Source: a virus
IMG/VR virus record: IMGVR_UViG_3300024261_000108
Location: 1-31,163 of that record
Strand: one strand, 5' to 3'
Length of the DNA stretch: 31,163 nucleotides
Within the stretch, counting starts at the first letter, position 1. Every line of letters starts with the position of its first letter. Of the stretch, positions 1 through 31,163 are shown in pieces. The translations under genes and the position numbers were made by a program. A model generated the notes under the pieces. It did not search any database and was not told where the DNA came from. It saw only the letters and a list, made by a program, of their open reading frames with translations.

Positions 1-352
1 TCCCGGCAACATCGCAATCAATGTTAACCTTGCCGTCTGCATCTTTGAAGCGTGAATCAACCGGATAAAATACATGTTTGGCGGTGGCAACCACAAATGT
101 TTTGTCCGTAAATGTAATCCCGCGCTCAGCGTAATCGTCCGGTTCGGTTAACGGAATTGTAAATGTAGCATTGCCGCCCGTTGAGTTCTCCATAAAGAAC
201 CCTTCGGCGTCTGCAAATGTGAAATAATATCCGTTGTCCGTCCCAACGGTAAGCGTGTTTAAGGTCATGTCCTCTATGACAATTCCCGCGCTGTCTTCGG
301 TTGTGGTTGACAAGTCAATGAAGTTTGCCGTTGTGATTTCTACGCGTGCCAT
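1..352 (-). CDS. Small virion-associated protein, 3' end cut by window
   Basis: The ATG at 352 opens a frame that runs off the left edge after 117 codons. The product begins MARVEITT and is rich in beta-prone Thr/Val/Ile/Phe stretches with no membrane span. It ends in view at GKVNIDCDVAG. From memory it resembles the small (about 110-130 aa) all-beta proteins found among phage structural genes, so only a few residues are probably missing. It is the last gene of the leftward block seen here, 1 nt after the lipoprotein stop. A virion role is inferred from context and composition, and no catalytic motif is visible. Confidence 0.6.
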   Translation of the reverse strand, partial: MARVEITTANFIDLSTTTEDSAGIVIEDMTLNTLTVGTDNGYYFTFADAEGFFMENSTGGNATFTIPLTEPDDYAERGITFTDKTFVVATAKHVFYPVDSRFKDADGKVNIDCDVAG

Positions 353-353
353 A

Positions 354-776
354 TTAGGTTACTTGGTTTAAAATTACTTTGATTAATTTACGGGTTCCAT
401 CCGCGTTTTGCATTCCAGTTATTCGGCTTTTGACCTCTTGATAACGGTCCGGCGCCACTTGTTTTGCAACTTGCCTGAATTCGTTCCCGGCCTGAATTGC
501 TGATGTGGCCGCTTTCTTCCACCGTTTGCCCCTGAAGCTTCCGTAAGATGTAAGCGCCAACAGTAAACCGTTTGCAGCTAAACCGGCCCAAGGAACCGGC
601 ACAACATCTCCAGCTAATTCAACGGCGGCTTTTATTCCCTGCTTAACGGTTGGCGGCGGATCAATGGTTTGCCCTGCATCATTAACGGCTGGCGTCGGGT
701 CAGATAAAACCAACTTGTCTAATGCCGCGCACCCCATGAAAAAGGGAATGATTGAAATGATTAAAAGGTTTTTCAT
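354..776 (-). CDS. Small lipoprotein, lysis-region candidate
   Basis: The ATG at 776 overlaps the upstream stop as ATGA, which favours it over an in-frame ATG at 788. The product is 140 aa. It opens MKNLLIISIIPFFMGCAAL, a short basic n-region, a hydrophobic core and a lipobox-like FMGC, so it should be exported and lipidated. The mature part is Pro/Ala rich and then basic. A small lipoprotein directly after a holin-like gene recalls o-spanins (Rz1), but those are usually shorter and no i-spanin partner is evident. Function is left as a lysis-module lipoprotein candidate. Confidence 0.6.
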   Translation of the reverse strand: MKNLLIISIIPFFMGCAALDKLVLSDPTPAVNDAGQTIDPPPTVKQGIKAAVELAGDVVPVPWAGLAANGLLLALTSYGSFRGKRWKKAATSAIQAGNEFRQVAKQVAPDRYQEVKSRITGMQNADGTRKLIKVILNQVT

Positions 777-1045
777 GGCCTTAACCATTCGATTGCTTTT
801 GACCCAACTATACTAAAACCCGCTGTCAATCCAGCAACCCAAGCGACAATTTTAATTCGGTCTGTTTTTAATCCGCGAACGTCTTTTTCAAGCTGACCAA
901 CTTGAGTCCCAATACGGCCAACGTGTTGTTGCATGCCTTCAATGTTAAATTTAGGGTCACCCATCACGGCAACCATTAAAGACTTCAAGTCTTGTCGTAA
1001 ACTTTGCATCTCCAGCATTAAATCATCCGAATTTGAATTGCTCAT
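773..1045 (-). CDS. Holin-like / XhlA-like small membrane protein
   Basis: This 90-aa protein has an N-terminal amphipathic, coiled-coil-prone region (about residues 8-62, repeated Leu/Val/Met spacing). One hydrophobic span follows (about 66-85, IVAWVAGLTAGFSIVGSKAI) and then a short tail. That is the architecture of XhlA/haemolysin-type phage membrane proteins and some one-span holins. I prefer the ATG at 1045; a TTG lies directly before it. It is followed by the lipoprotein gene with ATGA overlap, as in a lysis cassette. No endolysin is next to it. The role is inferred from architecture. Confidence 0.55.
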   Translation of the reverse strand: MSNSNSDDLMLEMQSLRQDLKSLMVAVMGDPKFNIEGMQQHVGRIGTQVGQLEKDVRGLKTDRIKIVAWVAGLTAGFSIVGSKAIEWLRP

Positions 1046-1079
1046 CAATTGGCTTCAATGGTTGTTCCGGCGCATAAAA

Positions 1080-1361
1080 TTACCTTTCGTCGGTCGCCGC
1101 ATCGAATCCGGCCATGATTTCTTCAACGCTAGAAACGGAAATTAATGCTTGAGCGTTGTGGGCTTGTATTGCTGCATGGATGCTTGTCACTAACCTTTCA
1201 ACATTCTCGCGCTTTGGTTCCTCCCCTAAAGCATCTCTGGCATTTAATAAACTATTGCCTTGGCTGATCCCCGCTCGGATTTCAGGTTCTCCTTTCGGTG
1301 CCGAAAGTTGCGATGAAAGGCTAGTGAGTTGCTCCCTTAAAAAATTGATTTTTGCGCTCAT
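1080..1361 (-). CDS. Hypothetical small alpha-helical protein
   Basis: This 93-aa acidic, Ala/Glu/Leu-rich protein begins MSAKINFLREQLTSLSSQL and is predicted mostly helical, with no membrane span or cysteine. It starts 4 nt after the stop of the LamG tail-fibre gene, so it is in the same transcript. Genes in this position often encode fibre assembly chaperones or small tail proteins. I recognise no family, and the coding call rests on frame integrity, tight spacing and a good ATG. Confidence 0.6.
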   Translation of the reverse strand: MSAKINFLREQLTSLSSQLSAPKGEPEIRAGISQGNSLLNARDALGEEPKRENVERLVTSIHAAIQAHNAQALISVSSVEEIMAGFDAATDER

Positions 1362-1365
1362 AAAT

Positions 1366-2880
1366 TTATACCATTGTTAAAACTCCTGAATTGCTCCAAA
1401 CCTCGCCAGTTGAAAGTCCTGCTGAAGACGTCGGAATGCCTGTCAAATCCAAACTAGAAGCCTGGAAGTGCATCCGACCACCTACTTGTGTGGCTCCGTT
1501 ATTAGTTGCCACGAAGGCGTTACTACTTAGGTCCAGTAATTCGCCACCAGCTTCGTTGAAGTTCTCAGCTCGTGCGTCAAGTAGGGTGCCGATTTGGGTT
1601 ATGCGGACATTGCGGACATAGACAACATCGTCGCCGCCAGCGTCTGTGAAAGAACTATTCCCCCCGTCTGTAGCATAAAAATAAATTGAACCGTTATTCG
1701 GGTCGCAAATTCCTTCGTTGGTGTAAGGGGTCCAAGCGTCCAGTGTGGCTGAGTGTTCACTGACAGACGGTCCAGCGTTTCCGAGACTAGCCGAAAAACC
1801 GTCGATATTGGAGTTGGAACTGGGTATGTAATAGTCAAATGATAAACGGTTTCGTCTGCCGATTACCAATCCAGCTTTATACATGCGATGAAGTCCAGTT
1901 GAGGTATCAGGGACTAGTCGCAAATTGTCATTTTCTCCACCAATACTGTCAATGTTGCCTGTCACACCAACTCCTGTGAGCGCAGTCCAGCCGTCAGCGG
2001 TTGCGGAAAAATCACTGGTATAAATGCCGCCATCAGCACCACCCCACTCATCAGAAAATCCAAGATCGCCATTCATGGAGTCAACTACCTCTGCGGCAGT
2101 TAGTTCCCTATTGTATAGCTTGACTTCTTTTATGCTGCCTTCAAAATAAGAGGCACTCGACCGACCGATACGAACAGGGTCCGTTGTGTCAACCATTCCT
2201 GTGTAGGAAGCATTAGAGGTGTCTATGTCTGTTACAAGTTTACCATTCACATACATCAATATTTCAGATGCAGCCGCAGTAAATGCTGTGGCTGAGTTTG
2301 GTCCTGCACCGCCGTAGGTTACCGCAACATGCACCCACGCGCCAACATAGGCGGTAAGGTCCTCGGTAGATGTTGCAAAACTCGCGTTAGTCCCATCAGA
2401 CATCAAAAATTGAATATCCCCGTTACCGTCGATTATTAATCGCCATTCATTAGTAGCTGAGTATTTGCTTATGATGGGACGAGTTGTGGTGCTGCTAGGT
2501 TTGATCCACCCAGATATACTGAAGGGCAAATCGTCGGTACCATCTGTGAATGAGAGACTTGCATCATCTGCGATCTCTAAATAATCATTAGTTCCATCAA
2601 AGTAAAGCGAGGGTGAGACTAGCTTGGTGCCGGTGGATTCGGCGTCCTCGTCGATGCCATTGACGCCAAGATTCGTGCGGGAAGTTGCAGCGCTGGCAAC
2701 ATCGGAAAGATTGTTTGCAACTGACAACCCTTCGGCGGCGGCTGGAACGGAAATGGAAGCTCGAATGGCTACCTTGTCGTCATTGTCAGGGTCTTCACTG
2801 TCAAGGAACCTTACAATTCGGCCTTTTAGCCGTTTAAGTGTTCCAGCCTCGTTGAATACAAAAAATCTTTCAGTTCCCAT
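1366..2880 (-). CDS. LamG-domain tail fibre / receptor-binding protein
   Basis: This 504-aa protein carries an N-terminal phage-fibre segment with NNLSDVASAATSRTNLGV (about 57-73), a motif common in tail-fibre stalks. A LamG/concanavalin-like jelly roll follows at about 90-268 (YFDGTNDYLEI, FSISGWIKP, WVHVAVTY, LYVNG-type, IKEVKLYNRELTAAEV), and a second beta-rich carbohydrate-binding-like region covers about 280-430. The C-terminal 70 residues are Ser/Thr/Gly rich. The start is backed by GGAG 7 nt upstream of the ATG. Expected role is adhesion to cell-surface glycan at the tail tip. Most of the protein is probably host-range determining and fast evolving. Confidence 0.8.
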   Translation of the reverse strand: MGTERFFVFNEAGTLKRLKGRIVRFLDSEDPDNDDKVAIRASISVPAAAEGLSVANNLSDVASAATSRTNLGVNGIDEDAESTGTKLVSPSLYFDGTNDYLEIADDASLSFTDGTDDLPFSISGWIKPSSTTTRPIISKYSATNEWRLIIDGNGDIQFLMSDGTNASFATSTEDLTAYVGAWVHVAVTYGGAGPNSATAFTAAASEILMYVNGKLVTDIDTSNASYTGMVDTTDPVRIGRSSASYFEGSIKEVKLYNRELTAAEVVDSMNGDLGFSDEWGGADGGIYTSDFSATADGWTALTGVGVTGNIDSIGGENDNLRLVPDTSTGLHRMYKAGLVIGRRNRLSFDYYIPSSNSNIDGFSASLGNAGPSVSEHSATLDAWTPYTNEGICDPNNGSIYFYATDGGNSSFTDAGGDDVVYVRNVRITQIGTLLDARAENFNEAGGELLDLSSNAFVATNNGATQVGGRMHFQASSLDLTGIPTSSAGLSTGEVWSNSGVLTMV

Positions 2881-2930
2881 AATATCTCCAAATTTAGACT
2901 AGCTAACTAGAGCGCTGTCCTTACAAGAAG

Positions 2931-2946
2931 GGGCATAAGTCCATTT
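2931..2946 (-). repeat. Intercistronic motif, degenerate copy 3
   Basis: Sixteen bases here match the core of the motifs at 12537 and 10069 at 15 positions. It begins 3 nt after the stop codon of the 71-aa gene. The flanks GGGCA / TGCCC form a 5-bp stem around it. It lies in the 69-nt gap before the LamG fibre gene, which otherwise holds only that gene's ribosome site. Confidence 0.5.
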
Positions 2947-2949
2947 GCC

Positions 2950-3165
2950 CTATTGCCACCTTGCTGGCCGTGAATCCGATGGCGGCTGTACGACGTGCGC
3001 CCTGGTTGCGGCGCTGGTTGCCTTGACGGTCACTCCACCCGCTCCATGATTGGTAAGTGTTCCGCTGGATTTGTGCGGCATCAAACCAGTAACCGCGTCT
3101 TGAAGCTGGTTAATTGCTTCCAGAATATCTTTAACATTAAACTTTGAGAGTCTTCTTAACCTCAT
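2950..3165 (-). CDS. Small hypothetical tail-region protein
   Basis: A 71-aa basic protein beginning MRLRRLSKFNVKDILEAINQLQDAV: an amphipathic helix, then a Gly/Thr/Ala-rich, probably extended tail. The start overlaps the stop of the preceding gene as ATGA, supporting translation. No family is recognised. Being wedged between a tail protein and the LamG fibre suggests a small baseplate, linker or fibre-attachment protein. It stops just before one copy of the intercistronic motif at 2931-2946. Confidence 0.55.
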   Translation of the reverse strand: MRLRRLSKFNVKDILEAINQLQDAVTGLMPHKSSGTLTNHGAGGVTVKATSAATRAHVVQPPSDSRPARWQ

Positions 3166-4025
3166 AAGTAATTTGGGTAAATTTGCGTGGGTAGTTCATC
3201 AGCGCCAATGTTTAAGAATTCGGTTGTTATCTCAAACTTGCCGTCTGTGCGTTCGTGAATTGCTGGCGCTTGCTTTAGCCATTTATCTTCCAGAAAAGTA
3301 TTGAAAACGTCTCCAATGATTGAAGACTGCGTAACCGTTGGCGGGCCGCTCAAGATAAGATCAACAACCCTGAAGGTTGACCATTGGCTCGATGTTTGAA
3401 GGTGGTCAATGGTCAGGTTCGTATTTGCTGGAACAACCTTCACATTGCGTAACGTGTATTTTGTCACGTCGTAGGTTGTATGGCCTCTGACAACCAAGCC
3501 CGCTAATTCTTCCGCCAGGGCTTCATTGGCGGCTGTAATGTTTGCGTTGTCTGCGTTCTTGTAAACAATGTATTCATCCAAATCAAAAACTAAATCCTTG
3601 TCTGAGTCACCCGCTGAAATGCCGGTTGCAACCTTGGATTTGTATGATTCAACAGCCAGTAAGATCCGTTGAAGGAATCCGTTTTCGTTTTCGATGTCGG
3701 CCAGTCCAACATAGTTTGGATGCTCCTCAATGTTGCGCTGGATTGTGTAGGGTTGAAACGTCCAAGTGTTGGAGTCCTCGGTGTTTTGATCTGGCTCGCT
3801 ACTGTCAGTGTTTGAAAAGGTAACCTTGAGCGTGCCAAGATTCTTGTCCTGTGTCGCCTGGATGTTTGAGGCGTAGTCTGTGTAAAGAGTGTTTGTCTTG
3901 GCTGCGTCAATTAAAGACCACTCCCCCAAATACGTATAAACCGAAGACCATCCGCGCTCCCTTGTCCAATTACGTTCCAAGGATTGAAGCTGGATTGCTG
4001 TGCTGCCTTTCCATGTAGCGGTCAT
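3162..4025 (-). CDS. Hypothetical tail structural protein
   Basis: This 287-aa acidic protein has no membrane span or signal, with frequent Tyr/Trp and Asn/Asp as in beta-rich tail-tip proteins. It follows the tape-measure gene with ATGA overlap and precedes the small protein and LamG fibre, where distal-tail/tail-hub proteins usually lie. No recognisable catalytic motif was found. Distal tail or tip role is inferred from position only. Confidence 0.6.
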   Translation of the reverse strand: MTATWKGSTAIQLQSLERNWTRERGWSSVYTYLGEWSLIDAAKTNTLYTDYASNIQATQDKNLGTLKVTFSNTDSSEPDQNTEDSNTWTFQPYTIQRNIEEHPNYVGLADIENENGFLQRILLAVESYKSKVATGISAGDSDKDLVFDLDEYIVYKNADNANITAANEALAEELAGLVVRGHTTYDVTKYTLRNVKVVPANTNLTIDHLQTSSQWSTFRVVDLILSGPPTVTQSSIIGDVFNTFLEDKWLKQAPAIHERTDGKFEITTEFLNIGADELPTQIYPNYL

Positions 4026-4864
4026 TGATTAAGCGGCGCCGTGTTCTTGTCTGTTGCTTTTGTGTTTCTCTCGATGTTTTCCAAAAGCTTGTTTTGTAAA
4101 ACATTCATTTGAGTGACTGAATTTCTTGCATCTTGATCAAACGGCAATGCCACAAGCGGGCCAAGTTTTTCAATAAGATCAGAAGCCCCTTGGTAGAGGT
4201 TTCCGAGCGCAGAAGCACCCTCTTGCTGAGTCTTTGTCCATGCGTCGGCTGTTTCGCCAAGTTCCATGACTTGTTCGTTTGAGAATGCCGGACCAATGTC
4301 GCGGCCTTCTTGCATCATTCCTGAAAACCCGCTTTGGAATGTCGGAATTAGTTCCGGGCCTGATCTCCCCATGATGGCTTGAATATCTGCGAGCATGCTT
4401 TCCTTGTTCACTCCTTTTTCAACCTGCTTTGAAATTATGTCTAAAAGTTCAACCGGCGTATTGTTCTCAAGTGTTTCAGGCGTGATCCCAAAGCGTAAAA
4501 ACGGATCAACCATTTCGGCTGACCCATCAAGCACGTCTCTTTGTGCTGCGGATAATCGCTTTACGCTTTTAGCAACATTGTCAATGCTCGCGCCGCTTTG
4601 CCTTGCTGCGTAATCCATGACTTGAAAGGATTCAGGATCAACTTGGATTTTTGCTGCCTCATCCCGTAACCCTGCGGCTTTATCAAACAAGCTAGTCATA
4701 CCCCTAAACATGGCGCCAACAGCAAAGGCCGTCATGAGCCTGGATTTTATCATTCTTGATGTGTCCTTGCTCCATGTGTCGGCATTACGTTTTGCCTGAT
4801 CAAGCCCAGACTTCCACTTTGACCCATCAAGATTGACTTTTCCTTTTAGCTCAAATCTAGGCAT
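4022..4864 (-). CDS. Tape-measure-like protein, unusually short
   Basis: This 280-aa protein begins FELKGKVNLDGSKWKSGLDQAKR, a start typical of phage tail tape-measure proteins. A hydrophobic Ala/Gly/Met patch follows (about 43-57, LMTAFAVGAMFRGM), then long helical segments including SFQVMDYAARQSGASIDNVAKSV, a pattern shared with the N-terminal part of many tape measures. It sits after the chaperone-position gene (8-nt overlap) and before tail-tip genes. At 280 aa it is far shorter than usual (600 to over 1000 aa), with no long coiled-coil middle. It ends cleanly and overlaps its neighbour, so it does not look broken. Confidence 0.65.
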   Translation of the reverse strand: MPRFELKGKVNLDGSKWKSGLDQAKRNADTWSKDTSRMIKSRLMTAFAVGAMFRGMTSLFDKAAGLRDEAAKIQVDPESFQVMDYAARQSGASIDNVAKSVKRLSAAQRDVLDGSAEMVDPFLRFGITPETLENNTPVELLDIISKQVEKGVNKESMLADIQAIMGRSGPELIPTFQSGFSGMMQEGRDIGPAFSNEQVMELGETADAWTKTQQEGASALGNLYQGASDLIEKLGPLVALPFDQDARNSVTQMNVLQNKLLENIERNTKATDKNTAPLNQ

Positions 4865-5369
4865 TCATTTCCTTTAATTTTTCAAGCTGTCCAGCAAGGT
4901 ATTCATCCATTATACGGATCTCCCCAAGTGACTCCTTCAAGCTCATCACGTCCCAAACGAGCTGACCAAACCTTGACTCCATGATTTCGTGCGGTGAATA
5001 GCCAAGTTTTGTGATCCCTGTTAGTCGCAATCCTTGCAGAAATGGAGTGCCTGCCGTTTCCCCTGAATTCTTACCGTGGAACGCGGTTGGCAATCCAAGG
5101 TTTTCATGCAGATATTGAAAAGCCTCTTTCCTGTGTCCGTTGAAATCCTTGAACGATGATTGAGGTTTGTCCGCTGCCGATTCCAACCAAATGAGCGCCT
5201 GACTATATGACTGACTGCAAACCCCAAGAAAATAATGCAAGGCGGTTTCGTCGTCCAGGCTATCAAGCCCCCACCTCTCAAGGATGACGCAATGCCCAAA
5301 CCTTAGCGGCCCAAGGTTAAACCCAGCAATCCGCCACGGCGCTGGCTCAATTGTCGTGATCCACTTCAC
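4857..5369 (-). CDS. Probable tail assembly chaperone (positional)
   Basis: This 170-aa protein starts with GTG at 5369, only 2 nt after the tail-tube stop, and overlaps the tape-measure gene by 8 nt. It is soluble with several Trp and His and no clear motif. The slot between tail tube and tape measure is where siphophages encode their assembly chaperones (lambda G/GT). I see no convincing slippery heptamer for a G/GT-type frameshift. The call is positional. Confidence 0.5.
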   Translation of the reverse strand: MKWITTIEPAPWRIAGFNLGPLRFGHCVILERWGLDSLDDETALHYFLGVCSQSYSQALIWLESAADKPQSSFKDFNGHRKEAFQYLHENLGLPTAFHGKNSGETAGTPFLQGLRLTGITKLGYSPHEIMESRFGQLVWDVMSLKESLGEIRIMDEYLAGQLEKLKEMNA

Positions 5370-5371
5370 TT

Positions 5372-5836
5372 TTATGTTAAGTCTGCAACGTATTCGGTGG
5401 CCGTAAATGATAATTCGGCAATGTTCCCAGCGGTGCGCGTTCGGTCGATAGTATCCAAAACGAATTTACCTGTTCCGCTGGTTGGTGCGCCGGTCAATTC
5501 AGTCGCGGCCACGTCAGACGCAATTTCGGCAAACTCATCATATTCCATAATCACTTCGTCACCAGGGCTGGCGGTTTCAATAAATGACGTTTCGGCGGCA
5601 GCTTCACTGCTGGCTGTCATATACATTGAAGCCGTTAATGTTTTTCGCTTGTCAAAGAAAACCTTGCCGGTGACTTCACCGTTTCCATCTTGAATTTCTT
5701 GTGAATTGCTCGCAATTGAAAGCTGAACGTTTTGAAGGAAAACGCTCCTTTCAGAACCCGTTTCAAACTGAATAAGTTTTGCTGGGCCTGCGCCAATGCC
5801 GAATACAATCGGTGAACCTTTTTGAACTGTTGCCAT
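5372..5836 (-). CDS. Major tail (tube) protein
   Basis: The ATG at 5836 is preceded by AAGGAAAAAATT, a clear ribosome site, and is chosen over an in-frame start 30 nt upstream. The product is 154 aa, all-beta and Thr/Ala rich, beginning MATVQKGSPIVFGIG. It includes a compact middle (EVTGKVFFDKRKTLTASMYM) like tail-tube folds. Its position after the tail-terminator-like gene and before the chaperone and tape-measure genes matches siphophage order. The strong Shine-Dalgarno site fits a highly expressed structural protein. Confidence 0.65.
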   Translation of the reverse strand: MATVQKGSPIVFGIGAGPAKLIQFETGSERSVFLQNVQLSIASNSQEIQDGNGEVTGKVFFDKRKTLTASMYMTASSEAAAETSFIETASPGDEVIMEYDEFAEIASDVAATELTGAPTSGTGKFVLDTIDRTRTAGNIAELSFTATEYVADLT

Positions 5837-5846
5837 AATTTTTTCC

Positions 5847-6275
5847 TTATAAATCCGCCTCTGCAATTAGAAGCGACACTTTGAACACTTCGGCAATCAT
5901 GCCGCTTTGGTCGTCATACACGGTTTCCTGTCCACTTCTCCCCGCAAGCCCTAGGCAATGGAAATCTGAAGCTTTACCGCTTAACTGTGTTTCAAAATCA
6001 TCATACCTTATCGCGTCTTGCACCTTGTCAACCGCCTCGTCAAATCTGGCTGTGCTGTTTGGTTCTCCTGCTTCGTCGATTTGGTCTTGCACCGTGATTG
6101 TCACGTCAAGCATTGTGTTACCGCTACCAATTGGAACCTCTTCACCACTATCAGCAACCACAACAACACATGGAAAATCTTTAATCTCGCCGCGTGTCCC
6201 TGTGTAAACCAACCCTGAATAGTAAACCTCAAGGAAGGCTTTCATTGCGGCTTCTGATTTACTTCTGGCGCTCAT
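5847..6275 (-). CDS. Tail terminator / tail completion protein
   Basis: This 142-aa protein opens with a helix containing EAAMKAFLEVYYSG. A beta region follows (DFPCVVVVADSGEEVP; TMLDVTITVQDQIDE) and then a helix with FDEAVDKVQDAI. That alternation and length fit phage tail-terminator proteins (lambda gpU class). The start overlaps the preceding stop as ATGA and the next gene is the tail tube. The assignment combines fold pattern with synteny; sequence motifs alone are weak. Confidence 0.5.
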   Translation of the reverse strand: MSARSKSEAAMKAFLEVYYSGLVYTGTRGEIKDFPCVVVVADSGEEVPIGSGNTMLDVTITVQDQIDEAGEPNSTARFDEAVDKVQDAIRYDDFETQLSGKASDFHCLGLAGRSGQETVYDDQSGMIAEVFKVSLLIAEADL

Positions 6276-6865
6276 CGTGCGTTGTATTTGTTAGCATCTT
6301 TTTTCATGCGTTTAGCGGCGAAGTCCACCATGTCGGCGGCGTCGTCATTCATGGCGCGTTGCAGCGCCGGTGAGCCAACCTTCACCGCACCCGCTACTTG
6401 ATTCACAATTTCCGCAGTCGGGTTCAAACCTTGTTTTGCTGGTCGCCCGTAACCTTTCGGTTGACCTTGAACGTTCACCCTTGGCGGACGCCTGAAAACC
6501 TTGGCGTGTGGTTGCAAGTCTTTCACCGCTCCAAGCCAACCTGATTTTATGAATCCCGCTGACCTGTGCCGCCCAAGTTTTAAATTTTCAACGGCTTGCT
6601 TTAGGTCGCCCCCTGAAAGCGCTGGTTTTCTGCCAGCGTTTACCAAGATTGCCCCAAGCGGAGCTTTCGGGTTAGTGTTACTCTTTGCTTTTAAGTCTTT
6701 AGTGATTTGACTTTTTCTTGCCTTTGGCGTGTAGCGTATCGCTTTGAAGGCAATGTTAACCGCTCGCTTGTTTACGATTTCCGGCAAGGTTCGGCTGCTT
6801 ACCTTAATGTATTGCCTTAAGGCCGCGTTGAATTCGCGCGTATCAATGTTCAATTCAACTGCCAT
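6272..6865 (-). CDS. HK97 gp10-like / minor tail Z-like joining protein
   Basis: This 197-aa, very basic protein begins MAVELNIDTREFNAALRQYI and continues LPEIVNKRAVNIAFKAIRYTPKA, the pattern of gp10/gpZ-type proteins (helix, then a turn with a prolyl 'TP' before a basic loop). The C-terminal part is Gly/Pro/Arg rich and then helical. It lies between a head-tail connector candidate (11-nt overlap) and the tail terminator (ATGA overlap), the expected place for a head-tail joining or tail-completion factor. Confidence 0.55.
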   Translation of the reverse strand: MAVELNIDTREFNAALRQYIKVSSRTLPEIVNKRAVNIAFKAIRYTPKARKSQITKDLKAKSNTNPKAPLGAILVNAGRKPALSGGDLKQAVENLKLGRHRSAGFIKSGWLGAVKDLQPHAKVFRRPPRVNVQGQPKGYGRPAKQGLNPTAEIVNQVAGAVKVGSPALQRAMNDDAADMVDFAAKRMKKDANKYNAR

Positions 6866-7514
6866 GACGCTTGGTTAAGTTAAGTTGGAAATGAGGGTTG
6901 TTTTTTACCACTGATTCAATCTTGTATTGAACCCCGGCAACCTTAATAAACGCGCCAAGTGTTGGAATAACCGAAGCGTCCGCCCATTGTTTGCGGCTTG
7001 TGGTAATTGCTGCTTCGTATCCTTCCAGAAAGCCGCCTGGTTCAAATTCCCTTGAATCCGTTCTGCTTGTAATCGTTCCGCGATATTTGCTGCCTATGTA
7101 ATCAAAAATGACTCCGATTTCCCGTTCAAGTTCAAGTTGTTGGTCGTATGCTTCACGGTCTTGCAAGCTTTGGCGGTCAAATGTATCAAGCTCAGCCAGT
7201 GTTGTGTAATCAGGGTTGGCGCCGCCAGGTGAATTCAACGCGCTTGTGAAAGTATCAACGCGGCTCAGTCCGCAACCATCTGGAACGTTAAGCGAAACCG
7301 TTACCGTGTTTTCGTAATCGCCAGCCTCATCGGTTCGTTGGGCGATATATGCAACCGAGCTGAATTGCCCCTCGTCGGCTGTAACCTTAAACAAGCGGCC
7401 AGTATCAATCCACGTGTAGCCTTCGTTGATTGTCGTCCAAACAGTAGGCGCGGCGCCAGATGCGGTTTCATAAAGAAACCGGCTGTTTGTTTGGGCTATC
7501 TTATTGTTTGCCAT
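6855..7514 (-). CDS. Head-tail connector/stopper candidate
   Basis: This 219-aa soluble protein has a beta-rich N-terminal half (FLYETASGAAPTVWTTINEGYTW-type strands), a charged helix near 115-140 and a C-terminal beta segment ending in QLNLTKRHGS. Its role is inferred from order: it is the first gene after the capsid module. It has no Shine-Dalgarno site. Its ATG lies 6 nt after the T-run of the terminator hairpin at 7520-7551, so its expression depends on read-through of that hairpin. Confidence 0.5.
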   Translation of the reverse strand: MANNKIAQTNSRFLYETASGAAPTVWTTINEGYTWIDTGRLFKVTADEGQFSSVAYIAQRTDEAGDYENTVTVSLNVPDGCGLSRVDTFTSALNSPGGANPDYTTLAELDTFDRQSLQDREAYDQQLELEREIGVIFDYIGSKYRGTITSRTDSREFEPGGFLEGYEAAITTSRKQWADASVIPTLGAFIKVAGVQYKIESVVKNNPHFQLNLTKRHGS

Positions 7515-7519
7515 AATTC

Positions 7520-7551
7520 AAAAACCCGGCCCACCACGCTGGCAGGTCGGG
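7520..7551 (-). terminator. Intrinsic terminator inside the late operon
   Basis: On the minus strand an 11-bp stem (arms 7551-7541 and 7535-7525) has ten pairs, eight Watson-Crick and two G.T, plus one A.C mismatch. The loop is AGCGT and five T follow at 7524-7520. This is a textbook Rho-independent terminator. It stands after the two capsid genes and the 81-aa gene, and directly before the ATG of the next gene. It probably lowers transcription of downstream head-tail genes relative to capsid. Confidence 0.75.
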
Positions 7552-7583
7552 CGCTTGTCGGGCTTAACGCAACCATGCGAGCT

Positions 7584-7829
7584 TTAATTCTTCACTTTAC
7601 CCTTGGGCTTTTGTCCTGTTTGGGCTTTTGGCGTGGCGCTGACTTTTGCCAGGTCGCGCCGCTTCCAATATGGTGGCTTACGGTAAACTTGAATTTGTGA
7701 ATATTTACCAGACGGGTTTTCGGCTTCGGTGAGGAATCGCTGCTTGCATTCCTCTGCCGTCCCTACGAATAAGGATTCGGCTTGACCGTCCGGTTTGATA
7801 CCAACAAGAAATGAGGGTTTATTGACCAT
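7584..7829 (-). CDS. Small basic hypothetical protein after capsid genes
   Basis: This 81-aa protein has a compact N-terminal part (MVNKPSFLVGIKPDGQAESL, then FVGTAEECKQRFLTEAE) and a Lys-rich tail ending in KPKGKVKN. Its start is 4 nt after the second capsid stop, and it is the last gene before the terminator at 7520-7551, so it should be co-transcribed at capsid level. No family is recognised. A small head-associated or DNA-contacting protein is a guess from charge and position. Confidence 0.55.
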   Translation of the reverse strand: MVNKPSFLVGIKPDGQAESLFVGTAEECKQRFLTEAENPSGKYSQIQVYRKPPYWKRRDLAKVSATPKAQTGQKPKGKVKN

Positions 7830-7833
7830 GTTA

Positions 7834-8721
7834 TTATGCGCTTAAAATTCGTTTTAGTGCGGTGGCGTTACCTACGGAAACACCGTAAAGCAACCCCATT
7901 GAAGTTTTGTATTGTCCCAAGTCTCGTTCATACCATGAACGGAATTGAATTGGTAATCCTGTCTTTGGTTCCACTGCGTTGATTACTTGAACGCGCGGAC
8001 TTAAAGGGTTTGCAACTTGCCGGGCCGCTATCAATAACGCGGAAGGATGGCAAACAAAGCCCATCAGGTTTTCTGAGTTGGTTGGAATGTCCTGGTATTC
8101 GTTTATGCCAAATCCATGAATGAAGCCCGCGCTGTGGTCCCGAATTGCTTCTGGTGTGCCATATGCAGCGGCGTCTTGAATTGCAGCATCCTTCTGAAGA
8201 CTCGCGTTGTAGGTCGGTGGCAATAGGGCAGACCGGACCGACTTTGGAACCTTGGCTGTTGATAGTGCGCCCGCCATGTCTGCGAGGTCGTCACTGTCGA
8301 AATTTGCGGCGGTAATGACTGAATTGGCTGAAAAGTTGGCGTTGGTTACAAGTGCAAGCAAATCATCCATCACCGTTTTGACGGTGGCCTCAACCGCTGG
8401 CTCTACAAATACGCGTTGCAACCAGCCTTCGTTACCAGCCTTGGAAACTTCCAAGTCAGTGAAACCGTGGACGTGGCCTTTGAAATTTGAAAGAGTGATG
8501 GCCTTTGCTGTGCTTGTTACATCTTGCACATCGTAGCCATCACTCAAATCCTGCGTTGTTACACTTGACGGCACGCGAGTTGTGACCGATTGCCCTTCTT
8601 GGTTTATTTCCGTCGAGAAGTCGCGCACAAATGCGGACAAATGAAAGAAATTGCTACCAAGGTAATCAAGGGTTTGTTCGGCAATCGCTGCAAGATTTAC
8701 GCCGCCAAGTGTATTTGCCAT
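7834..8721 (-). CDS. Major capsid protein paralogue 2
   Basis: This 295-aa protein is a close paralogue of the gene at 8725-9618. My hand alignment counts about 196 identities over 297 columns (66%), one 2-residue gap, and identity in blocks such as VTTRVPSS, TTQDLSDGYDV, GFTDLEVSKAGN and DIPTNSENL. The fold pattern (N-terminal helix, E-loop-like basic stretch, long spine helix around VMDDLLALV) fits an HK97-fold coat protein of the P22-coat-like group. It is intact, starts 3 nt after the first copy and has no Shine-Dalgarno site of its own. Divergence is spread along the length, so it is an old, maintained duplicate. Confidence 0.75.
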   Translation of the reverse strand: MANTLGGVNLAAIAEQTLDYLGSNFFHLSAFVRDFSTEINQEGQSVTTRVPSSVTTQDLSDGYDVQDVTSTAKAITLSNFKGHVHGFTDLEVSKAGNEGWLQRVFVEPAVEATVKTVMDDLLALVTNANFSANSVITAANFDSDDLADMAGALSTAKVPKSVRSALLPPTYNASLQKDAAIQDAAAYGTPEAIRDHSAGFIHGFGINEYQDIPTNSENLMGFVCHPSALLIAARQVANPLSPRVQVINAVEPKTGLPIQFRSWYERDLGQYKTSMGLLYGVSVGNATALKRILSA

Positions 8722-8724
8722 AAT

Positions 8725-9618
8725 TTAAGCAGATGTGATGCGCTTCAGCGCGGTTGTGTTACCAGCGGCAACACCGTAAAGCGTGCCAATGGAAACCTTG
8801 TAAGACCCCAAGTCTGGATCATACCATGCGCGGAACTGCAAAGGTAATCCGGTTGTTGGGTCAGTCACGTTTTCAACTTGCAAACCTGGGTCGGCTGGTG
8901 TTGCTGGTTGCCGCGCGGCCAACAGTAAAGCTGACGGATGCAGGGCAATTGCCGCAAGGTTTTCTGAGTTGGTTGGAATGTCGCTGTATTCAAACGCATT
9001 GAATCCATGTATCCGGCGAACGGCGTGATCTCTGACCGCATCCGCTGAACCGTAGCTTGATGCGTCTTGAACAATCGTATCCTTTTGAATACTCGCGTAA
9101 TAAGTTGGAGGCAGAAGCAAAGCGCGTTCGCTCTTTGGAACCTTCACCGTTGACAAGTCTGCGGCTAAATCTGCCACTTCATCAACGTCAAAGTTTGCGG
9201 CGGTAATGACTTCGGCGGTTGGTGAGTTGTAAGTTGCAGCAACAACCAAAGCCAATAGGTCGTCCATGACAACATTCAAAACCGACTCAAGCGCGGGCGC
9301 AATGAATACGCTTTGCAACCAGTCAACATTACCAGCCTTGGAAACTTCCAAGTCAGTGAAACCCATCACATGGCCCTTGAATTTATCAAGTGTAATAGTC
9401 TTCGCTGTGCTGGTCATGTCCGTTACGTCATAACCATCAGACAAGTCCTGAGTCGTCGTGCTTGACGGCACGCGAGTTGTTACAGACGTTCCCTTTTGGG
9501 CGATGTCTGTTGAGAAGTCGCGCACAAATGCGCGAAGCGGATGAAACTCATAGCTTAAATAATCCAATGTGTCATTGGCGATTTGAGCTAGATTAATTCC
9601 GTTCAGGGTATTAGCCAT
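8725..9618 (-). CDS. Major capsid protein paralogue 1
   Basis: This 297-aa HK97-fold-type coat protein candidate begins MANTLNGINLAQIANDTLDY, with VTTRVPSSTTTQDLSDGYDV (about 46-65), a GFTDLEVSKAGN block and VMDDLLALV spine helix. It follows the protease and coiled-coil scaffold, the canonical place for the major capsid gene, and starts 4 nt after the scaffold stop. The 66% identical copy directly downstream means that two coat-like subunits may enter the shell. No frameshift or truncation is seen in either copy. Which copy builds most of the shell cannot be told from sequence. Confidence 0.8.
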   Translation of the reverse strand: MANTLNGINLAQIANDTLDYLSYEFHPLRAFVRDFSTDIAQKGTSVTTRVPSSTTTQDLSDGYDVTDMTSTAKTITLDKFKGHVMGFTDLEVSKAGNVDWLQSVFIAPALESVLNVVMDDLLALVVAATYNSPTAEVITAANFDVDEVADLAADLSTVKVPKSERALLLPPTYYASIQKDTIVQDASSYGSADAVRDHAVRRIHGFNAFEYSDIPTNSENLAAIALHPSALLLAARQPATPADPGLQVENVTDPTTGLPLQFRAWYDPDLGSYKVSIGTLYGVAAGNTTALKRITSA

Positions 9619-9622
9619 TTAT

Positions 9623-10060
9623 TTACTTTCGTCGAGGTTTGATGTTTTCGAGATAAAATGCCCGTCGTTCCTTTTGGTCAGAAATGGCTTCATGCTCGGT
9701 CCAAAGGTCTTCCATTGATTTATCAACGGTGTTTACTTCGGTGTTTTGGTTGTCCTCGACTGATCGCTCAACGCCCACTTGCGACAAAACCTTGACGGCT
9801 TGTTGACTGGCGCTTTCCTGCTTTTCTTCGAGAGTCTGATTAGCTTCTGTTAGAAGCTGAATTTTTCCGTTTGCTTCATCCAGTGCGGTTTGATGCGCGG
9901 CTTTCTGGTCGGCCAATTCTGTTGCATGGCTTTCCTTCAGCGTCTCAATGGATGCCTCAATTGAAGCTTTGCTTTCGTTTGCGGAGCTTAAATCTTTTTC
10001 AAGAACCGCAATCTGTTGGTTTGCTTCAATCAGGTTTAAAGTTGTGCCTAGAATTTTCAT
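9623..10060 (-). CDS. Coiled-coil scaffolding protein
   Basis: This 145-aa protein is preceded by TTAAGGTAAGT before the ATG at 10060, a good ribosome site that selects this start over an upstream in-frame TTG. Residues about 12-90 form a heptad-rich coiled coil (IEANQQIAVLEKDL, TELADQKAAHQTAL, LLTEANQTLEEKQE), followed by an acidic linker and a basic C-terminus (ENIKPRRK). A helical, charged protein between an S49 protease and the capsid genes matches lambda Nu3-type scaffolds, whose basic tail binds coat. Confidence 0.7.
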   Translation of the reverse strand: MKILGTTLNLIEANQQIAVLEKDLSSANESKASIEASIETLKESHATELADQKAAHQTALDEANGKIQLLTEANQTLEEKQESASQQAVKVLSQVGVERSVEDNQNTEVNTVDKSMEDLWTEHEAISDQKERRAFYLENIKPRRK

Positions 10061-10068
10061 ACTTACCT

Positions 10069-10090
10069 TAATGGTCAAAAGTCCATTTAA
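10069..10090 (-). repeat. Intercistronic motif, copy 2
   Basis: This 22-nt element overlaps the protease stop codon and precedes the scaffold Shine-Dalgarno site. It differs from the copy at 12537-12558 at one position. Read on the minus strand it contains TAAATGGACTTTTG, a stop overlapped by ATG and a three-codon reading frame. The ends (AATGG / CCATT) can also pair as a small hairpin. Confidence 0.6.
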
Positions 10091-10866
10091 GCTAATAAGC
10101 TCAACACGTCCGCTGTGGAATTAACCACGCCAGACGCCAAGCCCGCTTCCACTGCTTCGTATCCTTCAAAAACCTGACCTTCCATATTTTCAGTTGGTAT
10201 TGAATGCTTTAATGACACTTCAGACTTGAACCTTGCATGCCATTTATCAACGTTGGTTTGCAGTCTTTCGCGGGCGTCTTCGGAAAGCGGTTTGAATGGT
10301 GCATAGTCAAGTTTGTGTTTCCCTGCGCTGATCGCGTTGACCTTGAGGCCCATCTTTTCCAGAAATCCGGTTTGATCCAACAGCGCGACGTAAACGCCAA
10401 CGCTCCCAACCTCTGCGGTTTCTGAAACAAGAATATTATCGGCCTGTGACGCTATCCAATAGGCCGCGCTTGCGGCGGTTCCTTCGGTGTAAGAAGTTAA
10501 AGGCGTTTCAATTGCCCTGATCCGACCCGCCAGTTCGGGTAAGCCCGTTACGGTTCCACCTGGGCTATCAACGTGCATTAGAATATGTGTAACGTTTGGG
10601 TCAGCGTCAGCGTTGATTAAAGCGGTTTCAATATCATTGTAATCCGACATCCCAAACATCTTATCCCATTGCGTCAAATTCTTACCTAGTGGCCCATGAA
10701 CAGGAACGACTGCCACTGAACCGCGCATGAGATACCCCGTTTCTGCGGGCTTATGGGCGCCCTCAACGTCAAAATCAATCGCGGTTAAATACAGTGTTTG
10801 CAGATAATCAGGGCTGATTGCCCAGAGGTCAGTTGTTATCTGATGAAGTAATTTGTGGTTCGTCAT
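10087..10866 (-). CDS. S49-family (SppA-like) prohead protease
   Basis: This 259-aa protein has a ClpP/crotonase-type core: VAVVPVHGPL (about 51-60), THILMHVDSPGG (93-104), the nucleophile region EGTAASAAYWIAS with Ser133, GSVGVYV (154-160), and SAGKHKLDYAP (180-190) with the general-base Lys near 183-185. Single-domain S49 peptidases of this kind mature phage heads and may encode a scaffold in their C-terminus; here the scaffold is separate. The start at 10866 is chosen for least overlap with the portal gene (38 nt). ATG 10938 is possible. Neither has a good Shine-Dalgarno site. Confidence 0.85.
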   Translation of the reverse strand: MTNHKLLHQITTDLWAISPDYLQTLYLTAIDFDVEGAHKPAETGYLMRGSVAVVPVHGPLGKNLTQWDKMFGMSDYNDIETALINADADPNVTHILMHVDSPGGTVTGLPELAGRIRAIETPLTSYTEGTAASAAYWIASQADNILVSETAEVGSVGVYVALLDQTGFLEKMGLKVNAISAGKHKLDYAPFKPLSEDARERLQTNVDKWHARFKSEVSLKHSIPTENMEGQVFEGYEAVEAGLASGVVNSTADVLSLLA

Positions 10867-12283
10867 TGTTAAATACCGGGTTTGGTTGTCTCTGTGATAA
10901 TAGGGCAATTGCTGTGTCCAATGTAATGTCATGGTCAATTGTCAGACGTTTTGCCCTTGTTAATAAATCGGACGCTTCACGCTCGACTTGGTTTCTTAAC
11001 TCCTCCCAATCTTGGCCGCGCTCCCCGGCGTCTTCAGCAAGCGTTCTCGTCCCTAGTTTAAGCGCGTCCGCGTTGGCTTTTGAGTCTCGTCCGTTATCAA
11101 CGGTTATCTTTTTTGGTGGCTGCCAGCGGACGCGCCAGAATCCTTCGGCGTGTGCCAAGTCGCCGCGCTTAATTCCCGCGGCAATAACCCACGCATAAAC
11201 TCGATTGGAAAACTTTTCGATAGTGTCTTGACGTTCCTCAAATCGCCGTTGGGCTTTTTCTAAGATGAACCGGGAAGCGGTGCCTTGCCTGGCTGGGTCA
11301 ACAATAAACTCGTAAGGCAAACCCATCCCAAGGGAAACCTCCCGCGTCAGATGCTCAATGAAACCTTGAAAGGTTGCGTTTGGTCGGTTGCTTGCAAAGC
11401 TGGTAATGTCCTCCCCAATCTTGAGCCGTGGAATCATTCCGGCTTGCATTGTGTCCCATGGAACGTTCCCTGTGTCGGCGGCGGTGTAGCCTGTTTCAAT
11501 TAAGCTCTGGCCGTCGTCGGCGGTGCCGCCCTGCGTCGTGATTGCAATTCCAATGGCGGACGACATTTTGACGCCAACCTTTTCATAATCCAGAATTTCC
11601 ATCTGATCCCTGACATGATCAGTTGCATGGGCTAACGCGCTTACCCCGCGCAACTGTGCCACTCGGTCAGGATCGTAAATGAGCACAAAATCATTTGCTG
11701 AAACGGTCTTGAATCCCTCGCCATCACGCAAACTGTAAGCCGTTGGCCTTCCGGCCTTGGATGCCTTAACCCCATCGTGTGCGGTTAGCTCGCGGTCTTT
11801 ACTTTCAACGCTGTGTGATTCAATGACTTGAAGCTGTGGAAATCCATTGTTTACCATTAACAACCCAAGATCACCGTCAACATCCATCCGGATCGAGGCC
11901 AGTTTTTGCATCTGGTAGAAATTAAAAACCCCTGACACGTCGGCTACCTTGCACCATTCGGCAAAGTATTGTTCATAATCACCAGCGGCGCCTTCAACCA
12001 ATGATTGAGGCTTAATGCCACGCCCAACCGAATACCGCGCCATATCGTTGACTGCGCCCCGCACCATGCCAGAATTGACATACAACCAGCGGGCGTAACC
12101 CATCAAGCGGCGCCTGACTGATTTGTTCAGCGTGTGCTTTGAGTCAGAAACGGCGTAAGGAATTGAAGACCTGTAACGGTTCACTTCATTTCCACGATAC
12201 CACCCTGGCGTGTAGCCGCGCTTTATTGGTTTGGTTGTGGTCGTGGTTAACTGTCGGCCATGCTGATCATATAAGTTACTCAT
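10829..12283 (-). CDS. Portal protein, lambda gpB-type
   Basis: This 484-aa protein matches the lambda-class portal family (PF05136 type). Its N-terminus has SVRRRLMGYARWLYVNSGMVRGAVNDMARYSVG, followed by a wing region, a VSALAHATDHVRDQMEILDYE helix, and a clip/stem portion with FIEHLTREVSLGMGLPYEFIVD. It forms the dodecameric ring at the packaging vertex. Its ATG overlaps the upstream stop as ATGA, and its 3' end overlaps the protease start. Length is close to the usual 480-530 aa. Confidence 0.88.
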   Translation of the reverse strand: MSNLYDQHGRQLTTTTTKPIKRGYTPGWYRGNEVNRYRSSIPYAVSDSKHTLNKSVRRRLMGYARWLYVNSGMVRGAVNDMARYSVGRGIKPQSLVEGAAGDYEQYFAEWCKVADVSGVFNFYQMQKLASIRMDVDGDLGLLMVNNGFPQLQVIESHSVESKDRELTAHDGVKASKAGRPTAYSLRDGEGFKTVSANDFVLIYDPDRVAQLRGVSALAHATDHVRDQMEILDYEKVGVKMSSAIGIAITTQGGTADDGQSLIETGYTAADTGNVPWDTMQAGMIPRLKIGEDITSFASNRPNATFQGFIEHLTREVSLGMGLPYEFIVDPARQGTASRFILEKAQRRFEERQDTIEKFSNRVYAWVIAAGIKRGDLAHAEGFWRVRWQPPKKITVDNGRDSKANADALKLGTRTLAEDAGERGQDWEELRNQVEREASDLLTRAKRLTIDHDITLDTAIALLSQRQPNPVFNNDEPQITSSDNN

Positions 12284-12531
12284 CGTGCGAACCTTGCAAA
12301 TGTCATGCGCGTGGTTGCGGTGCCTGTCACAAGTGCTTTTTCAATCAACACGTCTGTCAGTTGTGAAGACAATTCCACCGTGTTCATAACGGTTTGCTTG
12401 GTGCCACTTTGTGAGGAATTCGAGAAGGCGATTGTGACCGCGTTCTGCAACACGGCTTCAGCAACCCTGTCTTTTAGGGTCATAAGCCATGCGTCGGTCT
12501 GTAATCGAAGGAAAGGTTTTAAGTCGCCCAT
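12280..12531 (-). CDS. Small head-joining (gpW-position) protein
   Basis: This 83-aa protein, from the ATG at 12531, begins MGDLKPFLRLQTDAWLMTLK; an in-frame TTG 15 nt upstream is the alternative. It is helical and Thr/Ser/Val rich with a basic C-terminus. It sits between large terminase and portal, the slot of lambda gpW, but lacks obvious gpW sequence. Head-completion function is therefore positional inference only. Its stop overlaps the portal start as ATGA. Confidence 0.5.
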   Translation of the reverse strand: MGDLKPFLRLQTDAWLMTLKDRVAEAVLQNAVTIAFSNSSQSGTKQTVMNTVELSSQLTDVLIEKALVTGTATTRMTFARFAR

Positions 12532-12536
12532 TGTAA

Positions 12537-12558
12537 TAATGGGCAAAAGTCCATTTAA
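12537..12558 (-). repeat. Intercistronic motif, copy 1
   Basis: This 22-nt element overlaps the large terminase stop and lies just upstream of the small gene starting at 12531. It is 21/22 identical to 10069-10090 and shares a 15/16 core (AAATGGACTTTTGCCC type) with 2931-2946. On the minus strand the stop TAA is followed at once by ATGGACTTTTGC, so a short restart frame exists. Confidence 0.6.
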
Positions 12559-14327
12559 GGTTCTGGCTCTTGTTCAATGAAAAGCTTGGCGATTAAAGCG
12601 GCAACAACTTGCATACATTCGCAATCCCAACCGTGATTGTCGCGGCGGATCTGCTTCCAAATTAATCGAGGCTTGCCGTTCTTATCCAACATTTCTTGCT
12701 TACGCTCGGAATCCAGTTGCCTCGCGTAATCGTCAGCCATGGCGCCAAGGTCGCAAACCTCCCATGGATGTGACCGACCAGATTTCAATAATGACATCAT
12801 GTCTTTGATTGAAGGATTAGACCAACGGAACACAGGCGGCGCAACTCTGCCGGTTGAGCTGACCCGCGTTGGTTTGGAATAGGCCCGCTTAACTTCACCC
12901 CCAGGCGTTTGGTGCGCGTAGCTGTCTCGATCTTCGCCGCGCATACCGATCCAGCCATATTTTGCGCATGCCACTAAAACGCGTTCGCGCTGGTAACCAA
13001 CATCAAGGAAGGTCTTGGAGTCTTGAACATTGAATTCCTTCTGCATCTCTCGGATGTCTTCAAAGCTCCCAAGCCTTCGAAACCCAAGGATGCGTGATTC
13101 ACCACCTTTGGCCCATGCTCTTGCAACTGCCCAAAAGTCTTCAAGGTATTGCTGGCAATCAACCGTCAAGAATCGGTGTGCTTCATCTTCCCAGTCTGTG
13201 ACCGGATCATATGAAGTGGATACAACCTTGTTGACTTCGGTGTGCTTTGATTCCTTCCATGTTTCCGCGAGGCGTAACGTTACAAATTCCCGCAGTGGAA
13301 TAATGAAACCTGTGGCCGCTGATGCTTTAGCTTTCAGGAAGTCGATAACCAACGAACTCCAAGGCATGACTGAAGGAGGCAAGGTTAATTGGTTAAATGA
13401 AAAGCTCCTCGTTTTTGGCGTCGGGTTGTCGTTGGTCTGAATATAGCCGCCGCCGTTCACCATCAAGCGCCAATTCTTTTCAGTGTTTTTATGAGCCTTG
13501 CTGCAATGAGGGCAAACCATTTTGACGGTTGGCGCCAGCCTCTCATAATCCCATTCGCCGCCAGGTTTCGTTTTTGAGTCTGTCGCCCATTTAACGGTGG
13601 CGTAAAAATCTGGTTTGAATAATTCGGCGCATCCTTGACATCGGAGTGACCACACTTCTTGAGTGCCGCTTTGATGCTCAAGGTCAAAGTCATCCCCCGC
13701 GTTTTCCGGCGTTGAGGAAAACCAAAGCTTTCGGTTCCAGTATCGTGTTGTTCTTGCCCGTGCCCGTTTAACCATCCCTGGCTTCCATGCTCCAACCTCA
13801 TCGCCAAACAGCCAGCGAATTGACCAAGCCCGAAGAAAATTATTGTTTGCTCCTCCCATTTTAAGAGTGCATGAGGCAAAGAAAATCTCTGTGTTTGTCT
13901 TCCGGTGTCGGTCTTGAGGGAATTGGTTTTTCAGAGGTTCGCAAGATTCTATCACTGGTATCATTCGCTCTTTTGCAAAGTCCTTTGTTGCGTCCTCGTC
14001 TTGCATTACGATCATGGTCGGGGCTGGATGGTTAGCCAAGGCCCATGCCGCTGCGATTTGCATTGAGATTGTCTTGCCGGTTTGCGCGGCACATTTCAAA
14101 ACTACCGTTTCAACTTCTGGATTTGATACGGTTGACAGTGGCCCTTTCAGCCATGGAGTTTCATTCGGCTTGAATTGGTTTCCGTATGGTGACTCTCGAA
14201 GCCTTACGTTTTTCTCACCCCAATCGTAAACAGGCGACGTGTCAAACTCATGGAAACATTGAGGCGATACCTCAAGAATCAAGCTTCGAATATTTGTGGC
14301 GCCGCAACTTTTCAAGGATGTCTTCAT
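12555..14327 (-). CDS. Terminase large subunit, GpA type
   Basis: This 590-aa protein has a Walker A-like CAAQTGKT at 79-86, a Walker B-type RWLFGDEVGAW with D176/E177, and a two-pair Cys zinc knuckle (CQGC near 234, CPHC near 273). It continues into a C-terminal nuclease region with FLTVDCQ and late Asp residues, as in lambda gpA (PF05876). It pumps DNA into the prohead and cuts the packaged DNA. gpA enzymes usually cut at cos, so a cos site is expected, but I could not identify one. It overlaps the small subunit gene by 56 nt. Confidence 0.9.
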   Translation of the reverse strand: MKTSLKSCGATNIRSLILEVSPQCFHEFDTSPVYDWGEKNVRLRESPYGNQFKPNETPWLKGPLSTVSNPEVETVVLKCAAQTGKTISMQIAAAWALANHPAPTMIVMQDEDATKDFAKERMIPVIESCEPLKNQFPQDRHRKTNTEIFFASCTLKMGGANNNFLRAWSIRWLFGDEVGAWKPGMVKRARARTTRYWNRKLWFSSTPENAGDDFDLEHQSGTQEVWSLRCQGCAELFKPDFYATVKWATDSKTKPGGEWDYERLAPTVKMVCPHCSKAHKNTEKNWRLMVNGGGYIQTNDNPTPKTRSFSFNQLTLPPSVMPWSSLVIDFLKAKASAATGFIIPLREFVTLRLAETWKESKHTEVNKVVSTSYDPVTDWEDEAHRFLTVDCQQYLEDFWAVARAWAKGGESRILGFRRLGSFEDIREMQKEFNVQDSKTFLDVGYQRERVLVACAKYGWIGMRGEDRDSYAHQTPGGEVKRAYSKPTRVSSTGRVAPPVFRWSNPSIKDMMSLLKSGRSHPWEVCDLGAMADDYARQLDSERKQEMLDKNGKPRLIWKQIRRDNHGWDCECMQVVAALIAKLFIEQEPEP

Positions 14328-14811
14328 TGTAATCTCTGATTTTTACTTGCATTCCAGGAGGGGTGAGGCCAGCCAATAAAGGCGGAAGCTTGTCGATTTG
14401 TTCCGATAAATGTTTTCTGACCTGCGCGCCGAATTCATAGAAACCTTGAAACACTTCATCGCGCTGAATTACTTGGCCTTCGGCTTCATCGGCATCAACG
14501 GTCAACTTGCGGATTTGTTGCCGCAGCTTTTCCTTTTCTAGTTCGTCCTTGTCTTCTGTGTTTCCCGGTTTGCGTTTCGCTACTTTTGACGCGGCTTCCA
14601 AAACCTTGGACGACAAGTAAACGTTGGCGGATCCCTCTTTTCCGTATGGTTCAATTCTGTTTAAAATGTTCCGCACCTGGTCGCGGCTTAGGTCTAATTT
14701 TTCCCCCACAATCTTGGGTGTCCATAACTCCTTACGTTGGGAGGGTTTACGTTTTTTGGGTTTGGTCATGGACGTTTTCTGCGCTGCGGAAACCTGCTTT
14801 TTCTTAGGCAT
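14272..14811 (-). CDS. Terminase small subunit (Nu1-like)
   Basis: This 179-aa protein has a very basic N-terminal 30 residues and then a winged-helix-like DNA-binding segment (WTPKIVGEKLDLSRDQVRNIL, about 36-56). A charged helical middle (KDELEKEKLRQQIRKLTVDADEAEG) and a C-terminal oligomer/ATPase-contact region follow. The ATG at 14811 is preceded by AAGGAA about 9 nt upstream in the AATTATG context. It immediately precedes and overlaps the large terminase. The protein is expected to recognise the packaging site. Confidence 0.75.
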   Translation of the reverse strand: MPKKKQVSAAQKTSMTKPKKRKPSQRKELWTPKIVGEKLDLSRDQVRNILNRIEPYGKEGSANVYLSSKVLEAASKVAKRKPGNTEDKDELEKEKLRQQIRKLTVDADEAEGQVIQRDEVFQGFYEFGAQVRKHLSEQIDKLPPLLAGLTPPGMQVKIRDYNEDILEKLRRHKYSKLDS

Positions 14812-14834
14812 AATTAAGAGATTCCTTAGTGGGG

Positions 14835-15461
14835 CTATAACAAGACTTCTTGAGCCATTCTTGTTGCTGCGGCTTTGCAATAATCTTCATCCTTTTCTAT
14901 CAAAACAGCCTTTTTGTTTAAATCTTTGGCCGCTCTGCCAGTTGTGCCACTTCCCGCAAACGGATCCAAGATTGTATCAGATTGATTTGCAATGTTTATA
15001 CACCATTTAAAAACCTCCAATGGTTTTTGCGTTGGATGCAATTTTCCTTTGTAGTCGCCCTTAGCAAGTGGATCATATTGCAAAACACGAACATTGCTAT
15101 CAAGTGAAGTCCACGCGAGTTCGGCTTCGGCGTATGTTCTGCCTTTAAATCCTGCCCCTTTATCCCATACAAGCCACTGTCTTGTCGGAGGCAATCCCAT
15201 GTAATTGCCACCCCAAATAATTGATTTTTTTGCAGATAATAATAGACCTTGTAATAGTAAAGGATTAGGCGCGGATTGATCCCAATTTTTTTTCTCGAAA
15301 TTATTTTTGCCTTTGTACCCGACGTTGCCTCCGTCCATGTTAATCCCATAAGGCGGATCGGTTAACATTAAGTCAAACTTACCAAGTTGAGGGACAATTT
15401 GCCGGCAATCCCCGTGATATATGGTTACGTTGTCGTCTTGATAATATGGCTTTAAACTCAT
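14835..15461 (-). CDS. Amino-group DNA methyltransferase (N6-A / N4-C), beta class
   Basis: This 208-aa protein has catalytic motif IV TDPPYG (D35-Y38), a HPTQKPLEV motif (142-150) and the AdoMet-binding motif I DPFAGSGTTG (166-175). That IV-then-I order is the beta class. DPPY is typical of N6-adenine but N4-cytosine enzymes can share it. It is short, with a minimal target-recognition region. No restriction enzyme is near, so it is an orphan that probably shields phage DNA or tunes packaging and expression. Its ATG overlaps the stop of the small HTH frame (ATGA). Confidence 0.85.
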   Translation of the reverse strand: MSLKPYYQDDNVTIYHGDCRQIVPQLGKFDLMLTDPPYGINMDGGNVGYKGKNNFEKKNWDQSAPNPLLLQGLLLSAKKSIIWGGNYMGLPPTRQWLVWDKGAGFKGRTYAEAELAWTSLDSNVRVLQYDPLAKGDYKGKLHPTQKPLEVFKWCINIANQSDTILDPFAGSGTTGRAAKDLNKKAVLIEKDEDYCKAAATRMAQEVLL

Positions 15462-15589
15462 AACAGCTTCCCATGTTGAATTCTAAGTCCGAATTGTTTC
15501 GCCAAATCCTTCATGTTCTTGTGCATTGTCATTCGTGAAACATTAAATTTCAAACATGCCTCCTTGATCGTTGCTTTCTTACTGATCAC
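15458..15589 (-). CDS. Small HTH protein, second copy, start unclear
   Basis: The open frame runs from 15637 to the TGA at 15458, which overlaps the methyltransferase ATG (ATGA). The protein (from a GTG at 15589: 43 aa) ends KDLAKQFGLRIQHGKLL. With upstream residues AALYVISKKATIKEACLKF it aligns along about 50 residues (18 identities) with the C-terminal half of the adjacent 15612-15899 product. It has no ATG in the homologous region; CTG 15595 or GTG 15589 would trim the first helix. It may be a reinitiated gene, a frameshifted extension of the neighbour, or a decayed duplicate. Confidence 0.45.
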   Translation of the reverse strand: MISKKATIKEACLKFNVSRMTMHKNMKDLAKQFGLRIQHGKLL

Positions 15590-15611
15590 ATACAGAGCGG
15601 CGACTTTGCCT

Positions 15612-15899
15612 TCACAAAACTTTACCGTGTGTGTATTTCATGCCGTGACGCTTTGCGAGTTGTCGGCGTTGGTTGTAAATGGTCTGTTTGGATTTGATGC
15701 CAAAGAGTAGCCGTGCCTCTTTTGGTGTAAGCTGACCGAATTGTATATAGATTGCGGCGAGCCTTGCGATTACTGTGACCCGCTTATGCTTTGACTCTAA
15801 CGCCCATGATAGCAACTCGACCAACGCTTCCGCGCATAGGTTGCCACAATCCGGGCAATCCTCCCCGAATTCATGCTCATCAATTGTGTGTGGTTCCAT
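15612..15899 (-). CDS. Small zinc/HTH protein
   Basis: This 95-aa protein has an N-terminal CPDCGNLC cluster (about residues 15-22) and a C-terminal helix-turn-helix-like half (ARLAAIYIQFGQLTPKEARLLFGIKSKQTIYNQ). The HTH half recurs in the frame immediately downstream. It is located just before the methyltransferase and terminase genes, at the early/late boundary of a single leftward transcript, so a late-gene regulator is possible. No family name is assigned. Confidence 0.55.
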   Translation of the reverse strand: MEPHTIDEHEFGEDCPDCGNLCAEALVELLSWALESKHKRVTVIARLAAIYIQFGQLTPKEARLLFGIKSKQTIYNQRRQLAKRHGMKYTHGKVL

Positions 15900-15917
15900 G
15901 GCGTGTCTGTGAGTTGA

Positions 15918-16079
15918 TTAAGTGGCTCTTGCTTGTTTGCGTTCAGCCCACCGGGGAGCGTCCATCTCTTGCTTGCACAGCTTGCAATATGCTTGCAGAC
16001 CGTCATTGGCTCCGCTTCTTTTATGGAAGGCATTAGTTGGTTTAGTGATGCCACAGCCTCCGCATGTTTTGAATCTCAT
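15918..16079 (-). CDS. 53-aa zinc-knuckle protein
   Basis: A short gene easily missed: the ATG at 16079 overlaps the DUF3310 stop as ATGA and the frame closes at TAA 15918. The product has two CxxC pairs (C6/C9 in TCGGCG, C32/C35 in YCKLCK) separated by FHKRSGANDGLQ. This CxxC-F-DGLQ-CxxC arrangement is common in small phage zinc proteins and at the N-terminus of some HNH nucleases, but no HNH residues follow. It is probably a nucleic-acid or protein-binding zinc ribbon. Confidence 0.7.
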   Translation of the reverse strand: MRFKTCGGCGITKPTNAFHKRSGANDGLQAYCKLCKQEMDAPRWAERKQARAT

Positions 16080-16303
16080 GCTTTCCCTTCCTTTGATTCT
16101 GGGTATTCCAACTCAATCAGTAGCTCCAAGAAGTGGATTGCTTTCTGTATGTCCTCGGAGCCGTTCTTGGTTCTGTGCCTGGTCAGATACTTAATCACGC
16201 AGCCCTCTATGAACGGTATCTTGTTGGCGGTGATGTATTCCACTGGCTGGATTTTTAGGCGTTTGTAATGGTCACCGCCTGTTTGCTGACCTAGTGCGCT
16301 CAT
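16076..16303 (-). CDS. DUF3310-family protein
   Basis: This 75-aa protein has the DUF3310 signature: GGDHYKRLKIQPVEYITANK, then FIEGCVIKYLTRHRTKNGSEDIQKAIHFLELLIE. This family is widespread in phages, is sometimes annotated as a nucleotide kinase without proof, and usually sits in replication/nucleotide modules, as here. Both ends overlap neighbours by ATGA, so it is tightly coupled to the exported beta-helix gene upstream and the zinc-knuckle gene downstream. Confidence 0.85.
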   Translation of the reverse strand: MSALGQQTGGDHYKRLKIQPVEYITANKIPFIEGCVIKYLTRHRTKNGSEDIQKAIHFLELLIELEYPESKEGKA

Positions 16304-17439
16304 AGCGTTGCATCACCTGCAAGGTGCCAGCCAGCCGCATACGGCATGCGTGAGCGTTTAATCATTCGGAGTTGTTTACCCGCGCCAGCGTTGCCTGTAA
16401 TTGCATCATCTGGTTGCCCGTCACGGTATGACAACAGGCACAAAATGAACTCATTAGGGTTGGCCCATTGCTGGCCTGTGGAGGTATTGCCGGTGTGTAA
16501 GGCGCAGCCATTGACTACGCGGTTGCTTCCGCCGTGGGCGTAAATTCCGTGCAAAAGTCCGTAAAAATTCAGGTTTTGAAATATCATGTTATTGCCTGAA
16601 ATCAGAATCCCGCACGCCTTCCTTTCGGCTCTGTGACGCCCTTCAATTTGGACGTTAATGAATTTAGGGTCAGGCAAGTAAACATTGCTTCGCTCCTGTG
16701 TTACTGGATACCAATCAGCAACTAGAAGAGGGCCGTGTTTAATGACAATTTTTGCCCCCTGATGTGCCTGAATATTGCAATTGCTCACTTGAAAATTGAA
16801 CGCATTCTCGCTGATATAAATCGGCATTGTTCCATTTTGGCCAATGATCATAACGCCCTCTATTGTCTGCTCAAAGTTCCTGATTGCTCGCCCATTCACA
16901 ACCGTTGAGGGTTCCACATAGATTCCAATTGGTGCATTTGTTTGCGTTCCCCAAGCGTTATCATCAATCAATAATTTATCGCCTGTCGCTTCAAATCGCA
17001 TGAACGAATTCCATCTCGTTGCGGCCTTTATTGCGAATCGACCTGGAAGCCGTGCTGTGTTCTGAAATTTATAAACCGGATCGGTGCATAGAATCGTAAT
17101 GATAGGGCTTTCGGCTGTGCCATACCAACCAACGCCAGACGGTGATGGTCCACGCGCATCAGTCCACGCCTTTTCTGATTCGTCCCAATATGGGGCTTGT
17201 ATCGCTTGCCCTTGAGCAATGATCTCTTCCCATTCGGTGTCCACATATCCGTTGCCGTCCTTGTCCTTGAGAATGAACTCATATGGATTGATTTTTGGCG
17301 CATCCTTGCTTGATTCCTCCAACGCTTTCACCCTATCTGAAAGGTTCACAAGGTCTTGGATTTCACCCAGTAAACCAGAAATATCGGAGGCTTGAATTTG
17401 GGCTGAGAGTATCAGCGTGATTAGTAGGATTGTTTTCAT
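16300..17439 (-). CDS. Exported beta-helix protein with EF-hand-like loop
   Basis: This 379-aa protein opens with a Sec signal peptide (MKTILLITLILSAQIQASD, cleavage after about residue 18). A short coiled-coil follows (GLLGEIQDLVNLSDRVKALEES), then a calcium-loop-like DKDGNGYVDTEWEE at about 60-73. From about 150 a right-handed parallel beta-helix pattern runs to the end (ITILCTDP, GVMIIGQNGTMPIYISENAF, NCNIQAHQG, GILISGNNMIFQNLNFYGL, NRVVNGCALHTGN), as in pectate-lyase folds and tailspikes. No lyase catalytic set is recognised. It begins 3 nt after the SSB stop with no Shine-Dalgarno site. An exported protein inside a replication operon is odd. Confidence 0.65.
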   Translation of the reverse strand: MKTILLITLILSAQIQASDISGLLGEIQDLVNLSDRVKALEESSKDAPKINPYEFILKDKDGNGYVDTEWEEIIAQGQAIQAPYWDESEKAWTDARGPSPSGVGWYGTAESPIITILCTDPVYKFQNTARLPGRFAIKAATRWNSFMRFEATGDKLLIDDNAWGTQTNAPIGIYVEPSTVVNGRAIRNFEQTIEGVMIIGQNGTMPIYISENAFNFQVSNCNIQAHQGAKIVIKHGPLLVADWYPVTQERSNVYLPDPKFINVQIEGRHRAERKACGILISGNNMIFQNLNFYGLLHGIYAHGGSNRVVNGCALHTGNTSTGQQWANPNEFILCLLSYRDGQPDDAITGNAGAGKQLRMIKRSRMPYAAGWHLAGDATL

Positions 17440-17442
17440 GAT

Positions 17443-17871
17443 TTAAAAAGGAACGTCGTCGTCATCGGTTGGTTGAGCTTGAGCGTTGCGGCTTGCATCT
17501 GGTGGCGGTGGGGCTTGCTGTTGTTGCTCGTCTTTATCAGGCCAATCAATGGGTTGTATTTGCAAAACCTTCACCTTGGTTTTTGACCGTTTTTTGCCAG
17601 TCTCTTTGTCGGTCCATTCCTCTTGATTTAACTCGCCTTGCACATTGGCTCGTTTCCCTTTCCGAAGCCACTTGCTTGCAAATTCGGCAGTTGGCCCAAA
17701 TACGGTGCAACCTATAAATGAGGCTTTTTCTTTGTATTCGCCTGAGCTGTCCTTGTATTTGCGTTCACTGACAATTGTGATTTCTGCAATGGCCAAACCT
17801 CCTGGCGTGTGTCGCAATTCTGGATCTCTGGCCAAACGTCCGCTGATTATTACCGTGTTAATGTCACTCAT
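17443..17871 (-). CDS. ssb: Single-stranded DNA-binding protein
   Basis: This 142-aa protein has an OB-fold over residues 1-105 (INTVIISGRLARDPELRHTPGG, AEITIVSERKY, FIGCTVFGPTAEFASKWLRKG, VQGELNQEEW). A Gln/Pro-rich linker follows and the acidic tail ends DDDDVPF, the tip that docks host replication proteins. The start at 17871 overlaps the upstream stop as ATGA. It coats ssDNA during phage replication and recombination, together with the RecT-like annealase encoded upstream. Confidence 0.93.
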   Translation of the reverse strand: MSDINTVIISGRLARDPELRHTPGGLAIAEITIVSERKYKDSSGEYKEKASFIGCTVFGPTAEFASKWLRKGKRANVQGELNQEEWTDKETGKKRSKTKVKVLQIQPIDWPDKDEQQQQAPPPPDASRNAQAQPTDDDDVPF

Positions 17872-18164
17872 GATTCTTGTATTTCTTCCCAAATGGTTCT
17901 AATTTTCTTTAAAAATATAGGGTCTGTTTCGGCTTGGTCGGTGATTGCCCGGTGCGCGTAGCCCACGGTTTGGTGACATCTCTTCCCGAAATTCCGAGCC
18001 ACTTCGCTTAAACTGAAACCTTCCTCAACTGCGAACGCCATCGCGGTCATTCTCGGTATAGCTATTGCTGGCCGCTTGGTCCTCTTCAGCATTGCCCTAG
18101 AGGTTAAACCAAACCCTTGCGCGGTCTTGTCGATGATTTCAGTGATTCGTTTGTTGTGGCTCAT
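17868..18164 (-). CDS. Stand-alone DnaA domain IV-like protein
   Basis: This 98-aa protein corresponds to the DNA-binding domain IV of DnaA alone: RPAIAIPRMTAMAFAVEEGFSLSEVARNFGKRCHQTVGYAHRAI, including the helix-turn-helix and the H-x-TV-x-x-A signature. The AAA+ ATPase part is absent by design, since both ends overlap neighbours by ATGA. It should bind DnaA-box-like sites, perhaps in the phage origin or to compete with host DnaA. It lies between the C5 methyltransferase and SSB. Confidence 0.8.
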   Translation of the reverse strand: MSHNKRITEIIDKTAQGFGLTSRAMLKRTKRPAIAIPRMTAMAFAVEEGFSLSEVARNFGKRCHQTVGYAHRAITDQAETDPIFLKKIRTIWEEIQES

Positions 18165-18901
18165 ATCAATCCCTCTGAAAGAATTTTGAATGCTGTTGCC
18201 GCCACTGCTGGAACTTGCCCGTTTCCAATGGTTCTAGTCCTGTCCACATAATTGGCCACCCCATTGTGTGCTCTGCAAAGTTGGGGTGAAGGTACAGAGG
18301 ATCTTCCCTGCAAATCCTTAATCCCTCTGACATCTTGCTCCCACGGAATTCCGGACTCCCGACAAACCGGGCCCTGCATGCTCCTATGTACTCCGATGCC
18401 ACGACTGTTGGTAGCCAACAACCAGAACCGGGCCCGCCTATGCCAAGCTCCGATGTCTCCAGCTCCCAACACTCCCCATCGAGCATGCATCCCCATTTTG
18501 GCCACGTCTGCGAGAACGGTTCCCAATCCTCGAAAAAGGATCGCTGGTGAGTTCTCCACGAATGCAAGTCGCGGTTTAACTTCGCAAATGATTCTGGCCA
18601 TTTCTTTCCAGAGTCCTGACCGGGCCCCTTCAATTCCATTTCCATTGGCGTTGGCAACACTGATGTCTTGGCAAGGGAATCCTCCGGCAACGATGTCAAC
18701 TTTTCCTCGCCATGGTCGGCCATCGAATGATTTGATGTCTCCGAAAATTGGGAAGTCGGGCAAGATTCCGTCTTGTTGTCTGGCTTTGAGGACTTGTTGG
18801 CAGTAAGGCTCGATTTCAACGGCACAGACTGTTTTATGTCCAAGGAGCATTCCTCCAAGGATTCCGCCGCCTGCCCCTGCAAATAAGTGTAATTCTCGCA
18901 T
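18161..18901 (-). CDS. DNA cytosine-5 methyltransferase (orphan)
   Basis: The start at 18901 has GAAGGATGAC directly before the ATG, preferred over a frame extending to 18985. The 246-aa enzyme has motif I FAGAGGGILGG (7-17), the catalytic Cys77 in GGFPCQDIS, a motif VI variant FVENS (114-118; ENV is usual), motif VIII RRARFWLLA (155-163), a very short target-recognition region, and motif X-like IGNGQVPA. It methylates cytosine at C5 in an unknown short site. No nuclease partner is nearby, so protection from host restriction is the likely job. Confidence 0.9.
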   Translation of the reverse strand: MRELHLFAGAGGGILGGMLLGHKTVCAVEIEPYCQQVLKARQQDGILPDFPIFGDIKSFDGRPWRGKVDIVAGGFPCQDISVANANGNGIEGARSGLWKEMARIICEVKPRLAFVENSPAILFRGLGTVLADVAKMGMHARWGVLGAGDIGAWHRRARFWLLATNSRGIGVHRSMQGPVCRESGIPWEQDVRGIKDLQGRSSVPSPQLCRAHNGVANYVDRTRTIGNGQVPAVAATAFKILSEGLI

Positions 18902-18902
18902 G

Positions 18903-19130
18903 TCATCCTTCACCTTCCTGTGAGTAGCTCCATCCCATTTCATCCCGTAGGTTTTCAAATTTGTCTGCCACTTTGGAAAATCCAATTTTCCGAATCAACC
19001 CAACGACGATGGCATCTGCTTGCGCATGGGCAATATCTGGGTGGCTGTTTAATTTACCCAATGCCATAAGGGCATGCGCTGATTCAAATCTGGCTTTCTC
19101 CCATTTATTTGCATTCTCAAGAGGGTTCAT
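18903..19130 (-). CDS. Small hypothetical helical protein
   Basis: This 75-aa protein (MNPLENANKWEKARFESAHALMALGK, later AIVVGLIRKIGFSKVADKFENL) is predicted all-helical, without cysteine or membrane span. Its ATG overlaps the upstream stop by ATGA and the C5 methyltransferase starts right after its stop, so it is part of the same translationally coupled series. No family recognised. Confidence 0.55.
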   Translation of the reverse strand: MNPLENANKWEKARFESAHALMALGKLNSHPDIAHAQADAIVVGLIRKIGFSKVADKFENLRDEMGWSYSQEGEG

Positions 19131-19390
19131 TTGGTATAAATGTTGAAGGGTAAGGGTTCATTGTTTTTCCGCTTTTCAACCGCTTCATTTTTTTTATCCA
19201 TGAGCCTGTGGTAATTTTCGTTAATTTGCGCTGTGCGTTTTTTCCTTTGATTTGCAATATCTGTCTCAGAATCTAAAATGTAAGGGCTTTCCCACGCCTC
19301 CCACGTGGTTCGATTCGGCAGGTTTTTGGAACTCAAGAACTGAGCCTGGATAATTGCAGAATCTCTGAAATATGTTTTTTGGTTTTTCAT
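19127..19390 (-). CDS. Small hypothetical charged protein
   Basis: This 87-aa protein (MKNQKTYFRDSAIIQAQFLSS) is rich in Lys/Glu/Asn with a helical central part (DIANQRKKRTAQINENYHRLMDKK). The start at 19390 overlaps the upstream stop as ATGA and is preferred to a longer in-frame start at 19414. Position downstream of the initiator suggests an accessory replication factor, but no motif supports this. Confidence 0.5.
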   Translation of the reverse strand: MKNQKTYFRDSAIIQAQFLSSKNLPNRTTWEAWESPYILDSETDIANQRKKRTAQINENYHRLMDKKNEAVEKRKNNEPLPFNIYTK

Positions 19391-19980
19391 GATGTTTTCA
19401 TCTGTTGAAGCCATCTGATCATTGAAGCCATCTGATCCTTGACTGGTTTATCGGTGTAAAGAAACTTGGCCATGCCTCGCAAGAATCGCCACGAGCCTTG
19501 AGGTTTGTCCCATATCAAAGAGACGAATTGCTCATCCCAAATGACATTCAATCCCATATTCATGATCCTCAGAGCCTCACAATATCTCTTGAGCCGTTTC
19601 CTTAAATTGACCCCCAAAAGCTCTTCTTGTTTCTCTGTTAGGTTACTTCCATCGGGCGACCTTGCTCTCAATAGCTCGATAGCGATAGCTGACACGCCTT
19701 CTCTGGCCTCTAAAAACATTTGCCTAGCATTTCCACATCTGTCGCATGTTGCGCCCTTTAAGGCCATGCTAGTGACTTTTGCCCCTATCGTGTCAGATTC
19801 TCTGTTTTCTGACCATTCAGCGTGAGCGTCTGGATGTATCGGCAGGTGAATCATGGTGTCACAGATCCGGCATGATCGGGTTTCGGTTGGCCATCCCTCA
19901 GTGTTGAGGTTTCCGAAATTTGCAACGGGTTTCGCTGAAAATTTGCTTTGGACTCCCCATGCTGTCTCATCAATCGGCAT
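19387..19980 (-). CDS. Zinc-binding hypothetical protein, replication module
   Basis: This 197-aa protein has two separated CxxC pairs (CRIC near 37-40 and CDRC near 79-82) that could form one zinc site. A long helical part follows (ARQMFLEAREGVSAIAIELLRAR, KQEELLGVNLRKRLKRYCEALRIM) and the C-terminus is Trp-rich. It overlaps the end of the DnaD/DUF1376-like initiator by 11 nt, the place where many phages encode a helicase loader or initiator accessory. I see no Walker motif, so a DnaC-type loader is not supported. Confidence 0.55.
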   Translation of the reverse strand: MPIDETAWGVQSKFSAKPVANFGNLNTEGWPTETRSCRICDTMIHLPIHPDAHAEWSENRESDTIGAKVTSMALKGATCDRCGNARQMFLEAREGVSAIAIELLRARSPDGSNLTEKQEELLGVNLRKRLKRYCEALRIMNMGLNVIWDEQFVSLIWDKPQGSWRFLRGMAKFLYTDKPVKDQMASMIRWLQQMKTS

Positions 19981-20764
19981 CTTTAATCCTTTCGAGTAAT
20001 TCGGCTGAAGTCATTTTTTGCCTTTTTGGGGCTTTCCCGTTTGCCTGAAACGTCTGGCCCTTGACCTTCCAATTTTGAAGTTTTGATTTCCAGTTGATCG
20101 GCTTTCCAAATTTGTTAAGCCAATAATCATTGTCCTGATGCCAATTGAAAAAGCTTTCTGCGGTTTCTCGGAGTATCCCCCGAATCTGAGCGTGGTCCCA
20201 AACTTCATCCCATGTTGGGATCTCAGCAAAAGAATTCTCTCTCTCTGAGCCGTTAGGCGTTTTCTTTTTAGAGAGAGATTCTAGCTTCTGGCTTCTGGCT
20301 TCTGGTATGGTTGACGTTTCGTTCGCGTTTCGTTCCAACGGAATGGCAACGGTCGTTGAACGGTCGTTCGTTTCTCGTTGAACGGTCGTTGAACGGTCGT
20401 TCGTGTTCTTTTTACGTCTTGCCGCTCCTGATTTCTTACCTGCTTGGGCTGCCTGATCGCATTGAGCTTTGTATTCTTTAAAATCCTTCTTGAGCCGATT
20501 TGAGGTAATGGACAATGTTTCGCCTTCAATCTTGATGTTGCCAACTCCGCCAGCTTCCAACTCTTGGACTACGCCTAGTAACTCATCTTTTGTGAGTCCT
20601 ATGTATCGCGCCCAAGCAGTGGCACTGTTTGTGAGCGTGCCGCAATCATCTGCGTCAGCGAGTAAACATAAAATATCCATCCATGCGCCTTTAGCTGTGC
20701 AAGACAGCATGCGCGTGGCCCTCATGTAATCAGCCCAAAAGAATTTTGAATACGGAAGCCCCAT
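19970..20764 (-). CDS. DUF1376/DnaD-like replication initiation protein
   Basis: The ATG at 20764 follows GAAGGGGTAATT, a strong ribosome site. The 264-aa protein has an N-terminal winged-helix of the DUF1376 type (FFWADYMRATRMLSCTAKGAWMDILCLL, about 8-35). A basic, low-complexity linker (about 108-165) contains a repeated NDRSTTV. The C-terminal domain (about 185-240: WDEVWDHAQIRGILRETAESF, then NWKSKLQNW) is typical of phage initiators. The linker DNA carries iteron-like repeats at 20348-20404. It likely binds the origin and recruits the host helicase. Confidence 0.75.
   Translation of the reverse strand: MGLPYSKFFWADYMRATRMLSCTAKGAWMDILCLLADADDCGTLTNSATAWARYIGLTKDELLGVVQELEAGGVGNIKIEGETLSITSNRLKKDFKEYKAQCDQAAQAGKKSGAARRKKNTNDRSTTVQRETNDRSTTVAIPLERNANETSTIPEARSQKLESLSKKKTPNGSERENSFAEIPTWDEVWDHAQIRGILRETAESFFNWHQDNDYWLNKFGKPINWKSKLQNWKVKGQTFQANGKAPKRQKMTSAELLERIKDAD
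20238..20278. repeat. Inverted repeat (9-bp arms) in initiator gene
   Basis: TCTCTCTCT at 20238-20246 is complementary to AGAGAGAGA at 20270-20278, separated by 23 nt. It lies within the initiator coding region about 70 bp from the iteron cluster and could extrude or mark an origin. Because both arms are dinucleotide runs, chance or slippage could also explain it. Confidence 0.4.
20284..20304. repeat. Three tandem 7-bp direct repeats GCTTCTG
   Basis: GCTTCTG occurs three times head to tail with no spacer. It lies between the inverted repeat and the AACGGTCGTT cluster. The 7-bp unit is not a multiple of three, so the protein sequence through it is not repetitive, which argues the DNA rather than the peptide is the conserved item, or that it is recent slippage. 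Confidence 0.5.
20348..20404. repeat. Iteron-like repeat cluster, candidate replication origin
   Basis: AACGGTCGTT occurs four times at 20348, 20359, 20381 and 20392, with spacing 11, 22 and 11 bp, so all lie on nearly the same helical face. Two identical 24-bp blocks (20348-20371 and 20381-20404) contain them, with a 33-bp period. Iterons inside an initiator gene between its N- and C-terminal domains are the arrangement of lambda O and its origin. The in-frame 33-bp period (NDRSTTV repeats) leaves coding-level duplication as an alternative. Confidence 0.55.
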
Positions 20765-20766
20765 AA

Positions 20767-20859
20767 TTACCCCTTCAAATAAATTAAAGCCATGCCAACA
20801 ACTACCCCCAAGCAAAGCCCTGAAATGTTCCCTAAAATGAAAATTGAAAATGGTTCCAT
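20767..20859 (-). CDS. 30-aa single-span membrane micropeptide
   Basis: The ATG at 20859 is preceded by AAGGGATAATT, as strong a ribosome site as any gene here. The frame closes at TAA 20767. The product starts MEPFSIFILGNISGLCLG, continues as an uninterrupted hydrophobic Gly/Val/Leu span and ends in IYLKG. It fills an otherwise empty 97-nt gap between the nuclease and initiator genes, and its last codons form the initiator's Shine-Dalgarno site. Function unknown; a small membrane effector or a translation-coupling leader are both possible. Confidence 0.7.
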   Translation of the reverse strand: MEPFSIFILGNISGLCLGVVVGMALIYLKG

Positions 20860-20861
20860 AA

Positions 20862-21167
20862 TTATCCCTTGTGCTTCAGTGTTTCATTGATTGATTCAAT
20901 GGCTTCATTAAGTGATTTGACTTCCTGAACATTGCCTCGCCACATGGCGAAAAATGCTTGCTCAGGAATTGTAAGCTTCCTTGATGATGGAGGCTTGTTG
21001 CCGTCTTTAATCTCGAACAGGAAATTGTGACCGGCTCGCCCCACAAGGATGTCAGGGCAACCCATACCCACTCGTGAGAGGTCAAGGACAGTGCAGCCTG
21101 ATTGCCTTAGCCCTTTGACAATCTCAGCGTGGTTGGCGTCAACTCTGGCGGCTCGTCGTGCCATCAT
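20862..21167 (-). CDS. VRR-NUC-like endonuclease
   Basis: This 101-aa protein has the minimal PD-(D/E)xK fold of stand-alone VRR-NUC proteins: a leading helix (ANHAEIVKGLRQSGCTVLDL), the metal residue D39 in GCPDILVG, E52-x-K54 in FEIKDG, then KLTIPEQAFFAMWRG and a final helix. These phage nucleases are linked to Holliday-junction or flap cleavage. Two adjacent ATGs exist; 21167 gives an ATGA overlap with the gene before it. Confidence 0.82.
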   Translation of the reverse strand: MMARRAARVDANHAEIVKGLRQSGCTVLDLSRVGMGCPDILVGRAGHNFLFEIKDGNKPPSSRKLTIPEQAFFAMWRGNVQEVKSLNEAIESINETLKHKG

Positions 21168-21343
21168 TCAGTGTGTATGAAGCTTTTGAACCTTCGCCCC
21201 TCGTGATCAACCGTGACAACATCCCGCTTGTAATGGTCTTGCTCCGTTTTAATCACGGTGACTGTTGACAACGGCCTGATTATCAAACGGCCTTTGCCGT
21301 CCGAGAATTTGACGTGTGGGTTTTCTTTGGTTGGTTGGCTCAT
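21164..21343 (-). CDS. Small hypothetical protein
   Basis: This 59-aa basic protein (MSQPTKENPHVKFSDGKGRL) appears to be a small beta barrel, with alternating hydrophobics in LIIRPLSTVTVIKTE and RDVVTVDHEGRRFKSF. The start at 21343 and the stop both overlap neighbours as ATGA. No family recognised; an SH3-like nucleic-acid-binding fold is a guess from the strand pattern. Confidence 0.55.
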   Translation of the reverse strand: MSQPTKENPHVKFSDGKGRLIIRPLSTVTVIKTEQDHYKRDVVTVDHEGRRFKSFIHTE

Positions 21344-21615
21344 TTTGAAACCTCCCAAACAGCGCACCCTTCGCGCTTGTCTCCGGTGATCTTGATTTTG
21401 TTAGCCTTTTTAAGCTCTGAAAACCTGCCGCTTACGGCGTTGAGTCCCTTTCCAGTGATACCTGCATACTCCTTGGCTGTGAGGCCATTTGTTAAGTGTA
21501 TCATCAATCCCAATATTTCTTGGTGAACCAGCCTCAGTGTTGGCTCCACTTTTTCGAATGCCTCGACACTGGTTGCAACCCCTCCGTGTTTTCGTTCACA
21601 AATATCAGTTGTCAT
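21340..21615 (-). CDS. Small winged-helix protein
   Basis: This 91-aa protein carries a winged-helix pattern: LRLVHQEILGLMIHLTNGLTAKEYAGITGKGLNAVSGRFSELKKANKI followed by a beta wing (KITGDKREGCAVWEV). The NAVSGRFSELKK stretch resembles a recognition helix that reads DNA. It overlaps the preceding gene by 11 nt. Family of small phage transcription or replication modulators is likely; the target is unknown. Confidence 0.6.
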   Translation of the reverse strand: MTTDICERKHGGVATSVEAFEKVEPTLRLVHQEILGLMIHLTNGLTAKEYAGITGKGLNAVSGRFSELKKANKIKITGDKREGCAVWEVSK

Positions 21616-21793
21616 TTTTCTTGTGGTTTTCTTTTAGTTTTGAAATTTGCCTGATGGTCAGTTTTTGACTTTTGCCCGGTTTAATATATCCCAGCATCAA
21701 ACACCTTTGTGTTGTGCGCCGAAATGCTGTTGTGTAATCTTGAATGCCTGGGAATGCTGGTTGGATGTCGTTCCATGATAATCCTTTTTTCAT
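21605..21793 (-). CDS. Small HTH-like basic protein
   Basis: This 62-aa protein (MKKGLSWNDIQPAFPGIQDYTTAFRRT) is very basic and helical, with a putative helix-turn-helix across DIQPAFPGIQDYTTAFRRTT and a Lys-rich tail. The ATG at 21793 is preceded by GAGGTGATTTT, a strong ribosome site, which supports it as a real gene. It pairs with the winged-helix gene just downstream (11-nt overlap). Confidence 0.55.
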   Translation of the reverse strand: MKKGLSWNDIQPAFPGIQDYTTAFRRTTQRCLMLGYIKPGKSQKLTIRQISKLKENHKKNDN

Positions 21794-21797
21794 AAAA

Positions 21798-22646
21798 TCA
21801 CCTCACAATTGGAGTTTCTTCAATCCAGTGCTTGACGCCTGAGATTTCTTTTTCACCGTCTTTGATTGCCGCCTTAATCAAGCCGAGTTTCGGGCTAATA
21901 TCACAAAGGCTTGGATGTGCTGCATATAGTTTTGAAACATCGACGACTTCAATCCTAAGCTCTTTACGAACCTGCAAGCCTTTAACTTTTTCTGGCTTTA
22001 GTAAGTCCAATGCAGTCTGTTTTGCTTCCTTAATTGTTTCTTCAGAAATGGTTGCCGCAATTTTGGATTCTTGGTTTTCTTGAGCTTCTTTTTCAGCTTT
22101 TATTGCCTGTTGTCGTTCAATTTCCGCCTTTTTTCTTTCGGCATCGTTTTTGGCGTCAATGACGGCTTGTTCTGCGCACCGCTTTTCTTCTTCGGCTTTG
22201 GCTATTTCGGCAATCCGTTTTCGCTCAGCATCTCGGACAGCTTCCAAAGCCTTTTGTTTTTCTTCTTCTGCCTTCCGAATTTCTTCCTGGCGTTTGCGTT
22301 CGGCCTCTTGACGGATCCGGTTTTGTTCAACCGTGTAAACGGTCATGACGCCATGAATTCTTTTTTGTTCGGTAATCAACGATTCGCTGAATTCCTTTGC
22401 GATTGCGTCGAGTTCTCGGCCTTTTTCAAGAAATGGTTTCTTGCAAGATTGCCGTGCTTTTTCAACTTGGCTTGCAATGTCTTTAAGCTCTCGAATTGCT
22501 GAAATTGCGGAATTTTGTGAATCGTCGTCATTTACTTCTGTAATAAATCCGCTCGTAATCAACGCAACTTCCTTGCGCTCTTGGATGTCTCCTGAAATGG
22601 CAATCGTGACATCATGGATACGTTCAATTTCAATTGGTGAATTCAT
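21798..22646 (-). CDS. Coiled-coil protein of recombination module
   Basis: This 282-aa protein consists of an N-terminal domain (1-50), a very long charged coiled coil (about 55-205, full of Glu/Lys/Arg/Ala heptads such as AERKRQEEIRKAEEEKQKAL) and a compact C-terminal domain with KELRIEVVDVSKLYAAHPSLCDISPKLGLIKAAIKDG. Coiled-coil proteins of this type commonly accompany phage RecT/exonuclease genes (DUF1351-like). The upstream exonuclease stop overlaps its ATG as ATGA. Role in recombination is inferred from this association. Confidence 0.6.
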   Translation of the reverse strand: MNSPIEIERIHDVTIAISGDIQERKEVALITSGFITEVNDDDSQNSAISAIRELKDIASQVEKARQSCKKPFLEKGRELDAIAKEFSESLITEQKRIHGVMTVYTVEQNRIRQEAERKRQEEIRKAEEEKQKALEAVRDAERKRIAEIAKAEEEKRCAEQAVIDAKNDAERKKAEIERQQAIKAEKEAQENQESKIAATISEETIKEAKQTALDLLKPEKVKGLQVRKELRIEVVDVSKLYAAHPSLCDISPKLGLIKAAIKDGEKEISGVKHWIEETPIVR

Positions 22647-23317
22647 GCTGGTTGCCTTTCTTTTGTTCCTGCGTCAATCCATGTAATCATTCTGTCAGCA
22701 ATTTGTTTTGTAAGTTCAAGATCCTGCGTCAAATAAGCTTTTGCGCGTTCTGGCTCAGTTTTAAACCACTCGGCGAAGTCTGCGCCGCTTCCAGATTTCC
22801 CTGGCAACCCAACGAATTTTGCAAGTGAGTTTAAATTAATTGTTTGCTCTCGATTGCCGCACTGCCAAAGGTTCATGATGTCAATGAAACGTGGGTCGAA
22901 ATATCGTGAATTGCTCAACTGAAGCCCCGGCGTTACACCGTGAAAGAGTGACCGGCGCATGAGAAACGGAAGGTCAAAATTGAAAATATTAAAACCAATC
23001 CAGCGCTTGCTTCGATACTCGGAAACCATATCCCAAAATTGAGAAAGTAACTCGCATTCTGTAAACTGATTTCTGTCTAAAATTATCGTTTCAGATTCGC
23101 CTTCAACCGATTTGGAAAGACCAATCGCTAAAACTTCCCCCGTTCTTGCATCCAGTGCGGCGCGGTCAAACCACTTGGATTCCTGTTCCGCAATCTTAGC
23201 CTTAATCTTTTCATCGTCTTTCCAATTGCTTGGCGCCTCAAAAGTGGGCATGACGTGCACAAGCTGTTCAATCGGTAGTGGTCCCGTTTCGATGTCAAAA
23301 ATGTATCCATTTATCAT
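22643..23317 (-). CDS. DEDD-family 3'-5' exonuclease
   Basis: This 224-aa protein has an RNase H-like exonuclease core: motif I FDIETG (D8, E10), motif II WIGFNIFNFDLPFLMRR (D115), and motif III with YLTQDLELTKQIADR (D199). It resembles the PolB-like 3'-5' exonuclease family (PF10108 type) found next to phage annealases. ATGA overlap on both sides binds it to the RecT-like gene and the coiled-coil gene. It probably trims ends during recombination-dependent replication. Confidence 0.85.
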   Translation of the reverse strand: MINGYIFDIETGPLPIEQLVHVMPTFEAPSNWKDDEKIKAKIAEQESKWFDRAALDARTGEVLAIGLSKSVEGESETIILDRNQFTECELLSQFWDMVSEYRSKRWIGFNIFNFDLPFLMRRSLFHGVTPGLQLSNSRYFDPRFIDIMNLWQCGNREQTINLNSLAKFVGLPGKSGSGADFAEWFKTEPERAKAYLTQDLELTKQIADRMITWIDAGTKERQPA

Positions 23318-24279
23318 TTCGCACCTTTCGTAACCGTTTTAATCAGTGCGTCAGGATTGGCCAGAATGCCTTTTGCATATTTGCTTTTCAGATTGTGCAA
23401 AGTTTCTTTTGATGTAATCCACCCTTGATCAACCGCATATTTTCGAACGCCGTCCAAGTGGCCTTCAAACACATCAAACACCTGTGAGATTAAAGCGTCT
23501 GGTTGTTGCTCAGATTTTGATTGTTCCGCCTCAATGATTTGATTGTCATGCTTTGGCGTTAAAACGTGTTGTTTTGATGGTGCAAAATCTGTGTCCGAAT
23601 CATTATCAGGTTTTGCGCTTGGGAGCATCGTCGGTGAAATGTCAATCGAACGTGGAATGTCAATCGAACGTGGAATGTCTTGGTTTTCATCTTGCGAATA
23701 AAGCCCACCGTTTACAGACGGAAAAGCAGACCGTAAGGCATCCGCTTCCGCACATTTTACCGCCATCATTTCACGGTTCTTTTTCCACATGCTTCGGCCT
23801 GTGTCATACTTTTCTATATTTAAGCGTCGATATGTTGGGATTTTACGATCGCTTCGGTGAACTCTTGCCCATGCTCCAATTGCCTGACATCCTGGTTCAA
23901 GGAAATCGCCTTCTGTTTCCTTTTGGTTTCCGTCCTGATCAATGATGATCAGACCGGACTCCATTCCATCGAATTGTGGGCATGCTTCAGAGCGTTTTAA
24001 AAATGCTTGTTGCCCAGTGATCAAACTGAAGGATGCTCCCGCTTGGCCGTCATATCCAACAAGGAAGGCATCTCCCTCAAACGGGTTTAATTTGCGAGCG
24101 CGGCAGAGCATAAGGAAGTCCATCATGTCGCGCTTTGTTGGCATTTTTCCTGATCGTGTAGGATTTGCGATTTGCCGCTCGATGATCCCTAATGACAGTT
24201 TGATTGGATCAGTGTTGCCCAATGGCGTAAAAGTGCACTCTGAAGGGTCGCTCTTGACGATTTGTGAATTTTGAGACAT
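23314..24279 (-). CDS. RecT/Redbeta-like ssDNA annealing protein
   Basis: This 321-aa protein has an annealase core at about 25-200: LGIIERQIANPTRSGKMPTKRDMMDFLMLCRARKLNPFEGDAFLVGYDG, then ASFSLITGQQAFLKR, GAWARVHRSDRK and KKNREMMAVKCAEADALRSAFP. All are hallmarks of Bet/RecT family proteins. The C-terminal third is acidic and variable and contains a tandem DIPRSI repeat. The ATG at 24279 follows CAGGAATTCAAT. It anneals complementary ssDNA and works with SSB and the exonuclease encoded downstream. Confidence 0.88.
   Translation of the reverse strand: MSQNSQIVKSDPSECTFTPLGNTDPIKLSLGIIERQIANPTRSGKMPTKRDMMDFLMLCRARKLNPFEGDAFLVGYDGQAGASFSLITGQQAFLKRSEACPQFDGMESGLIIIDQDGNQKETEGDFLEPGCQAIGAWARVHRSDRKIPTYRRLNIEKYDTGRSMWKKNREMMAVKCAEADALRSAFPSVNGGLYSQDENQDIPRSIDIPRSIDISPTMLPSAKPDNDSDTDFAPSKQHVLTPKHDNQIIEAEQSKSEQQPDALISQVFDVFEGHLDGVRKYAVDQGWITSKETLHNLKSKYAKGILANPDALIKTVTKGAK
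23639..23674. repeat. 18-bp tandem duplication in annealase gene
   Basis: Two identical 18-bp units (23639-23656 and 23657-23674) lie in the linker of the RecT-like gene and encode a repeated six-residue DIPRSI. Perfect identity suggests a recent slippage event in a region under weak constraint. Confidence 0.75.
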
Positions 24280-24310
24280 ATTGAATTCCTGATTGTTTTT
24301 CGTTTTACTT

Positions 24311-24335
24311 GGCCCTGTTGACGCAGGGCCTTTTT
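24311..24335 (+). terminator. Intrinsic terminator (plus-strand reading)
   Basis: A perfect 7-bp stem GGCCCTG / CAGGGCC with loop TTGACG (24311-24330) is followed by five T (24331-24335) on the plus strand. As no plus-strand gene is near, it would stop antisense transcription entering the early operon from the left. On the minus strand the same hairpin lacks a T-run and lies in the leader of the RecT-like gene. Confidence 0.6.
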
Positions 24336-24340
24336 AGTTT

Positions 24341-24362
24341 GCGGCCCCCACTCAGGGGCCGC
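24341..24362. repeat. Strong GC hairpin upstream of annealase gene
   Basis: Perfect 8-bp arms GCGGCCCC / GGGGCCGC with a 6-nt loop. No T-run follows on either strand, so it is not a canonical terminator. A further 5-bp hairpin (CCAGC / GCTGG, 24383-24396) lies next to it. The three hairpins fill the 122-nt gap between 24280 and 24401, which holds no ORF apart from the annealase ribosome site. Confidence 0.6.
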
Positions 24363-24401
24363 GTGTTACTTACCTATGAGAACCAGCGTTTGCTGGGAAA
24401 T

Positions 24402-24737
24402 TTAACCTTCGGCAACGTCCCTTTGATCAATGATTGGGCCTGTCCATCCTTCAGGGTTGTTTCCCTCAAGGTATGCAAGGAGCTTGTAAGATTCGTCAGT
24501 GGCGTCATCCATTAAAGATTTCCATTGCTCGGTTACTTCCTCTTCACCTTGGGCAATCAATGCCGTATTGCCCCAAGGCCCAGCCTCTTGCTGGCGATAG
24601 TAGCGCGGCCCGAATTGCGTATGCTGAACGCCCATCATCAAATAAATGGATGTGTTTCCAACTGGCTGATATGCGAACGTTGCGCCGCCCTTGTGAATGA
24701 CCGCCATAATCGGCATGAGTGTTTGTTTGGTTGTCAT
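24402..24737 (-). CDS. Hypothetical early protein
   Basis: This 111-aa soluble acidic protein starts MTTKQTLMPIMAVIHKGGATFAYQP, with a beta-rich first half and a helical second half (EEEVTEQWKSLMDDATDESYKLLAYLEG). I chose ATG 24737 for its AATTATG context shared with many genes here. ATG 24785 overlaps the upstream stop as ATGA and is a real alternative, but would read through the GC hairpin at 24753-24774. No family recognised. The gene is bracketed by GC hairpins. Confidence 0.5.
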   Translation of the reverse strand: MTTKQTLMPIMAVIHKGGATFAYQPVGNTSIYLMMGVQHTQFGPRYYRQQEAGPWGNTALIAQGEEEVTEQWKSLMDDATDESYKLLAYLEGNNPEGWTGPIIDQRDVAEG

Positions 24738-24752
24738 AATTTTAAAAGGTTT

Positions 24753-24774
24753 GGGGAGGCCGTCACCCCTCCCC
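24753..24774. repeat. GC hairpin in leader of hypothetical gene
   Basis: GGGGAGG / CCTCCCC, a perfect 7-bp stem with an 8-nt loop, ends 15 nt upstream of the ATG at 24737. On the minus strand it is followed by AAACCTTTTAAAATT, a poor T-run, so it is a weak terminator or attenuator at best. It may control translation of the gene it precedes. Confidence 0.5.
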
Positions 24775-24781
24775 GAATATC

Positions 24782-25015
24782 TCATAATTGACGGGTTGTT
24801 GTTTTGGTTTTCGTTGGTCCTGATTCCCCATCAGGCGAAATTGTTCCTTCGGCTTGACACGCTTCGCAGTGCTGGTAGTTACTTGCAAAGCTCATTGCTG
24901 CGAGACAGGCAAAGCAAGCAATGAAAAATACCCAAGGCATAAAAGCGGCCAGCCACGTTGAGGCGATTTGAAGCGTAAGAATTCCGGTAAGAATTAGGAG
25001 GATTAGAGGTTTCAT
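24782..25015 (-). CDS. Small membrane protein
   Basis: This 77-aa protein begins MKPLILLILTGILTLQIAS and has two adjacent hydrophobic segments (about 3-22 and 26-46, WVFFIACFACLAAMSF). A soluble tail with CEACQAEG and a Thr/Lys-rich end follows. It is probably an inner-membrane hairpin protein with the tail in the cytoplasm. Its position just downstream of the regulatory genes, among first-expressed leftward genes, is typical for superinfection-exclusion or host take-over proteins, but this is only positional. Confidence 0.55.
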   Translation of the reverse strand: MKPLILLILTGILTLQIASTWLAAFMPWVFFIACFACLAAMSFASNYQHCEACQAEGTISPDGESGPTKTKTTTRQL

Positions 25016-25023
25016 GGCTGGCT

Positions 25024-25209
25024 TTAAATTTGTGGTTGCGGTTTATTTGTTTTGGCTTCAAGTGACCGGATGACTTTTTCTTGGTCGAAGCGCCAGTGGC
25101 CCCTGGGCGTCTTGAACCCTGGAATCATTTTTTCTTTGGCATACGTCCACATTGTACGGTTACAGACGCCAATGATTTTCGCCATTTCTGGAAGCGAAAC
25201 ATATTTCAT
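25024..25209 (-). CDS. Excisionase-like (HTH_17/MerR-type) protein
   Basis: This 61-aa protein has one winged-helix of the excisionase family: MKYVSLPEMAKIIGVCNRT, then TYAKEKMIPGFKTPRGHWRFDQEKVIRSL, with the turn and GHWRF wing typical of Xis/HTH_17 proteins. The ATG at 25209 overlaps the stop of the 47-codon RHH gene (ATGA), so the two are co-translated. It lies about 600 bp from the integrase end. It may direct excision, or act as a Cro-like regulator. Confidence 0.65.
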   Translation of the reverse strand: MKYVSLPEMAKIIGVCNRTMWTYAKEKMIPGFKTPRGHWRFDQEKVIRSLEAKTNKPQPQI

Positions 25210-25349
25210 GTTTCCAAGTCCTCTAAGATTAGCGACCGGATGTGTCCTGAAAGCGAACGATTCGCTTTCTTGGCTTTCGCTTTTGCTTTCTTCCAAACAG
25301 GAAGCGGCATTGAAAAGCTCGTGATTAAATGCTGTTTTTTATTTTTCAT
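25206..25349 (-). CDS. 47-aa ribbon-helix-helix repressor (leftward)
   Basis: A short gene easily missed: ATG 25349 to TGA 25206, the stop overlapping the excisionase-like ATG. The product is a minimal Arc/CopG fold: beta strand LITSFSMP, helix A LPVWKKAKAKAKKANRS, helix B SLSGHIRSLILEDLE, with the G/S-x-S turn between the helices. It is the first gene leftward from the divergent control region, starting 6 nt beyond operator O1. No strong Shine-Dalgarno site. This is the position of cro in a lambda-like switch. Confidence 0.75.
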   Translation of the reverse strand: MKNKKQHLITSFSMPLPVWKKAKAKAKKANRSLSGHIRSLILEDLET

Positions 25350-25355
25350 TCAAGA

Positions 25356-25370
25356 TGCTAAAAGTTAGCA
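25356..25370. promoter_or_regulatory. Operator O1, perfect palindrome
   Basis: TGCTAAAAGTTAGCA: 6-bp arms TGCTAA / TTAGCA around a 3-bp centre. It is identical to O2, 67 bp away. It lies 6 nt upstream of the leftward RHH start codon, within the presumed early part of that transcript. Short palindromes of this form suit RHH dimers or dimer pairs. Confidence 0.75.
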
Positions 25371-25386
25371 AGTGCGATGAAGCAAA

Positions 25387-25414
25387 CATTTACAGAAACA
25401 GGTTTTGCGGTCAA
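25387..25414 (-). promoter_or_regulatory. Candidate leftward early promoter
   Basis: On the minus strand TTGACC (25414-25409) is followed after 16 nt by TAAATG (25392-25387). The -35 is good, the -10 mediocre. The predicted start near 25380 puts O1 at about +10 to +25 and O2 just upstream of the -35, a plausible layout for repression. Confidence 0.4.
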
Positions 25415-25422
25415 CACTTTTA

Positions 25423-25437
25423 TGCTAAAAGTTAGCA
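25423..25437. promoter_or_regulatory. Operator O2, perfect palindrome
   Basis: A second exact copy of TGCTAAAAGTTAGCA, centred 67 bp from O1. It is followed by an A-rich tract (25438-25460), favourable for DNA bending or a rightward promoter. It lies between the divergent RHH genes and could serve both. Confidence 0.75.
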
Positions 25438-25468
25438 AATAAAAAAAAATAATAAAAATTAACTAGAA

Positions 25469-25488
25469 GTGACCCTTTATTGGGTTAC
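25469..25488. promoter_or_regulatory. Dyad in the rightward leader region
   Basis: GTGACCC / GGGTTAC, a 7-bp dyad (one G.T pair) with a 6-bp centre, located 30 bp upstream of the rightward RHH start. It is a different sequence from O1/O2, so a second regulator could bind, or it may form an RNA hairpin. A -10-like TATTAT sits at 25497-25502 but no good -35 precedes it. Confidence 0.4.
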
Positions 25489-25517
25489 TTTACGCCTATT
25501 ATGTGTAGGAAGTAATT

Positions 25518-25724
25518 ATGCTAACTACTAGGAAGACAAAATTGACCGAAGTGAAAAACAAATACCATGTGGCCAGTATTTCATGGCCGGACAAAGAAAC
25601 CAAAAACGCAGCAAAAGTTAGGGCGAAAAGATTGGGTTTGAGTTTTTCAAATTACATTAACCAACTTGTCATGAAGGATCTGGGAAAAGGCGGCAGGTTT
25701 GAAATTAAACCAACCGAAGAATGA
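25518..25724 (+). CDS. Ribbon-helix-helix regulator (rightward), candidate lysogeny repressor
   Basis: This 68-aa protein has a basic arm (TTRKTKLTEVKNK), RHH strand YHVASISWP, helix A DKETKNAAKVRAKRLGLS and helix B SFSNYINQLVMKDL, then a short tail. AGGAAGTAATT before the ATG is a strong ribosome site. It is one of only three plus-strand genes and faces the leftward RHH gene across the operators. By position it should keep leftward early genes off in the lysogen. No HTH-type CI-like protein is present in the window. Confidence 0.75.
   Translation: MLTTRKTKLTEVKNKYHVASISWPDKETKNAAKVRAKRLGLSFSNYINQLVMKDLGKGGRFEIKPTEE
25519..25533. promoter_or_regulatory. Operator-like half site O3 at RHH start codon
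   Basis: TGCTAACTACTAGGA matches O1/O2 at 10 of 15 positions with one intact TGCTAA arm. It overlaps the start codon of the rightward RHH gene, which would allow autoregulation. The match is partly coding (Met-Leu-Thr), so chance is not excluded. Confidence 0.4.
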
Positions 25725-25804
25725 GCGCACCCACGAAAGGACAAGTTGCAATTACCAACCTTCTGTTGCTTTTAATTTTGCTCGTTTTACTAGCTAAAGC
25801 TTAG
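25721..25804 (+). CDS. 27-aa single-span membrane micropeptide
   Basis: A short gene easily missed: its ATG overlaps the RHH stop (ATGA at 25721-25724) and it ends at TAG 25802. The product has a short polar N-terminus (MSAPTKGQVAITN) followed by a 14-residue run of only Leu, Ile, Val and Ala, LLLLLILLVLLAKA-like, a minimal transmembrane helix. Coupling to the repressor-position gene implies expression in the lysogen. Candidate roles are superinfection exclusion or a membrane toxin; neither is shown. It ends 9 nt from the convergent integrase stop. Confidence 0.7.
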   Translation: MSAPTKGQVAITNLLLLLILLVLLAKA

Positions 25805-25813
25805 GCTTGCTGA

Positions 25814-26890
25814 TCATAGCATCAACCATTCTTCGGTTTCATTCTTGCTGATCATCTGCCGGTAATGCTTCAACATGATCGCTCCTGAGTGGCCAAGCTG
25901 CTTGGTTGCCTCATCCATTCCGTAAATATTGTAAAAGTGGCTGGCGGCTGTGTGCCTTAAAACATCGCTGGGCCATTTCTTAATATTAGCGTGTTTTTTA
26001 ATTGCGGCGCGGCGCCTCCTGAAATTAATAGAAAACTTCAAACCTTTGTGCTTCTCGAATATTTTAACCGCTGGCGGAAGCATGGCAACAATGCGGCGGT
26101 TGCGCGTTTTTGAGGCGTCACCGCTCACCACAACTTGACCGCGCTCCAGGTCAACCGAATTACCTGTCAACCTCATGCACTCATCTGGCCGGATGCCGCA
26201 GAATAACGCCAGGGCAAAGTAAGTGAGCATGTCAGGGTCAATTTCTGAAGCGGAATCAATCAACTGCTTGCATTGCTCCACGTTTAAAATTTGCGGGTCT
26301 GCCTGGTCAATTCTAATGGATTCAAGCCGTTTCGTAGGGTTTTCGGCAATCAATCCTTGCCGCTCGGCCCACGAGAAAAACACCTTGAGTCGTGTCTGCA
26401 TCGTGTGACGTGTGGCCGCGCTCCCGTCAAAGCTGGTAATCCATGAACGGAGTTCGCCGGTGCCTACGCTGCCAATTTGCCGTTTTTCCCGGCCTTGAGC
26501 GAATCTTGCAAGGGTTCTTGTCATTTCTTCTGTGTAACGTGACCGCCTTCCAGCCTCTTTCTTCAGCTCCATGAAATCGGCAATGGCATCTTCCAGCGTG
26601 GATTTTCCATGGGAGAGGTGCGTTTTCTGGTAGGATTCCCAAACTTCAGCCAAATTCATGCCGTGATCCTTGATTTCGTCCAATATCTCAAGAATGCTCC
26701 ACTTTTTACGTGCTTCGAGTTCATCCCATTGATTTCCTAGCAACTCACGCTTCTTTTTGTAGGTTTTTAAAACCGCGTTGGCTGTGGTTTTAGTGTCAAC
26801 AAAGCGCCGCCGCCGCTTTCCCGCCACCCTCCCAAGGTCAATTTCCTGTTTTTTCCTGCCATGTATAACCACTGCGCGTATCTTTGCCAT
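25814..26890 (-). CDS. int: Tyrosine recombinase, phage integrase
   Basis: This 358-aa protein has an N-terminal basic arm-binding region (1-55), a core-binding SAM-like domain (about 95-180) and a catalytic domain with R234 (GIRPDE), K261 (SKTRNRR), R312 (DVLRHTAASH), H334 (LGHSG) and the nucleophile Y343 (LKHYRQ). The HxxR histidine is replaced by D309, a substitution tolerated in some integrase subfamilies. The gene starts 15 bp from the first attP arm repeat and reads away from attP. Confidence 0.95.
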   Translation of the reverse strand: MAKIRAVVIHGRKKQEIDLGRVAGKRRRRFVDTKTTANAVLKTYKKKRELLGNQWDELEARKKWSILEILDEIKDHGMNLAEVWESYQKTHLSHGKSTLEDAIADFMELKKEAGRRSRYTEEMTRTLARFAQGREKRQIGSVGTGELRSWITSFDGSAATRHTMQTRLKVFFSWAERQGLIAENPTKRLESIRIDQADPQILNVEQCKQLIDSASEIDPDMLTYFALALFCGIRPDECMRLTGNSVDLERGQVVVSGDASKTRNRRIVAMLPPAVKIFEKHKGLKFSINFRRRRAAIKKHANIKKWPSDVLRHTAASHFYNIYGMDEATKQLGHSGAIMLKHYRQMISKNETEEWLML

Positions 26891-26904
26891 GATTTAAGTG
26901 TATC

Positions 26905-26923
26905 CGTTGGCACCTCGTTGGCA
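26905..26923. promoter_or_regulatory. attP arm-type sites, left pair
   Basis: CGTTGGCA at 26905-26912 and again at 26916-26923, start to start 11 bp, in direct orientation. They lie between the integrase start codon and the tRNA-derived core and recur as a pair on the other side of the core. Confidence 0.6.
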
Positions 26924-27043
26924 ACTATTGTATGGAATTATTCTTGTTTATTGCTGGTTTTTGCCGTGTATTTCTTTCAGTAAATCCAGCCGTGGTCTAT
27001 GCGTAAGGCGTTGTGGTTGTATGGAAGTTACTGATGTTAAGAA

Positions 27044-27093
27044 TGGTGCGCGATACTGGGTTCGAACCAGTGACCCCCACAGTGTCAGTGTGT
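27044..27093 (-). other. tRNA-Val(GAC) 3' half, att core (not a functional tRNA)
   Basis: On the minus strand the sequence runs from the anticodon stem through the loop CTGACAC (anticodon GAC, 27086-27084), variable loop, T-arm ACTGG-TTCGAAC-CCAGT, acceptor strand ATCGCGC, discriminator A and encoded CCA. The 5' acceptor strand and D-arm are missing: no GCGCGAT lies at the right distance. Such 3' halves let an integrating phage restore the tRNA gene it enters. Crossover in the anticodon loop would fit the boundary. Confidence 0.8.
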
Positions 27094-27147
27094 GTTGCAT
27101 ATGCTGTAAGTGATGGTATGCAATACCTTGCAAATGGTCTTTCTTGA

Positions 27148-27166
27148 CGGTGGCAACTCGTTGGCA
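27148..27166. promoter_or_regulatory. attP arm-type sites, right pair
   Basis: CGGTGGCA (27148-27155) and CGTTGGCA (27159-27166), again 11 bp start to start and in the same orientation as the left pair. The block TGGCA-CTCGTTGGCA is shared by both sides. Confidence 0.6.
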
Positions 27167-27178
27167 TATTTTATCTTA

Positions 27179-28267
27179 ATGCGTTCGCTGCGCCCACGAG
27201 TGAATCCTCGAAAAACAAGAACCGCTAGCCCTTTTCAGAAAAGCCTTTATGTGTCCGCTATGTTTAACAAGGCTAATGGTTACGGTGAGTTGTCGCGGCA
27301 ATTCTGTGTTCATGCGGCAAAGCGTGTTGATTTAGGGATTTTGCCGCATGGTGATTATGCGGCTCAGTTACGTGATTTAGGACTGGCGCACGCCCTTGGT
27401 TCAAATCCAGTCAAACCCAATTCCCTTTTTTCAATTCAGCCTACATTTTCACTAATGCAAGCAGGATGGGGAAACCGCAACGGGATTTTAACAATGTTTG
27501 AAACGTCAAAACTTAACTCTGCATGGTGTCGGGCAATAAATTCTTTTGATGTTCTTATTACCCCAAGCCATGCAAACGCGGTTGATTTTGCAGAACAATT
27601 AAGGATTCCAGTTGAAGTCTGCAATCTTGGCCATGATGAAAACCTGTTCAACCTTCAACCATACAACCAAAGCGGGCCTTTTGTTTTCGGTGCGGCGGCT
27701 CATGTTGGGCATGGAAGGACGCGCAAGGGAATTGAGCGAATCATTGACTGGTTTGAATCTGCATTCCCAAATGAAAAGAATGTGCGACTTTCTTTGAAGT
27801 TAAATGAATTTCCTGAAAACGGAATCATACCAAAGGATTCAAGAATCTCAATTATTGAAAACGACGTTACAGACCTTGAGTGCAAAGAATGGTTAACATC
27901 ACTCCATTGCTATATTGACGGCTCGACCTTTGAAGGGTGGGGCATGTGGAATCATCACTCAATGGCAACAGGTCGCCCCGTAATTGGGACAAATTACAGC
28001 GCCCGCTGTGAGTATTTCAAATTTGGTAATCACATCCCCATTGGATACAGAGTTGTTGAGGCGTCTGATCAATATAAAGGCTTGGGTCATTGGGCAATGC
28101 CTGACCGGTCAGACGCAATTGAAGCTATGCGGTGGGCTTTCAATAATCCTGACAAGTGTGAAATTATTGGATTAACGGCTTATAATTCCATCAAATATCT
28201 GACTTGGGAGCGGTTTACGAATCGGGTTTTATTCCTGCTTCGCAAACATCAAATCGCTTCATATTGA
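27179..28267 (+). CDS. GT4-family glycosyltransferase
   Basis: This 362-aa GT-B protein has an N-terminal acceptor domain with KSLYVSAMFNKANGYGELSRQF and TMFETSKL, a hinge with VCNLGHDENLFNLQP, and a donor-binding domain with FGAAAHVGHGRTRKGIERII, then SLHCYIDGSTFEGWGMWNHHSMATGRPVIGT, the E-x7-E-like region of GT4 enzymes. The start at 27179 keeps the first beta strand; ATG 27260 is the alternative. It stands alone on the plus strand beside attP, a usual place for lysogenic-conversion genes. Its end overlaps the convergent GT2 gene by 53 nt. Confidence 0.8.
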   Translation: MRSLRPRVNPRKTRTASPFQKSLYVSAMFNKANGYGELSRQFCVHAAKRVDLGILPHGDYAAQLRDLGLAHALGSNPVKPNSLFSIQPTFSLMQAGWGNRNGILTMFETSKLNSAWCRAINSFDVLITPSHANAVDFAEQLRIPVEVCNLGHDENLFNLQPYNQSGPFVFGAAAHVGHGRTRKGIERIIDWFESAFPNEKNVRLSLKLNEFPENGIIPKDSRISIIENDVTDLECKEWLTSLHCYIDGSTFEGWGMWNHHSMATGRPVIGTNYSARCEYFKFGNHIPIGYRVVEASDQYKGLGHWAMPDRSDAIEAMRWAFNNPDKCEIIGLTAYNSIKYLTWERFTNRVLFLLRKHQIASY

Positions 28268-28928
28268 AAGGTACATTAAAAATCTCATCTCCTGGCTGTC
28301 CGCCCCACTTTTGGATGTATCGGCAATGATTTGAAACCTGACCCGACTTAATGCAAGCGATTAACTCACGAGAAGACTTATTGTCTTTCATTACGGATTC
28401 AGTGAGCGGCGTGTCAATTACTTGGCGCTTAGGCGTCTTCCAACCAACGCCCGCCAACTTCATTCGATGGTAATAATCAACGTCCTCGTAATAGGCAGGA
28501 TAAAAAGCCTCATCAAACAAACCTATCAATTCCTTTGCAACCGCTGGATGCGTCCCAAAGAACGCGAAATTTTCATTCTGACCGGAAAATATTGGATGTA
28601 ATGGATGTTCATCCATAACGGTAAGCATAGATTCAATGCCGGTTGGCAAGAGCATTTGGTCGTCGTTAGAAATAAACACTTGGCTGTTGTTCAATTCCAG
28701 CCCTAAATTCCAACTTGCAGCAACCCCTAGATTGTTGGCAGTCACCACTTCAAGTTGCTCGAATTTAAACCGCTTCAAACGGTGTTGATTCAAGCGTCCG
28801 CCTGAGTTGTCCACGACAACAACACGTCCAGGTTTAACGGTCTGATTTGATACACAAAACAAAAAACGGTCAAGCAGGTCAAACCTGTTTATTGTTGTGA
28901 CAATTAAGGCTGTTGAATTATTTACCAT
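28215..28928 (-). CDS. GT2-like glycosyltransferase (GT-A fold)
   Basis: This 237-aa protein shows the GT-A pattern: ALIVTTINRFDLLDRFL at the N-terminus, VVVDNSGG (nucleotide site), NNLGVAASWNLGLE, the DxD-like SNDDQML near 88, and FYPAYYEDVDYYHRM (ED acceptor motif) near 142. It should transfer a sugar from a nucleotide donor. It follows the zinc-ribbon and FN3 genes with a 7-nt overlap, so it is in the late/tail transcript, unlike the plus-strand glycosyltransferase. Virion protein or host envelope glycosylation are both possible. Confidence 0.8.
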   Translation of the reverse strand: MVNNSTALIVTTINRFDLLDRFLFCVSNQTVKPGRVVVVDNSGGRLNQHRLKRFKFEQLEVVTANNLGVAASWNLGLELNNSQVFISNDDQMLLPTGIESMLTVMDEHPLHPIFSGQNENFAFFGTHPAVAKELIGLFDEAFYPAYYEDVDYYHRMKLAGVGWKTPKRQVIDTPLTESVMKDNKSSRELIACIKSGQVSNHCRYIQKWGGQPGDEIFNVPFNMKRFDVCEAGIKPDS

Positions 28929-29230
28929 TTATTCACAGGGCAACTCCATGCTCTCATTCTACTTTTCCAAGCCATGAAGCAACCGCATTTACTGCAACGA
29001 TTGTCTGTTTTTCTAAAGTGTTCGCATTTTCGGCATGTTGCCATTCGTTGGTCTTGCTCCTCCTTTGACGCTGGCATTGGCCCCTTTTGTGCAAGTTCCA
29101 TTGCTGATCTTATAACGCCCCTTGCCATAGTTTTAGCACCAGGTAGCTTCGGGTCTTGGCGCGGTTTTACTTCAAAATCATGGGCCTTTTTAAACCGAAT
29201 GTTTGCCCTAGTTCGCCGCGTTGCGTCCAT
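28922..29230 (-). CDS. Zinc-ribbon protein of the tail region
   Basis: This 102-aa, highly basic protein carries a C-terminal Cys cluster: ATCRKCEHF, then NRCSKCGCFMAWKSRMRAWSCPVNKW, six to seven Cys enough for a zinc ribbon. Small proteins of this CRxC...CxxCGCFM...K...CP form are common among phage tail and glycosylation genes. It overlaps the FN3-like gene by 23 nt and the GT2 gene by 7 nt. Function unknown. Confidence 0.7.
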   Translation of the reverse strand: MDATRRTRANIRFKKAHDFEVKPRQDPKLPGAKTMARGVIRSAMELAQKGPMPASKEEQDQRMATCRKCEHFRKTDNRCSKCGCFMAWKSRMRAWSCPVNKW

Positions 29231-29696
29231 ATGCGTCTATTGTACGCAATCTTGTCTCATGCATCAACTTTGAATCATCCGTGACCGTTGCCGTAACCGT
29301 GTCTGGATTCGTAATTGTATAGGTGGCTACCTGGTCGGCGCCGTCATTGTATGGCGGATCTTTAATACCGACATTTGTAATGTCTGAGGCGGTTTGTGCT
29401 GGCATGGTTGCCGTAGCCTCAACGCCGCTTGATTCACCGCCGCCGTCATAACTTACAAGCAGGAATCGCCATTGTTCACCTGCGACCGTTCCGGCTGTGT
29501 CGATGTCAAAATTTGCAACCGTATCCGCAAAAGCCAAAGCGGTTCCTTCGTAAACTAAAACATATGTTGCACTACCAACGCTGGGACGCTTCCTGTAAAC
29601 CCTGTAACCGGTAACACCACCAACGCTCCCCCACGTCATTGATACCCCGCTGTAAGTTGGCGAAGACAAGCTAAACGGTGAAGGATTGGCTGGCAT
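29208..29696 (-). CDS. FN3-like virion protein
   Basis: This 162-aa protein has one fibronectin-III-like beta sandwich (about 8-95: PSPFSLSSPTYSGVSMTWGSVGGVTGYRVYRK, then WRFLLVSYDGGGESS), followed by a Thr/Asp-rich extended tail. The ATG sits in the AATTATG context. FN3 modules are frequent in tail-tip and fibre proteins and bind surface carbohydrates. It is preceded directly by the large structural gene. Confidence 0.65.
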   Translation of the reverse strand: MPANPSPFSLSSPTYSGVSMTWGSVGGVTGYRVYRKRPSVGSATYVLVYEGTALAFADTVANFDIDTAGTVAGEQWRFLLVSYDGGGESSGVEATATMPAQTASDITNVGIKDPPYNDGADQVATYTITNPDTVTATVTDDSKLMHETRLRTIDAYGRNAAN

Positions 29697-29698
29697 AA

Positions 29699-31163
29699 TT
29701 AAACGAGCGGCACTTTTACGTATGCTTCAATATTTTCAACGGTCAGGTTTCTTTCAGTGTTTGCGCCTTCACCAAAACTACCTTGGACTGTGTCAATATA
29801 ATCGCTTACACTTGGCAAATTTGCGGTCAACATTCCTGACCTTGCAATTTCGCATGTTGTTCCAGGCGTGTTTAAGGACTCCCAGAATTGATATTGACCG
29901 AAATCGTCTTGATAATCCACTTCGGCACCATTCGCGCCAACGCCGCCAGCGCCCCAACCGTTTCCGGCTGTTTCAACAATTCGATTGTGAGTGTTGTCTT
30001 GCGTATCAACGGCAACCGCATATCCAACCGACTCATCATTGACAACCAGCGTGTGTAAGTCTGTTGGAAGCGCGTTGCTGGAAAGTTGTGAGAGTTCAAT
30101 TATATATTCGGTGTCACGCCTATCATTTACAATAATACAATTGCCAGAACCATCATCATCAATCTTTGTTCTTTGGTAGGAAAGAATCGTCAAATATCCA
30201 CCAGACGGTATTACCTCAGACCATGCGCTTGGGTTTGGTGAGACGGAAGGGTCAAGGGTTGTCGCCGCCGGTGCGCTTTGATCTTCAGCCCATACCGCAC
30301 CGTTAACGCAATTCCCATCGCCATACACGGCAACCGGACCTTGACCTGTGTAGTCGTACGTCCGCTCTTTTAATACAACCGGCAAATATAATCTCGCCCT
30401 CGTTAATAAATTAACCGCCCTTGCAATCTGGTTGAAATGTTCCGCATAAGTAAAAACCATTGGAAGCGGGCCAAACATTTTCGGGTTGTCGCTTCTCTCG
30501 CTCAACGGAACCAAGCGCGGCCAGCGGTTATTATTTGCCACACTAAATAGGTTTTCGTATGTATAATCAAACAGGCGTTTTGTGTAACAATCATCCTTTT
30601 GGGATATAGCGTTAAAATAAGATCTGAGTTGGTTTGTGTTCACCTGGTCAACGTAACCTTCACAAATCGCCCTCAAGACTAAATCCAACCAAGTCAACTC
30701 ATCTGTTACCAAACGCGTGTCATGTGATTCGTAAATATTGTTTGAGTCCTCATACACTTTTTGAACAAGCCGCGTAAAATAAAAGCGCGGAAGGCATGAC
30801 CCTTCCATGAATCCGGTCCAATCGGCGCCGCCTGTGTTCGGTGCATCTGGCGCCGTATCTCCAACCCTGGCGGTGCAATGTGTGCCGCTTCCTTGATCCC
30901 AGCGCAAGTATTCGACAACCGCGTTCTCATCGCTTCTGGCGCCTGTCTCGGTTCCAATGTAAGTATCCCAGCCCGCGCTGGAATTCGTCACGCTTGCCGG
31001 TGCGGTTGAGTTCGCACGTAATCGACCTGTCAGTGTGACCTTCACCTCTCCGGTGCCTGTAATTATTACTGACTCGATTTGATAATCGGGAACGTAAACT
31101 TGGCAGGATTCGTAATGATTAACCACACCAGCGCAATCAACCTCATTGTCAGGCGTGCCATCA
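29699..31163 (-). CDS. Large virion structural protein, 5' end outside window
   Basis: The frame stays open to the right edge (488 codons visible), so the start is outside. A GTG at 31126 is an internal possibility but the frame continues upstream as DGTPDNEVDCAG. The visible part is acidic, rich in Thr/Asn/Tyr/Trp and beta-prone, with no membrane span or enzyme motif. It resembles large phage tail or virion proteins that carry many carbohydrate-like loops. The neighbouring FN3 gene supports a tail-tip or fibre role. Confidence 0.65.
   Translation of the reverse strand, partial: DGTPDNEVDCAGVVNHYESCQVYVPDYQIESVIITGTGEVKVTLTGRLRANSTAPASVTNSSAGWDTYIGTETGARSDENAVVEYLRWDQGSGTHCTARVGDTAPDAPNTGGADWTGFMEGSCLPRFYFTRLVQKVYEDSNNIYESHDTRLVTDELTWLDLVLRAICEGYVDQVNTNQLRSYFNAISQKDDCYTKRLFDYTYENLFSVANNNRWPRLVPLSERSDNPKMFGPLPMVFTYAEHFNQIARAVNLLTRARLYLPVVLKERTYDYTGQGPVAVYGDGNCVNGAVWAEDQSAPAATTLDPSVSPNPSAWSEVIPSGGYLTILSYQRTKIDDDGSGNCIIVNDRRDTEYIIELSQLSSNALPTDLHTLVVNDESVGYAVAVDTQDNTHNRIVETAGNGWGAGGVGANGAEVDYQDDFGQYQFWESLNTPGTTCEIARSGMLTANLPSVSDYIDTVQGSFGEGANTERNLTVENIEAYVKVPLV

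Follow-up and report, generated by a model that had tools for sequence, protein, structure and literature searches.

In bacteriophage T4, gp23 forms the hexamers of the head and gp24 the vertex pentamers, and duplication followed by specialisation has been proposed as the history of the pair (PMC9958956). T4 is a myovirus of ~169 kb in which the two proteins are ~20% identical, and some gp24-bypass mutations in gp23 lie in the A-domain, at an intra-capsomer interface (PMC9958956). T4 was the sole virus named with such a two-protein shell in the open-access literature searched, where no other phages with duplicated capsid genes were found; a 2026 review gives T4 as the example and links the arrangement to its large genome (PMC13185644). 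Mixed shells have been demonstrated for the Family 2B encapsulins of Streptomyces lydicus, in which Enc1 and Enc2, two similar HK97-fold proteins encoded together, each cluster with their own kind and carry their diagnostic differences in the A-domain (PMC12407261). These, however, are cargo-holding bacterial nanocompartments rather than capsids that package DNA and have a portal and a scaffold. Verrucomicrobia phage P8625, the nearest cultured capsid relative of the locus described here, is a siphovirus with a ~47-nm head and a genome of 32.9 kb (PMC4642752).

The window analyzed here, the whole of a virus record of 31,163 bases, carries its genes mostly on the minus strand. The head operon runs in the order terminase small and large subunits, portal, S49-type protease, scaffold-like protein, capsid proteins A and B, and tail genes (Table 1), so that portal-protease-scaffold-A-B corresponds to T4 genes 20-21-22-23-24. 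A sequence-only reading had described two intact capsid-like genes 3 nt apart and about 66% identical. This held, as both frames are open and full length and the two proteins share 196/297 residues (66%). Its remark that the changes are spread throughout was right in that they run along the whole length, but the divergence is uneven: identity in the window is 87% over the E-loop region (about residues 45-97) and 58% in the A-domain tip.

Table 1. Coordinates of the capsid pair and its head-operon neighbors in the window.
Feature	Coordinates	Strand	Description
Capsid protein A	8725..9618	(-)	297 aa, HK97 fold; PHROG 283, E 1.5e-32
Capsid protein B	7834..8721	(-)	295 aa, HK97 fold; PHROG 283, E 1.5e-25
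A stop/B start junction	8722..8724	(-)	3 nt
Probable gene-conversion tract in A	9331..9363	(-)	Residues 86-96, 11 codons identical to B; permutation p 0.0005
Probable gene-conversion tract in B	8434..8466	(-)	Residues 86-96; permutation p 0.0005
Charged protein, putative scaffold	9623..10078	(-)	151 aa; between protease and A
S49/ClpP-type prohead protease	10087..10938	(-)	PHROG 53, E 3.7e-67; Pfam Peptidase_S49
Portal protein, lambda family	10829..12283	(-)	Pfam PF05136, E 7.3e-49
Terminase large subunit, gpA type	12555..14327	(-)	PHROG 15, E 2e-63

Profile searches matched both A and B to PHROG major head protein families, and their place in PHROG 283 agrees with the profile match, the HK97 fold and a head-operon position with terminase, portal, and protease. 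The AF2 monomer models were of moderate confidence (pLDDT 79 and pTM 0.79 for A; pLDDT 76 and pTM 0.73 for B). In Foldseek, both models matched solved HK97-fold capsids with a probability of 1.00; the best match by E-value was Mycobacteriophage Douge gp8 for both, and TM values of 0.65 were obtained with the T7 capsid (for A) and P22 procapsid subunits. The P22-type major head proteins of PHROG 283 and 267 and Douge gp8 share the sequence family and fold with A and B, but have about 380-430 aa and serve as single coat proteins. Cultured relatives were few. Only P8625 matches over the capsid length (at about 41% identity; 41-43% for A and B to its ~295-aa P22-like coat), and it has one capsid gene; its portal (25%) and terminase (24%) also match those of the window, the latter being the best terminase match in the phage collection, where no close one was found. 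Unlike two-component encapsulins, whose cargo operons lack portal, terminase, and tail genes, A and B lie in a phage head operon with a tape-measure gene.

Relatives were gathered by four IMG/VR scans, from which re-fetched contigs were removed; most contigs were fragments. Because three scans took the best 80 of 300, 419, and 113 matches, respectively, the capsid family has more members than were sampled. The paired coat genes for which the sequence-only reading had proposed to survey relatives were found in many of them: at least 87 records (the window and 86 further ones) have the two genes in tandem, in each case on one strand and with A first. Five more records of the clade end too early to show a complete pair, breaking off at A, inside it, or a few codons into B; in three of them (L029, L064, and L070) the B start is readable. 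Among the matches listed, no record had A and room for B but lacked B. Ascertainment bias was considered as a cause; one search was led by an A sequence, so that A-only genomes would have turned up, and none did. Scanned over their whole length, 22/22 paired records had exactly two capsid copies, and 22/22 records of the sister clade, to which P8625 belongs, had exactly one. Neighboring genes are syntenic across the paired clade, and the operon protein with the highest conservation is usually A (in L018, 70% for A, 66% for terminase, 63% for portal, and 55% for protease). Where both genes are complete (81 loci), the gap between A and B is 1-53 nt. An assembly artifact was ruled out, since the same junction occurs in independent contigs and other gap lengths in distant ones. 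Three contigs (L004-L006) encode A and B proteins identical to those of the window, L007 encodes a 95%/87% version (A/B), and dozens of more distant contigs have gaps of other lengths within the 1-53 nt range.

An IQ-TREE tree of 55 sequences, rooted on the single-copy P8625-like genes, separated A and B together from the single-copy genes with support of 100/100. All B sequences formed one clade (99/98), as did all A sequences with moderate support (82/89). Since A and B are each one clade, the tree shows that one duplication preceded the radiation of the paired clade, a result that would still hold if A were paraphyletic. Repeated independent duplications were unsupported, because the tree requires no more than one change for A and one for B. 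The closest sequences to the window proteins were those of L007, both for A (95%) and for B (87%). The sister group of the A and B clade consists of single-copy genes, including that of P8625; on this topology, therefore, the duplication is separate from that of T4. Descent from the gp23/gp24 lineage is also opposed by the PHROG 283/267 and P22-like matches, and no T4-family match was found in the phage collection.

Selection was assessed as dN/dS from genome pairs with measurable synonymous change. The medians were 0.074 for A, 0.084 for B, and 0.076 for single-copy genes, indicating that neither copy is under relaxed selection and that purifying selection on both is strong. The sequence-only reading had named relaxed selection on one copy as what would speak against it; both lie near 0.08. 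Recent duplication or a decaying copy is ruled out by the tree together with these values. A and B are thus shown to be ancient paralogues that strong purifying selection has kept in all lineages sampled. The tree, dN/dS, and retention strongly support the idea that both coat genes, though diverged, are maintained in a way comparable to T4 gp23/gp24, which are likewise tandem HK97-fold paralogues. Unlike T4, the window represents a genome of ~31 kb with coats of ~295 aa that are 45-69% identical across the clade, a lambda-type portal, a gpA-type terminase, and an S49 protease.

The two copies do not evolve at the same rate. The B/A distance ratio had a median of 1.54 over 253 genome pairs, with B faster in 90% of them, the pairs being non-independent and such fractions descriptive only. 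As a yardstick, gp24 was 2.11 times faster than gp23 across eight T4-like phages, and faster in 28/28 pairs, so the downstream paralogue is the faster one in both systems. We propose, with a probability of about 0.5, that A and B form a two-component capsid of ancient paralogues in which A would supply most of the lattice as hexamers and B would occupy the vertices. Both proteins would enter the same shell. The slower-evolving A, encoded just after the scaffold, would form the hexamers and hence the bulk of the shell, and B, made from the same message in a smaller amount, would form the vertex pentamers, like gp24 in T4. After duplication, each copy could have been tuned to one ring size, so that neither would need to switch between five-fold and six-fold packing. 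The assignment is by analogy: in T4, genes 23 and 24, in the same order, encode the hexamer and the vertex pentamer protein. The faster B, the T4-like gene order, and the A-domain differences favor A in the lattice and B at the vertices. Other observations count against this. In the L079 subclade (three genomes) the B/A ratio was 0.99, without a rate difference; and with A and B 45-69% identical, compared with ~20% for gp23/gp24 (PMC9958956), the sequence does not demand strict homo-capsomers.

The faster divergence of B and its own fixed residues would also suit a structural role outside the main lattice, such as a portal vertex surround or an inner-head protein. We regard this as quite unlikely, because the full predicted HK97 fold of B and its A-like E-loop fit a place in the lattice best.

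Domain labels for the differences between the copies follow our reading of the predicted secondary structure. In the spine helix, the strongest differences are A103 Ser/B103 Arg, A107 Ala/B107 Arg, and A115 Asp/B115 Lys; elsewhere, A164 Glu/B162 Leu and A243 Asp/B241 Tyr stand out, together with a group of positions in the A-domain tip (A199-209). The spine helix was the sole domain enriched in A/B divergence, and only weakly (p 0.04 before correction), so that concentration of the divergence in one domain was rejected. The least diverged region across the clade was the E-loop (45-88). When genomes were compared within clades, A was closer in its E-loop region (45-97) to the E-loop of B from the same genome than to that from other genomes (0.642 versus 0.616 permuted, p 0.001), whereas the other six of the seven regions tested showed no such same-genome covariation. 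This covariation fits two proteins that touch the same neighbors in one lattice, although it could instead be caused by gene conversion.

These features bear on the main, tentative alternative, namely that A and B share capsomers, in which their positions would be either fixed or random, and that the second protein would tune stability or surface instead of filling the vertices. The similarity that A and B have kept (45-69%) and their matched E-loops speak for it, and the fixed or nearly fixed charge differences in the spine (A115 Asp/B115 Lys and A107 Ala/B107 Arg) could make A-B contacts. There is a precedent in Enc1/Enc2, which tile randomly (PMC12407261). The mostly faster evolution of B, on the other hand, suggests unequal roles, and the gene order is T4-like. 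A more specific form, in which the capsomers of a tailed phage would combine the two HK97-fold proteins in a set pattern through A-B contacts that depend on the matched E-loops and the unlike charges of the spine helix, is likewise tentative; no viral hetero-capsomer of two HK97-fold proteins was found in the literature searched.

Gene conversion has left probable traces in the window. Residues 86-96 of A and B are encoded by 11 identical codons (Table 1), a stretch that stands out because synonymous sites elsewhere in the pair are near saturation, and that is probably a recent conversion. A further tract was detected in L007 (residues 257-265, p 0.003), and L067 gave a signal of p 0.03 without correction. 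With clear tracts only in the window and L007, conversion was rejected as the origin of the overall A/B similarity. Short stretches still exchanged between the copies would suit a redundant duplicate, kept by chance or dosage without division of labor. That explanation appears very improbable, as one old duplication has been followed by retention of both genes in each of the 87 paired records, dN/dS is near 0.08 in both genes, and positions have been fixed differently in each copy.

The start of B follows directly after the A stop in the window, with no Shine-Dalgarno-like motif upstream of B there, so that B probably depends on translational coupling to A. The leader of A in the window is adenine-rich. 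These initiation sites support unequal expression of A and B only weakly. Across the 81 complete loci, a Shine-Dalgarno-like motif was present upstream of A in 0 and upstream of B in 8. Such rarity suggests a host in which initiation does not rely on these sites, as is common in Bacteroidota.

The gene between the protease and A probably encodes the scaffold, judging from its position and composition: the product is charged and has a coiled-coil look by eye. It had no family match in PHROG or Pfam and no match in cultured phages of the phage collection; its position is kept in the paired relatives examined, with 37-66% identity. In other phages, variants of coat and scaffold proteins determine head size. 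A and B, both intact and constrained, might accordingly be used in varied ratios to build heads of different size, for example depending on host or conditions. We consider this unlikely. There was no sign of a second genome size, of a separate promoter, or of another scaffold, the operon having a single scaffold-like gene, and the window (31 kb or more) is near the length of the single-copy P8625 genome (32.9 kb, PMC4642752). Sequence alone does not separate the functions offered by the sequence-only reading. The split into hexamer and pentamer proteins, with A in the lattice and B at the vertices, is the one favored, a mixed shell comes second, and nothing was found for a size switch.

Taken with the separate duplication, the hexamer/vertex assignment suggests that a two-part shell like that of T4 evolved independently in little-known small tailed phages. 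A clade with ~30 kb genomes apparently did so separately, and every sampled member keeps both genes; paired capsids near 30 kb would weaken the argument that ties such shells to large genomes. A and B would then be a second, less diverged example of paired coats. Preference for five-fold or six-fold rings is a long-standing question for HK97-fold proteins. Because A and B are still 45-69% identical and align almost without gaps, the few positions fixed differently in them are direct candidates for that preference.

Several other genes of the window were recorded. The tape-measure-like protein (4022-4864) has 280 aa, compared with 521 aa for the product of CDS19, its positional counterpart in P8625, and its shortness predicts a very short tail. 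A tyrosine integrase gene (25814-26890) suggests a temperate phage; in the bacterial genome collection, no prophage of the paired clade was found, only single-copy loci of the sister group. Near the record edge, a possible glycosyltransferase gene (27110-28267, plus strand), recognized by eye and without a Pfam match, overlaps the end of a convergent Glycos_transf_2 gene (28215-28928, minus strand); a role of these genes in surface or DNA modification is possible. Two DNA methyltransferases of different types (C-5 cytosine; PHROG 67 type) are encoded at 18161-18985 and 14835-15461, and the first of them is overlapped by another open frame, of 246 aa, in a different reading frame.

Follow-up and report, generated by a model that had tools for sequence, protein, structure and literature searches.

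The region between the integrase gene and the early operon of the virus in IMG/VR record IMGVR_UViG_3300024261_000108 may be its primary immunity region. Judging from sequence, we give an even chance to a reading in which RHH68, an Arc-type ribbon-helix-helix (RHH) protein, would be the lysogeny repressor and a second RHH protein, RHH47, would form with a neighboring HTH_17 gene a lytic arm of the Cro/Cox kind. Such an arrangement would put a pair of RHH genes resembling immI where the primary immunity region lies, joining known parts in a new place. It seems related to known phage switches, although a tailed phage that relies on it as its main switch would be unusual.

Gene content of the record and evidence for a temperate phage

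The window analyzed here is the whole record, 31,163 bp in length, whose two ends share no exact overlap of between 12 and 200 bp. We take its right end to be cut, since the ORF listed as 29699-31126 continues without a stop to the end of the record and matches the C-terminal part of a 1040-aa ORF in a relative, L005 (described below). Pfam names a portal protein, an S49 protease, an SSB, two DNA methylases, RecT, and an integrase, and the terminase was named through its sequence matches. The virus is probably a temperate tailed phage, and its host probably belongs to the Verrucomicrobiota, where relatives of the tyrosine integrase (25814-26890, minus strand; PF00589, E 1.5e-11) point. This integrase shares 72% identity with that of L005 and 68% with a Verrucomicrobiia MAG integrase, which adjoins genes that look host-like by eye, while three Akkermansia phages (23 to 26% identity) are among the nearer named phage integrases. 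Upstream of int lies the 3′ half of a tRNA gene (27044-27093; tRNA-Val(GAC) by eye), which is kept in L005 (at about 360-415). No complete tRNA was found with ARAGORN, so this conserved half is the probable attP, and together with the integrase and its 68%-identical counterpart beside host-like MAG genes it argues for temperate life.

Several other features of the record deserve mention in their own right. Adjacent minus-strand ORFs at 7834-8721 and 8725-9618 (295 and 297 aa) are 66% identical and represent a tandem duplication, probably of a capsid-type gene, as their position alone would suggest. A 246-aa, ATG-started ORF (18166-18906, minus strand) lies within the C5 cytosine methylase gene (18161-18985, minus strand) and covers most of it, on the same strand and in another frame. 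Between attP and the right-end genes are two glycosyltransferase-like genes (27110-28928; PHROG 2170 and PF00535), neither of which has a match in L005. The RecT annealing protein (23314-24279, minus strand; PF03837, E 5.8e-30) belongs to the same early block as the HTH_17 gene and carries in its C-terminal half a short internal repeat, DIPRSIDIPRSIDI, that is missing from L005 RecT.

The divergent gene pair, its operon, and its candidate operators

RHH68 (25518-25724, plus strand, 68 aa) and RHH47 (25206-25349, minus strand, 47 aa) diverge from a gap of 168 bp (25350-25517), exactly the strands, lengths, and spacing given in a first-pass annotation of this DNA. AGGAAG precedes the RHH68 start, and the RHH47 start is without a Shine-Dalgarno-like sequence. 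RHH68 occupies the position of a repressor: encoded on the opposite strand, it separates int from the early operon and is transcribed toward int. Between the terminase and int, no other opposite-strand ORF has homology evidence; the remaining plus-strand ORFs of at least 60 aa in the non-overlapping list for this interval (15933-16268, 18961-19146, and 25081-25368) are antisense to likely genes. RHH47 would be the first gene of the lytic operon.

The assignment of both products to the RHH family, also made by the first-pass annotation, is borne out by sequence comparison with good but not complete certainty. The two proteins are 35% identical over 43 aa, a score reached in none of 5,000 shuffles, as was also found for Arc against Mnt of P22 in the same test (0/5000). 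The single PDB sequence match of RHH68 is P22 Arc (1b28, E 0.024), and its score was reached in 2 of 5,000 shuffles against Arc and in 35 of 5,000 against Mnt. RHH47 returned no PDB sequence match and matches PHROG 6506, "Arc-like repressor" (E 0.0014); its score against Mnt was reached in 0/5000 shuffles and that against Arc in 297/5000. No Pfam model exceeds its cut-off for either protein, the RHH-type matches of the record proteins and of the L005 protein described below lying under it (E 0.012 to 0.09), and NCBIfam names neither as RHH. AlphaFold monomers of RHH68 and RHH47 show two helices and no strand (mean pLDDT 66.8 and 76.9). The best Foldseek PDB rows for these models are mostly Arc and other RHH proteins, with E at or below 0.001 in 0 of 77 and 0 of 81 matches; the models thus agree with an RHH fold at medium confidence and do not amount to proof. 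Codon usage of RHH47 (5.3 bits, against 8.7 for the antisense frame) falls within both coding and non-coding ranges. RHH47 looks like a working gene, given its above-chance likeness to RHH68 and Mnt and its ATGA coupling to the HTH_17 gene.

This HTH_17 gene (25024-25209, minus strand, 61 aa) encodes an excisionase/MerR-like protein, and its family-model support is far stronger than that of either RHH protein. It exceeds the cut-off of PF12728 (E 1.1e-7) and matches PHROG 66, "excisionase and transcriptional regulator," at E 5.3e-8. It overlaps RHH47 by ATGA, with AGAGGA upstream of its start. TIGR01764 (cut-off, 28.8 bits) is passed by the L005 homologue at 32.9 and not by the record protein, at 18.3. 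Because that homologue begins with the same MKYV, a longer, TTG-started frame from 25296 is unlikely. The first-pass annotation had held that no HTH repressor is present. In agreement with this, no Pfam match to a CI-like HTH or an S24 peptidase was found in the 48 scanned ORFs of the right-cut record, but the HTH_17 excisionase-family regulator had been overlooked. The Pfam scan reached E 1 for some ORFs and E 0.01 for others and left out terL, one capsid-type ORF, the cut right-end ORF, and some small ORFs; as other HTH-type matches it returned an above-cut-off Bac_DnaA_C at 17871-18164 and, at 15461-15589, a weak SpoIIID-like one that stays below cut-off. The genes that follow RHH47 are HTH_17, a 77-aa ORF, and a 127-aa ORF, among which Pfam and PHROG returned no antirepressor match. 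Likewise, no toxin was matched at cut-off among the neighbors of the pair (HTH_17, int, and small ORFs; Pfam and PHROG), the 77-aa ORF having a Cpta_toxin row far below cut-off (E 0.083), and no ParA-like family match occurred among the scanned neighbors. An Rfam search gave no match.

The gap contains two identical 17-bp copies of ATGCTAAAAGTTAGCAA, candidate operators at 25355-25371, 5 bp before the RHH47 start codon, and at 25422-25438, 67 bp from the first. Both contain GCTAA-AAG-TTAGC. What stands of the two identical palindromes reported earlier is the exact repeat, a length that none of 1,000 dinucleotide shuffles of the gap produced; palindromes as such are unremarkable, the best score in the gap being reached in 300 of 1,000 shuffles, and we dropped their significance by themselves. 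Weak operator-like sites overlie the first RHH68 codons (25520-25532; 2 of 10 arm bases off) and lie between RHH68 and int (25793-25805; 1 of 10 off). Throughout the record, GCTAA-N3-TTAGC with up to two mismatches occurs in 18 places against a shuffle mean of 11.15, and 2 of 100 shuffles reach 18. Excluding the two perfect copies, five weaker sites fall in 24980-25995 (reached in 1/2000 shuffles) and two in 25350-25817 (reached in 72/2000), with the bounds of both intervals set post hoc. The operator copies flank a minus-strand promoter-like match, TTGACC-16-TAAATG, that scores 8/12 against a consensus from which host promoters may differ. Several other matches score 8/12 and one elsewhere on the minus strand scores 9/12, and a stricter scan found no promoter-like site in the gap.

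In Arc, the strand residues Gln9, Asn11, and Arg13 are presumably those that contact DNA. In an alignment with Arc and Mnt, the corresponding columns hold Val, Ser, and Ser in RHH68; Ile, Ser, and Ser in RHH47; and Val, Val, and Ala in the RHH-like protein of L005. From these near-identical predicted contact residues, RHH68 and RHH47 should read similar DNA and the L005 protein different DNA. These predicted specificities would fit the operator pattern, in which GCTAA-N3-TTAGC is present in the gap of the record and missing from that of L005.

Conservation of the region in relatives

A terminase search returned 19 IMG/VR loci. Among the loci examined, only one contig, IMGVR_UViG_3300048005_000094 (loci L005, L021, L022, and L033; here called L005), shows int and early genes, in an early gene order common to both phages (integrase, 72% identity; RecT, about 60%). 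An 80-aa RHH-like protein is encoded at 1789-2031 on the minus strand of L005, between int and HTH_17 and on the opposite strand to HTH_17, in the same place and orientation as RHH68. It is 39% identical to RHH68 over 33 aa, a score that 5 and 4 of 5,000 shuffles reach. Its Pfam RHH_1 match (E 0.012) is below cut-off, searches gave no RHH-named PHROG and no RHH match in the PDB, and its NCBIfam rows are unrelated, the best being an ATP synthase subunit far below cut-off. It does not resemble RHH47 (1577 and 1593 of 5,000 shuffles) or Mnt (2894/5000) and is little like Arc (86/5000).

The first-pass annotation had named beforehand a lack of conservation of the 47-codon frame in relatives as evidence that would speak against its reading; the RHH47 frame is missing from L005, the single syntenic relative, in which the RHH-like gene faces HTH_17 directly. 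No GCTAA-N3-TTAGC site with up to two mismatches occurs in the L005 RHH/HTH_17 gap. This comparison suggests that the two phages have in common an RHH-like protein that takes the place of the repressor and faces HTH_17, with the second RHH gene and the operator sequence varying.

Wider searches produced few further relatives. None of RHH68 were found in IMG/VR, in 50,697 phage records, or in the 11 records behind the terminase loci, and the phage records likewise contained none of RHH47; a search with the L005 RHH-like protein also gave none. The HTH_17 protein matched 8 phage records (E 0.009 to 0.03). Searched alone against IMG/VR, the integrase and RecT returned no match, and with the L005 sequence added only the L005 contig. 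The integrase pair returned two loci among genome contigs, one on the Verrucomicrobiia MAG contig, which ends inside the integrase, and one in Bacteroidales, which was set aside at 24% identity. RecT was found in 0 of 384 genomes of the class at E at or below 1e-40, and the integrase in 3 of 387 Verrucomicrobiota genomes at E at or below 1e-45 (the known MAG and two distant matches), with no syntenic RHH gene seen beside those integrases on reading their neighbors. The terminase occurs at 10 places in 9 of the 387 genomes. The stretches upstream of these places (one of 14 bases and one of 2,900) were compared with the record genes by tblastn; three, parts of which were read as ORFs, belong to different elements, and the remainder gave no syntenic match. 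An alignment of the three RHH proteins, searched against the same 387 genomes, returned no more than 4 matches, all weak, at which no integrase-like neighbor or prophage setting was recognized when the ORFs were read by eye. Among the Akkermansia phages whose integrases are the nearest named ones, 2 of the 3 stretches viewed have a gene annotated "transcriptional repressor," which does not adjoin int.

An IMG/VR scan for paired TGCTAANNNTTAGCA returned a single contig, L034, which was judged unrelated on reading. In this phage contig, which appears to be unrelated, TGCTAAGNCTTAGCA palindromes recur (3026-3040, 3441-3455, 3513-3527, and 3817-3831) and are, by eye, mostly intergenic. In this they resemble mycobacteriophage stoperators.

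The proposed switch, its alternatives, and known precedents

In the lysogen, RHH68 dimers would bind the GCTAA-N3-TTAGC sites and thereby silence an early promoter, located in the gap on the minus strand, that would serve the operon running from RHH47 and HTH_17 to RecT. The weak site at the RHH68 start codon may also let RHH68 restrain its own production. RHH47 would act as a counter-repressor like Cro or Arc, recognizing the same sites if the predicted specificity is indeed shared and stopping RHH68 synthesis, so that the two proteins would compete for the same operators. The HTH_17 protein would be the excisionase and, like XisF4 in Pf4, would probably contribute to keeping the phage in the lytic state. 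A stronger version, in which two paralogous RHH proteins competing for operators make the whole lysis-lysogeny decision without a CI-type repressor and with HTH_17 wired in, we regard as possible but doubtful. Both arms had earlier been read as RHH proteins. For the repressor arm this finds support in the position of RHH68 and of the RHH-like gene of L005, but the lytic arm has in HTH_17 a second gene, which L005 keeps.

That same gene is the center of a rather unlikely alternative, in which the switch proper opposes RHH68 to HTH_17, in the manner of C/Cox or Pf4r/XisF4, with RHH47 as an additional gene that the phage can do without or is losing. The retention in L005 of an RHH-like gene against HTH_17 without RHH47, the far better backing of HTH_17 by family models, and the precedent of XisF4 are consistent with it. 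However, RHH47 resembles RHH68 and Mnt above chance and is coupled to HTH_17 through ATGA, and two identical operators are what a pair of proteins with similar specificity, such as RHH68 and RHH47, would be expected to share.

The remaining alternatives remove the pair from the decision. RHH proteins are common among antitoxins and in ParG/CopG, and the weak Foldseek rows for RHH68 and RHH47 include VapB, MazE, CopG, and ParG. Yet no toxin or ParA-like match appeared among the scanned neighbors, and the pair faces the early operon beside int, so we consider it very unlikely that the two RHH proteins are DNA-binding remnants of the antitoxin or partition type, with no part in regulating lysogeny. 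Immunity genes normally adjoin int and the early operon, and both of these usual neighbors are complete in the record. This argues against an accessory module like P22 immI, with the true repressor in the missing part or diverged past recognition, as do the lack of an antirepressor-like match after RHH47 and the RHH-like gene that L005 keeps in the same position. The cut right end of the record speaks for such a module, as does immI itself, which has the same divergent RHH layout as a secondary region (PMC11016777); on balance, we find this reading unlikely.

Returning to the preferred reading, in which RHH68 is the repressor and RHH47 and HTH_17 form the lytic arm, we compared the region with known switches. 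Lambda-type CI/Cro switches set a divergent repressor and counter-repressor of the HTH fold at shared, repeated operators; unlike lambda, the record has no S24-type cleavable repressor match in its scanned ORFs. In the P22 annotation, mnt and arc of immI diverge over 90 bp, with both operators between them and ant after arc. (The P22 record names the Mnt product "partition protein ATPase," against its own note, "maintenance of lysogeny.") In the record, too, a pair of genes assigned to the RHH family by weak but above-chance similarity diverges over a short gap, and the longer operon begins with a small RHH gene. The repeated palindrome in that gap would be the counterpart of the P22 operators. 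Unlike immI, the pair adjoins int at the head of the early operon, is followed by HTH_17 rather than ant, and spans 168 bp; moreover, no CI-type immC is seen in the record, which is incomplete. P22 immI is a secondary immunity region whose deletion lowers lysogeny (PMC11016777).

In Pf4, the repressor Pf4r is divergent from the excisionase XisF4, with mutual repression (PMC7379572). Among 182 Pf prophages, 12 have an Arc-family gene in place of pf4r, and HTH_17 occurs in the Pf excisionases (PMC7549136). As in Pf4, an HTH_17 excisionase-family gene faces a gene, here for a putative repressor, although in the record RHH47 stands between them. Pf4 differs in being a filamentous phage with Pf4r as the usual repressor, and the accessible parts of these sources describe no second small RHH gene. 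F55 of SSV1, a small RHH protein, is described as the chief viral factor that keeps the lysogenic state; it binds an 11-nt site that is present more than once, both at early promoters and at the F55 promoter (PMC9608457). Unlike the record, SSV1 is an archaeal spindle virus in which F55 is dispensable for infectivity, and no divergent excisionase arm is described in that text. YosL of SP-beta, a predicted Arc-type protein, is made on heat induction of the c2 mutant (PMC10516654). Within the open PMC literature, in such text as the sources provided and with subscription journals outside its scope, no RHH-RHH primary switch was found for a tailed phage. Nevertheless, describing the region as a new minimal switch, as had been done, overstates the case, because P22 immI already has a divergent RHH/RHH pair and switches between a repressor and an HTH_17 excisionase are known.

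If the proposed reading is true, Arc-type proteins can supply a logic like that of CI/Cro in a tailed phage whose host phylum has received little study, and annotation that seeks only HTH repressors would miss the repressor in such phages. The pair would also offer a compact system for testing the specificity of competing repressors through their beta-strand residues.
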